Part shown: positions 1 through 48,657 of the stretch, one piece after another
How positions within the stretch are numbered: the stretch's first letter is position 1
Layout of the letters: each line of letters opens with the position of its first letter
NCBI GenBank assembly: GCA_001603955.1
Contig: LVAA01000027.1
Span: 1-48,657, forward strand
Origin: Syntrophobacterales bacterium Delta_02
GTDB taxonomy: Bacteria; Desulfobacterota; Syntrophorhabdia; Syntrophorhabdales; Syntrophorhabdaceae
DNA: 48,657 bases
Reading direction: 5' to 3'
The notes under the pieces: model-generated
What the model saw: only the letters and a program-made list of their open reading frames with translations
Database searches by the model: none
What the model was told of the DNA's origin: nothing
Program-made: the position numbers and the translations under genes

Positions 1-1
1 G

Positions 2-40
2 GTTGAAGCCCAGCAGGCAACGTTTCTTGAAAATATGTAA
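2..40 (+). CDS. 3' end of an upstream gene (partial, unidentified)
   Basis: One frame stays open from the window edge and encodes a 12-residue tail ending LENM before a TAA at 38-40. The other two forward frames do not look coding here. Genes for ParB or a bactofilin often precede the b' gene in related genomes, but these few residues cannot identify the product. Confidence 0.3.
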   Translation, partial: VEAQQATFLENM

Positions 41-49
41 CAAAAATAA

Positions 50-79
50 TTGAAATACCGACGGGAATTGTGTTAAAAC
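50..79 (+). promoter_or_regulatory. Possible sigma70-type promoter of the ATP synthase operon
   Basis: TTGAAA at 50-55 and TAAAAC at 74-79 are 18 bases apart, with a TGT extended -10 just before the second hexamer. It lies in the 80-base gap before atpF'. The -10 match is only 4 of 6, so this is tentative. Confidence 0.3.
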
Positions 80-120
80 CCTACGGATAGTTAAACGCCA
101 ATCTAATTAGGAAGTTCCCT

Positions 121-546
121 ATGATTAACTTTGATGTGACCATTTTGTACCAGTTTGTTCACTTCCTTATCCTTCTTTTCATTCTGAACTTCATCCTTTT
201 CAAGCCGGTCCTCAAGGCCCTGGATAAGCGCCAGAGCACCATCAAGGGACTGACGGATGGTGTCGAGCGGGCAAAGCAGGACACGGTAGATCTGGAAAAG
301 AACTACGAATCCACATTCGTGGAGAAGAGAAAGCCCATCATCGGCAGCAAGGATGCGATCATCTCGGAGGCAAACAAGGAAGCCGTACATGTGATCGAGA
401 AGGCGAGGAGCGAACTGTCCGAGGAGCTCGCGAAGATAAAAAGCGAGATAGAAGCGGAAGGCAGGAAGGTCTATGACGCGCTCAAGGGCGATGTCGGCAA
501 GCTTTCAATGGAAGCCGCGCAGAAGATCTTGAAAAGGAGTATCTGA
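121..546 (+). CDS. atpF': F1Fo ATP synthase subunit b' (peripheral stalk)
   Basis: This 141-residue protein has one N-terminal membrane segment (about residues 5-27) followed by a charged, helical, coiled-coil-like region, the layout of ATP synthase b and b' subunits. It should pair with the next gene product to form the stalk that holds F1 to the membrane sector. The start ATG follows AGGAAG at 109-114. It is the first of seven atp genes. The tandem b'/b pair and the absence of a and c subunit genes here are typical of deltaproteobacterial lineages, where the Fo a/c genes lie elsewhere. Calling it b' rather than b rests on order (shorter, first) and length. Confidence 0.88.
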   Translation: MINFDVTILYQFVHFLILLFILNFILFKPVLKALDKRQSTIKGLTDGVERAKQDTVDLEKNYESTFVEKRKPIIGSKDAIISEANKEAVHVIEKARSELSEELAKIKSEIEAEGRKVYDALKGDVGKLSMEAAQKILKRSI

Positions 547-1040
547 TGGCACCCGGTGGCGAGTCGGTCTGGAGTCTAATATTCAAATTCTTCAATTTTT
601 TTGTTCTGGTCGGCCTACTTATCTATTTTGTCGGTAAACCCTTGAAGGGTTTCCTCAAGAAGCGTCACCAGACGGTGAAGACACAGCTCGAGGAGACGCA
701 GAAGGCCTTGAGCGAGGCTCAGGCCCTGAGGGCAAAGTACCAGGAGAAGATGGACAAGCTCGAGGGGGAGATGGAGGCCTTTCGGAAGCAGACGATGCAG
801 GAAGCGGAAGCGGAAAAGAAGAAGATCGTCGACGAGGCCGTGGGCTTCGCGGCGAGAATACGGGAACAGGCCCGCCTGACGGCAGAGCAGGAAAACAAAG
901 AGGTGTCCCGGAGGATCAAGGAAGAAATCTCCCGTCTTACAGTGGAACAGGCGGAGAAACTCATAACCGAAAAGATCACCCAGTCCGATCATGACAGGCT
1001 GGTGGAAGATTTCATCGTAAAACTGAGGAGCATGAATTGA
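546..1040 (+). CDS. atpF: F1Fo ATP synthase subunit b
   Basis: This 164-residue protein has a single membrane helix at about residues 10-28 followed by a long Lys/Glu/Gln-rich helix, as in b subunits of the peripheral stalk. Its ATG shares one base with the stop codon of the b' gene (TGATG), so translation of the pair is probably coupled. It overlaps the next gene, atpH, by four bases. The membrane anchor and dimerisation region are intact and the length is normal for the family. Confidence 0.92.
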   Translation: MAPGGESVWSLIFKFFNFFVLVGLLIYFVGKPLKGFLKKRHQTVKTQLEETQKALSEAQALRAKYQEKMDKLEGEMEAFRKQTMQEAEAEKKKIVDEAVGFAARIREQARLTAEQENKEVSRRIKEEISRLTVEQAEKLITEKITQSDHDRLVEDFIVKLRSMN

Positions 1041-1579
1041 TAAGCCAATCCATTGCCAAGAGATATGCTAAAGGTCTGTTCAATGTAGGTGAAAAGAACG
1101 GAAAATACAAGGAGTATCAGTCTGAGATAGAAGGGGTCCTTGGTGTTTTCGATAAGGAAGAGCGCCTCAAAAAGGCCATCGTGCTTCCCCTTGTGGAGGT
1201 TGAAAAGCGCCGTGAGGTTTTGAGCGACGTCCTCAAGTCGCTTCAGGTCTCCTCTCCTCTCGCCAGCATGTTCACCATGCTTCTGGAGAAGAACAGGATG
1301 GGGTACCTCTCGCTGATCAGGGATGTCTACAACGACCTCGTTGACGAAAAGGAAGGCAGGGTCAAAGGCACCATCTGGACCGCATTCCCCATGGATGATG
1401 CCGCGAAGGGCAAGATAGAGAAGGAACTCGGGGCGAAACTGGGGAAAGAGGTCCTGCTGACGGTGCGGGAGGACAAAAGCCTTATCGGCGGGGTCAAGGT
1501 TGCCATCAAGGGAACTATTATAGACGGAAGCGTGAAAAGACAGCTGCACACGTTGCAGGAAAATATACTGAAGGAGTAG
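1037..1579 (+). CDS. atpH: F1Fo ATP synthase subunit delta
   Basis: This 180-residue soluble protein begins with a family-typical pattern ([15 protein letters not shown]) and ends with the usual C-terminal segment ([10 protein letters not shown]). Delta sits on top of F1 and links it to the b/b' stalk. The start is TTG at 1037 inside a TTGA overlap with the atpF stop. No in-frame ATG further in would preserve the conserved N-terminus, so the TTG start is preferred. The length is the usual 175-185 residues. Confidence 0.92.
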
Positions 1580-1584
1580 TGTCT

Positions 1585-3093
1585 ATGGAGATCAGGGCCG
1601 ACGAAATAAGCAGGATCATAGAGCAGAAGATATCGGGTTTCGAAAAGGAGATTGACCTTCAGGAAACCGGTGTCATCATGACGGTGGGCGACGGTATCGC
1701 AAGGATATACGGGCTTGAGAACGCCATGGCCGGCGAGCTCCTTGAGTTGCCCCACGGTATTACCGGCATGGTGCAGAACCTTGAGGAAGACAACATCGGC
1801 GCCGTTATCTTCGGCGAGGACTATAAGATCAAGGAAGGCGACCTCGCGAAAAGAACGGGAAAGATCGCCCAGGTCCCCGTCGGTGAGGCGCTCGTGGGCA
1901 GGGTTGTCGACGCCCTTGGGACCCCGATAGACGGCAAAGGCCCGATCGACGCGAAAGAGTTCCGGCCCGTCGAACAGATAGCCCCCGGCGTCGTCGTTCG
2001 CCAGCCCGTTAAGGAGCCTCTGCAGACGGGCATCAAGGAGATCGACGCCCTTATCCCCATCGGCAGGGGCCAGAGAGAGCTCATCATCGGCGACCGCGGT
2101 ACGGGAAAGACCGTCGTGGCCCTCGATACGATCATCAACCAGAAAGGCAAGGATGTTTTCTGCATATACGTGGCCATCGGCCAGAAGAGGTTCTCCGTGG
2201 CGAGGATCGTCGACCTGCTGACGGAATACGGCGCCATGGAGTACACCACGGTGGTCGCGGCGACAGCAAGCGATTCCGCTCCCCTGCAGTTCCTTGCCCC
2301 CTTCGCAGGCACAGCGATGGGTGAGTACTTCAGGGACAACGGGAAGCATGCCCTCATCGTGTACGACGACCTTTCAAAGCATGCCGTCGCGTATCGGCAG
2401 CTCTCGCTGCTCCTCAGGAGGCCGCCGGGACGTGAGGCATACCCCGGGGATATCTTCTATCTCCACTCACGCCTTCTGGAAAGATCGGCAAAGTGGGATG
2501 ACGCCCATGGCGGAGGGTCCCTTACTTCCCTCCCGATCATCGAGACCCAGGCGGGCGACGTTTCCGCGTATATTCCCACGAACGTCATTTCCATTACCGA
2601 CGGTCAGATCTACCTGGAGCCGGAATTGTTCTACGCCGGTGTCAGGCCCGCGATCAACGTCGGTATCTCGGTATCGAGGGTCGGCGGCAACGCACAGATC
2701 AAGGCAATGAAACAGGTGGCAGGCAGGCTGAGGCTGGAAATGGCCCAGTACCGCGAGATGGCCGCATTTGCGAAATTCGGTTCCGACCTCGACAAGGCGA
2801 CACAGGCTCTCCTTGCCCGCGGTTCACGCCTGACGGAGCTTTTCAAGCAGGGCCAGTACGTTCCCATCGCGGTCGAGAAACAGGTCGTGCTTCTCTATGC
2901 CGCGGCAAACGGGTTCATCGATACCTATCCCGAGAGCGCTCTCAAGAAATATGAGGCGGAGTTGGTACGCTTCATGGATTCCAAGTATGCAAATGTTCTC
3001 CAGGAGATCGGGGAGAAGAAGGCCATCGACGCGTCGATCGAAGAAAAGCTTACGAAGGCGCTCAACGAATTGAAGGAAGGATTTACCTACTAA
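1585..3093 (+). CDS. atpA: F1Fo ATP synthase subunit alpha
   Basis: The alpha subunit alternates with beta in the F1 hexamer and carries non-catalytic nucleotide sites. The Walker A motif GDRGTGKT is at residues 169-176 and the family N-terminus ([10 protein letters not shown]) is clear. An in-frame GTG lies at 1579, but AAGGAG at 1571-1576 is only 2 bases from it and 8 from ATG 1585; the ATG also aligns the N-terminus with known AtpA proteins, giving 502 residues. The gene follows atpH closely. Nothing is missing from the nucleotide-binding or C-terminal domains. Confidence 0.96.
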
Positions 3094-3105
3094 AGGGAGC
3101 TTTCA

Positions 3106-3966
3106 GTGGCGACGCTAAGAGATATCAAGAGAAAGATAGGAAGTGTCAACAGCACTCAGACCATCACGAGGACGATGAAAATGGTCTCCGCCTCGAAACT
3201 GAGGCGCGCCCAGACGGACCTCGAGAAGATCAAGGACTACGCGGTGAAGATGGAAGAGCTGACCGGCCGTGTCGTGAAGAACATGCCCGCGGATGCTCAC
3301 CCCCTTCTCGAAACGAGAGAAGAGATCAAGAAGGTCCTCATCGTTTCCGTCGGCTCCGACCGGGGCCTCTGCGGCGGATTCAATGTCAACGTGGCCCTCG
3401 CCGCGGAGAACTTCTCGAAGCAGAACCGCGACACCTATGAAAGAGTGGGTGTCTATATCTTCGGGCGGAAGATCCGGGATTACCTCGCAAAGAGAAAGAT
3501 GGATGTCGTGAAGAGCTGGGTCGATGTCAAGAAGGTCGACCAGGAGCTTGTGGACGCCGTCGCCGAGGAGATCATAGAACTCTACCTGACGGGCGAGTTC
3601 GACAAGGTGTATCTCTCCTACACGTATTTTGCGTCACCGGTGAAACAGGAGATCGTTTTCGAGGAGTTCATCCCCATCAAGACGCCCGAGGACGTCGAAT
3701 ACATCGATTACATATGTGAACCCGACCGCATAGAGATCGTCGGGTCCCTCATCCCCCGCTACATAAGCACGAAGATATACTACGCGCTGATCGAATCGCA
3801 GACGTCGGAGCATGCGGCACGGATGAGCGCCATGGAGAACGCGACGAACAACTGCGGTGAGATGGTCCGGTATCTCACCCTTGTCTATAATAAGAGAAGA
3901 CAGGAAGGTATAACCAACGAAATGATGGATATCGTTGGTGGCGCTGAAGCCTTGCGAGGAACATAA
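3106..3966 (+). CDS. atpG: F1Fo ATP synthase subunit gamma
   Basis: Gamma is the central rotor shaft of F1. The 286-residue protein has the conserved N-terminal helix (RDIKRKIGSVNSTQTIT, then MKMVSASKLRRAQ) and the C-terminal helix pattern (MENATNNCGEM, then YNKRRQEGITNE). The start is GTG at 3106 preceded by AGGGAG. It lies between atpA and atpD as in nearly all bacterial F1 operons. Confidence 0.95.
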   Translation: MATLRDIKRKIGSVNSTQTITRTMKMVSASKLRRAQTDLEKIKDYAVKMEELTGRVVKNMPADAHPLLETREEIKKVLIVSVGSDRGLCGGFNVNVALAAENFSKQNRDTYERVGVYIFGRKIRDYLAKRKMDVVKSWVDVKKVDQELVDAVAEEIIELYLTGEFDKVYLSYTYFASPVKQEIVFEEFIPIKTPEDVEYIDYICEPDRIEIVGSLIPRYISTKIYYALIESQTSEHAARMSAMENATNNCGEMVRYLTLVYNKRRQEGITNEMMDIVGGAEALRGT

Positions 3967-3983
3967 TCTAAGGAGGAAGATAG

Positions 3984-5405
<1,422 letters not shown>

Positions 5406-5414
5406 GATAACGTT

Positions 5415-5816
5415 ATGCTCAACCTTGAGATAATTACCCCTGAGAGAACGGTTGTCAAGGACGAAGTCGATGTGGTGGAGGCCACGGGAGCCGAGGGTGA
5501 GTTCGGTATCATGCCGGGCCACACCCAGTTCCTGACCACCCTCCGCATAGGAGAGATCCGCTACAAGAAGGGTTCGGAGACCATCTATATTGCGTCAAGC
5601 GGCGGGTTCGCCGAGGTGGTCGAGGACAAGGTGACATTGCTTGTAGATACAGCGGAGAGCGCGAAGGACATAGATGTTGAACGGGCAAAGAAAGCAATGG
5701 AACGTGCCGAAACCCTGTTGAAGACAATGGCCTATGATCATGCGGAATACCGGATGATGGAAATGGCACTTCTTAGGGCGATTGCCCGTATAGGCGTAGC
5801 GTCCAAGAAAATATAA
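5415..5816 (+). CDS. atpC: F1Fo ATP synthase subunit epsilon
   Basis: This 133-residue protein has the beta-sandwich signature (GAEGEFGIMPGH) and a C-terminal helical hairpin (DVERAKKAMERAETLL). Epsilon couples rotation to the c-ring and can inhibit hydrolysis. Its stop codon overlaps the next start by one base (TAATG), placing the B3/4-domain gene in the same transcript. Confidence 0.94.
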   Translation: MLNLEIITPERTVVKDEVDVVEATGAEGEFGIMPGHTQFLTTLRIGEIRYKKGSETIYIASSGGFAEVVEDKVTLLVDTAESAKDIDVERAKKAMERAETLLKTMAYDHAEYRMMEMALLRAIARIGVASKKI

Positions 5817-6514
5817 TGCTCTTCACCATCGACGAGGGGCTATTCAGCCTTTTTCCTGCATTGCAGGTCGGTGTGGTTGTTTGCGAGATTGACAACATAA
5901 GGTACGGTGAAGATGGACTTGAGGAAGTCGTTGACGATCTGATGGTCCATTTTTCTTTCGAGCGTCCGCAGGATCACCCGAATATCAAGGCATGGAGGGA
6001 AGCCTTCAAAAAGATGGGCATGGCACCGACGAAGTATCCCAGTTTCATAGAATCCCTTCTCAGGCGAGCCCTGAAAGGGGGGCCCTTCCCGCGTTTCAAC
6101 CCCATTGTTGACCTCTATAATTCGATTGCCCTCAAGTACCTTGTCCCGATCAGCGGGCATGCCGTCAGCGGGGTCGACGGCAACATCAGCCTCACCTTCG
6201 CGGCGGGCACGGAAACCTTCATCCCCATGGATATGGGAGAACAGGAGGCGGTGGAGAAGGGGGAGGTCATCGTGAAGGATAACAGTGATGCCCTGACGCG
6301 GCGGTGGCTCTGGAAACGATCGAACAAAGACAGGATCGAAAGCGAGACCACCCGGGCATGCCTCTTGATTCATGCCATGTCAGGCTTGCCCGACTGGATC
6401 TGCGAGAGGGCCGTCAAAGACCTTGTTGACAGCATTCTTGTCAATGAATATGGAAGGATCGTGCACCGGGCAACGGTGACAGCATCAGAAAGAGAGACCG
6501 AATTCGCGGTGTAG
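5816..6514 (+). CDS. B3/4 domain protein (related to phenylalanyl-tRNA synthetase beta-chain domain)
   Basis: The 232-residue protein resembles stand-alone B3/B4 domain proteins, a fold first known from the tRNA-binding/editing region of PheT. Supporting segments are a WREAFKKMGMAPTKYPSF motif at about residues 59-76, and an N-P-I-V-D-L-Y-N-S segment followed by PISGHAV. Members are proposed to act on tRNA or small aminoacyl compounds, but the role is not settled. Its start overlaps the atpC stop by one base, so it is expressed with the ATP synthase genes. There are no catalytic residues I can name. It is followed 37 bases later by a nitroreductase. Confidence 0.72.
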   Translation: MLFTIDEGLFSLFPALQVGVVVCEIDNIRYGEDGLEEVVDDLMVHFSFERPQDHPNIKAWREAFKKMGMAPTKYPSFIESLLRRALKGGPFPRFNPIVDLYNSIALKYLVPISGHAVSGVDGNISLTFAAGTETFIPMDMGEQEAVEKGEVIVKDNSDALTRRWLWKRSNKDRIESETTRACLLIHAMSGLPDWICERAVKDLVDSILVNEYGRIVHRATVTASERETEFAV

Positions 6515-6551
6515 GTGTCCGCAGGATTCGAGAAGAAGGAGGACCGATTCT

Positions 6552-7205
6552 ATGGATCTCATCGAAGCGATCAAGGTGAGGAAGAGCGTCCGGGCCTTCA
6601 GGCCCGATCCGGTCTCGAGGCAACAGATAGAGGAGATACTGAGCCTCGTGATCCATGCCCCGTCTGCCATCAATCTCCAACCCTGGGAATTCGTCGTTGT
6701 CACGGGCGAAGAGAAGGCGAGGCTGAGCCGCAGGCTCGTGAAGCTGTACCGTGAGAAACAGATCTCCTGCAGCCCGGGGAATGTGAAACCTCTTTCGGCG
6801 GAGTTCCACAAAAGGGGGGCCGAATCCTTCATACTGATGAACCCATATCTCGAAAAAATGGGACAGGAGTTCAACCGGTTCATCAACGAAGGCAGCTGCA
6901 ACTTCTACGGCGCGCCTGCTGCGGTTATCTTCTGCCTCGACAACGCCTTCTCTGAGGCCCGTCTTGTGGATGTCGGGATAGCCCTCGGCTATTTCCTTCT
7001 TATCGCACACAGCTTGGGCCTCTCCACGTGCCCCATCGGTCTTATCAACGCCTATGAGGACGACATCAAGGAGATACTCAACATCCCCGACAACAAGAAT
7101 GTGGTGATCGGCGCCGCCCTCGGCTACCCTGATCCCGCAAGCCCCATCAACGAGTTCACGTCCCCCCGGGACGATCTCCAGAACTTCGTGAGGTGGATAG
7201 ACTGA
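6552..7205 (+). CDS. Nitroreductase family FMN-dependent oxidoreductase
   Basis: This 217-residue protein begins with the family pattern RKSVRAF, then HAPSAINLQPWEFVVV, where flavin-binding residues lie. Near the C-terminus LGYFLLIAHSLGLSTCPIGL and AALGYPDPASPINE match the second flavin-binding part. Such enzymes reduce nitro compounds, quinones or flavins with NAD(P)H; the substrate cannot be told from sequence. AAGGAGG lies just before the ATG. It may be the last gene of the atp transcript, since a large inverted repeat follows. Confidence 0.85.
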   Translation: MDLIEAIKVRKSVRAFRPDPVSRQQIEEILSLVIHAPSAINLQPWEFVVVTGEEKARLSRRLVKLYREKQISCSPGNVKPLSAEFHKRGAESFILMNPYLEKMGQEFNRFINEGSCNFYGAPAAVIFCLDNAFSEARLVDVGIALGYFLLIAHSLGLSTCPIGLINAYEDDIKEILNIPDNKNVVIGAALGYPDPASPINEFTSPRDDLQNFVRWID

Positions 7206-7210
7206 AAAGG

Positions 7211-7352
7211 CGGCTTGAATGGCTTGAGCCGCTTGAACGTTTGAAGCTGAGAAAAAACGTGAGGCATCGCTGATCAGATCCGGCCCGCCCGGATGATGTG
7301 CTTTGCGCCTTTAACATTCAAGCAGTTCAAGCCATTCAAGCAGTTCAAGCCG
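7211..7352. repeat. Inverted-repeat element built of 9-nt GGTTCAAGC-like units (copy 1)
   Basis: The left arm (7211-7242) and right arm (7314-7352) are imperfect reverse complements made of variants of the unit GGTTCAAGC. They enclose a 71-base spacer. The spacer contains a GAAAAAA..TGAGGCATC stretch (7251-7268) that recurs in the copy at 42758-42936. The element sits between the nitroreductase stop and the 3' end of the minus-strand tRNA-Pro, so RNA from either side would form a long hairpin and may end there. Confidence 0.75.
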
Positions 7353-7358
7353 TCTTTT

Positions 7359-7437
7359 TGGTCGGGGCGACTGGATTTGAACCAGCGGCCTCTTGCGCCC
7401 AAGGCAAGCGCGCTGAACCATACTGCGCCACGCCCCG
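7359..7437 (-). tRNA. tRNA-Pro (anticodon UGG), CCA encoded
   Basis: Read on the minus strand, a full cloverleaf folds. The acceptor stem CGGGGCG pairs with CGCCCCG, the D stem is GCGC/GCGC, and the anticodon stem is CTTGC/GCAAG with loop CTTGGGC giving anticodon TGG. The T arm is CTGG-TTCAAAT-CCAG, the discriminator is A, and the terminal CCA is encoded at 7359-7361. UGG reads proline codons. Confidence 0.96.
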
Positions 7438-7447
7438 ATCAGCCACC

Positions 7448-7476
7448 AGCATATCACAGAAAGAACCGTATTTCAA
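7448..7476 (-). promoter_or_regulatory. Promoter of tRNA-Pro
   Basis: On the minus strand TTGAAA (7471-7476) is followed after 17 bases by TATGCT (7448-7453), preceded by TGA as an extended -10. The mature tRNA 5' end is 10 bases downstream, a normal distance for a stable-RNA promoter. Confidence 0.6.
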
Positions 7477-7511
7477 CAGGTTGGGGCCCTGAGAGGCCCG
7501 AGACAAGGGCG

Positions 7512-7540
7512 TTGACTTTTTCCGCTTTTCGGCTCACAAT
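7512..7540 (+). promoter_or_regulatory. Possible promoter of the ahbC-hemB-ahbD genes
   Basis: TTGACT (7512-7517) and CACAAT (7535-7540) are 17 bases apart. The start codon at 7550 lies only 9 bases after the -10, so transcription from here would give a nearly leaderless mRNA. An AAGGG at 7541-7545 could instead be a weak ribosome site of a longer transcript. Confidence 0.4.
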
Positions 7541-7549
7541 AAGGGCACT

Positions 7550-8731
7550 ATGATCGGCATATCCAAACTCTATTGCGGGGCCGTGGAGGCCTCGGACCCT
7601 CTAAGGTACGGCAGGGATTCATCGCTCCTGCCTTCACATCTGCTGCAGTTCTCGAAGGACAAGAGGCCTGTCGTTGTCTGGAACACTACGAAACGGTGCA
7701 ATCTCAGGTGTGTTCACTGCTATGCCTTTGCCGAAGGCGAGGGTTACAGGGGAGACGAATTGTCGACTCAGGAGGGTAAGGGGCTCATCGATGATCTGGC
7801 ACGCTTCCATGTGCCCGTCATTCTCTTCTCCGGCGGGGAGCCGGTGCTCAGGGAGGACCTTCCGGAGCTCATCGACCATGCGGTGAAAAGGGGCGTCAGG
7901 GCCGTCATATCAACGAACGGCACCCTCATCACGAAGGAAAAGGCCGGGGTTTTCGCCCGGTGCTCGCTGTCCTACATCGGTGTAAGCCTGGACGGTCTGA
8001 GCGAGATAAACGATGCTTTCCGCGGTGTCGAGGGGGCCTTTGCGCGTGCCATGGAGGGCATCAGGAACGCGAGGGACGCGGGCATCAAGGTGGGCCTCAG
8101 GTTCACCATCAACAGGAGGAACATCGACGAGGTGCCGAAGATCTTCGACCTCATAGAGGAAGAGGGTATTCAGCGCGTCTGTTTCTATCACCTTGTCTAC
8201 GCCGGGCGAGGATCGAAGCTCATAGGTGAGGACCTCTCCCATGAAGAGACCCGCCGCGTCGTGGACCTTATCATGGACAGGACCAGGGCCCTCTTCGAGA
8301 AGGGGGGATCGCCCGAGGTCCTCACCGTTGACAACCACGCCGATGGACCCTATGTCTACCTGAGGCTCCTCAGGGAGGACCCGGAGAGGGCGGCGGAGGT
8401 GCTGGAACTGCTCAGGATGAACGAGGGGAACTCCTCGGGCGTCGGCATCGCCTGTGTCGACGAGAAGGGGAACGTGCATGCAGACCAGTTCTGGAGGCAC
8501 TACAGCTTCGGCAACGTTCGTGAGCGGCCCTTCAGCGCGATTTGGACGGATCTCACGGACCCGGTCATGGCGAAGCTCAAGGAGAAGAAAAAGTACGTGG
8601 GCGGCCGCTGCGCAGCGTGCAGATGGCTCGATATCTGTGCCGGCAACTTCCGAGTCCGCGCCGAAGCGGCAACGGGCAACCTCTGGGCCGAGGACCCGCA
8701 GTGCTATCTGACGGAAGAAGAAATAAGATGA
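7550..8731 (+). CDS. ahbC: 12,18-didecarboxysiroheme deacetylase, radical SAM (AhbC)
   Basis: This 393-residue radical SAM enzyme has the CxxxCxxC cluster motif at C50, C54 and C57 and the SAM-binding GGEP segment. Its NirJ/AhbC-type opening reads MIGISKLYCG, then LPSHLLQFSKDKRPVVVWN. A C-terminal Cys set (C354, C357, C363, C385) suits a second iron-sulfur cluster. In the siroheme-dependent pathway AhbC removes two acetate side chains to give iron-coproporphyrin III. The neighbours hemB and ahbD support heme synthesis rather than heme d1, which would need further nir genes. NirJ-type paralogues are similar, so the exact substrate is inferred from family and context. Confidence 0.86.
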   Translation: MIGISKLYCGAVEASDPLRYGRDSSLLPSHLLQFSKDKRPVVVWNTTKRCNLRCVHCYAFAEGEGYRGDELSTQEGKGLIDDLARFHVPVILFSGGEPVLREDLPELIDHAVKRGVRAVISTNGTLITKEKAGVFARCSLSYIGVSLDGLSEINDAFRGVEGAFARAMEGIRNARDAGIKVGLRFTINRRNIDEVPKIFDLIEEEGIQRVCFYHLVYAGRGSKLIGEDLSHEETRRVVDLIMDRTRALFEKGGSPEVLTVDNHADGPYVYLRLLREDPERAAEVLELLRMNEGNSSGVGIACVDEKGNVHADQFWRHYSFGNVRERPFSAIWTDLTDPVMAKLKEKKKYVGGRCAACRWLDICAGNFRVRAEAATGNLWAEDPQCYLTEEEIR

Positions 8732-8733
8732 TA

Positions 8734-8957
8734 GTTATCAATGACCAAATCCCAATAACCAAACAATAACCAATCGACCAATGATCAATGACCAGACAAA
8801 GGACAGACCACCGGCAGGCCGGTTGGCCATTGACGCGACTGTTGTCTGATAAACTGGAATCTGGTAAATTGGTCATTATCAGTTCGTGGTCATCGGTGCT
8901 TGGTCAATTGGTGATTCTTATCGTCCTGGTTATTGGAATTTGGTCTTTGGTCATTAT
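8734..8957. repeat. Imperfect inverted repeat of CCAATRACC-like units between ahbC and hemB
   Basis: The left part (8734-8795) is rich in CAATGACCA and AATAACCA units and the right part (8870-8957) holds their reverse complements. The best pair is 8743-8760 with 8928-8945, matching at 17 of 18 positions. The array starts three bases after the ahbC stop and ends just before the hemB ribosome site (AAGGAGG, 8963-8969). A 25-base direct-repeat copy of the same style follows ahbD at 10949-10972. It fills the 242-base gap; I see no gene in it. Confidence 0.7.
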
Positions 8958-8973
8958 CTTCTAAGGAGGTTTC

Positions 8974-9960
8974 ATGCGGTACCCGACATACCGGCCGAGG
9001 AGAATGAGAAAGAACGAGAAGTTGCGGGGCATGGTCCGCGAAACGGCCCTCTCGCCCGACTGCCTCGTCTACCCCGTTTTCGTAAAGGAGATGAGCGAAC
9101 GGGAGGTTCCCATCGACGCCATGCCCGGGATCAGCCAGTTCTCCGTCGACGGGGTTCTCGGCGAGGTGGACAAGGTCCTCGAGGCGGGTGTGCCTGCCAT
9201 CCTCGTATTCGGCGTACCTGAGAAGAAGGACGAAACGGGCAGCGGTGCCTACGACAAGAACGGTATCGTCCAACAGGCTGTGCGGGCCATCAAGGCGCGT
9301 TTCGGAGAAGACATCCTCGTCATCACCGACGTCTGCATGTGCGAGTACACGAGTCACGGCCACTGCGGCGTCGTGAAGGACGGCTACGTTGACAACGACG
9401 AGACCCTGAAGCTCCTTGCGAAGAGCGCACTTACCCACGTCATGGCCGGTGCCGACATGGTCGCGCCCTCGGATATGATGGACGGCAGGGTGCGGGCCAT
9501 CAGGGAGATGCTCGACCTCCACGGGGACTACAATGTGCCGGTAATGAGCTACGCGGCGAAGTATGCGTCCTGTCTCTACGGCCCCTTCCGGGAGGCGGCC
9601 GAGTCGACCCCGCAGTTCGGCGACCGCAGGTCCTACCAGATGGACCCCCCCAACAGCCGTGAGGCCATGCGGGAGATCGCCCTGGACATCGAAGAGGGGG
9701 CGGACATAATCATGATAAAGCCGGCGCTCCTCTACCTTGACGTCTTAAGTCAGGCGAGAGAAAGGTTCAACATACCCCTCGCGGCATACAGCGTCAGCGG
9801 CGAGTATTCGATGATCAGGTTCGCCGCCGCAAAGGGATCCTTCGACCTGAAAAGGGCGGTCATCGAATCCACGACGAGTATCCGGCGCGCCGGGGCAGAC
9901 ATCATCATCACCTACTTCGCAAAAGAGATCGGTACATGGGCGAAAGAACGTACCCTCTGA
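8974..9960 (+). CDS. hemB: Delta-aminolevulinic acid dehydratase (porphobilinogen synthase)
   Basis: The enzyme joins two 5-aminolevulinate molecules into porphobilinogen, the first common step of tetrapyrrole synthesis. The 328-residue protein has the zinc-site cysteines C121, C123 and C131 (DVCMCEYTSHGHC), so it is the zinc type. The two active-site lysines are K196 (YAAKYASC) and K249 (IIMIKPALLY). A strong AAGGAGG precedes the ATG. Its 3' end overlaps ahbD by 25 bases, so the two are translated from one mRNA. Confidence 0.96.
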   Translation: MRYPTYRPRRMRKNEKLRGMVRETALSPDCLVYPVFVKEMSEREVPIDAMPGISQFSVDGVLGEVDKVLEAGVPAILVFGVPEKKDETGSGAYDKNGIVQQAVRAIKARFGEDILVITDVCMCEYTSHGHCGVVKDGYVDNDETLKLLAKSALTHVMAGADMVAPSDMMDGRVRAIREMLDLHGDYNVPVMSYAAKYASCLYGPFREAAESTPQFGDRRSYQMDPPNSREAMREIALDIEEGADIIMIKPALLYLDVLSQARERFNIPLAAYSVSGEYSMIRFAAAKGSFDLKRAVIESTTSIRRAGADIIITYFAKEIGTWAKERTL

Positions 9961-10955
9961 GGATGGTCGCCTGGGAGTTGACCCGCAACTGTAACCTCTC
10001 CTGCATCCACTGCCGTGCATCGGCGGCATCGGGTCCTTACGAGGGCGAGCTTTCAACACAGCAGTGCCGGGCCATTATCGATGACATCCGGTCCTTCTCG
10101 GAACCGACGGTCATCCTGACCGGCGGGGAGCCGCTGATGAGGCCGGATATCTTTGACATCATCGAATACGGCAACGACAGGGGATTGAGAATGGTCATCG
10201 CCGTCAACGGTACTCTTCTCGACAAGATGGCGGTTCATAGGCTCAAGGCTTCGGGCATAAAGAGGGTGAGCCTGAGCATCGACGCAAAGGACGGTCCCGG
10301 TCATGACAGGTTTCGCGGTGTCGAAGGGTCCTTCCAGGCCGTGATCGGGGCGGCACGGACCCTCAGGGAGATGGGTCTGCCCTTCCAGATAAACACGACG
10401 GTGACGAAACTCAATGTCGACGACCTCGATGAGATCTATGCGTTGGTCAAGTCTCTCGGGGCTGTCGCCTGGCATGCCTTTCTCCTCGTCCCCGTCGGCA
10501 GGGGAACAGGCCTCAAGGGGAAGGAACTCTCCGCCGAGGCCTACGAGGATGTGCTCCACCGGCTTCGGGCCATTGAAAGAAGGGGCGAGCTGGAAATGAA
10601 GGTCACCTGTGCCCCGCACTACTACCGCATAGTGAAAGAAGACGGGGGCACGCCGAAAAGCGCGGGATGCCTTGCCGGAAAGAGTTTTATGTTCATCTCG
10701 CACCGCGGGATCGCCCAGCCCTGCGGCTACCTTGAGATCGATTCGGGCAACGTGCGAAGGGACGGTGTGAGGACTGTCTGGGAAGGTTCCGAGGTCTTTC
10801 GGCGCCTGCGCGATCTCACATCATATCGGGGAAAATGCGCTGCCTGCCGCTATATCCGCATCTGCGGCGGCTGCCGCGCCCGTGCCTATGAGGAGACAGG
10901 GGATTATCTCGAGGAAGAGCCGCTATGCTCCTACAGGGAAGGGAATAGCCAATGA
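9936..10955 (+). CDS. ahbD: AdoMet-dependent heme synthase, radical SAM (AhbD)
   Basis: This 339-residue protein has the radical SAM motif at C19, C23 and C26 and the opening MVAWELTRNCNLSCIHC typical of AhbD. A C-terminal SPASM/Twitch-like region carries CAAC, CGGC and a final Cys. AhbD oxidatively decarboxylates two propionates of iron-coproporphyrin III to vinyl groups, giving heme b without oxygen. It overlaps hemB by 25 bases. An internal ATG at 9963 is possible but has poor spacing from any ribosome site. The last codons (NSQ, stop) lie inside a CCAATGATCA repeat (10949-10972), so the C-terminus may have been set by repeat insertion. Confidence 0.85.
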   Translation: MGERTYPLRMVAWELTRNCNLSCIHCRASAASGPYEGELSTQQCRAIIDDIRSFSEPTVILTGGEPLMRPDIFDIIEYGNDRGLRMVIAVNGTLLDKMAVHRLKASGIKRVSLSIDAKDGPGHDRFRGVEGSFQAVIGAARTLREMGLPFQINTTVTKLNVDDLDEIYALVKSLGAVAWHAFLLVPVGRGTGLKGKELSAEAYEDVLHRLRAIERRGELEMKVTCAPHYYRIVKEDGGTPKSAGCLAGKSFMFISHRGIAQPCGYLEIDSGNVRRDGVRTVWEGSEVFRRLRDLTSYRGKCAACRYIRICGGCRARAYEETGDYLEEEPLCSYREGNSQ

Positions 10956-10972
10956 TCAAATTCCAATGATCA
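10949..10972 (+). repeat. Short direct repeat at the ahbD stop codon
   Basis: CCAATGATCA occurs at 10949-10958 and again at 10963-10972. It is related to the CCAATRACC-like array upstream of hemB. The first copy contains the ahbD TGA. Confidence 0.55.
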
Positions 10973-10986
10973 GGACAAAAAGAGGC

Positions 10987-11029
10987 AAACAGCAGCGGGT
11001 TGGCGGCATATCCGCCCGATACGCTGTTT
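10987..11029. terminator. Hairpin between convergent genes, probable bidirectional terminator
   Basis: AAACAGC (10987-10993) pairs with GCTGTTT (11023-11029), with a further inner GGCGG/CCGCC stem around a CATAT loop. It lies between ahbD (+) and the hydrolase gene (minus), whose stop is at 11036. The ends are A-rich and T-rich, as expected of a terminator working both ways. Confidence 0.55.
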
Positions 11030-11035
11030 CGCACA

Positions 11036-12319
11036 TCATCGTTGTACCCTCTTCATCCTGTCATCCAGCCAGTCCAGGATGCGTGCGTTCGATATGAGGG
11101 AAGCGCCTATCTGGCAGTGTTCTTCCGCTCCCTCTTCCCTGGTGAAGAGCATATAGTCGCGGGGGCATCTCAGCGCCTCGTAGAGCATCCGGGACTGGCC
11201 CGGCATGTCCTTGTCATCCTCGGAGTCGACGACAAGCGTCGTGCAGGCGATCCTGTCCGCAATGTCCTTCAGCGTATAGGCCCGCGTCATTCTGAACCAC
11301 TCTGACGGCGTCTTGGCATGGAAGGTGAACATGCCGTTGGTGATCGCCCATCGCAGGGAAGGACTTCTTTTCATCCCCTCGTACACCTCTCTGTCGATGG
11401 CCTGGGAGCCCTCCGGTGAATCGAGCATCTTCTCCATTTCGGGGGTGAGACGCGCGGTTCGGTGAAAGTCGTAGACGCCCCCGTTTGCGATGCAGAAGGG
11501 AACCCTTTTCTCGAAGGCCATCGCCCGCGGCACGAAATACCCCCCGAAGCTGATCCCCATTATCGCGATACGCCGGGGGTCCGTTTCCTCCTGTCCCAGC
11601 GCGAAATCGACGACGGGTGTGACCACGGTCTCCCAGTTGGGACGAAAGGGTATCTTCTGCTCGCGGATGGCGCGTCCCTGGCCCGGTCCCTCGAAGATCA
11701 GGCAGTTGTATCCCCTCGCGAGGGCGAAGACGGCCGCGGTATAATAGAGCTCCTCCCCGGTCCCATCGAAACCTGTCTGGATGATGAGAAGCGGCCGCTT
11801 CACCTTCCGGTTGTCCACGAGACAGCGATACCCGGGGAGGGTCGTGCCTTCGAAGGGGATCTCCACGGGGATTATCGGTGCCCGGGAGAGCCTTGCCGCC
11901 CTGAGAAAGCTCTCACGTCCTTCGCGCCAGGTGGCAAGTATGCGGGGGTCTTCAGGGTTCCTGTGGAGAAAGAACTCGGCCGTCCTGTAGTAATTGGATG
12001 CCTTCAGGTATTCCTGATGGGCGCTCACCGCCCTGCCCCTGGCGGCCAGACCATCGGCCGCCTTCCTCCGCTCTTGGGCCGTCCTGAGCCACTCGCGGTA
12101 CCAGCTTTCATCATCGCCTTCCGTGATGCGGTACGCGGTCTTGAGGCATTCACCGATATCCGCGGCGCCGCCAGCCGTCGCGGCCATTGCCCTCAAGGTC
12201 TGGAAAGAATACTGTGTATCCTTGAAGATAAGGTCCATGGCCTCACCTCTTGCAGAAGCAAATATGAGCGCCGCAATGGCAAGCGCGAAAAGTACCTGGA
12301 AATCTCTGCCCTGTCTCAC
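11036..12319 (-). CDS. Exported alpha/beta hydrolase (FrsA/prolyl-oligopeptidase-like)
   Basis: This 427-residue protein has an N-terminal signal sequence (hydrophobic residues 8-22, then ASARGEA). A helical region of about 120 residues follows, then an alpha/beta hydrolase domain. The nucleophile elbow is GISFGG with S257. D365 or D369 and H401 are good candidates for the rest of the triad, and GFDGTGEE near 183-190 suits the oxyanion hole. The layout, a helical N-domain before the hydrolase domain, resembles FrsA/2,6-dihydroxypseudooxynicotine hydrolase-type enzymes. It probably acts on a small ester, amide or C-C bond in the periplasm; the substrate is unknown. It stands alone on this strand. 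Confidence 0.78.
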   Translation of the reverse strand: MRQGRDFQVLFALAIAALIFASARGEAMDLIFKDTQYSFQTLRAMAATAGGAADIGECLKTAYRITEGDDESWYREWLRTAQERRKAADGLAARGRAVSAHQEYLKASNYYRTAEFFLHRNPEDPRILATWREGRESFLRAARLSRAPIIPVEIPFEGTTLPGYRCLVDNRKVKRPLLIIQTGFDGTGEELYYTAAVFALARGYNCLIFEGPGQGRAIREQKIPFRPNWETVVTPVVDFALGQEETDPRRIAIMGISFGGYFVPRAMAFEKRVPFCIANGGVYDFHRTARLTPEMEKMLDSPEGSQAIDREVYEGMKRSPSLRWAITNGMFTFHAKTPSEWFRMTRAYTLKDIADRIACTTLVVDSEDDKDMPGQSRMLYEALRCPRDYMLFTREEGAEEHCQIGASLISNARILDWLDDRMKRVQR

Positions 12320-12353
12320 GGTCCAGCTCCTCGTCGTGTTGTTCTTCCCGTCT

Positions 12354-12383
12354 ATTATGCCTTAAGGGGAGAATGGCTGACAA
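12354..12383 (-). promoter_or_regulatory. Possible promoter of the exported hydrolase gene
   Basis: On the minus strand TTGTCA (12378-12383) and CATAAT (12354-12359) are 18 bases apart, 34 bases before the start codon. It shares a 159-base divergent region with the yyaL promoter. Confidence 0.42.
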
Positions 12384-12411
12384 GGGAAACGTTACGTCCC
12401 GCGCATCGTCA

Positions 12412-12440
12412 TTGACATCACGCCCTTTCGTGCTGATATT
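12412..12440 (+). promoter_or_regulatory. Probable promoter of the YyaL-type gene
   Basis: A consensus TTGACA (12412-12417) and GATATT (12435-12440) are 17 bases apart. The expected start of transcription near 12447 leaves room for the GGAGGA ribosome site at 12470-12475. Confidence 0.52.
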
Positions 12441-12478
12441 CGATGACGCGTCTTCAGTGCTTGGCGGATGGAGGACAC

Positions 12479-14446
12479 ATGAACAGGCTGGCCCATGAGA
12501 AATCGGCGTACCTCAGGCATGCCGCGCATCAAAAGATAGACTGGCACCCCTGGTCGCAGGAGGCCTTTGACAGGGCTGCGAGGGAAGACAAACCCGTCTT
12601 TCTGAGTTCCGGAGCCATCTGGTGTCACTGGTGCCATGTCATGGCGAAGGAGAGCTTCGAAGATGACGCCGTGGCGGCGATCCTGAACGAACACTACATC
12701 GCCATCAAGCTCGACCGCGACGAGCGGCCCGACGTCGACCGGCGTTACCAGCAGGCGGTGGCCGCCATGGGGCAGGGCGGAGGATGGCCGCTAAGCGTCT
12801 TTCTGACGCCCGACAAGAAGCCTTTTTTCGGGGGAACCTACTTCCCGCCCGTCGAGCGTTACGGAATGCCAGCCTTTGGGACGGTCCTCATGGCGATCAG
12901 CCGGTATTACAGGGAGAACAGGGAGGAGATAGAGGATCAGGGCGGAAAGTTTCTCGAGGCTATCAGGAGGGAGAGGAAAACGGTAGAGCCTCTCTCGGGT
13001 ACACTCATCGATGAGGCTGCACGACAGATGCTTGCCGCCTTTGACAGGACCAATGGAGGTTTCGGAGGCGCCCCGAAGTTTCCCATGTCCGGCGCCATCG
13101 AATTCCTGCTGGGCAGGTATTTCTTCTCAGGTGACGAAGGTCTTGCACTTATGCTGAAGAGAACGCTTTCGGCCATGGCGCAAGGCGGTTTTCACGACCA
13201 GATAGGCGGCGGTTTTCATCGTTACTCGACGGACAGCGCGTGGGCTGTGCCCCATTTCGAGAAGATGGCCGATGACAACGCCTGGCTTCTCAGGAACTAT
13301 TGCGACGCCTACCGGGTCTTCGGCGACCCTTACCTCGAGGACGCGGCCCGTGGTATCATCGCCTTTGTCGACAGGGAGCTGTCGGACCCCCTGGGCGGTT
13401 TCTGCGCCAGCATGGACGCCGACGTGACGCCCGACGATGAAGGGGGATATTTCACATGGACGGACGAGGACCTCCGGCGGGTGTTGAGCGATGAAGAGTA
13501 CCGGGTGTTGTCCATGCATCTTTTCGATGCCCGCAACGCGGTACACCACGACCCGAGCAAGGTGGTGCTCTCCCTTCGCGAGACCGTCGACGCCATAGCC
13601 CGCGAAACGGGCCTCGATGCCGTGAGAACCGGAGAGATCATAGCGCGGGGGAAACAGAAGCTTCTCGCCGAGCGGGAAAAGAGGCAAAAACCTCTTATCG
13701 ACACCACCCTGTACACGTCCCTCAACGGCATGATGATATCGGCCTACTGCAAAGCCTACAGGACGTTCGGTGACAGGGCAATACTCGACCGTGCGCGTCT
13801 GGCGCTCGAGAGGGTCCTGGATGTGAACGTGAGGGACGGGGAGCTCTATCACTCCGAGGGTGTGAAAGCCTTCCTCGAGGACTACGCGTGCTTTTGCGAC
13901 GCTCTCATCGCCGTCTGCGAGGCGACGGGTGAGAAGGAATATATTGACGAGGCAAAGGGTCTCATCGACCGGTGCATCGAACGTTTCTGGGATGGCGACG
14001 GAGCGGGTTTCTTCGACACCGAGCAGGAGGTTGTGGGGATACGTCTCAAGGGCATCGAGGACGTGCCGAGACCGTCGCCGAACGCCCTTGCCATACTCGT
14101 GCTCCTCAAGCTTGCGGCGATATCCGGCGACGACAGGTACCGCGACCACGCCACGAAGGCCCTCATGGCCTTTTCGTCCGAGGCATCCCTGATGGCGATC
14201 CATGGAGCCTATTATTTTTGCGCCCTCGAGGCCTACTACCGGATGGTGAAACTCGAGTTGCGCGCCGAGGCAGGGTCGGAGCTTGCCGAAGCCACCCTCT
14301 TCGCCCATCACCCCTGTACGTGCATCACCTGGGGTGACCCCGGCGAGAGCACCATCATCCCCTGCATCGCCACCACCTGCTTTGAGCCCCTCACCTCCGC
14401 CGAGGCATTGAAAGAGTTCCTGGAGGTAAGAGAGCCCGGCATCTAG
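12479..14446 (+). CDS. Thioredoxin-fold protein of the YyaL/spermatogenesis-associated protein 20 family (DUF255)
   Basis: The N-terminal thioredoxin-like domain carries the family motif WCHWCHVMAKESF, a CxxC pair at about residues 40-45. About 450 residues of alpha/alpha-toroid-type repeats follow, as in N-acylglucosamine epimerase-like folds. The function of the family is not established; a redox or carbohydrate role has been suggested. An in-frame ATG at 12443 would add 12 residues. The ATG at 12479 is preferred because GGAGGA (12470-12475) is well placed and the family usually begins NRL..E.S.YL. The resulting 655 residues match the family length. Confidence 0.88.
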   Translation: MNRLAHEKSAYLRHAAHQKIDWHPWSQEAFDRAAREDKPVFLSSGAIWCHWCHVMAKESFEDDAVAAILNEHYIAIKLDRDERPDVDRRYQQAVAAMGQGGGWPLSVFLTPDKKPFFGGTYFPPVERYGMPAFGTVLMAISRYYRENREEIEDQGGKFLEAIRRERKTVEPLSGTLIDEAARQMLAAFDRTNGGFGGAPKFPMSGAIEFLLGRYFFSGDEGLALMLKRTLSAMAQGGFHDQIGGGFHRYSTDSAWAVPHFEKMADDNAWLLRNYCDAYRVFGDPYLEDAARGIIAFVDRELSDPLGGFCASMDADVTPDDEGGYFTWTDEDLRRVLSDEEYRVLSMHLFDARNAVHHDPSKVVLSLRETVDAIARETGLDAVRTGEIIARGKQKLLAEREKRQKPLIDTTLYTSLNGMMISAYCKAYRTFGDRAILDRARLALERVLDVNVRDGELYHSEGVKAFLEDYACFCDALIAVCEATGEKEYIDEAKGLIDRCIERFWDGDGAGFFDTEQEVVGIRLKGIEDVPRPSPNALAILVLLKLAAISGDDRYRDHATKALMAFSSEASLMAIHGAYYFCALEAYYRMVKLELRAEAGSELAEATLFAHHPCTCITWGDPGESTIIPCIATTCFEPLTSAEALKEFLEVREPGI

Positions 14447-14474
14447 AGGCATTGTTTTTTCTTTGTCTTGAGAC

Positions 14475-14501
14475 GGTTCAAGCGGTTCAAGCGGTTCAAG
14501 C
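14475..14501 (+). repeat. Three tandem perfect GGTTCAAGC units (half element, copy 2)
   Basis: The 9-nt unit GGTTCAAGC is repeated exactly at 14475-14483, 14484-14492 and 14493-14501. No opposing arm is present, unlike the other three copies of this family in the window. It lies between the yyaL stop and the DUF502 promoter. Confidence 0.85.
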
Positions 14502-14511
14502 GGTCTTTTAA

Positions 14512-14540
14512 TTGACTTTCATTTTCTCCGACGATAGTAT
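14512..14540 (+). promoter_or_regulatory. Possible promoter of the DUF502-tatC genes
   Basis: TTGACT (14512-14517) and TAGTAT (14535-14540) are 17 bases apart. The -10 ends nine bases before the ATG and there is no ribosome site, so the mRNA would be leaderless if this promoter is used. Confidence 0.45.
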
Positions 14541-14549
14541 GTCGACACC

Positions 14550-15167
14550 ATGAGTGTGGCAAAGCACCTGAAAAAAAAGTTCATTACGGGGCTTCTCGTC
14601 CTGATCCCCCTCATCGTGACCGCCTATATCGTCTACGTCGTCGTTTCCTTCATGGAAGGCCTCATCGGACCGGCCCTGAGGAACATTTTCTTCCAGGTCT
14701 TTCGACGTGAGGTCTATGTAACGGGCATGGCCTGCATCATCTTTGTCGTTATCACGTACCTTACCGGTCTTTTCGTCTCCAACTACTTTGGGAAGACCCT
14801 GTTCTCCCGGGGAGAAAGATTGGTGAAGAGGATTCCCATCGTGAAGAGCATTTACGGTTCCGTCAAGGACATGATGGAGGCCTTCTCGTCGGAGAAGATA
14901 AAGTCCTTCAAGGAGGTTGTCCTCATCGAATTCCCTTTTCAGGGAAGATACGCGATAGGACTCGTTACGAACAGGGTCGAGATCGGGGATCTTAAGCATT
15001 GCGCCGTCTTCGTGCCCACCACACCGAACCCCACATCGGGGTACATCATCCTGGCGAAGGAGGAAGACCTCCTTTTTCTCGATATGGCCACCGATGATGC
15101 CCTGAAGTACATTATCTCACTGGGGACATCCCGGAGCGGGTCCATATGGAACGGGAAAAGATCATAA
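14550..15167 (+). CDS. DUF502 family membrane protein
   Basis: This 205-residue protein has two N-terminal membrane segments (about residues 10-33 and 55-77) and a conserved cytosolic part (KRIPIVKSIYGSVKDMM, then EFPFQGRYAIGLVT and VPTTPNPTSGY). This matches the DUF502 family, whose role is unknown. It overlaps the next gene, tatC, by 22 bases, so the two are co-translated, but that does not prove a shared function. The ATG has no recognisable ribosome site. Confidence 0.82.
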   Translation: MSVAKHLKKKFITGLLVLIPLIVTAYIVYVVVSFMEGLIGPALRNIFFQVFRREVYVTGMACIIFVVITYLTGLFVSNYFGKTLFSRGERLVKRIPIVKSIYGSVKDMMEAFSSEKIKSFKEVVLIEFPFQGRYAIGLVTNRVEIGDLKHCAVFVPTTPNPTSGYIILAKEEDLLFLDMATDDALKYIISLGTSRSGSIWNGKRS

Positions 15168-15856
15168 GCGCCCTGGCAGGGGTGAGGAGGGTGTTTCTCA
15201 AGTCGCTGGCCTTCATCGCCGCCACCGGGATCGTCAGCTTCATTTACTCGAAGCGGATGCTCTACCTGCTCGTCAAGGCGACGGGTATCAAGGTCTACTA
15301 TCTCACCATCCAGGAGGTCTTTCTCGCGACCGTCCAGCTTGCCCTCTACGCCGGCATCTTCTTTGCCCTGCCCGCCATCATCATTCTGGTCTGGCACGAG
15401 ATGAAGGACCTGTACAGGATCAAGCGCGTCTACGGATACCTCCTGGTGTTTGCCGCGATAGTTCTCTTTTACGGTGGCAGCTTTTTCTGTTGGAAGATAG
15501 TTCTTCCCTCGGGGATCGGTTTCCTCGTCACCGGCTATGAAAGCGAGGCCCTCAAGGCGATGATATCCGTGGAACGATATCTCACCTTTTCCACAGCCAT
15601 GATCTTCGCGTTCGGCACCACGTTTGAAGTACCTCTCATCCTTCTCGCCCTGGGAAAGCTCGGGATCGTCAAGGCCAGGATGCTGGTGCGCACCCGGCGA
15701 TACGCCTTCCTGGGTATTGTCATCGCCTCGGCGCTCATCACACCCACGCCGGATGTATACAATCTCTCGCTTCTCGCGGTACCGATGTACCTCTTCTACG
15801 AGATCGGCATACTCCTCGTGAAAATGGTCGAAAAACAGAGGTCGACGGGTTCCTGA
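15146..15856 (+). CDS. tatC: Sec-independent protein translocase TatC
   Basis: TatC is the membrane receptor for twin-arginine signal peptides and exports folded, often cofactor-bearing proteins. The 236-residue protein has about six membrane segments and the family pattern FGTTFEVPLILLALGKLGIV at about residues 156-175, with ITPTPDVYNLSLLAVPMYLFYE near the C-terminus. The family's N-terminal H-L-x-E-L-R segment is diverged here (residues 6-18 read IISALAGVRRVFL), so it may be an atypical paralogue. No tatA or tatB gene lies nearby. Confidence 0.83.
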   Translation: MEREKIISALAGVRRVFLKSLAFIAATGIVSFIYSKRMLYLLVKATGIKVYYLTIQEVFLATVQLALYAGIFFALPAIIILVWHEMKDLYRIKRVYGYLLVFAAIVLFYGGSFFCWKIVLPSGIGFLVTGYESEALKAMISVERYLTFSTAMIFAFGTTFEVPLILLALGKLGIVKARMLVRTRRYAFLGIVIASALITPTPDVYNLSLLAVPMYLFYEIGILLVKMVEKQRSTGS

Positions 15857-15914
15857 GACCGCGCGTCAGGACTCGATCCTGGCCGCCTCGCTGGAAGAAA
15901 CAGGAAATGTTGTG

Positions 15915-15943
15915 TTGACCATTGCATGACATCCATATAGAAT
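15915..15943 (+). promoter_or_regulatory. Probable promoter upstream of the DedA gene
   Basis: TTGACC (15915-15920) and TAGAAT (15938-15943) are 17 bases apart, each matching the sigma70 consensus at 5 of 6 positions. A strong AAGGAGG follows at 15954-15960, but it stands before an ATG (15963) that is out of frame with DedA. Confidence 0.55.
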
Positions 15944-16024
15944 GAATGACCACAAGGAGGACATGAAGCACCACGGGAAGAGGCCTCGCCGAGGACCTTT
16001 CACGAGAGTTGATTGCTTCGCGAC

Positions 16025-16600
16025 ATGGAAGCGTACATCGCAAAATACGGTTATATTGGCATATTTGTCGGTACCTTCCTTGAGGGAGAGACCACGGTGC
16101 TCCTGGGGGGGATCTTCTCCCGGCTGGGATTCATGAACATCTTCATGGTCATGTTATACGCCTTCGCGGGGACCCTGGCGGGAGACTGCACATTCTTCTC
16201 GATTGGAAGGTGCTTCGGGAAGAACATCATAGAGCGCTTCGAGTTCATCAAGAGCAAGGTACCTCTCGCCGACAAGATCATCAGGCACTACGGGAACTTC
16301 ATCATATTCATCATCCGGTTCCTCGTGGGCATAAGGGCCGTTGTCCTCATTCTTCTCGGGTGCACGAACATGAAAATAGGGAGGTTCTTTCTGTTCAGTC
16401 TTCTCAATTCGCTCTGCTGGAGCATTCTGGTGGGCGTCATCGGATATCTTTTCGGAAAGGTCGTTTTTGTCTTTGTAGACGATATAAAGCAATACGAAAC
16501 GGTTATCGTACCGGTGGTCCTCGGTCTGGTCGTGCTCCTCATCCTCATGTACCGGTATATCGTGAACAAGAAAGAGAGGGAGACCTATGGAGATCAATGA
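16025..16600 (+). CDS. DedA/SNARE-associated (VTT domain) membrane protein
   Basis: This 191-residue protein opens with the family pattern YGYIGIFVGTFLEGE and has conserved GGIFSRLG and F.GRFLVGIRAVV-like segments, with four to five membrane helices. DedA proteins are thought to move lipid carriers or phospholipids across the membrane and to affect membrane homeostasis. An in-frame TTG at 16013 directly follows an in-frame TGA, so no start further upstream is possible. ATG 16025 gives the usual N-terminus but has no ribosome site. Its last 14 bases overlap the next gene. Confidence 0.86.
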   Translation: MEAYIAKYGYIGIFVGTFLEGETTVLLGGIFSRLGFMNIFMVMLYAFAGTLAGDCTFFSIGRCFGKNIIERFEFIKSKVPLADKIIRHYGNFIIFIIRFLVGIRAVVLILLGCTNMKIGRFFLFSLLNSLCWSILVGVIGYLFGKVVFVFVDDIKQYETVIVPVVLGLVVLLILMYRYIVNKKERETYGDQ

Positions 16601-16811
16601 GAAGATGATGCGCGAGCTCCGGAAGAAATTCGAGGTCGAGATGAACAGGAAGGAGATCGAGATCGTCGATCACTGGAAGAATGAGATCGAGGCCGTCTAC
16701 AAGAAGAAATACGAAACCCTTGCCGCCGTCCAGGTGGAGATGAAACGTGTCATCGAGCGCATGGGGAACAGGGTCTCCATCCTGACGAAGATGGTGAGGG
16801 AGGGATCGTGA
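16587..16811 (+). CDS. Small coiled-coil protein of unknown function
   Basis: This 74-residue protein is highly charged, with no membrane segment or cysteine. Regular spacing of M, I, V and L among E and K residues (about residues 5-65) suggests one long coiled coil. Its ATG lies inside the end of the DedA gene and its stop overlaps the transglycosylase start by four bases. Coding is therefore supported by translational coupling and by codon use like its neighbours. I do not recognise a family. Confidence 0.65.
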   Translation: MEINEKMMRELRKKFEVEMNRKEIEIVDHWKNEIEAVYKKKYETLAAVQVEMKRVIERMGNRVSILTKMVREGS

Positions 16812-17860
16812 TATCGGAAAGAGTGATCCCGGGGCAGGCCGGAAACGAGGTTTCCCACCCCGTCGTCCTCCTGGCAGTTCTCCTCGGCATGCTTCTTGTT
16901 GCCGGTCTTTTCGGTGCAGCGGACCTGTCTGCCCAAACCGCGTCAAAGAAGGCAAACGCTCCGATGGAGAAACGGATCGGTGACCTCGAAAAGGACGTGA
17001 TGAGACTCCAGCGGCAGGCCGACCTTTTCAACCTCGATGCCCTGCCGGACAACCTGACGCTCTGCGGCAAGAAGGTCCCCATATACAGGGGAGACGTTCG
17101 GGAGCGGTTCGAGCGCGAGTTCTTCCAGCTCCTGGAGAACAAGGGGTTGCTGACGATCGTCATCAAGCGCTACTACAAGTATCTTCCCCTGATCAGCGAG
17201 GAGATAGAGCGCATGGGTGTGCCTTCGGACCTCATCTATCTCGCGGTGACGGAAAGCTACCTGAATCCCAGGGCCGTCTCCCGGGCGAACGCGGCCGGGA
17301 TGTGGCAGTTCATAAAGGAAACAGGAAAACGTGAGGGCCTCCTTGTCAACGATAATATCGACGAACGCTTCAACGTGAAAAAGGCAACGCGTTCGGCCCT
17401 GACCCACCTGAAGAGACTCAACGCGGAGTTCAACGACTGGCTTCTGGCCATGTCCGGCTACAACGCGGGTCCGGGGCGTGTGCGCGAGGCCATCGAGAAC
17501 CAGGCCACCAGGGATTTCTTCGACATGTACCTGCCGGAAGAGACGGAGCGATACATCTTCCGGGTCCTGGCGCTGAAGGAGATCGTTGCGAACCGCGAGC
17601 GCTACGGGATAAGGATAGACGACAAAGACCTCTACCGGCCCGTTATCCTTTCGGAAGTGACCATAGAGGTGAGCCGTGAATTCCACTCCTACATTCTCGC
17701 AAAGGCGATGGACGGGCCTTACAGGACCTTCAGGATCAATAACCTTCACCTGAAAAGATACAATCTTCCGAAAGGTGTGTACCGTGTCAATGTTCCCGTG
17801 GAAAAGAAGGATATGTTCATCAGGAGAATGAAGGGATACGATTACATCGAAGTACGGTGA
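16808..17860 (+). CDS. MltD-like membrane-bound lytic transglycosylase
   Basis: Lytic transglycosylases cut the glycan strands of peptidoglycan. The 350-residue protein has an N-terminal hydrophobic segment (about residues 19-38). Its SLT domain carries the catalytic glutamate E149 in AVTESYLNP, then NAAGMWQFI and AMSGYNAGPGRV. Unlike typical MltD it has no full LysM repeats; the C-terminal 80 residues are short and poorly defined, with some similarity to the segment that precedes LysM in longer members. The start is GTG at 16808 in a GTGA overlap with the coiled-coil gene. An alternative start would shorten only the leader region. Confidence 0.86.
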   Translation: MISERVIPGQAGNEVSHPVVLLAVLLGMLLVAGLFGAADLSAQTASKKANAPMEKRIGDLEKDVMRLQRQADLFNLDALPDNLTLCGKKVPIYRGDVRERFEREFFQLLENKGLLTIVIKRYYKYLPLISEEIERMGVPSDLIYLAVTESYLNPRAVSRANAAGMWQFIKETGKREGLLVNDNIDERFNVKKATRSALTHLKRLNAEFNDWLLAMSGYNAGPGRVREAIENQATRDFFDMYLPEETERYIFRVLALKEIVANRERYGIRIDDKDLYRPVILSEVTIEVSREFHSYILAKAMDGPYRTFRINNLHLKRYNLPKGVYRVNVPVEKKDMFIRRMKGYDYIEVR

Positions 17861-17976
17861 CCCTCCTGGTGTTTGCCTCTAACCACTTGATATCATGTAT
17901 TTTCAGCGTTCCACAATCTTTGTTTTAGCAGCCTTTCGGCGGATGGGGAAAAAGCAAGTAACAGGATATTTTATGA

Positions 17977-18005
17977 TTGACAAATCTTTCACAATTGGGT
18001 AAAAC
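17977..18005 (+). promoter_or_regulatory. Probable promoter of the nuo operon
   Basis: A consensus TTGACA (17977-17982) and TAAAAC (18000-18005) are 17 bases apart, in the 238-base gap before nuoA. No other strong promoter is visible in this gap. Transcription would begin near 18012, giving a leader of about 87 bases. Confidence 0.58.
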
Positions 18006-18026
18006 GTTGCATTGTGAAATTGTGAA
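17987..18026. promoter_or_regulatory. Putative operator: Rex-like half-sites around the nuo promoter
   Basis: TTTCACAAT (17987-17995) and ATTGTGAAA (18011-18019) form a perfect 9-base inverted repeat with a 15-base spacer. ATTGTGAA is also repeated in tandem at 18011-18018 and 18019-18026. TTGTGAA/TTCACAA are the half-sites known for the NADH-sensing repressor Rex. One half-site lies between -35 and -10 and the other at the expected transcription start, so a bound protein should repress. The spacing is not that of a standard Rex box, so the regulator is inferred. Confidence 0.45.
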
Positions 18027-18098
18027 CAAAGTTACCAGATAGTGTCGTTTTCTACCTTTTAAGTTTTTTTGAAGCATACTTCGAAGAGGAACTGAGAC

Positions 18099-18452
18099 AT
18101 GCTCGAGTACGTAGCGATCTTTGTCATGATGTGCCTTGCCGGGATCATTGCGGCCGTTATCATCGGAGCCTCACACCTTCTCGGGCACAGGACGAAAAGC
18201 AAAACAAAACTTGCCCCCTATGAATGCGGTATGACGACGAGCGGTCCGACGCGCAGGATAATGACCATCCGCTACTACATCGTGGCCATGCTCTTCCTCG
18301 TCTTCGACATCGAAATAATCTTTCTCTATCCCTGGGCGGTCATGAGCCGTCGTCTCGGGCTCTTCGGATTCATCGAGATGCTGGTCTTCGTTTTCATACT
18401 TTTCATAGGGTACATCTACATCTGGAAAAAAGGTGCATTGGAATGGGAATAG
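18099..18452 (+). CDS. nuoA: Complex I subunit NuoA
   Basis: This 117-residue protein has three membrane helices and the conserved loop KLAPYECG (about residues 37-44), which lies near the quinone entry site. [12 protein letters not shown] is also characteristic. It is the first gene of the operon and overlaps nuoB by 10 bases. Confidence 0.95.
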
Positions 18453-18937
18453 AAAAGAACGTACTGGTAACGACCATCGACTGGGCCATAAACTGGTCCA
18501 GGAAGAATTCTCTCTTCCCTGTCACATTCGGCCTTGCCTGTTGCGCGCTTGAGATGATGGTGGCAAGCTCCGCCGAGTACGATATCGCCCGTTTCGGCGC
18601 CGAGGTGTTCCGCCCCTCGCCGAGGCAGTCGGACCTCATGATAGTGGCCGGAACGCTGACGAAGAAAATGGCCCCCGTGGTTCGGAGGATCTACGAGCAG
18701 ATGCCGAATCCCAAGTGGGTCATCGCATACGGTGCCTGTGCATCATCGGGCGGCATCTTCAAATCCTACAGCGTTGTGCAGGGTGTTGACCAGATAATCC
18801 CCGTGGACGTGTACATCCCCGGATGTCCTCCCCGGCCGGAAGCCCTCCTGAAGGGCATCATAGAGCTCCAGAAGAAGATCCAGAAAGAGTCCATCAAGGA
18901 CAGACCTCTGATATCATTGCCCGGGAAGAGCGCATGA
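18443..18937 (+). CDS. nuoB: Complex I subunit NuoB (cluster N2)
   Basis: NuoB binds cluster N2, the last cluster before quinone. The ligands C33, C34, C99 and C128 are present in [18 protein letters not shown] and [11 protein letters not shown]. The open frame extends upstream to 18224 inside nuoA, but only ATG 18443 gives the family N-terminus and a normal length of 164 residues. It overlaps nuoA by 10 bases and nuoC by four. Confidence 0.96.
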
Positions 18938-19425
18938 GCGATAACAACGAGTTCCTGAAAATACTCTCCGGTAAGTTGGCAGGCATAAAGATCGTGCCGA
19001 CGCCCCCCGGCGAACCGAGCGCGATGGTCGACAGGGAGAGCATACGTGAGGCCCTCGACCATCTCAGGTACGACCGGGACCTCTCCTTCAACATGCTTGT
19101 CGACCTCTTCGCGGTCGATTACATGGGGGAGGAACCGCGCTTCGAGATCGTCTACATCCTTCGCTCGACGAAGAACAACGTGAGGATAACGGTGAAGACG
19201 AGGACGGGCGACGAGGGCATCGAAACGGCCAGCGATCTGTGGCCGGCGGCCAATTTTCTGGAAAGGGAGATCTACGATATGTTCGGTCTGCCTTTCGCGA
19301 ACCATCCCGATCTGCGCAGGATATACAACCCCGACGATTTCGAGGGCCATCCCCTGCGCAAGGAGTTTCCCCTCGAAGGCAAGGATTTCGACAAGCCCTT
19401 CGTGGTGGACCTGGAGAAGGCATAA
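18934..19425 (+). CDS. nuoC: Complex I subunit NuoC
   Basis: This 163-residue hydrophilic subunit has the signature [20 protein letters not shown] and PLRKEFPL. It packs against NuoD at the base of the peripheral arm. The start ATG at 18934 overlaps the nuoB stop (ATGA). The frame is open further upstream but inside nuoB. NuoC and NuoD are separate genes here, not fused as in E. coli. Confidence 0.94.
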
Positions 19426-20598
19426 ATGGCTGAAACCAAGTACATGACGATCAACATGGGTCCGCAGCATCCCGCCACACACGGGGTGTTGAGGGTGGTG
19501 CTCGAGCTTGACGGCGAAACGATCGTGTCAAGCATCCCTGATATCGGGTATCTCCATCGCGGTATTGAGAAGATCTTCGAGAACAGGACCTACTGGCAGG
19601 GCCAGCCCCTCACCGACAGGCTCGATTACACGAGCGGCATGTCGAACAACCTTGCCTACTGCCTGGCCGTGGAAAAGCTCCTTGGCATCGAGATCCCGAA
19701 GCGGGCCCAGTACATACGCGTGATGCTGAGCGAAATGCAGCGCATCGCCGCCCATCTTCTCTGGATATCGACACATGCCCTCGATATGGGTGCCATGACG
19801 GTCCTCTTCTACGGGTTCCGGGAAAGGGAATCCTGCCTCAAGGTGCTGGAGACCGTCTCGGGCGCGAGGCTCATGCCCGACTACATACGCTTCGGCGGGC
19901 TCCGGGAAGAGCTTCCCGAGGGGTTTCTGAAGGAAGCGAAGACCTTCATTGACGATCTACCCCGCAGGATCGATGAATACGAGACATTGCTCACGGAGAA
20001 CGTGATATGGAAAAGACGCCTCAAGGGCGTCTGTCCCTTGAGCGCCGAGGATGCCATAGGCTACGGCGTGACGGGTCCCGTGCTTCGCGCGTCGGGGGTC
20101 AATTACGATGTCCGCAAGGCTTATCCCTATTCGAGTTATGAGGATTTCGACTTCGAGATACCTCTCGGCACGGCGGGCGATGTCTACGACAGGTACCTTG
20201 TCCGCCTCAAGGAAATGAGACAGTCGATAAGGATCGTTACCCAGTCCATCGAAAAGCTCCCGGAAGGGCCGATCAAGGCCGATGCACCGGAATACGTGCC
20301 GCCGGAAAAGATTGATGTATCGAAGGACATGGCCGCCCTAATCCGTCATTTCAAGATCATGGCCGACGGCATCAAGCCGCCGAAGGGTGAGGCATATGCG
20401 TCGATCGAATCTTCAAAAGGTGAGCTCGGGTTCTATATCGTCAGCGACGGTTCGGAGAAACCCTACAGGGTAAGGATCCGTCCGCCCTCGTTCCTCAATC
20501 TCGGCTCCGTATCGAAGATGGTAGAGGGATCGCTGGTGGCCGATGTGGTCGCTGCGATAGGTAGCATCGACATAGTTCTCGGCGAAATAGACAAGTAA
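19426..20598 (+). CDS. nuoD: Complex I subunit NuoD (quinone site)
   Basis: This 390-residue protein carries the quinone-pocket motif MGPQHPATHGVLR at residues 11-23, then DIGYLHRGIEK. Near the end, RVRIRPPSFLNL and IGSIDIVLGEIDK match the family. The start directly abuts the nuoC stop. The length is typical of unfused NuoD. Confidence 0.96.
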   Translation: MAETKYMTINMGPQHPATHGVLRVVLELDGETIVSSIPDIGYLHRGIEKIFENRTYWQGQPLTDRLDYTSGMSNNLAYCLAVEKLLGIEIPKRAQYIRVMLSEMQRIAAHLLWISTHALDMGAMTVLFYGFRERESCLKVLETVSGARLMPDYIRFGGLREELPEGFLKEAKTFIDDLPRRIDEYETLLTENVIWKRRLKGVCPLSAEDAIGYGVTGPVLRASGVNYDVRKAYPYSSYEDFDFEIPLGTAGDVYDRYLVRLKEMRQSIRIVTQSIEKLPEGPIKADAPEYVPPEKIDVSKDMAALIRHFKIMADGIKPPKGEAYASIESSKGELGFYIVSDGSEKPYRVRIRPPSFLNLGSVSKMVEGSLVADVVAAIGSIDIVLGEIDK

Positions 20599-20607
20599 AG
20601 GTTGACT

Positions 20608-22557
20608 ATGGCAGACGTGATCTTCAGTTCCTGGCAGGGTGAGATAATAGACAACAGGGGCAAGGCCCGCGAGTCTTTCGATGCCCCCAAGGTAAAACTC
20701 CCCGGAGAGTTCGAGAAGGGTCTTCCCGTCAAGGCCTTCATGGGATGGGATGGCATCATCCTCTGTGATGAGAGCGTGGATATCATCGACATGTCCGTCA
20801 AGTACGTCGAGGCGGTCCAGAAAGAATCCTGCGGACGGTGCGTTCCCTGCAGGATAGGCAGCAAGGTCATCCTCGGCATACTGAAGAATATCGCCGACGG
20901 CCAGGGGAAAAAGGAAGACCTCGAAAGGATCCCCGCCATCGCTACCAGCATAAAGGATGGCTCGAAATGCCAGATCGGGCAGACAGGTTTTGTGCCCCTC
21001 CTTCAGGCCCTTTCCTTCTTCGGCCCCGAGTTCGACCGGGCGATAGCCGAAGGGCACAAGGCGAAGGCAGGCGACTACAAAGTGTCCGTCACGGCACCCT
21101 GCATGAGCGTTTGCCCCACCCAGCTCGATATCCCGAAGTACGTGGAGGCCATAAGCGAAGGGCGGTTCACCGAATCCCTGGCGGCGATAAGGGAAAACAC
21201 CTGTCTTGCCGGAACGCTCGGAAGGGTTTGCGTCAGGCCCTGTGAGTCCAACTGCAGGCGCGCGAACATCGACGAGGCGATATCCATAAAGAGCCTCAAG
21301 CGGTTCGCCGCTGACTACGAATTGGAAAAGAACGTAAAGCGCAACGTTGAAGCCAGGATAGATAAGAGCGAGAAGGTTGCCGTCATCGGCGCCGGCCCTG
21401 CCGGGCTTTCCTGTGCCTATTACCTTGCCCAGATGGGCTACCCCGTGACGGTTTTCGAAAAGCTCGGGGAACCCGGAGGCATGGCCGCGGTGGGCATCCC
21501 CGATTATCGTCTGCCAAGGTTCATTCTCGGCGGCGAGGGTGCCTTCGTGGAATCTTTCGGGGTGACCATGCGCTACGGTGTGACCCTGGGCAAAGACATA
21601 ACCATCGACCAGATCCGGAAGGACTTCGACGCCATCTTCATCGGTGTCGGCGCCCACAGCTCCTCACCTATGGGCGTGCAGGGCGAGGACATGGGTTATA
21701 GCGGCTTCATCCCCGGCGTGAAGTATCTTCTCGACATCAACAACGGCAAGGATCCTTATCCCGAGGGGAAGAAGGTTGTCGTTGTCGGCGGCGGCAACGT
21801 GGCGATGGACTGTGTGAGATCGTCCTTCCGCGTGGGCAAGCCCGATGTTCACCTCGTATACAGACGTACCAAGAAAGAAATGCCCGCCGACCCGGTCGAG
21901 ATCCACGAGGCGGAAGAGGAAGGCGTCGAGTTCCACTACCTCTGCAATCCTTCGCGGATCCTCGAAAAGGACGGCAAGGTTGTCGGTGTCGAATGCATCC
22001 GCATGGAATTGGGAGAACCCGACGCGAGCGGCCGCAGAAGGCCGGTCCCGGTCCCGGGTTCCGAGTTCGTGATCGAAACGGACATTCTCATACCCGCCAT
22101 CGGCCAGGCCGTCGATTTTTCCTTCCTTGAGAAGAAGGAAGACTTCGCCATAACGAAATGGAACACCTTCCAGGTCGATCAGGAAACCTTCGAGACCAAC
22201 GTACCGGGCATGTTCTCGGCCGGCGACTGCGAAACGGGTCCCGACGTCCTCGTCCGTGCCTGCGGCAACGGCAAGCGCGCGGCCTGGAAGATCGATGAAT
22301 ATTTGAGGGGAGAGAAACCGAAGGCCCGCATGAGCGAGAAGTTCGTGAAGTTCTTCGGCGATGTCAAGGTCTACGACAAGAACGAGAACGTCGGTTTTCT
22401 GGGTGACAGGGCGAGACATCTTTTGCGGCCGATGGCCCCCGAGGTCAGGAAGTGGACCTTCGACGAGGTGGAAGAAGGTTTCCGGACCGATGAGGCGATC
22501 GCGGAGGCGTCACGGTGCCTTCGCTGTTACAGGATAGGCATGATTGCGGTTGGTTGA
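20608..22557 (+). CDS. Hybrid complex I input subunit: NuoF [4Fe-4S] tail fused to a GltD/NfnB-like FAD-NAD(P)H oxidoreductase
   Basis: Residues 1-150 match only the C-terminal part of NuoF: C75, C78, C81 and C121 (ESCGRCVPC, then KCQIG) have the spacing of the N3 cluster. The NADH/FMN-binding Rossmann part of NuoF is absent. Residues 160-230 hold the GltD-type cysteines C165, C169, C199, C208, C212 and C216. Two dinucleotide folds follow: GAGPAGLSCAYYLA at 261-274 for FAD and VVVVGGGNVAMDC at 390-402 for a nicotinamide nucleotide. YRRTKKEMPA at 418-427 holds arginines that in GltD-like enzymes favour NADPH. The C-terminus has a CLRC pair (637-640). It lies exactly where nuoE and nuoF would be, and no nuoE exists in the window. 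Likely role: to feed electrons from NAD(P)H, or in reverse from NuoG. ATG 20608 is chosen over TTG 20602 for ribosome-site spacing (TAAAGG). Confidence 0.88.
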   Translation: MADVIFSSWQGEIIDNRGKARESFDAPKVKLPGEFEKGLPVKAFMGWDGIILCDESVDIIDMSVKYVEAVQKESCGRCVPCRIGSKVILGILKNIADGQGKKEDLERIPAIATSIKDGSKCQIGQTGFVPLLQALSFFGPEFDRAIAEGHKAKAGDYKVSVTAPCMSVCPTQLDIPKYVEAISEGRFTESLAAIRENTCLAGTLGRVCVRPCESNCRRANIDEAISIKSLKRFAADYELEKNVKRNVEARIDKSEKVAVIGAGPAGLSCAYYLAQMGYPVTVFEKLGEPGGMAAVGIPDYRLPRFILGGEGAFVESFGVTMRYGVTLGKDITIDQIRKDFDAIFIGVGAHSSSPMGVQGEDMGYSGFIPGVKYLLDINNGKDPYPEGKKVVVVGGGNVAMDCVRSSFRVGKPDVHLVYRRTKKEMPADPVEIHEAEEEGVEFHYLCNPSRILEKDGKVVGVECIRMELGEPDASGRRRPVPVPGSEFVIETDILIPAIGQAVDFSFLEKKEDFAITKWNTFQVDQETFETNVPGMFSAGDCETGPDVLVRACGNGKRAAWKIDEYLRGEKPKARMSEKFVKFFGDVKVYDKNENVGFLGDRARHLLRPMAPEVRKWTFDEVEEGFRTDEAIAEASRCLRCYRIGMIAVG

Positions 22558-22570
22558 AAAGGGAACAGGA

Positions 22571-24979
22571 ATGATAACACTCAAGATAGACGGCAAAGAG
22601 ATAAAGACCGAGGAAGGCAGAACGATACTCGAGGCTGCGCGGGAGAACGACATCTACATTCCCACGCTGTGCTACCATGAGAACCTTCTCCCCATTGGCT
22701 CCTGCAGGCTTTGCATAGTTGAGATCGAGGGGTATGAAAAACCGATGACATCGTGCACCACGGTCGCCGTTGAGGGCATTTCGGTCACGACCCAGTCGGA
22801 AAAGCTCTTCGCCATGCGCCGGGAATACCTCAAGTTCCTTCTGATCAATCATCCCCTTGACTGTCCCATCTGTGATTCCGGCGGGGAGTGCCGTCTGCAG
22901 GATCTGGTCTTCGAACACAAGATCGAATCCGTCGACCTTGCCGCCGAGCGGGAGCCGAAAAAGGCGAAACCTTACGCCACGGCGCTGATCAGGTATTCCG
23001 AGGACAGATGCGTGCTCTGTCTGCGCTGCGTGCACGCCTGTCGTGAGATCTCCGGGCGCAGGGTCCTGGAACTGACCGGGAGCGGCATAGAAGCGGCCAT
23101 GACCGCGAAGATGCCGGAGGATTGTATCTCCTGCGGGGAATGCCTCAATGTGTGTCCCGTCGGTGCCCTTACAGAACAGGAAAGCCCTATCAAGAGCAGG
23201 AAGTGGCAGACGAAGCGGCAGCCGACAACCTGCCCTCATTGCGGTTTCGGTTGCTCCCTCGACCTCGACGTGTTCGAGGACAGGTTCGTGACGAAGGTTG
23301 TGACCCGTCCGGACCGTCTTCCCAACAAGGGCTCTCTCTGCGTGATGGGACGCTTCGGGTACGACTTTGCGAATAACGAGGCGCGGCTTTCCGTGCCGAC
23401 CGTCAGGCAGGGTGCGGGAGCGTCCGAAGCCACCCTTGCCGAGGCCGTCGAGGCAACCGCGTCCGCCCTCGAGAAACTGGACAAGGAAGGCAAGACGATC
23501 GGATTTATCGTGTCCCCCCGGGCGACGAACGAGGAAGCCTACATGATCTCACAGATCGCGGGCAGGTTCTCGAAGGTCCGGTTCGGGACCGCCGGGTACT
23601 ACCATACGGGCAGGGTGCTGGAAACGTTGCGCCGAATGGGAATTCCCTATCCTTACGAATACGACGCGATCAACAATTGCGATCTCGTGGTCGTTGCCGG
23701 GGCCGACCTTCTCGGCAACAACCATCTCCTCGCCAACAAGGTGCGGGAAGTGGCTAAGAACAAAGGCGCGAAGGTGGCCATCATCGATCCTTCCCCCACA
23801 TCGCTGACAAGAGCCTGTGACGTGTGGGTGAAGCTTGCCCCGGGTTCCGACGCGCCGTTCTTCAAAGGTATCGCCGCGCAGTTGATCGCAGACAAGAAAA
23901 GTGACCCTGAGGCCGGGAGTCTGGAAGGTTTCCCGGGCAGCGCCGGTGGAGGCAAGGGGGATATAATAAAAGGGAGTGGGGCTGACGAGAAGAGCGTGGA
24001 CAGGTTTTACGCTCTTTTCGCCGCGGCCTCCCGTGTGGCCGTTATATTCGGCACAGGCATCAGCGACAGGACGGAAAGCATGGATGCGCTTCTCAACCTT
24101 TGCCTTGTGAAGGGCGTTCAGAAGACGGGGGTTGTGATGCCCACCGCCCTCCAGTCCAACGCCGTCGGCGTCCTCTCGGTCTTGCCCGATGCCGGCTCTT
24201 CCGGGGATGTCCTGGGTGAGGCAGAGGGCCTTTTTATCTACGAGGACGACCCTTTCCATTACCTTGCTGGCAAGATCGTGGAGGGTTCACTGAAGAGCAA
24301 GGCCTTTGTGGGGGTCTGTGACATGTTTCCCACAAGCGCCTCCGCATACGCGCATGTCGTTGCCCCCTCGGGCAGCTTTGCGCAGAAGGACGGCAGTTAT
24401 GTGGCCGAGGACGGTTTCATGAGAAAGGTGGCGCGCGCGGAAGGCGGATCGTCACCTGGATTCGACTTCCTGAGGTTCCTTCTTAACCGGCTCGGCGGCG
24501 GTCTCTACAGGGATGAACAGGAGGCTTCGACGGTGCTCTTCGGTAAAGAGGTCCTCGTGACGGACGGCAGCGGCAGGGCGATGCTGAAACCGACGAACGG
24601 CCAGGCGCGCCTCGCATCGACAGCCGGGGCCGCGGCGGAGAAGGCGGCAAAGCCCTTCACCCTCGTTCTGAGGAACCTCTTCTTCCATCATCACCTGGCG
24701 GGGCAGGGCGTTTACTCGAAGATGATGTATCTCCAGAATCCCGCGGTTGCCGGAGACAGGCTGTTCATCTCACCGGAAGACGCGGCGGCGCTGGGAATAG
24801 CCGACGGCGGTCAGGTCGTCGTTGAATCGGACCACGGGACTCTGCAGCATCCCGCTACGATCAAGGAAGGTCTTGGCAGGGGCGTGCTCGAATACAGGAT
24901 GTCGAAGAACAGGCAGGACATATTGAAGCTGACCGATGGGTACGGTAAACACATTCCAGTGACGGTGAAAAAAGGTTAA
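22571..24979 (+). CDS. nuoG: Complex I subunit NuoG (iron-sulfur, molybdopterin-like fold)
   Basis: This 802-residue protein carries, in order: the [2Fe-2S] site C34, C45, C48, C62; the His-ligated N5 motif H94, C98, C101, C107; a double ferredoxin motif C147, C150, C153, C157 and C185, C188, C191, C195; and the N7 motif C221, C224, C228, C257. The molybdopterin-type domain that follows has no metal site. Canonical NuoG has only the N4 cluster in the third place, so one extra [4Fe-4S] cluster is predicted, as in [FeFe] hydrogenase and formate dehydrogenase subunits. ATG 22571 gives the family start (ITLKIDGKE). It lies 13 bases after the hybrid gene. Confidence 0.93.
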   Translation: MITLKIDGKEIKTEEGRTILEAARENDIYIPTLCYHENLLPIGSCRLCIVEIEGYEKPMTSCTTVAVEGISVTTQSEKLFAMRREYLKFLLINHPLDCPICDSGGECRLQDLVFEHKIESVDLAAEREPKKAKPYATALIRYSEDRCVLCLRCVHACREISGRRVLELTGSGIEAAMTAKMPEDCISCGECLNVCPVGALTEQESPIKSRKWQTKRQPTTCPHCGFGCSLDLDVFEDRFVTKVVTRPDRLPNKGSLCVMGRFGYDFANNEARLSVPTVRQGAGASEATLAEAVEATASALEKLDKEGKTIGFIVSPRATNEEAYMISQIAGRFSKVRFGTAGYYHTGRVLETLRRMGIPYPYEYDAINNCDLVVVAGADLLGNNHLLANKVREVAKNKGAKVAIIDPSPTSLTRACDVWVKLAPGSDAPFFKGIAAQLIADKKSDPEAGSLEGFPGSAGGGKGDIIKGSGADEKSVDRFYALFAAASRVAVIFGTGISDRTESMDALLNLCLVKGVQKTGVVMPTALQSNAVGVLSVLPDAGSSGDVLGEAEGLFIYEDDPFHYLAGKIVEGSLKSKAFVGVCDMFPTSASAYAHVVAPSGSFAQKDGSYVAEDGFMRKVARAEGGSSPGFDFLRFLLNRLGGGLYRDEQEASTVLFGKEVLVTDGSGRAMLKPTNGQARLASTAGAAAEKAAKPFTLVLRNLFFHHHLAGQGVYSKMMYLQNPAVAGDRLFISPEDAAALGIADGGQVVVESDHGTLQHPATIKEGLGRGVLEYRMSKNRQDILKLTDGYGKHIPVTVKKG

Positions 24980-24982
24980 GGC

Positions 24983-25975
24983 ATGGAAGCGCTCTATACT
25001 TTGATTGAAATGGTGGTCAAGAACATCGTTGTAGTGCTCGCCCTCATGGGGTTCGTGGCCTACACCACGCTCCTCGAGCGAAGACTCCTCGGTCGTCTCC
25101 AGGTCAGGCCCGGTCCCAACAGGGTCGGCCCCTTCGGTCTGCTTCAGCCGATCGCGGACGGTGTGAAGTCCTTTTTCAAGGAAGATATCATACCGGACGA
25201 GGCCGACAAGCCGCTCTACGTTCTGGCTCCCGGGATATGTCTGTTCACGGCGCTCTCCATGTTTGCCGTCATCCCCTTCGGAGACACCGTCACCTTCCTG
25301 GGCAGGCAGATCAAACTTGTCGTTGCAGACCTCGACATGGGACTCCTGTACATCCTTGCCCTCGCTACCCTGGGTGAGTACGGTGTCGTTCTGGGCGGAT
25401 GGGCCTCGGGGAACAAGTACGGCGTGCTCGGGGCGTTGCGTGCCGCGGCGCAGATGATCAGCTACGAAGTGGCACTGGGCCTTGCGGTCATTGGCACCAT
25501 CATGCTCGCCGGTTCCCTCAACCTGCGTGACATCGTTTTCGCCCAGCAGGATATGTGGTTCGTGATCAAATACCCGGCGGGTTTCCTGTTTTATCTTGTC
25601 GCCGGTCTGGCGGAGATAAACAGGACACCTTTCGACATGCCGGAATCGGAGAGCGAGCTGGCATGCGGTTTCAACATCGAATACAGCAGCATGAAATTCG
25701 CTACCTTCATGATTGCGGAGTACGCGCACATGTTCACCGTGGCGGCGATCGTCACCACCCTGTTCCTCGGCGGATGGATGGGGCCCTGGCTGCCCGGGCC
25801 GATCTGGTTCCTCATCAAGGTCTTCGCGGTCATCTTCTTCTTCATCTGGGAGAGGGGAACATACCCCCGGTTGAGGTACGATCACATCATGCAGTTCGGG
25901 TGGAAGGTGCTCCTGCCCCTCACCCTCGCCAACGTTGTCGTTACCGCGGCCCTCGTGGCAATGGGGGTGCTGTGA
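24983..25975 (+). CDS. nuoH: Complex I subunit NuoH
   Basis: This 330-residue membrane protein has eight or so helices and the highly conserved loop GRLQVRPGPNRVGPFGLLQP at about residues 37-56, next to the quinone tunnel. LAEINRTPFDMPESESEL is also characteristic. It couples the peripheral arm to the proton-pumping arm. It starts three bases after nuoG and its stop overlaps the nuoI start by one base. Confidence 0.97.
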   Translation: MEALYTLIEMVVKNIVVVLALMGFVAYTTLLERRLLGRLQVRPGPNRVGPFGLLQPIADGVKSFFKEDIIPDEADKPLYVLAPGICLFTALSMFAVIPFGDTVTFLGRQIKLVVADLDMGLLYILALATLGEYGVVLGGWASGNKYGVLGALRAAAQMISYEVALGLAVIGTIMLAGSLNLRDIVFAQQDMWFVIKYPAGFLFYLVAGLAEINRTPFDMPESESELACGFNIEYSSMKFATFMIAEYAHMFTVAAIVTTLFLGGWMGPWLPGPIWFLIKVFAVIFFFIWERGTYPRLRYDHIMQFGWKVLLPLTLANVVVTAALVAMGVL

Positions 25976-26394
25976 TGAAACAGATACTGCCGCTTCTCAA
26001 GGGTCTCAGGTTGACGTTCACACGGGTCTTCACGAAGCCCATAACCTACCAGTACCCGGAAAAGAAGCACGAGGTGCCCGAGAGATGGCGGGGCATACAC
26101 TACTTCAAGAAGAACGAGGCAGGCGAGACGGCCTGCGTCGCCTGCGGCCTCTGCGTCGCGGCCTGTCCGAACCAGTGCATCACGCTGGAGATAGGGGAGA
26201 GATTCGACGGCAAGCGCTATCCGATAAGATACGAGATCGACCCGTGGCGATGCATCTACTGCGGCTTCTGCCAGGATGCCTGCCCGGTTAACGCCATCAA
26301 TCTCGGTAAAGACTATGAGCAGGCGCATTACCGGAAAGAGGATTTTGTACTGGACATGAAGAAACTCCTTGCCATGTATGAGGATAGAAAATGA
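25975..26394 (+). CDS. nuoI: Complex I subunit NuoI (2x[4Fe-4S])
   Basis: This 139-residue protein has two ferredoxin motifs for clusters N6a and N6b: C54, C57, C60, C64 and C93, C96, C99, C103. It passes electrons from NuoG to NuoB. The frame is open upstream inside nuoH; the ATG at 25975 shares one base with the nuoH stop (TGATG) and gives the normal length. It overlaps nuoJ by four bases. Confidence 0.95.
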   Translation: MKQILPLLKGLRLTFTRVFTKPITYQYPEKKHEVPERWRGIHYFKKNEAGETACVACGLCVAACPNQCITLEIGERFDGKRYPIRYEIDPWRCIYCGFCQDACPVNAINLGKDYEQAHYRKEDFVLDMKKLLAMYEDRK

Positions 26395-26924
26395 TCGGCA
26401 TCGGTATCGGATTCAAATGGTTTATCTTTGTTGTTGCGGCCCTTGTGGCGACGGGATCGTCGCTCATGATGGTGACAAGGAAAAACCCCATCCACAGCGC
26501 CCTCTGGCTGATCGTGACCTTCTTCTCCGTCGCGATCCTCTATGTGCTTCTCAATGCGACGTTCATCGCGGTGGCCCAGGTCATGGTCTACGCCGGGGCG
26601 ATCATGATGCTCGTCCTTTTCGTGATAATGCTGATCCACCTGGAATGGGGCGCGCAGTGGAAGAGGAAGCTTTCCTTTCCGAAGCTCATAGGAGGCCTCA
26701 TCACCATAATGCTTTTTCTGCAGGTTCTGGCAGGAGTGTTCACATATAGCGACGCCGGACAAAAAGGGATCTACAGCGCGCAGAAACTTGCCGAGCTCGG
26801 CAATGCCCGCGCGGTGGGGACGCTCCTCTACGGCAAGTATGTCTTCGCGTTCGAGGTTGGCTCGATACTCCTTTTGGTGGGTATCGTCGGAGCCGTACTG
26901 CTTGCGAGGAAAAGAAAGGATTAG
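26391..26924 (+). CDS. nuoJ: Complex I subunit NuoJ
   Basis: This 177-residue protein has five membrane helices and the family segment NPIHSALWLIVTFF, then VAQVMVYAGAIMMLVLFVIM, which includes the pi-bulge helix important for coupling. It overlaps nuoI through ATGA. Confidence 0.94.
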   Translation: MIGIGIGFKWFIFVVAALVATGSSLMMVTRKNPIHSALWLIVTFFSVAILYVLLNATFIAVAQVMVYAGAIMMLVLFVIMLIHLEWGAQWKRKLSFPKLIGGLITIMLFLQVLAGVFTYSDAGQKGIYSAQKLAELGNARAVGTLLYGKYVFAFEVGSILLLVGIVGAVLLARKRKD

Positions 26925-26933
26925 GAGAGAGAA

Positions 26934-27245
26934 ATGTTGCCCGAGATACCGCAGACCCTCTACTACCTGCTTTCAGCGGTGCTGTTCACGGTGGGCGCCG
27001 TCGGTGTCATAACACGGCGGAACGCGATCGTGATATTCATGTGCATCGAGCTCATGCTGAATGCGGTCAACCTGAGTTTTGTCACCTCGGGGAATTTTCT
27101 GAACTCATTGGACGGGACCATCTTCGTCATCTTCATCATGGCTGTTGCGGCGGCGGAGGCGGCGGTGGGGCTCGCCATATTCGTGCTCATATTCAGGCTG
27201 AAGGGCACGGTGCACGTTGACGATTTTAATCTGCTCAAGGGGTAA
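26934..27245 (+). CDS. nuoK: Complex I subunit NuoK
   Basis: This 103-residue protein has three membrane helices, with the conserved buried glutamates in [15 protein letters not shown] and [13 protein letters not shown] that take part in proton transfer. The length is standard. AGGAGAGA stands just before the ATG. Confidence 0.95.
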
Positions 27246-27259
27246 AGAAGGGGTTTTAA

Positions 27260-29239
27260 ATGGCTGACCTTATCTGGCTTATACCGGCGTTTCCCGCAAT
27301 CGGGTTCCTCATAAACGGCCTTCTCGGGATCCGTTTCCCGAAAACACTGACCGCCTGGGTTGCCTGCCTCTCTGTGATAGCATCCTTCGCGGTGTCGGCA
27401 ACCATCTTCGTGCAGTTCCTGCAGCTCGCGCCTGAAAGCAGGGTTTTCGAGAAGACCGTTTTCGACTGGATCGTATCCGGTAGCTTCAAGACACAGATCG
27501 GCTTCAGGATCGACGCGCTTTCGATCATCATGTGTCTCGTGGTTTCCGGTGTGGGATCCCTCATCCACATATATTCCGCGGGTTACATGCATGACGACCC
27601 GGGCTTCAGGCGCTATTTCTGCTACCTCAACCTTTTCGTTTTCATGATGCTCACGCTCGTGACGGGCGACAATGTGCTTCTCATGTTCGTCGGATGGGAG
27701 GGTGTGGGGCTCTGTTCGTACCTCCTGATCGGTTTCTGGTACGAGAAGGATTCCGCCTCGAATGCCGGGAAGAAAGCCTTCATCGTGAACAGGATCGGGG
27801 ACTTCGGTTTCCTCCTCGGCGTGTTCACGCTGGTGGGGGCTCTCGGGGCCGCCGGGGTTTGGACGCTGAAGTTCTCCGAGCTTCAGGCGAACGTGCATCT
27901 TCTCGGTCCTGGTCTGGCAACGATCATAACCCTTCTCTTCTTCGTGGGGGCCACGGGCAAATCGGCACAGATACCTCTCTATGTATGGCTTCCCGACGCG
28001 ATGGAGGGTCCGACGCCAGTCAGCTCCCTCATCCACGCCGCGACGATGGTCACCGCGGGTGTTTACATGATCGCGCGGCTGAATTTCCTGTACGCCCTCG
28101 CCCCGACGACCCTGCTCGTTGTCACCGTGGTAGGTCTTCTGACGGCCTTCTTTGCCGCCACCATCGGCTGTGCGCAGTATGACATCAAGCGTGTGCTTGC
28201 GTATTCGACGGTGAGCCAATTGGGGTACATGTTCGTCGGCGTCGGAGCCGGCGCTTACGCGGCCGGTATCTTCCACCTCATGACCCACGCCTTTTTCAAG
28301 GGTCTTCTCTTCCTCGCGGCAGGCAGCGTGATGCACGCCATGAGCGGGGAGCTCGACATGAGGAAGATGGGCGGGCTGCGCAAGAAGATACCCATCACGT
28401 ACTGGACGACCCTCATCGCCTGTTTGGCGATCGCCGGTGTGCCTGGCCTGTCGGGCTTCTTCAGCAAGGATGAGATACTGTGGATGGCGTTCAGCAGATA
28501 CAACAGCTTCTGGTTCTGGGCCCTGGGAGCGGTGACTGCCGGCCTGACGGCTTTCTACATGTTCAGGATGTTCTTCAACACCTTCCACGGCGAATGCAGA
28601 GCGTCGGAAGAGGTGAAACACCATATACACGAGTCTCCCAAGGTCATGACGATACCACTCATGATACTGGCGGTGCTCAGCATCATCGGCGGGTATGTCG
28701 GCGTGCCCCATCTGCTGGGAGGAGCGAATCATATCGAGAAGTGGCTTGAACCGGTCTGTGGGCACCACGCGGCGGCGGCCCATGCAAGCGGTTTCGGCCT
28801 TGTCAGCACAGCGTTTGCTTCGGCGGCCGAAGGGCACGCAGCCGAGTCAAGTGCGGAGATGCAGCTCATGATCGGGGCCATCATCATCGGTTTTCTGGGC
28901 ATATTCATCGCCTGGCTGTTCTATATGAAGAACCCCAATATTCCGAAGAGGTTCGTGGAGAAGTTTCACGGGCTGTTCACGCTGGTGCATAACAAGTATT
29001 TCGTGGATGAATTGTACGGTTTCATATTCGTGAAGGGGTTGTTGAAGCTTGGCAAGGTCTGCAAGGACTTTTTCGACGAGACGATCATTGACGGCATCAT
29101 AAACGGTATAGCCGCGGCGCTGTCGGGAATCGGCAGTCTGATCCGGAAGATACAGAGTGGATACGTTCAGGGCTATGCGTTTGCGATAATATTCGGCGCG
29201 ATCATCGTTATCGGCTATCTTATTTCGAGAATCTTGTGA
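27260..29239 (+). CDS. nuoL: Complex I subunit NuoL (antiporter-like)
   Basis: This 659-residue protein has about 16 membrane helices, including [18 protein letters not shown], with the proton-channel glutamate, and the family segment [20 protein letters not shown]. The C-terminal lateral helix (about residues 530-655) that spans the membrane arm is present. It lies 14 bases after nuoK and four to ten before nuoM. I see no sign of truncation. Confidence 0.96.
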
Positions 29240-29249
29240 AGGTGTGTTC

Positions 29250-30824
29250 ATGACGGTTATGTCGGTCCCAATACTCAGCTTTCTCATATACTTCCCGCTC
29301 CTCGGGGCAGTGATCCTGCTTTTTGCGAATCGCAGGAACGTTCAGTTCATCAAGGTCTTCACCCTTGTCATCTCCCTGATCGAGCTTGCCGTGTCGATCC
29401 CGCTCTTCTTCAAGTTCGATGACGCGGCGAAGACGATGCAGTTCGTTGAAAAAGCGGAATGGTTCCCTGAATGGGGCATCAGCTATTTCCTGGGCATAGA
29501 CGGCATCAGCCTTCTCCTTGTCCTGCTGACAACATTTCTGACGGTGATATGCGTTCTCTGTTCGTGGAAGGCTATCGAGGACAAGGTCAAGGAGTACTAC
29601 ATAACGTTCCTTTTCCTTGAAACAGCGATGATAGGTACACTGTGCGCCCTCGACCTGGTGCTCTTCTACATTTTCTGGGAACTGATGCTGATCCCGATGT
29701 ACCTCCTCATCGGCGTGTGGGGGGGGCCGCGGAGGATATACGCCGCCATAAAGTTCTTCCTTTTCACGATGGCGGGAAGCGTCCTCATGCTGGTGGCGAT
29801 CCTGACGCTCTATTTCTTCTACTATAACAGTACCGGCGTCTATACGTTCAACGTTCTTGAACTGTACAAGGCGAGCATCCCCATAGCGAAGCAGTACTGG
29901 CTCTTCGGGGCCTTCGCGCTCTCCTTTGCCATCAAGGTTCCTATGTTCCCGGTGCACACATGGTTGCCGGATGCTCACACTGAAGCCCCCACGGCAGGTA
30001 GTGTGATCCTCGCGGGGGTTCTGCTGAAGATGGGTACCTACGGTTTCCTGCGGTTCGCGATCCCGCTTTTCCCGGCGGCGGCAATCGACGCGATACCTCT
30101 TATGTCGATACTGGCGGTGATCGGCATCATCTACGGTGCGATCGTCAGCATGGTGCAGCCAGACCTGAAGAGGCTTATCGCCTTTTCGAGCGTAAGCCAC
30201 CTCGGGTACGTGATGCTCGGCATCTTCGCGTTCAATATGCAGGGGGTTCAGGGCGGTATCTACCAGATGCTCAACCACGGGATATCCACGGGCGGCCTCT
30301 TCCTTATCGTCGGCATGATATACGAGCGAAGGCACACAAGGATGATATCGGATTTCGGCGGCCTTTCGAAGGTGATGCCCATATTTGCGACCTTTTTCAT
30401 GATAATCACCCTTTCCTCGATCGCGCTGCCGGGAACGAACGGCTTCGTGGGCGAGTTTCTCATCCTTCTCGGCGCTTTCAAGAGCAACGTCGTCTACGGT
30501 GTTCTCGCGACGACCGGCGTCATACTGGGCGCGGTATACATGCTCTGGATGTTCCAGAGGGTCATGTTCGGGGTGGTCACGAAGGAAGAGAACAAGAACC
30601 TGAAAGACCTCAGCGGCCGCGAGATCCTGATACTGGTCTCCATGGTCTTCTTCGTAGTTCTGATGGGTGTGTACCCGAAGATGTTCTTCAAGAAGATGGA
30701 CACGTCGGTGACGGAGTACCTGGCCTTCGTGAAACAGAAAAGCGCCCAGGCACGCGTTCTCGAAGAGAACCCTGCCCCGGCGAAGATGGCCCGGGAAGTG
30801 ACGAATACGAATACGACAAGATAG
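29250..30824 (+). CDS. nuoM: Complex I subunit NuoM (antiporter-like)
   Basis: This 524-residue protein has the antiporter signatures [20 protein letters not shown] (channel glutamate) and [23 protein letters not shown] at 29244 would add two residues; ATG 29250 is better placed after AAGGTG. The C-terminal 40 residues are polar and variable. Confidence 0.96.
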
Positions 30825-30836
30825 GGGTGCCTGTTA

Positions 30837-32297
30837 ATGGACGCTTCAATAATACCTGCCTGCGATTTTAGATGGATAATGCCCGAGATCATGTTGACCG
30901 GGTGGGGGCTTCTGGTGCTTATCATCGGCGGTCTGACGAGAGGACCCGTCGCGTCGAAGACATGCGGTGTGCTTTCCATAATCGGGTCTGTTTGCGCCAT
31001 GTACTTCACGGTGAACCTCTGGGGCGCGAACCAGGAGGTGTTCAACCAGCTGTATACCATTGATAATTACGGGACCTTCTTCAAGGGTCTCTTCATAGCG
31101 ATCCTTATCCTCGTGTCCGTGGTCTCTTTGCGCTATGTTGACCGTGAGGGTATAGGGTCGGGCGAATACTACGCGCTCCTCATGTTCGGGGTGCTCGGCA
31201 TGATGGTCATGACATCGTCGCATCATTTTGTCACGATCTTCATCGGGCTCGAGGTCATGTCGCTTTCGATCTATGTTCTTTGCGGGCTCCTGAGGGGCAA
31301 CCTGTCATCGGTGGAGGCGGCACTCAAGTATTTTCTGCTGGGTGCGTTCGCGACGGCATTTCTGCTTTACGGAATGGCGATGATATACGGTTCCACGGGG
31401 CTCATGGACGTGGCCGAGCTGAAGAAATTCTTTCTCATGAAACAGCCCTTCTCGGCAACGATGTTCGTAATAGGCCTGGGCTTCCTCATTGTGGGTTTCG
31501 GTTTCAAGATAGCCTCGGTCCCGTTTCACATGTGGACGCCGGACGTATATCAGGGCGCGCCGACCTCCGTCACCGCGTACATGGCAACGGGCGTGAAGGC
31601 GGCGGCCTTCGGGGCGCTCATCAGGGTCTTCTTCACCGCCTTCGTTCCCTTCCAACTCGGTTGGTCGGAGATCATCTGGATACTGGCGGTACTGACCATG
31701 TGCGTGGGGAACATCACGGCGCTCGTACAGCGCGATATCAAGCGGATGCTAGCGTACTCGAGTATCGCGCACGCGGGCTACATACTGGTTGCCTTCATTA
31801 CCGGGGACAGAACGCTTGCGTCGAGCATGCTGTATTATCTCATGGCGTACTCCTTCATGAACATCGGGGCGTTCACGGTCGTGATCGCTCTGCAGAAGAA
31901 GGGCGAGAACAACAGCGATCTCGACAGCTATGCGGGTCTGGGTGCCCGCCACCCCTTCATCGCGCTTTGCATGAGCGTGTTCCTGCTGTCGCTTGCAGGA
32001 GTGCCTCCGCTGGCCGGATTCATGGGGAAATTCTACGTCTTCAGCACGGCCGTGAAGGCCCAGTACTACTGGCTGGCCATCATCGGTTTCCTCAACAGCG
32101 TTGTGGCCGCGTACTACTATCTGAGGGTCATGATGTACATGTACTTCAAGGAGACCATAGGCGAGCCGGGGACGGCGGAAAAGGCTCCGGGGTATGGTCT
32201 AGTGATGCTGATCTGCATATGGGCCCTTCTTCATATGGGCATCTTCCCCAAGACCTTCGTTCTCATAGCGGAAAAGGCGGTGGGTATTTTCGGTTAG
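30837..32297 (+). CDS. nuoN: Complex I subunit NuoN (antiporter-like)
   Basis: This 486-residue protein has about 14 membrane helices. IFIGLEVMSLSIYVLCG carries the channel glutamate and FHMWTPDVYQGAPTSVTAYM the family signature. It is the last gene of the operon; an imperfect hairpin follows 36 bases later. Confidence 0.96.
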   Translation: MDASIIPACDFRWIMPEIMLTGWGLLVLIIGGLTRGPVASKTCGVLSIIGSVCAMYFTVNLWGANQEVFNQLYTIDNYGTFFKGLFIAILILVSVVSLRYVDREGIGSGEYYALLMFGVLGMMVMTSSHHFVTIFIGLEVMSLSIYVLCGLLRGNLSSVEAALKYFLLGAFATAFLLYGMAMIYGSTGLMDVAELKKFFLMKQPFSATMFVIGLGFLIVGFGFKIASVPFHMWTPDVYQGAPTSVTAYMATGVKAAAFGALIRVFFTAFVPFQLGWSEIIWILAVLTMCVGNITALVQRDIKRMLAYSSIAHAGYILVAFITGDRTLASSMLYYLMAYSFMNIGAFTVVIALQKKGENNSDLDSYAGLGARHPFIALCMSVFLLSLAGVPPLAGFMGKFYVFSTAVKAQYYWLAIIGFLNSVVAAYYYLRVMMYMYFKETIGEPGTAEKAPGYGLVMLICIWALLHMGIFPKTFVLIAEKAVGIFG

Positions 32298-32332
32298 ATC
32301 GACCGTACAGGCGAGGACCTGAGGATTATTAG

Positions 32333-32368
32333 ACGGCTGGCCGTGAGACTTTGTCCACGGGCGGCCGT
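32333..32368 (+). terminator. Possible terminator after nuoN
   Basis: Arms 32333-32345 and 32356-32368 pair at 11 of 13 positions around a 10-base loop. Only a short T run follows, so it is a weak intrinsic terminator at best. A 12-base direct repeat (GCGAGTCGGGGG at 32380 and 32402) lies just downstream. Confidence 0.4.
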
Positions 32369-32516
32369 TTGGTTATGAGGCGAGTCGGGGGCATCTGCCT
32401 TGCGAGTCGGGGGTTGTTTCCTGGATGGAGGGCGGAGCGATCGTTCTTGATATTACAGTTCAATGGCGTAAAGTATCCATGACAGGTTTGATGAATACCT
32501 GCAGGAGGAGGCGGAT

Positions 32517-33677
32517 ATGAGGTTTGCGATCGTCGCTTTTTGCCTTGCCGTTGTCGTCCCGTCGGTTGTGTATGCCTCCGGGGAGTGCCGGGACCTTGTC
32601 GTGAGGGGGCGGTTCGCGGAAGCTGTGGAGGAGTGCACCACGGCGATAGAATCGGGAAAGGGCTCCAGGGAGGGAGTGGCCGCCGGGTATGCCTGGCGGG
32701 GGTTCGCATATATGGGCATTGGGGATCTGCAGAAGGCCAGGGATGATTTCGATCGTGCCATAGAGATCGACCCGAGGAGCGATACGCCCTACCTGGGACG
32801 CGGACAGGTCGGGGAGATGAGGAAGGACTATGCGGCTGCGCGCTCCGACCTGTCGAAGGCGATAGAGATCAATCCGCGTAATGCGGCTGCCCTGGGACAC
32901 AGAGGGATGATCTCGTACGCCGAGAAGAGGTACGATGAGGCCCTCGCGGATCTCAGCAGGTCGATCGAACTGGACCCGAAGAACGCCCGGGCGCTGAGCT
33001 TCCGCGGAAATACGTACGCGGTGATGAACGAGCGGGAGAAGGCCGTCGATGACTATACAAAAGCACTTGAGCTGAACCCCGGGGACTTTCTGAGCCTTCT
33101 CGGGCGGGGACTGATGCAGAAAAAGATGAAGCGCTACGAGGGGGCGCTGGCGGATTACAACGCGCTGATAAAGGTTGCTCCGGGCTTCTGGCAGGCCTAC
33201 CAGGGGAGGGCGGACATTTATGCTGCGACGAAACGATACGGGAGGGCGATCGAAGACCTCTCAAGGGCGATAGAGATCGATCCGGCGCAGGCCATCCTTT
33301 ATTCCCAGAGGGGCTTGACCTATGTCTTCTACAGGCGGCCTGACAGGGCGGAGCAGGATTTCACGAAGGCCATAGAACTGAGGCCGGGGAGTTCCGGGCT
33401 GTACGTGACGCGGGCCGCCCTTTACAAGGAGATGGACCGTGTCGATGATTCCGCCGCTGACCTCAAGAGGGCGTTGGAGCTGAAACCCGGCCAGCTGGCC
33501 ACGATAATGCTCCTCGCCAGGGTCGAATCCCTGAGGAAGAACGTATCGGAGGCATGCAGATTATTGAGCCTGGCCTACGCGACAGGGGGACTGAGGAACA
33601 GGAACCTTGTCGCCAGGGAAAAGGATTTTGACAATATACGGGGCAGCGAGTGTTACAGGAAGTTCATGGAACGGTAG
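32517..33677 (+). CDS. Exported tetratricopeptide repeat protein
   Basis: This 386-residue protein has a signal peptide (residues 1-20, ending VVYASG). About nine 34-residue TPR units fill the rest, each ending in a recognisable A-I-E-I-D-P or A-L-E-L-N-P pattern. TPR arrays bind other proteins; no catalytic domain is present. A GGAGGAGG ribosome site precedes the ATG. The conserved cysteines C24, C40 and two near the C-terminus could form disulfides in the periplasm. No partner can be named. Confidence 0.85.
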   Translation: MRFAIVAFCLAVVVPSVVYASGECRDLVVRGRFAEAVEECTTAIESGKGSREGVAAGYAWRGFAYMGIGDLQKARDDFDRAIEIDPRSDTPYLGRGQVGEMRKDYAAARSDLSKAIEINPRNAAALGHRGMISYAEKRYDEALADLSRSIELDPKNARALSFRGNTYAVMNEREKAVDDYTKALELNPGDFLSLLGRGLMQKKMKRYEGALADYNALIKVAPGFWQAYQGRADIYAATKRYGRAIEDLSRAIEIDPAQAILYSQRGLTYVFYRRPDRAEQDFTKAIELRPGSSGLYVTRAALYKEMDRVDDSAADLKRALELKPGQLATIMLLARVESLRKNVSEACRLLSLAYATGGLRNRNLVAREKDFDNIRGSECYRKFMER

Positions 33678-33690
33678 GAAGCATTAGAAC

Positions 33691-33822
33691 AGTTTAAACC
33701 GCTTGAGCCGCTTGAACTGCTTGAACGTGAAAAGACCGAAAGAAACCTGTGAGCTGAGTGCGGTAGCCGGATCTTCGTTTCTTAGCGCTCAAGCGGTTCA
33801 AGCGGCTCAAGCGGTTTAAACT
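33691..33822. repeat. Inverted-repeat element of 9-nt units (copy 3) with a perfect 27-base stem
   Basis: Positions 33691-33717 are the exact reverse complement of 33796-33822, and the next 10-11 bases inward pair with few mismatches. The arms are built of GGTTCAAGC variants, ending in TTTAAACT. The spacer is about 57 bases. It fills the gap between the convergent TPR gene and the minus-strand gene ending at 33829, so it could end transcription in both directions. Confidence 0.9.
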
Positions 33823-33828
33823 ATCTTC

Positions 33829-34221
33829 TCAGTGGTCCGGAACGAATACGCGGTGGGCGGGGACCCATGTGTCCCCCACCTTCTGGGCAGGGACGATCAT
33901 CCACTGACCGGAGGCTTCCTTTTTGCCATACCGGGCAACGAAGTCGGGATCGGGGGAGGCGTAAGGCTGACTCGTGTCGATGACCCTGTACAGCGGTTGG
34001 GAGGAGACGGTCGCCTGTCGTGAGCTCTGGTTCATTGCGCCAATCACTAGGGCTCCGGCCAGCACCGTGCCCGCGAGGACAGCGGCCGGTACCCAGTAGT
34101 CACCGGAGCACCCGCAGCATCCCCTGCACGGTCCATAGTGATACCGCCGCGCCTCTCCGATGCTCGGCACAGCGAGACAGAGGCAGACAACGATCGTGAT
34201 TATCGCGGCCGGTTTTCTCAT
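33829..34221 (-). CDS. Small exported or membrane protein of unknown function
   Basis: This 130-residue protein has a signal-like N-terminus (residues 5-22) ending near GEARR, then a Cys-rich stretch CRGCCGCSGDY. A second hydrophobic, Gly/Ala-rich segment follows (about residues 44-63). The C-terminal half (residues 75-130) is soluble, with YRVIDTSQPYASPDPDFVARYG. No family is recognised. It may be anchored in the inner membrane with a periplasmic domain. A possible promoter lies 12 bases before the start. Confidence 0.65.
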   Translation of the reverse strand: MRKPAAIITIVVCLCLAVPSIGEARRYHYGPCRGCCGCSGDYWVPAAVLAGTVLAGALVIGAMNQSSRQATVSSQPLYRVIDTSQPYASPDPDFVARYGKKEASGQWMIVPAQKVGDTWVPAHRVFVPDH

Positions 34222-34233
34222 AATTCTCGTATA

Positions 34234-34261
34234 AGTATATCACGCCTTGCCAGGAATGTAA
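34234..34261 (-). promoter_or_regulatory. Possible promoter of the small exported protein gene
   Basis: On the minus strand TTACAT (34256-34261) and TATACT (34234-34239) are 16 bases apart, with a TGA extended -10. The -10 lies 12 bases before the ATG, giving a very short leader. Confidence 0.45.
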
Positions 34262-34289
34262 GCAGTTTCAGATGAGTGTATCTCAAGCG

Positions 34290-34730
34290 TCAGCGTCCCA
34301 GTATTCTCTCAAGGATCACGATGGCGGTCTCCACGTATTTCGGGCATATCATCCGGAACAGGTTCTTCTCGAGGGCCTCGTGATATCCGAGAGGGCTTGA
34401 GATATCGCACCCGAGAAGTTCACGGCAGGCGATTGAGCCATGGGCGTGTGTGAATTCGCGGGCGAACCCCTGTATCGTCGCGTAGATGGCTTCCTTGACG
34501 GGCCTGTCGACGTTGGACGCGTACCCGCGGTCGAGGCCGATAACCATGAAAGCGCCCGTCACGGCACCGCAGGTCAGGCCCATTGCCCCCATGCCACCGC
34601 CGAAGGTGCTTGCCATGCTCAGGCCCTTTTCAGGGTCGAGGTCCAGTTCCTCCGCGAACGCCAGAAGGACGGACTGCGCGCAATTAAGCCCACCGCCGAA
34701 TGCCTCGAGAGCCTTCTCCTTTCTTGTCAT
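34290..34730 (-). CDS. C_GCAxxG_C_C family redox-type protein
   Basis: This 146-residue protein has the family pattern: C17 in GGLNCAQSV, then GGGMGAMGLTCGAVTGA with C54, then C102, C108 and C129. Members are proposed to bind a metal cluster or act in redox chemistry, but no reaction is proven. The open frame extends to 34817. ATG at 34730 is chosen because GGAAGG precedes it and the family begins near EKALEAF. Confidence 0.84.
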   Translation of the reverse strand: MTRKEKALEAFGGGLNCAQSVLLAFAEELDLDPEKGLSMASTFGGGMGAMGLTCGAVTGAFMVIGLDRGYASNVDRPVKEAIYATIQGFAREFTHAHGSIACRELLGCDISSPLGYHEALEKNLFRMICPKYVETAIVILERILGR

Positions 34731-34855
34731 GGCTTGCCTTCCTTTGTTTTGTCCGACCGCAGCGTCCTTTCGGGTAAAACGGTGCTGCCGTGTCACCGGA
34801 TATGCGGCTCCCGTCATCGGACTGCGGGGAGCTCCAAAACGATGGCATTTGCACT

Positions 34856-34885
34856 ATGTTAGCAGAGGGGTGTTTTGGATGTCAA
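34856..34885 (-). promoter_or_regulatory. Possible promoter of the C_GCAxxG_C_C gene
   Basis: On the minus strand a consensus TTGACA (34880-34885) and TAACAT (34856-34861) are 18 bases apart. The gap is divergent with the acyl-CoA synthetase promoter. Confidence 0.45.
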
Positions 34886-34919
34886 CACGGGGGCGACCCC
34901 CGACGGACCTCGACAGACC

Positions 34920-34948
34920 TTGTATTCGCCCCTGCTGCAGGTTATACT
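34920..34948 (+). promoter_or_regulatory. Probable promoter of the acyl-CoA synthetase gene
   Basis: TTGTAT (34920-34925) and TATACT (34943-34948) are 17 bases apart. The leader would be about 34 bases and contains AAGGA before the ATG at 34989. Confidence 0.6.
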
Positions 34949-34988
34949 AAAGGGCGCGTTGCGATCATCTTTTCTGTAAGGACCCAGG

Positions 34989-37040
34989 ATGGAAAAATTC
35001 TTTTACCCAGAGAGTATTGCCGTGTTCGGTGTTTCCGAGGCGCAGTCCAATCTTGCCCGCGTCATAGTGGAGAACCTTGTCCGTTTCGGTTTCCGTGGGG
35101 ATGTATACCCGGTGGGGACTGCGCAGGGCCTGGTTGCGGGAATAAGGATAGTGGCGAGTCTCGATGAGGTGGCGCAGGTACCCGACCTAGCCGTTGTGCT
35201 TGTGCCGGCGCGGTACGCCCCCCAGACCCTGGAGGCATGCGGGAAGAAGGGGATACGCAACGTAGTCCTGGAATCCGGCGGTTTCAGCGAGTTCTCCGGT
35301 GAGCGCCAGGCCCTGGAGAGCGAGGTGCTTTCCATAGCGCGGCGCCATGACATGACTGTCGTCGGGCCTAATTGCTTCGGTGTCGTGAATCTCGAGATCG
35401 GAGTCGTCCTCCCCTTCTTCATAATAGATCCGGAATATACGAAGGAAGGTTCTGCGTCGCTTATCTCCCAGAGTGGCGGTGTCTTCTACGATACCTGCAT
35501 GCTTTGCTCCGTCGAGAACGTGGGCCTGAGAAAACTCGTGAGCATCGGCAACAAACTCATGACGAACGAGAACGACATTCTGGAGTATGTCCTTGAGGAC
35601 AAGGGAACTGGTGTTGTCGGGCTCTATCTGGAGGACTTTTCCGACGGCAGACGGTTCATGTCCCTTGCCTCCTCCTCGGACAAACCCATCGTGGTCCTCA
35701 AGGCCAACAGGAGCCCGTCGAGCGGCGAGATAGCGAAGTTCCACACGACCGCACTTGCCGGTGACGATGACGTGGCCGACGCGGCCATGCGGCAGGCGGG
35801 TGTCATAAGGGTGACCAATTTCCTGGAGATGGTGGACTGTTTCAAGATATTCAGCCTGCCCGTGCTCAAAGGCAAAAGGCTTGCCCTTATCTCGCGGTCC
35901 GGCGGCCACGGGGTATTGTGCGCCGATGCGGCGAAGAGGTACGGCTTTGAGTTCGCCCGCCTTTCAGACGGCTTCTTCGAAGGGATAGCACAGAAGAAGC
36001 TCAACGTCATCGCGGTGACGAACCCGCTGGATATCGGGGATGTCTACGATCTTACCGAATACGGGTCCATCCTCGAGATGGCGCTTCAGGAAGAGGGGGC
36101 GGACGGTGTTGTCTTCATCGTCACCTACAGTTCCGAGAGCGATGGCGGCAAGGTGAGGGACTTCATCCGCTTCGCGTCGCGGGTCACGCCGGCATACAAC
36201 AAACCGGCGGCCATCTGCGTCGTGACGAACAGGTCGGAATGGTTCGGGATCAAGGAGGCGGCCGATCTTCCCGTTTTCACCGATGTGGACCAGGCGATGA
36301 AGGCCCTTGAGTGGTCTTACGGGCATTATCTGGCGAAGAACCGCAGACCCGGCGCTTTCCCGGAAGACTTTACGCGGCCGCGGTCGGAGGTTCCGACCGG
36401 TGAGGGGCCCGGCAGGCGTTTCCTCGAGCCCGAGGAATGCTTTGCACTGCTTTCGCGATGGGGTTTGCCCGTCGCGGACCACTGCGCCGCGCGAAACCGC
36501 GATGAAGCGCTGGCAGGCGCCGCGCGCTTGGGATACCCCGTGGCCTTGAAGGCGGGCGAAGCTGGTCTGCTGCACCGGTCGGAGGCGAAAGGCGTGGTGC
36601 TCGGTGTCAGGAGTCCTGAAGAACTGCTGAATGCCCTGGATTCGATGGACGCGAAGCGATACCTGGTGCAGAAGATGGCCCCCCCGGGTCGGGAGATCAT
36701 CATCGGAGGGCGCTTCGACAATGAGTTCGGGCCCGTTGTCGTCTGCGGACTTGGCGGCATATACGTTGAGATCATGGCTGACAGGTCCATTCGGGTCGCG
36801 CCCGTGAATGATGAAACTGCCGGCAGGATGATCGCGGAATTGAAAGGCTCCGCAATCCTTGAAGGAGCGCGGGGCAGTAACCCGGCAGACATACGCGCCC
36901 TCAGGGACGTGATCGTCCGGGTGTCGAGACTTCTCGCGGAGAATCCCGGCATCGTCAACCTCGACATCAACCCGGTGATCGTTTACGATGAGGGCGAAGG
37001 TTGCCTGATTGTCGATGCGAAAATGGAAATGACCGGTTGA
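34989..37040 (+). CDS. ADP-forming acyl-CoA synthetase, alpha and beta parts fused
   Basis: The enzyme family converts acyl-CoA, ADP and phosphate to the acid, CoA and ATP, or the reverse. The 683-residue protein has a CoA-binding domain (residues 1-130, with GVSEAQSN and GPNCFGV) and a ligase region with QSGG at 161-164. A histidine at H252 in FHTTALAG matches the SHTGALAG-type site. A C-terminal ATP-grasp domain (about 475-683) includes LLHRSEAKGV with H529. The usual S and G of the H252 motif are changed to F and T, so activity or substrate may differ. It stands alone under its own promoter. Such enzymes can conserve energy from acyl-CoA in anaerobes; the acid is not predictable. Confidence 0.83.
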   Translation: MEKFFYPESIAVFGVSEAQSNLARVIVENLVRFGFRGDVYPVGTAQGLVAGIRIVASLDEVAQVPDLAVVLVPARYAPQTLEACGKKGIRNVVLESGGFSEFSGERQALESEVLSIARRHDMTVVGPNCFGVVNLEIGVVLPFFIIDPEYTKEGSASLISQSGGVFYDTCMLCSVENVGLRKLVSIGNKLMTNENDILEYVLEDKGTGVVGLYLEDFSDGRRFMSLASSSDKPIVVLKANRSPSSGEIAKFHTTALAGDDDVADAAMRQAGVIRVTNFLEMVDCFKIFSLPVLKGKRLALISRSGGHGVLCADAAKRYGFEFARLSDGFFEGIAQKKLNVIAVTNPLDIGDVYDLTEYGSILEMALQEEGADGVVFIVTYSSESDGGKVRDFIRFASRVTPAYNKPAAICVVTNRSEWFGIKEAADLPVFTDVDQAMKALEWSYGHYLAKNRRPGAFPEDFTRPRSEVPTGEGPGRRFLEPEECFALLSRWGLPVADHCAARNRDEALAGAARLGYPVALKAGEAGLLHRSEAKGVVLGVRSPEELLNALDSMDAKRYLVQKMAPPGREIIIGGRFDNEFGPVVVCGLGGIYVEIMADRSIRVAPVNDETAGRMIAELKGSAILEGARGSNPADIRALRDVIVRVSRLLAENPGIVNLDINPVIVYDEGEGCLIVDAKMEMTG

Positions 37041-37041
37041 G

Positions 37042-37281
37042 ATGACCCCTCTTTTTATCCCATTTGGATCGATGCGGACCATACCGTTCGGAACATCGCA
37101 CGGCGGAAAGTGGGTCCGAAAGGAGGTCGTTGCAAAGACCGGATGGCAGAAGGACGGTCTCGATCTCTCGTCGGGTTTCATATTCGGCGACCGAGGCGCC
37201 ATGATGTCGATAAAAGAGATGCTTGAGGGGGGAATAGCCGAGGCGCGGGCTGCCGGTCCCGCGGATGCCGTTGAGGGGTGA
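37042..37281 (+). CDS. Possible small gene of unknown function
   Basis: A 79-residue frame opens one base after the synthetase stop and has codon use like its neighbours, mainly in its second half. No family is recognised and no ribosome site is visible. It may be noncoding; otherwise the 330 bases between the synthetase and selA hold only the selA promoter. Confidence 0.25.
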   Translation: MTPLFIPFGSMRTIPFGTSHGGKWVRKEVVAKTGWQKDGLDLSSGFIFGDRGAMMSIKEMLEGGIAEARAAGPADAVEG

Positions 37282-37330
37282 GTGGCAGACAGCCGGAGAT
37301 GGCCCCGGGTTCACCGGTTGGTAAAACGGT

Positions 37331-37359
37331 TTGTAAAAGCTTTCTTCATGTGATACAAC
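37331..37359 (+). promoter_or_regulatory. Possible promoter of selA
   Basis: TTGTAA (37331-37336) and TACAAC (37354-37359) are 17 bases apart, with TGA as an extended -10. The -10 ends 11 bases before the ATG, so the leader would be about five bases. Confidence 0.45.
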
Positions 37360-37370
37360 CTACCTGAGAT

Positions 37371-38765
37371 ATGCCAAACAACCTGCTGCGACAGATACCG
37401 AAGGTGGATTCCATACTTGAGAGCGCCGGTTGGGTGTCTCTTGTTTCCGCCTGCCCCGAGTCCATAGCGAAGGATGTCCTTCGTGAGCACCTCGACTCCC
37501 TGCGTCTTGACATCAGGGAAGGGCGGATGGACTCCGTGCCCTCCATAGACGAGATCGTGACTGCAGTGGGCATAAGGGCGGCCGCCCTTATCGAGCCGGG
37601 CCTGAAGAGGGTCATAAACGCCACCGGCGTTATCATCCACACGAACCTGGGAAGGTCGCTTCTCGCCAGGCGGGCGGTCAATGCCATCATGAGGGTCGCC
37701 ATGGGCTATTCCAACCTCGAGTACGATATCGAAAAGGGCGCGCGAGGCAGCCGGTACGACCATTGCCGGTCCGTCCTCAGGAGGCTTACCGGCGCGGAGG
37801 ATGCCCTTGTCGTCAACAACAATGCCGGGGCGGTCTTTCTTACCCTCAATACCCTCGCGGAAGGCAAAGAGGTGATCATCTCGCGGGGTGAGCTTATCGA
37901 GATCGGCGGCTCCTTCAGGATACCCGACGTGATGAAGAAGTCCGGCGCCGTGCTCAGGGAAGTGGGGACCACCAACAGGACCTACATCGAGGACTTCGAG
38001 CGGGCCATCGGTGATAATACCGGTCTCATCATGAAGGCCCATACGAGCAACTACCGTATCCGCGGCTTCACCCACGACGTGTCCTCGGAGGAACTCGTCG
38101 CATTGGGGAAGAGGTACAATATCCCCACCTACTATGACACGGGCAGCGGACTCTTTTACAATTTCGAAGGCCTCGGGGTCTCCGGCGAGCCCCTGATACC
38201 GGACGAGCTGAAGAAGGGTTTCGATGTCATATCCTTCAGCGGCGACAAGCTGCTGGGGGCACCCCAGGCGGGGATCGTGATCGGTGAGAAGGACTGTCTC
38301 GAGGCCATGAAGAAGAATCCCATGACGAGGGCGCTGCGCCCGGACAAGTTCACCCTCGCCGGCCTCGAAGCGACGCTGCTCCTCTGCCTCGATCCCGATT
38401 CGGCGGCAGGCATTCCCACTATCAGGATGATCCTTGAAGAAAAGGCCGCCGTGACGAAGAGGGCGCAGCGGATCGCCTCACAGTTGAGAAAAAAGTGCCC
38501 TCACGCCGGGGCCTCCGTCATCGATGTCAATTCCGAGGTGGGGGGTGGAAGCTTTCCCGACATGGTCATTCCCTCCGCCGGTGTGGCCCTCGAGCCCCGG
38601 ACGATGACCCTCGCGGCGTTGGAGGCGAAGCTCAGGCGCCTGCCTCTCCCCGTCATCGCACGGATCGAAAAGGAGAGGCTCATACTCGACATCAGAACGG
38701 TCCTCGCCGAAGACGAGGGTGATCTCGTCGCGGCGGTGGCCGGCGCCTTTCAAAATGACCGATAG
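37371..38765 (+). CDS. selA: L-seryl-tRNA(Sec) selenium transferase
   Basis: SelA converts seryl-tRNA(Sec) to selenocysteinyl-tRNA(Sec) with selenophosphate and pyridoxal phosphate. The 464-residue protein has the family opening LLRQIPKVD, NATGVIIHTNLGRSLL at about 83-98, and the PLP lysine K293 in SFSGDKLLGAPQAG. It shows that the organism inserts selenocysteine. selB, selD and the tRNA(Sec) gene are not in the window. It overlaps the next gene by 11 bases. Confidence 0.95.
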   Translation: MPNNLLRQIPKVDSILESAGWVSLVSACPESIAKDVLREHLDSLRLDIREGRMDSVPSIDEIVTAVGIRAAALIEPGLKRVINATGVIIHTNLGRSLLARRAVNAIMRVAMGYSNLEYDIEKGARGSRYDHCRSVLRRLTGAEDALVVNNNAGAVFLTLNTLAEGKEVIISRGELIEIGGSFRIPDVMKKSGAVLREVGTTNRTYIEDFERAIGDNTGLIMKAHTSNYRIRGFTHDVSSEELVALGKRYNIPTYYDTGSGLFYNFEGLGVSGEPLIPDELKKGFDVISFSGDKLLGAPQAGIVIGEKDCLEAMKKNPMTRALRPDKFTLAGLEATLLLCLDPDSAAGIPTIRMILEEKAAVTKRAQRIASQLRKKCPHAGASVIDVNSEVGGGSFPDMVIPSAGVALEPRTMTLAALEAKLRRLPLPVIARIEKERLILDIRTVLAEDEGDLVAAVAGAFQNDR

Positions 38766-39711
38766 CTTCAAGATCGTCTGCGACGTGAGCGGCGTACGGC
38801 TCGACGTCTTTCTTTCCGAAAGGCTTTCCATTACACGGACGAAGGTAAAAGAGATGATCGACACAGGCCACGTGCGCGTGGACGGCAGGGCGCCTAAACC
38901 CGCCATGCGCCTGAAGGAGTGCATGGAAATAGCCGGGGAGGTCCCCCGGGAAGCGGCCCTCGATGCGGCGCCGGAGGAGATACCCCTCGACATCCTGTAT
39001 GAGGACGACTACTTCCTGGCCATCAACAAACCGGCAGGCATGGTCGTCCACCCCTCTTTCGGCCACAGTTCGGGGACGCTGGTGAACGCGGTGCTGGGAT
39101 ATTTGGGCGAGAAGCGGGTAATGGGCGATGGGTCATGGGTGATGGGAAATGAGGAGGGTGCAAAGACGGTGGCGGGGGTGAGGCCGGGGATCGTGCATCG
39201 GCTGGACAAGGGGACGACCGGGGTCATTCTCGTCGCCCGTGATGAGAGGACACAGGAGAGGCTGTCGGCGCTTTTCAAGGACAGGAAGGTCAGAAAGACC
39301 TATCGGGCGGTCGTGGAGGGGATGCCCGGTCCCGATTCCTGGACGGTGGAGGGAAATATCGGGCGCCACCCTGTGGAACGAAAGAAGATGGCCGTGCTGC
39401 GCTCCGGCGGAAGACAGGCGAAGACAGGCTTCAAGGTCCTGGAAAGGCTGGAGGGTTTTTCCTACGTGGAGGCCTCTCCCGCAACGGGCAGGACCCATCA
39501 GATACGGGTCCACCTGAGCCACGCCGGCTATCCCATCGTCGGTGACGAGACATACGGCAGGAGGGCGAAGAGGTCGGCGGCGAGGCCCCTTCTCCACGCC
39601 TGCAGGATAGAGTTCATCCACCCGGTGACCTCGGAACCCGTGGTCATCGAGGCGCCCGTTCCCGCGGACATGATCGATTTCGTTGAAAAACATCGTGGAC
39701 AAGGGCATTAG
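38755..39711 (+). CDS. RluD-type pseudouridine synthase with an in-frame repeat insertion
   Basis: This 318-residue protein has an N-terminal S4 RNA-binding domain (residues 1-75) and a catalytic RluA/RluD-type domain. VVHPSFGHSSGTLVNAVL and IVHRLDKGTTGVILVARDE include the catalytic aspartate. TGRTHQIRVHLSHAGYPIVGDETYG is also present, described by its position near residue 245-270. Enzymes of this type make pseudouridines in 23S rRNA. Between the two catalytic-domain segments, five 7-nt GGGTRAT units (39116-39150) encode an extra loop of about 12-15 residues. ATG 38755 gives the S4 start; GTG 38719 is less likely. rluD is the closest name but rluA/rluC-like roles cannot be excluded. Confidence 0.87.
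   Translation: MTDSFKIVCDVSGVRLDVFLSERLSITRTKVKEMIDTGHVRVDGRAPKPAMRLKECMEIAGEVPREAALDAAPEEIPLDILYEDDYFLAINKPAGMVVHPSFGHSSGTLVNAVLGYLGEKRVMGDGSWVMGNEEGAKTVAGVRPGIVHRLDKGTTGVILVARDERTQERLSALFKDRKVRKTYRAVVEGMPGPDSWTVEGNIGRHPVERKKMAVLRSGGRQAKTGFKVLERLEGFSYVEASPATGRTHQIRVHLSHAGYPIVGDETYGRRAKRSAARPLLHACRIEFIHPVTSEPVVIEAPVPADMIDFVEKHRGQGH
39116..39150 (+). repeat. Five tandem 7-nt GGGTRAT-type units inside the pseudouridine synthase gene
   Basis: The units are GGGTAAT, GGGCGAT, GGGTCAT, GGGTGAT and GGGAAAT. Because 35 bases are not a multiple of three, the surrounding sequence must supply one more base to keep the frame. The same units form the intergenic element at 40496-40614. Confidence 0.85.
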
Positions 39712-39762
39712 AAAACCCGTAAACTACTGCATGAAGGGTCCTTTGTAAGGATGGGGTAGGGT

Positions 39763-40479
39763 GTGAAGGAATTTGTGCTCGAGAGGAAGAACGATTGGGA
39801 GTACTACCATGTCCCGGGATTGACGGACGCGGGCATTATCCACGGGTTCTTCACCCGGAGGTCGCCGGTGTCCCCGCTTAAGGGACGGGAGGCGGAGGTA
39901 TTCCTCGACACCTTTTCGCTCAGTGACGCCATCGCGCTCAACCAGGAGCACGGGACCGATATCCACGTGATAGGCAACGGCGACAGGCCCTCGAGGGGCG
40001 ACGGGATCCTCCTGTATAAACGGGGCATTGCCGGTGTGATCAACACGGCCGACTGCCTTTGCGTCATCCTCGTGGACCCCGGTTTCCCCATGGTGTCCAT
40101 CCTTCACGCCGGCTGGCGGGGCACCCTCAAGGGGATAACCTCCCGGGCGGTCGGCATGATGACCGAGCGGGGAGCGGCGACACAGCGCATGCTTGCCCTC
40201 ATGGGCCCCTCGATCCGCGGCTGTTGTTACGAGGTCGGCAGAGAGGTCGCGGACGCTTTCCTCGATGCGGGTTTTCCCGGAGACATCCTCACCTCCGTCA
40301 ACGGTTCGCTGCACCTCGACCTCAAGACCGCGAACGCGCACCTGGTCCACGAAGCGGGCATTGGGTCCATCTGCGATACAGGGCTGTGCACTTACTGCGG
40401 CGGCGACGACTTCGTTTCTTATCGCAGGGGTGCCCGCAACGCCCGGCAGATGAATTTTGTGGCAATAAAAGAGAGGTAA
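39763..40479 (+). CDS. pgeF: PgeF/YfiH-type multicopper-polyphenol-oxidase (laccase-domain) protein
   Basis: This 238-residue protein has the family metal-site residues: a His in NQEHGTDIH, a Cys in NTADCLCV and a His in LHAGWRGTLKG. In E. coli, YfiH (PgeF) removes misincorporated residues from peptidoglycan precursors, and other members act as purine nucleoside phosphorylases. The start is GTG at 39763 after a GGTAGG ribosome site. It is followed by the 7-nt repeat element. Confidence 0.88.
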   Translation: MKEFVLERKNDWEYYHVPGLTDAGIIHGFFTRRSPVSPLKGREAEVFLDTFSLSDAIALNQEHGTDIHVIGNGDRPSRGDGILLYKRGIAGVINTADCLCVILVDPGFPMVSILHAGWRGTLKGITSRAVGMMTERGAATQRMLALMGPSIRGCCYEVGREVADAFLDAGFPGDILTSVNGSLHLDLKTANAHLVHEAGIGSICDTGLCTYCGGDDFVSYRRGARNARQMNFVAIKER

Positions 40480-40495
40480 AAGATGAAGAAGAGAC

Positions 40496-40614
40496 GGGTG
40501 ATAGGTGATGGGTAATGGGGAAAGATAAAGAAGAGACGGGTAATGGGTGATAGGTAATGGGTAATGGGCAGAGAGGAAGTATTTCCTATTACCTATCACC
40601 CATTACCCATCACC
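40496..40614. repeat. Inverted-repeat element of 7-nt GGGTRAT units with a perfect 21-base stem
   Basis: The units occur at 40496-40516 and 40538-40565, and in reverse complement at 40588-40614. Positions 40538-40558 pair perfectly with 40588-40608. Inside, AGGAA (40574-40578) pairs with TTCCT (40583-40587) directly next to the outer arm. The element fills the gap between pgeF and the sensor kinase gene and ends eight bases before its ATG. Confidence 0.88.
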
Positions 40615-40621
40615 TGTTCTT

Positions 40622-42757
40622 ATGAAACTTAAAAAAGAACTATCCATTATCATCGGCATCCTCGTCGCCTTCGGGGCGCTCGTCCTGATCGAGTCGAGTC
40701 TCCCCAATTTTGCGCGGTTCTTCCCGGTGTGGGAGAACAAGCTTCTTGTCGTCGTTCTGAACATCAACCTCTTGCTTATCCTCCTGCTCCTTTTCCTGAT
40801 CACCCGCATCATCCTCAAGGCGTACATTGAAAAGAGACGGGGCATATGGGGGTCGGGCCTCAAGAAGAGACTGACCTCGACGTTGCTCTTTATCTCCATC
40901 GTGCCCTCTTTCACCCTCTTCATCCTGGCCACAGGCTTCTTCTATGTGAGCATGGACCGGTGGTTCAGCCAGCAGGTGGAGGACACCATGGAGAGCGCCC
41001 TCGAGCTTTCCCGGCTGCACTACGAGGAGGTTTTCCAGCGCCACACGAGGATCGGGGAGCAGATGGCGGAGGAGATCGGGAAGAAGGGTCTGCTCCAGGA
41101 TGAGAAAGGCCTCAAAAAGCTCCTCAGGCAGTACGAGCGGACACATCTCCTCGGCTTCGTGGCCGTCTACGATCCCCTATCGGCGGCGATGGTCAGGGTC
41201 GGCGGCTCCGCGAAGTCCGAGCGGACGATCCTGTCGAAGCTGAAGCTCTTCACGGGCAAGGAGGTGTCCCAGGAGATCATCCCCGACGAGGAAGGCGAGA
41301 TGCTCGTGGTGGGCATGCGCCTTGCGCCCGCCTCGCTGGAGAGCAACAGGGTTCCCATACTCTTTCTCGGTGACACGATAAAGGTGCAGGGACGGGAGCG
41401 CATGAAGCAGATCGCCGTCACGAGCAAGGAGTTCCGCGAATCCCGCGTGTTCAAGAAGGTCCTGAAGTACAGCTTCATCATCCCCCTGTTCCTCATCACC
41501 ATTCTCACCATTTTTGTTTCCCTCTGGGTTGGTATCAAGATGGCCACGGAGATCACCGTTCCCATAGAAAAGATGAAGGAAGGCGCGGCCATCATAGCCA
41601 CGGGGAAGTTCGACATCAACCTCGAGGACAGGGGAAAGGACGAGATCGGCACCCTCGTGAGGGCCTTCAACAGCATGGCGAAGGAACTCAAGATAGCCAA
41701 GGACGAGATAGAGAACAAAAGCCGCTCCCTGGAGTTCGTTCTTAACAATGTGGCGGCGGGTATCATCTCCACGGACAAAAAGGGGACCATCCTTCTCGCG
41801 AACAACGCCGCGCGCGTCATACTCGGCGTCGACAGGGAGAAGCTGGAGGGCATGTCCCTGAGGGAGGTCTTCGGTAATAACTTCAAGGCCCTTACGAAGT
41901 CCTTCCTGAGAGAGACCCGGGCCTCCAAGGGCGAGAGCATCACGAAGGACCTGAGGCTCAGCCTCAAGAAGGATATTACCTATCTCAGGGCATCGCTCAC
42001 GGCCCTGAAGGACGAGCGCAGCCGGGTGGCTGGTTTCATCATAGCCTTCGATGACATTACCCACGTGGTGCGGGCCGAGAAGCTGGCCACATGGCAGGAG
42101 GTGGCGCGCAAGCTCACCCACGAGATCAAGAACCCGCTGACCCCCATCGTTCTTTCGGCCGAACGCATCCGCAGGAAGCTTATGGCGAGGTTCACGGGGC
42201 CCGACAAGGACATCCTCGACGAGACGACTTCGGTCATCATCCGGTCCGTGGCCGACATAAAGGATATCGTCAACGAGCTTACCAAGCTCACCCACACGTC
42301 ACAGGCAAGGACCCTGGAGAACCTGAACAGCGTGGTCGATGAGACCCTCGACCTCTACCGTAACCTCTACCACAACATATCCATAGGCTTTGAACCCGAG
42401 GAGGTCCCTCTCATGCGTGTTGACCGCGACGGGCTCAAGCGGGCCTTCATCAACCTCATCACCAACGCAGTCAAGGCCATCGACGGCGAGGCGGGGACCA
42501 TCACGGTGCGGACGCGTTACGACAAGGCGAAACGAACCGGCGTCATCGAGTTCGCCGACACCGGCAAGGGCGTCCCCGACCAGGACAAGGAAAAGGTCTT
42601 CGATCCCTACTTCACGAAGGACGAAGGCGGCACCGGCCTCGGCCTCGCCATCGTCCACTCCATCATCCTCGAGCACCACGGCAGGATACGGGTGGAGGAC
42701 AACGTACCGAAGGGCGCGAAGTTCATCATCGAGATACCGATAATAGAAACGGCTTGA
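40622..42757 (+). CDS. NtrY-like membrane sensor histidine kinase
   Basis: This 711-residue kinase has membrane helices at about 7-25, 41-64 and 86-108, a periplasmic or extracytoplasmic domain at about 115-280 and another helix at 283-305. HAMP (305-360), PAS (365-480) and HisKA follow, with phospho-acceptor H500 in KLTHEIKNPLTP. The ATPase domain carries NLITNAVKA, ADTGKGVP and GGTGLGLA. This layout is that of NtrY, linked to nitrogen or redox sensing, but the ligand is unknown. No ntrX-type regulator follows; the next gene is smpB, so it appears to be an orphan in this window. The ATG has no ribosome site because the repeat element abuts it. The stop codon lies in a GGCTTGAA repeat unit. 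Confidence 0.9.
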   Translation: MKLKKELSIIIGILVAFGALVLIESSLPNFARFFPVWENKLLVVVLNINLLLILLLLFLITRIILKAYIEKRRGIWGSGLKKRLTSTLLFISIVPSFTLFILATGFFYVSMDRWFSQQVEDTMESALELSRLHYEEVFQRHTRIGEQMAEEIGKKGLLQDEKGLKKLLRQYERTHLLGFVAVYDPLSAAMVRVGGSAKSERTILSKLKLFTGKEVSQEIIPDEEGEMLVVGMRLAPASLESNRVPILFLGDTIKVQGRERMKQIAVTSKEFRESRVFKKVLKYSFIIPLFLITILTIFVSLWVGIKMATEITVPIEKMKEGAAIIATGKFDINLEDRGKDEIGTLVRAFNSMAKELKIAKDEIENKSRSLEFVLNNVAAGIISTDKKGTILLANNAARVILGVDREKLEGMSLREVFGNNFKALTKSFLRETRASKGESITKDLRLSLKKDITYLRASLTALKDERSRVAGFIIAFDDITHVVRAEKLATWQEVARKLTHEIKNPLTPIVLSAERIRRKLMARFTGPDKDILDETTSVIIRSVADIKDIVNELTKLTHTSQARTLENLNSVVDETLDLYRNLYHNISIGFEPEEVPLMRVDRDGLKRAFINLITNAVKAIDGEAGTITVRTRYDKAKRTGVIEFADTGKGVPDQDKEKVFDPYFTKDEGGTGLGLAIVHSIILEHHGRIRVEDNVPKGAKFIIEIPIIETA

Positions 42758-42930
42758 ACCGGAAAAGACCGTTGCAGACCGCTTGAACCGCTTAAGCCGT
42801 TGAAAAAAGGGTGAGGCATCTACTCAGGAAATACCTCTGGTCGATGGAATCACTGTGCCACCGAAGGCTTCGTCTTAAACGTTCAAGCGGCTAAAGCGGC
42901 TAAAGCGGTTCAAGCGGTTCAAGCGGTCTG
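42751..42930. repeat. Inverted-repeat element of 9-nt units (copy 4)
   Basis: The left part (42751-42804) and right part (42880-42930) consist of GGTTCAAGC variants in opposite orientation. 42775-42791 pairs perfectly with 42914-42930 (17 bases). The spacer shares GAAAAAA..TGAGGCATC (42802-42820) with copy 1 and GAAAAGACCG (42762-42771) with copy 3. Two right-arm units read GCTAAAGCG. It starts within the kinase stop codon. Confidence 0.82.
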
Positions 42931-42951
42931 CCGGGCCCGGGCCCGGCAGAC
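42926..42951. terminator. Perfect 26-base GC-rich palindrome, probable terminator
   Basis: The sequence reads the same on both strands from 42926 to 42951, centred on GGGCCCGGGCCC. CTGTCTTTT follows at 42952. It overlaps the end of repeat copy 4 and lies before the smpB promoter, so it probably ends the kinase transcript. Confidence 0.6.
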
Positions 42952-42972
42952 CTGTCTTTTCCCGTCTACCTG

Positions 42973-42981
42973 TGTTATATT
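42973..42981 (+). promoter_or_regulatory. Probable extended -10 promoter of smpB-ssrA
   Basis: TGT-TATATT (42973-42981) is a good extended -10; the -35 region (near 42953) is poor, as is common with extended -10 promoters. The ATG of smpB is only seven bases further on, so the expected transcript starts at or within a base of the start codon. Confidence 0.48.
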
Positions 42982-42988
42982 ATTGCGT

Positions 42989-43435
42989 ATGAAGGTTGTT
43001 TGTACAAACAGGAAGGCTTTTCACGAATACCATATCGAGGAGAAGTTCGAGACGGGGATAGTCCTTACGGGCACCGAAGTGAAGTCACTCAGGGAAGGCA
43101 GGGCGAACCTCAAGGAGAGTTACGCGAAGGTCAAGAACGGCGAGGTTTTCGTCGTGAACGCCCACATCAGCCCCTATTCCTGTGGGAACATATACAACCA
43201 CGAGCCGAAGAGGACGCGCAAGCTCCTCATGCACAAGAGGGAGATCATGCGGCTCATCGGCAAGGTGAAGGAGAGGGGATATACACTGATCCCCCTTTCC
43301 CTTTACTTCGACAGGAGGAACAGGGCCAAGATGGAACTGGCGCTGGCAAAGGGAAAGACACTTTATGACAAAAGGGAGGGAATCAGGCGCAAGGACGAGA
43401 AACGACTCATGGAACGTGAGGAAAGAATGCGATGA
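42989..43435 (+). CDS. smpB: SsrA-binding protein SmpB
   Basis: SmpB binds tmRNA and brings it to ribosomes stalled on broken messages. The 148-residue protein has the conserved VCTNRKAFHEYHIEEKFETG opening, LTGTEVKSLREGRANLKESY, and the C-terminal KGKTLYDKRE..R tail that enters the mRNA channel. An in-frame TTG at 42983 would add two residues; ATG 42989 fits the family. No ribosome site is present. It ends one base before ssrA. Confidence 0.96.
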   Translation: MKVVCTNRKAFHEYHIEEKFETGIVLTGTEVKSLREGRANLKESYAKVKNGEVFVVNAHISPYSCGNIYNHEPKRTRKLLMHKREIMRLIGKVKERGYTLIPLSLYFDRRNRAKMELALAKGKTLYDKREGIRRKDEKRLMEREERMR

Positions 43436-43436
43436 C

Positions 43437-43791
43437 GGGGGCGACTGGCTTCGACAGGGAAGTGAGGGTCAGAGAGGCATGCCGGGTTACTGCTTACCCG
43501 TACCCAAGCGGAACTAAACACAACTGCAGACTCTCACGAGTACGCACTAGCTGCCTAGTAAGCAGCTACATCATCCGGACCTTCTTCCTGCTTTAGGTCC
43601 GTGTATGGTGTCATTCTAGCAGGATAGTCCGGTGTAACGCCTATAGCGCCGGGCGAAACCTTGTAGGCTGGGGCAGTCAGGAACCCGTCAGCGGGTGTCT
43701 GGCTGCCCGAGACTTAATACGCTGACTAAGCATGTAGTCTGTCTGAAGCCTTCTTTTCTGGACGTGGGTTCGATTCCCACCGCCTCCACCA
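43437..43791 (+). ncRNA. ssrA: tmRNA (transfer-messenger RNA)
   Basis: The 5' end GGGGGCG (43437-43443) pairs with the 3' CGCCTCC, followed by ACCA ending at 43791. The T arm GTGGGTTCGATTCCCAC and the family start GGCTTCGACAGG are present. The tag frame most likely resumes at GCA 43526 and encodes ADSHEYALAA before TAG at 43556 and TAA at 43559. Pseudoknot-rich sequence follows. The upstream in-frame codons AAC ACA ACT cannot be excluded as part of the tag. The gene begins one base after smpB, so both may come from one transcript cut by RNase P. Confidence 0.96.
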
Positions 43792-43856
43792 TATATCAAC
43801 CCCTCTCGTACCCGGGTTGACTCGCCGGCGCTATTCTGATACCCTGAAAGGACCTC

Positions 43857-45209
43857 ATGCAAAGGCAATCCGGCTGGAGATCAAAGTCAAAAGAGGACAT
43901 CAAGGAGATATACGGGTTCGCTGAAGGCTACAAGAGCTTTCTGGACGAGGCGAAGACCGAGCGCGAGGCTGTGCGGTCCATCACCCGGACCCTCGAAGAA
44001 GAGGGTTTCGGCATGGACTTTTCGGGGGATCGTGTGTTTGCCGTCAACAGGGGCAAGGAAGTCATGGCCTTCGTCCGGGGAAGCGTGGACATCTCCGAAG
44101 GGCTGAACATCGTCGTGGCCCACATCGATGCCCCGAGACTCGACCTCAAACAGAACCCCCTCTACGAGGATATCGACCTGGCGCTCCTGAGGACCCACTA
44201 TTACGGCGGCATCAAGAAGTACCAGTGGGTTGCCGTCCCTCTCGCCATCCATGGAGTGGTGGTGAAGTCGGACGGGGAATCCGTCGATATCTGCATCGGT
44301 GAAAAGGATGACGACCCCGTTTTCCTCATCGACGACCTGCTGCCGCACCTGTCCAGAAAGACGCAGGACGAGAAGAAGCTCGGCGACGCCATCGACGGTG
44401 AAAAGCTCGTCGTACTCTTCGGGTCGCTGCCGCTTACCGGTGCGGAGAAGGAGCCCGTGAAACAATACGTCCTCAAGATGCTGGGCGACGCCTACGGCAT
44501 GACCGAGGACGATCTCATCAGTGCCGAACTCGAGGTGGTACCCGCCTTCAAGGCCAGGGATGTAGGCATGGACCGCAGCATGGTCGGCGGCTACGGCCAG
44601 GATGACCGGGTCTCGGCATACACCCTCCTTAAGGGGCTGTGCGGTGTGAAGGACCCCCGGAGGCATTGCCTCGCGATCTTCACGGACAAGGAAGAGATAG
44701 GCTCCGAGGGCTCGACGAGCATAAGGTCCGCCTTTCTCCATGTCTTTCTCGACGATGTGCTGTCCGGGATGGGAATAAAGGCCGATGAGGCCCTGATGAG
44801 AAAGGTTCTCTTCCGGTCGAAGGCGCTTTCCGCCGATGTGAACGGAGCGGTGGATCCCACCTACCAGGAAGTCCACGAAAAACAGAACGCCTGCTATCTC
44901 GGCCGCGGTCCCTGCATCACCAAGTTCACCGGGCACATGGGCAAGATAGGGGCCAGCGACGCGAATGCCGAGTACGTGGCGGAAATAACGAGGCTTTTTG
45001 ACGGGTCGGGCATCATGTGGCAGACGGGCGAACTAGGGAAGATAGATGAAGGCGGCGGCGGGACAGTGGCAAAGCATCTCGCCGTCTACGGCATGGAGAT
45101 CATCGACTGCGGAGCGCCTATACTGGTCATGCACTCGCCCTACGAGCTCTCGAGCAAGCTCGACATTTTTGAGACGTACCGGGCATTTCAGGCCTTCTTC
45201 AAGGCGTAA
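43857..45209 (+). CDS. M18 family zinc aminopeptidase
   Basis: This 450-residue protein has the M18 metal-site segments: VVAHIDAPRLDL at about residues 86-97, GGYGQDDRVSAYTLL near 243-257, and the acidic pair in TDKEEIGSEGSTS. The C-terminal MHSPYELSSKLDI has the last histidine ligand. M18 enzymes remove N-terminal residues, often acidic ones, from peptides in the cytoplasm. The ATG at 43857 follows AAGGA. A TTGACT (43817-43822) with an extended TGATACCCT 17 bases on may be its promoter. It precedes lon and may be cotranscribed with it. Confidence 0.9.
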   Translation: MQRQSGWRSKSKEDIKEIYGFAEGYKSFLDEAKTEREAVRSITRTLEEEGFGMDFSGDRVFAVNRGKEVMAFVRGSVDISEGLNIVVAHIDAPRLDLKQNPLYEDIDLALLRTHYYGGIKKYQWVAVPLAIHGVVVKSDGESVDICIGEKDDDPVFLIDDLLPHLSRKTQDEKKLGDAIDGEKLVVLFGSLPLTGAEKEPVKQYVLKMLGDAYGMTEDDLISAELEVVPAFKARDVGMDRSMVGGYGQDDRVSAYTLLKGLCGVKDPRRHCLAIFTDKEEIGSEGSTSIRSAFLHVFLDDVLSGMGIKADEALMRKVLFRSKALSADVNGAVDPTYQEVHEKQNACYLGRGPCITKFTGHMGKIGASDANAEYVAEITRLFDGSGIMWQTGELGKIDEGGGGTVAKHLAVYGMEIIDCGAPILVMHSPYELSSKLDIFETYRAFQAFFKA

Positions 45210-45229
45210 GGAACGGAGGCACCACGCGA

Positions 45230-47569
45230 ATGACGGATTTCGAACATATAGATATACCTGACGTCCTGCCCCTCTTGCCGGTGCGCGACATGGTGATGTA
45301 TCCCAGCGTTCTCTTGCCCCTCTTCGTGGGGCGCGACATGTCGATCAACGCCGTCGAGAAGTCCCTGTCGCAGGACCGCCTCATCCTGGTGGCGGCCCAG
45401 AAGGACCTTACGGACGAAGACCCCCTGCCGGAGAGGATCTATACCGTGGGTGTAGTGGCCCAGATCATGCGCATGCTCAGGCTCCCCGACGGAAGGGTGA
45501 AGGTCCTCATCCAGGGCTTGCGGAAGGCAAAGATCGAGGAATATATCCAGGAGACCCCGACCTTTCTCGTCAGGCTGGCCACCATCGAAGAACCCATCAT
45601 AACGGAGATCACCCTGGAGATCGAGGCGCTCATGCGCTATGTCAAGGAGGAGATGGAGAAGGTGGTCTCCATGGGCAGGATGGTGCCGCCCGATATCCTC
45701 ATGGTCCTCGACACCATCGACGAGCCCGGCCGGCTTGCCGATATAGCGGCCGCCAACCTGGGGCTCAACGTCGACAAGGCCCAGGAGGTACTGGAGATCG
45801 TCGACCCCGTCGAACGCTTGAGAAAGCTCTCGGAGATCCTCGGAAAGGAGATCGAGCTTCTCAACATGCAGGCCAAGATACTCTCCCAGGCCAAGGAGGA
45901 GATGTCCAAGTCCCAGAGGGAGTATTTCTTGAGGGAACAGATGCGCGCCATCCGAACCGAGCTTGGCGAGGGAGACGAGCGCACCGAGGAGGTCGAGGAG
46001 CTCCGCAAGCGCATCAAGAAGGCGAAGATGCCCAAAGAGGTGGAGAAGGAGGCGAAGAAGCAGCTGGAGCGCCTCGACATGATGCATCCCGACGCCGTCG
46101 AATCGACGATGGTGCGGACCTACCTGGAATGGCTCGTCGAACTGCCCTGGAGCAAATCGACGAAGGACAATATCGACATAAAGAAGGCGCGGGCGATCCT
46201 CGACAAGGACCACTACGACCTCGACAAGGTCAAGGACCGCATCCTCGAGTTCCTGAGCGTCATGAAGCTCAAGGCCGACATGAAGGGCCCCATCCTGTGT
46301 TTTGTGGGGCCGCCGGGTGTGGGCAAGACATCTCTCGGCAAGTCCATCGCCCGGGCGATCGGCCGCAAGTTCTCCCGCATATCGCTGGGCGGCATGAAGG
46401 ACGAGGCGGAGATCCGCGGCCACAGGCGCACGTATGTCGGTTCCATGCCGGGGAGGATCATCCAGTACATCAAGATCGCCGGGACCAACAACCCCGTCTT
46501 CATGATGGACGAGATCGACAAGATCGGGAACGATTTCCGGGGGGACCCCGCCAGTGCACTCCTCGAGGTGCTCGATCCCGAGCAGAACAACGCCTTCAGC
46601 GATCACTACCTGAACGTTCCCTTCGACCTGTCGAAGGTCATGTTCATCACCACCGCAAACCAGATGGACACCATCCCTTCGGCTTTGCGCGACAGGATGG
46701 AGGTCATCGACATCCCCGGGTACACGGAAAAGGAGAAGCTCGAAATAGCCAAGCGCTACCTGATCCCGAAACAGCTCTCCGAGAACGGCCTCACGAGCGC
46801 CCGGCTCGGGATAACGGACAGGGCCCTGGAGAAGATGATCAATGAATATACACGCGAGGCGGGCTTGAGGAACCTCGAAAGGGAGATCGCCATGGTCGCC
46901 CGGAAGGTGGCAAGAAGGGTTGCCGAGGGGGACAGGAAGAAGGTGAACGTCACCCCGAAGAACATCCACGACTTCCTGGGGCCCGTCAAGTACCTGCCCG
47001 ACAGCCAGATGGAGCAGGATTACGTGGGCGTGGCGAGCGGGCTTGCCTGGACGGAATTCGGCGGCGATGTCCTCTATGTCGAGGCCTCCTGCCGCAAGGG
47101 CAAGAAGGAATTGATGCTCACGGGCAACATGGGCGAGGTGATGAAGGAATCGGCACAGGCGGCGCTTACCTATATCAAGTCGAAGGCGGCGGCGCTCGGC
47201 ATCGATGAGGGAATCTTCGGCGATCTGGAGATGCACGTCCACGTTCCCCAGGGTGCCATTCCCAAGGACGGCCCCTCGGCGGGCATCACCATGGCCGTCG
47301 CCATGATAAGTGCCATCACGGGGCGCCCCATCAACAGGAAGATAGCGATGACGGGGGAAATCACCCTGACGGGCAGGGTCCTTCCCATAGGGGGCCTCAA
47401 GGAAAAGACCCTCGCGGCCCTGCGCAACCGGATGGAAAGGGTTCTTATTCCCCACGAGAACGACCATGAGCTCGTTGAGATACCCCAGTACGTGAAGAAG
47501 AAGATCACATTCCTTTCCGTGAAGACAATGGACGATGTGGTAGCGGCCGTTTTTGGAGAAAAGGTGTGA
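45230..47569 (+). CDS. lon: ATP-dependent protease Lon
   Basis: Lon degrades misfolded and regulatory proteins. The 779-residue protein has the N-terminal substrate domain (PLLPVRDMVMYPSVLLPLFVG), the AAA+ module with Walker A GPPGVGKT at 360-367, and the Ser-Lys catalytic dyad S683 (KDGPSAG) and K726 (GGLKEK). ACGGAGG precedes the ATG. Lon from E. coli degrades some tmRNA-tagged proteins, which fits the nearby smpB-ssrA genes, though Lon is not specific to them. The length is normal. Confidence 0.97.
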   Translation: MTDFEHIDIPDVLPLLPVRDMVMYPSVLLPLFVGRDMSINAVEKSLSQDRLILVAAQKDLTDEDPLPERIYTVGVVAQIMRMLRLPDGRVKVLIQGLRKAKIEEYIQETPTFLVRLATIEEPIITEITLEIEALMRYVKEEMEKVVSMGRMVPPDILMVLDTIDEPGRLADIAAANLGLNVDKAQEVLEIVDPVERLRKLSEILGKEIELLNMQAKILSQAKEEMSKSQREYFLREQMRAIRTELGEGDERTEEVEELRKRIKKAKMPKEVEKEAKKQLERLDMMHPDAVESTMVRTYLEWLVELPWSKSTKDNIDIKKARAILDKDHYDLDKVKDRILEFLSVMKLKADMKGPILCFVGPPGVGKTSLGKSIARAIGRKFSRISLGGMKDEAEIRGHRRTYVGSMPGRIIQYIKIAGTNNPVFMMDEIDKIGNDFRGDPASALLEVLDPEQNNAFSDHYLNVPFDLSKVMFITTANQMDTIPSALRDRMEVIDIPGYTEKEKLEIAKRYLIPKQLSENGLTSARLGITDRALEKMINEYTREAGLRNLEREIAMVARKVARRVAEGDRKKVNVTPKNIHDFLGPVKYLPDSQMEQDYVGVASGLAWTEFGGDVLYVEASCRKGKKELMLTGNMGEVMKESAQAALTYIKSKAAALGIDEGIFGDLEMHVHVPQGAIPKDGPSAGITMAVAMISAITGRPINRKIAMTGEITLTGRVLPIGGLKEKTLAALRNRMERVLIPHENDHELVEIPQYVKKKITFLSVKTMDDVVAAVFGEKV

Positions 47570-47572
47570 GAC

Positions 47573-48586
47573 ATGAGAGAGGCATCCTTTTATGAGAAGA
47601 AGGACGGGAAGACCGTCCGTTGTTCCCTGTGCCGCCACAACTGTGTCATCGCCGACGGCAAAAGAGGTCTGTGCGGTGTCCGCGAGAACAGGGACGGCAT
47701 CCTCTACAGCCTTGTCTGGGGCCTGCCCTGCGCCTACCATGTGGACCCCATAGAGAAGAAGCCCCTTTTTCACTTCTATCCCGGCTCGAAGGCCTTCTCC
47801 GTCGCCACGGTGGGATGCAACTTCCGGTGCCTCCACTGCCAGAACCATGATATCTCCCAGGGCCCCCACGAGAACGGGAGGATCTTCGGAGAGGCGGTGA
47901 GTCCCGGGGAGATCGTCGAACAGGCGCTTGCGTCACGGTGCGCGAGCATCTCCTACACGTACACCGAACCGACCATCTTCTTCGAATACGCCTTCGACAT
48001 AGCCCGCCAGGCCCGGGAAAAGGGCATGGCGAACAACTTCGTGACGAACGGGTATATCGAGGAGGTGCCGCTTCGGGCCATCGCCCCCTATCTCGACGCG
48101 GCGAACATAGACCTGAAAGGCTTCACCGAGGGCTTCTACAGGGACGTATGCGGGGCGCGGCTCTCCCGCGTCCTCGATTCGATACGCCTTTACAAGGAAC
48201 TGGGGATCTGGATAGAACTGACGACGCTCATCATACCGGGGCACAACGACAGCGATGAGGAACTGAAGTCCATCGCGCGGTTCATAGCGAAAGAACTCGG
48301 TGTGGAGGTGCCCTGGCACGTGAGCGCCTTCTATCCCACCTACAAGCTTCTCGACGCGGAGCCGACAAGTCCGCAGACCCTCGCCCGGGCCCGGCAGATA
48401 GGCCTCGATGAGGGGCTCCGCTATGTCTACGAAGGCAACATCCCCGGCTCCGGGGGAGAGAACACCTTTTGCCACAACTGCGGCAAAACGGTCATAGGGC
48501 GTTACGGGTACTCGGTCACCGAATACAACCTGAAGAGCGGGGCCTGCAAATTCTGCGGCAGCGTCCTCGACGGCGTCGGGTTTTGA
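47573..48586 (+). CDS. amrS: AmmeMemoRadiSam system radical SAM protein (AmrS-type)
   Basis: This 337-residue protein has an N-terminal Cys set (C17, C20, C24, C34) typical of pyruvate formate-lyase-activating-enzyme relatives, then the radical SAM motif C82, C86, C89 (GCNFRCLHC). A C-terminal pair of CxxC motifs (CHNCGK, CKFCG) suggests a zinc ribbon. AmrS-like proteins are usually found with AMMECR1 and Memo proteins; their reaction is unknown. Neither partner is in the window, but the window ends 71 bases later. It follows lon by three bases. Confidence 0.85.
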   Translation: MREASFYEKKDGKTVRCSLCRHNCVIADGKRGLCGVRENRDGILYSLVWGLPCAYHVDPIEKKPLFHFYPGSKAFSVATVGCNFRCLHCQNHDISQGPHENGRIFGEAVSPGEIVEQALASRCASISYTYTEPTIFFEYAFDIARQAREKGMANNFVTNGYIEEVPLRAIAPYLDAANIDLKGFTEGFYRDVCGARLSRVLDSIRLYKELGIWIELTTLIIPGHNDSDEELKSIARFIAKELGVEVPWHVSAFYPTYKLLDAEPTSPQTLARARQIGLDEGLRYVYEGNIPGSGGENTFCHNCGKTVIGRYGYSVTEYNLKSGACKFCGSVLDGVGF

Positions 48587-48619
48587 CCGGCCCGATAAGG
48601 CCCCGGGCAAAGAATTCTC

Positions 48620-48648
48620 TTGAAATAAAGTCACCCGCCTACTTAAAT
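48620..48648 (+). promoter_or_regulatory. Weak possible promoter of the next gene
   Basis: TTGAAA (48620-48625) is followed after 17 bases by TTAAAT in an AT-rich tail that runs to the window edge. The gene it would serve lies outside the window. Confidence 0.2.
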
Positions 48649-48657
48649 ATAGAATAC

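Follow-up and report, generated by a model that had tools for sequence, protein, structure and literature searches.

A Syntrophorhabdaceae complex I operon with a GltD-type FAD module where NuoE and the FMN domain of NuoF are expected

In the window (the whole stretch of DNA analysed, 48,657 nucleotides) from Syntrophobacterales bacterium Delta_02, a complex I operon carries one gene where nuoE and nuoF are expected, encoding a NuoF tail fused to a GltD-type FAD/NADP(H) module. We estimate a probability of about 0.7 that this fusion replaces NuoE and the FMN/NADH part of NuoF, likely docks on NuoG via its tail, and would pass NADPH-derived electrons to a quinone-reducing proton pump. Both the use of NADPH and the binding to NuoG we infer from sequence. 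Such a module had been proposed in a preliminary description of this DNA, and gene order and domain content support the replacement.

Operon organization and the fusion protein

The complete complex I operon runs from nuoA to nuoN on the plus strand of the window's contig, C221, at 18099-32297 (Table 1), and Pfam and NCBIfam profiles find the quinone and membrane modules (NuoA-D and NuoH-N) all encoded. The fusion open reading frame can start at TTG 20602 or ATG 20608 and ends at 22557, giving 649 aa when counted from the ATG. It begins 9 bases after the end of nuoD (20598) and stops 13 bases before the ATG of nuoG (22571). Open reading frames and profiles thus confirm that a single 649-residue gene separates nuoD from nuoG, as first described, and that the window lacks nuoE and an FMN-binding NuoF domain: neither PF01512 (the FMN/NADH domain of NuoF) nor PF01257 (NuoE) has a match anywhere on contig C221. 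There is also no gene for an NfnA partner in the operon, since the nuo genes and the fusion fill 18099-32297 and leave no room for one. Elsewhere in the window are a tmRNA gene (43437-43791, tag ADSHEYALAA) and a gene for SelA, the selenocysteine synthesis protein (37371-38765, PF03841 494.8 bits), so the organism likely makes selenoproteins.

Table 1. Coordinates of the complex I genes and of the parts of the fusion gene in the window
Feature	Coordinates	Strand	Evidence and remarks
nuoA	18099..18452	+	Oxidored_q4 128.1 bits
nuoB	18440..18937	+	Oxidored_q6 104.6 bits; NuoB 252.8 bits; start by eye, ORF 18224-18937
nuoC	18934..19425	+	Complex1_30kDa 145.5 bits; start by eye, ORF 18823-19425
nuoD	19426..20598	+	TIGR01962 576.7 bits, above the cut-off of 459.35
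Fusion gene, NuoF N3 tail + GltD-type FAD/NADP(H) module, 649 aa, at the nuoE/nuoF place	20608..22557	+	
NuoF-tail part, residues 1-150, predicted N3-type ligands C75, C78, C81, C121	20608..21057	+	PF10589 76.7 bits
GltD-type part, residues 160-570, FAD and NADP(H) folds, YRR at 418-420	21085..22317	+	PF14691, PF07992, StnC/NfnB alignments, conservation
C-terminal arm, residues 606-640, RC637LRC640	22423..22527	+	Second matched stretch to 4ylf_B, residues 8-42
nuoG, one extra 4Fe-4S motif (CISCGEC)	22571..24979	+	TIGR01973 345 bits, below the cut-off of 470
nuoH	24983..25975	+	NADHdh 411.8 bits
nuoI	25975..26394	+	TIGR01971 136.3 bits, over cut-off; start by eye, ORF 25555-26394
nuoJ	26391..26924	+	Oxidored_q3 136.9 bits
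nuoK	26934..27245	+	Oxidored_q2 101.8 bits
nuoL	27260..29239	+	Proton_antipo_M 282.6 bits, Proton_antipo_N 77.5 bits
nuoM	29244..30824	+	Proton_antipo_M 264.8 bits; name from gene order
nuoN	30837..32297	+	Proton_antipo_M 258.1 bits; name from gene order

Within the fusion protein, Pfam places NADH_4Fe-4S (the NuoF tail) at 65-146 (76.7 bits), Fer4_20 at 164-244 (80.8 bits) and Pyr_redox_2 at 258-555 (96.6 bits), in coordinates of the 651-aa form that starts at TTG (subtract two for the ATG numbering used elsewhere); Complex1_51K has no match up to E 0.001. Pfam and alignment therefore bear out the reading of an N3 tail (C75, C78, C81, C121) followed by a GltD-type protein with YRR. The four cysteines and Y418-R419-R420 are unchanged across 31 aligned sequences, the window's own counted. 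The predicted cofactor residues, these cysteines included, and the NADP-type YRR are invariant in 38/38 nuo-linked proteins, and YRR is invariant in all 58 rows of the tree described below. Seven of the 112 rows of a broader alignment (A2) have glycine for one N3 cysteine, C81 (P0124, P0143, P0163, P0169, P0213, P0216 and P0223). All were found with a protein encoded outside nuo operons (L040) as query, and the N3-type cluster of these homologues may be missing one ligand.

Sequence comparison predicts C165, C169, C208, C212, C216 and K231 as ligands of the two 4Fe-4S clusters of the GltD part. At the proximal-cluster position K231 aligns with K170 of StnC, not with the glutamate of NfnB; it is lysine in 58/58 tree rows and in 111/112 rows of A2, the sole glutamate belonging to an NfnB-like protein of the same genome. 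A second StnC ligand, C114, corresponds to I175, and this position is I or V in 54/54 fusions of the tree set. R301 lines up with R239 of StnC, which corresponds to the arginine of NfnB; being common to NfnB and StnC, this residue does not decide on bifurcation. The C-terminal arm (606-640) is homologous to the N-terminal arm of NfnB, a circular permutation that is the same as in the StnC and NfnA alignments, and its C637 and C640 are invariant in 38/38 nuo-linked rows. Two Stn-type hallmarks are thus found in the fusion, a permuted arm with RCxxC ending the GltD domain and a lysine at the proximal-cluster position, and the alignments find no trace of the NfnB hallmark, a glutamate ligand at the proximal cluster. 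For the fusion modelled by itself with AlphaFold2 (pLDDT 92.5, pTM 0.90), the closest solved folds are the NADPH chains of NfnABC and StnABC; the match (VIA-align) spans mainly residues 161-607 and hardly covers the tail. An earlier model, built from the alignment of 31 close sequences, was set aside (pLDDT 68.1).

The neighboring NuoG also departs from the ordinary type. Its best NCBIfam match, TIGR01973, stays under the curated cut-off, and its best PDB matches are formate dehydrogenase and hydrogenase chains. An extra 4Fe-4S cluster motif had been suggested for this protein, and in the alignment CISCGEC is indeed seen in the window's NuoG and in four relatives with nuo-linked fusions and is missing from two ordinary NuoG; it aligns also with formate dehydrogenase and hydrogenase chains. 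Compared with the ordinary NuoG of the relatives G009 and G028, the window's NuoG reaches 176 and 161 bits; compared with the formate dehydrogenase-like protein encoded in the same genome, it reaches 160 bits. At nine of the ten loci where a fusion lies outside nuo operons, a NuoG-like gene stands alongside (the tenth, L041, is on a 4-kb contig), suggesting that the tail pairs with NuoG.

The interpretation would be undermined by a nuoE and full-length nuoF serving this complex from elsewhere. Both genes exist in the genome (285 contigs, 98.04% complete, 5.98% contaminated), with four FMN-type NuoF places (PF01512) and four strong NuoE places, but they lie in hydrogenase and formate dehydrogenase-like clusters, and we rejected all four PF01512 places as the complex I input. 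There are three NuoE-NuoF-[FeFe] hydrogenase sets (two on contig C203, one on C178), arranged as NuoE-NuoF-[FeFe] hydrogenase, NuoE-[NuoF+tail+GltD, 1017 aa]-[FeFe] hydrogenase, and NuoE-NuoF-HydA. The set on C59 is NuoE-NuoF-formate dehydrogenase-like protein, with a DHODB-type gene and a GltD-type gene. The 1017-residue protein is encoded on C203 (L012:3999-7049) beside NuoE and the [FeFe] hydrogenase. In principle, NuoF and NuoE proteins from these sets could visit NuoG. NuoD has a single match in the genome at E 0.001, and the RnfD/NqrB family has none in this 98% complete assembly.

Distribution and origin of the fusion

The fusion has at least 120 homologues (the query's own counted) at 64-100% identity over 89-100% of the query, and the few listed with organism names come from Syntrophorhabdaceae, Syntrophorhabdales, Syntrophales, Syntrophus, Deltaproteobacteria and, once, WOR-3. 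This number together with the conserved gene order excludes chance. We surveyed 99 genomes of relatives, the window's own included, and counted 58 unbroken NuoD genes scoring above the curated cut-off. Among the matches listed, the fusion comes directly after 28 of these, at a distance of 0-127 bases (again counting the window's own), NuoF after 11, at 485-817 bases, leaving room for nuoE, neither after 19 inside the limits of our script, and both after none. Five of the 19 have, among the matches listed, a sub-cut-off NuoF within about 4 kb (G051, G065, G069, G088 and G091), and another (G043) sits at a contig end. The NuoD of G051, G071, G075 and G088, over the cut-off only with pieces joined, were excluded; among the matches listed they have no fusion or over-cut-off NuoF within the script limits. 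Most members of the same family numbered G013-G038 have, among the matches listed, only sub-cut-off NuoD-like proteins or none, and no nuo-linked fusion.

The same survey yielded 39 fusions, taken among the matches listed when the match reached into the tail or was cut by a contig end, with at least 45% identity and a frame below 750; a 39%-identical match of G091 (on C270) was excluded. Eleven of them lack an over-cut-off NuoD beside them. For the fusions of G010 and G045, which are of this kind, nuoG is the next gene, and the fusion of G001 starts at a contig end. The fusions of G050, G060 and G097 and the second copy of G039 have a NuoG-like gene alongside and neither nuoA-D nor nuoH-N; thus fusions of this type also occur apart from complex I. 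Four relatives (G009, G021, G028 and G039), one of them in the same genus, encode both operon types, so the fusion operon is not simple compensation for a lost NuoF. We read the ordinary operon of G009 (L137, same genus) from nuoA to nuoN with nuoE, nuoF and nuoG, and that of G028 up to its cut end in nuoN. In the G009 operon nuoC and nuoD form one 582-residue frame.

A second survey, overlapping in part with the first, covered 80 loci from genomes of named species, grouped by hand. The fusion lies in a nuo operon in 15 and elsewhere in 10; a further 4 encode NuoF+tail+GltD proteins, 10 a Stn-like arrangement with NuoF and GltD-NuoG as separate chains, 2 a NuoH-GltD-NuoI protein, and 39 GltD domains in other settings. 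The expectation that similar fusions exist in other bacteria is therefore borne out, by 28 NuoD neighborhoods among the matches listed and by these 15 loci. The fusion still adjoins nuoD at six loci where nuoG does not come next (L032, L042, L122, L124, L125 and L130); in L032 and L042 nuoG is upstream of nuoA and the fusion remains between nuoD and nuoH. At L036 the fusion gene directly follows nuoN, not nuoD, and the contig ends inside it. At L045 and L049 a tail-GltD fusion of the same type directly precedes a NuoG-N/[FeFe] hydrogenase gene; the two would together make an [FeFe] hydrogenase that is linked to NADPH and lacks an FMN module.

In a midpoint-rooted tree of 58 proteins, which does not give the direction of change, 36 of the 38 nuo-linked fusions share a group that also encloses two nested non-nuo rows; the nuo-linked L044 (Deferrisomatales) and L143 (G066) fall outside it. 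A single group of all nuo-linked fusions is rejected (AU test, p 2e-86), and thus complex I operons gained or lost the fusion on more than one occasion. The non-nuo label of one nested row, L135, is unsure because it lies 324 bases from a contig end. For L108-L134 the nuo label was checked by nuoD, nuoG or both alongside each, except L131. Sequences cut at contig ends (L036, L043, L048, L136 and L050), a broken frame (L052), two repeats (L142 and L144, which are L135 and L131 again) and duplicates of entered rows (L117 and L125) were left out.

The tail scores 53-81 bits against NuoF-like chains of Stn, NfnABC and hydrogenases, versus at most 45 bits against chains of complex I proper (57 for 9mqx_B, a 622-residue chain named 51-kD subunit). 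Against soluble NuoF of its own genome it reaches 72-98 bits, and against the ordinary NuoF of G009 and G028 58 and 53 bits. These higher scores against soluble and Stn-type NuoF speak for an origin of the tail outside complex I. The input part (the fusion plus a NuoG resembling those of formate dehydrogenases and hydrogenases) may have been swapped in as a unit of the kind that stands beside soluble formate dehydrogenases and [FeFe] hydrogenases, although the mixed NuoG scores make this a weak suggestion. Residues 408-1012 of the 1017-residue protein match fusion residues 28-641 at 42% identity; because its last ~600 residues match in this way, one may view the fusion as the 1017-residue protein minus its FMN module, although the midpoint rooting gives no direction to the change. 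The 1017-residue protein is a plausible template of the complex I fusion.

Electron donor and alternative readings

NADPH had been suggested as the likelier partner, and YRR supports this by analogy with DsrL, from which it is carried over here as a putative NADP(H) mark. In the available portion of PMC7596348, YRR is related to NADP(H) use in the DsrL-2 group, and one DsrL-2 enzyme was measured to be strictly NADP(H)-dependent. Similarly, StnC is described as taking NADPH through the corresponding domain (PMC10482914, available part). In the proposed path, hydride from NADPH would reduce the FAD of the GltD-type domain, and electrons would pass one at a time from FAD to the two 4Fe-4S clusters of this domain, the proximal of which would have a lysine ligand like that of StnC. 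They would then move to the N3-type cluster of the NuoF tail and reach menaquinone by way of the NuoG, NuoI and NuoB clusters. This NADPH:quinone reaction should be reversible.

The preliminary description had also raised a putative exchange of electrons with ferredoxin through the extra NuoG cluster and, further, confurcation, in which an NfnB-like FAD joins NADPH with ferredoxin, by way of the extra NuoG cluster, driving or driven by the quinone pump. The FAD domain is homologous to NfnB (4ylf_B, 325.7 bits), R301 matches the NfnB arginine through StnC and is invariant in 112/112 A2 rows, and NuoG does have the extra motif. However, that motif is shared in alignment with formate dehydrogenase and hydrogenase chains, the operon has no space for NfnA, and the fusion has lysine where NfnB has glutamate; StnC, with the same lysine at its proximal cluster, does not bifurcate, the arginine geometry being given as the other reason (PMC10482914, available part). 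Straight NADPH input is likelier because the proximal ligand aligns with the lysine of StnC, and the confurcation proposal is not supported: we now regard it as very improbable. It is also improbable that the fusion accepts NADH, so that flavin and architecture (FAD for FMN) would have changed and the donor would not. DsrL-1 forms, of the same domain family, do prefer NADH in the accessible text of PMC7596348, but the same text ties YRR to the DsrL-2 group, YRR is invariant here, and a NuoF-type complex I operon, kept in four relatives, would be redundant.

We think it unlikely that the fusion and its NuoG-like partner form a soluble NADPH enzyme, like SfrAB or a formate dehydrogenase, merely co-transcribed with an 11-subunit complex I lacking NuoEFG. 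Fusion/NuoG-like pairs do stand alone at 9/10 non-nuo loci, and among solved structures the window's NuoG comes closest to formate dehydrogenase and hydrogenase chains, but the place right after nuoD is conserved in many relatives, even where nuoG is not the next gene, and among the matches listed 0/58 NuoD have both fusion and NuoF. Last, an assembly or binning artefact has a negligible chance. The assembly is fragmented and carries the contamination given above, but the order recurs in 28 NuoD neighborhoods (the window's own included) and in 15 loci elsewhere, two sets that partly overlap, and such conservation of gene order already refutes an artefact. Direct NADPH input into complex I remains our preferred reading.

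Relation to known systems and a second graft

The StnABC/NfnABC transhydrogenases (StnC, 8oh5_C; NfnA, 9n5u_A; 9bov_A) share with the fusion a permuted GltD-type NADPH/FAD domain with a proximal-cluster lysine, at 36-42% identity in structural alignments. There the domain is embedded in a chain resembling NuoG and supplies a bifurcating FMN module of the NuoEF type, whereas the fusion is joined to a NuoF tail within a complex I operon. Bifurcating NfnB, unlike the fusion, has a glutamate ligand at the proximal cluster and an NfnA partner. SfrAB, the NADPH:Fe(III) oxidoreductase of Geobacter sulfurreducens, resembles the fusion by description in having a GltD-like NADPH subunit and a NuoG-like partner (PMC7483475, available part). 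Yet SfrAB and the beta subunits of NADP-dependent formate dehydrogenases are soluble and lack a membrane pump; many fusion homologues carry the source names 'formate dehydrogenase (NADP+) beta subunit' or 'formate dehydrogenase beta subunit'. The 1017-residue protein differs in retaining an N-terminal FMN module and a NuoE neighbor. Like the 14-subunit respiratory complex I, the operon has nuoA-D and nuoG-N together; unlike it, NuoE and the FMN/NADH domain of NuoF are missing, and its NuoG, below the curated cut-off, has one cluster motif more than the two ordinary ones. Absence of NuoE and NuoF is shared with the 11-subunit complex I, which, as described for Chloroflexi in the available part of PMC5736913, also lacks NuoG; here NuoG and the fusion are present.

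A different graft, also of a GltD-type domain, occurs in nuo operons of two Chloroflexi records, where NuoH, a GltD domain and a NuoI-like end share a single 1013-residue frame (L057:1053-4091 and L061:3359-6397). The L061 operon runs from A to N without E, F and G, and the L057 record begins inside nuoD. YRR and LKRF are readable in both sequences, and the full-length form is present in 10/100 genomes around G099 (Dehalococcoidia and kin). On balance we slightly favor the view that a GltD-type NADPH/FAD module, free of FMN and NuoE, is a fourth natural electron entrance of complex I, beside NADH/FMN, F420H2 and ferredoxin. Such an entrance would have been gained repeatedly: anaerobic Deltaproteobacteria would have it as a NuoF-tail fusion seated on NuoG, and Dehalococcoidia as NuoH-GltD-NuoI within the membrane arm. 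NADPH would then reduce the quinone chain directly via a proton pump, in some species beside an ordinary NADH-type complex I. The component parts are known, and their joining to complex I is apparently new within the scope of the open-access literature. In the portions of it available to us we found no description of a GltD-type subunit in complex I, which is weak evidence of novelty, as most subscription papers and supplements lie outside that scope.

In cells, NADPH generally forms a more strongly reducing pool than NADH does (PMC7596348, available part). If our reading is true, these bacteria would couple the NADPH pool straight to the membrane and to proton translocation, and the energy balance drawn for syntrophic bacteria would change. 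Species with both complex I types would allow two donors to be distinguished in one cell, and the fusion operon would represent a natural experiment on complex I with another donor, another flavin and no NuoE.
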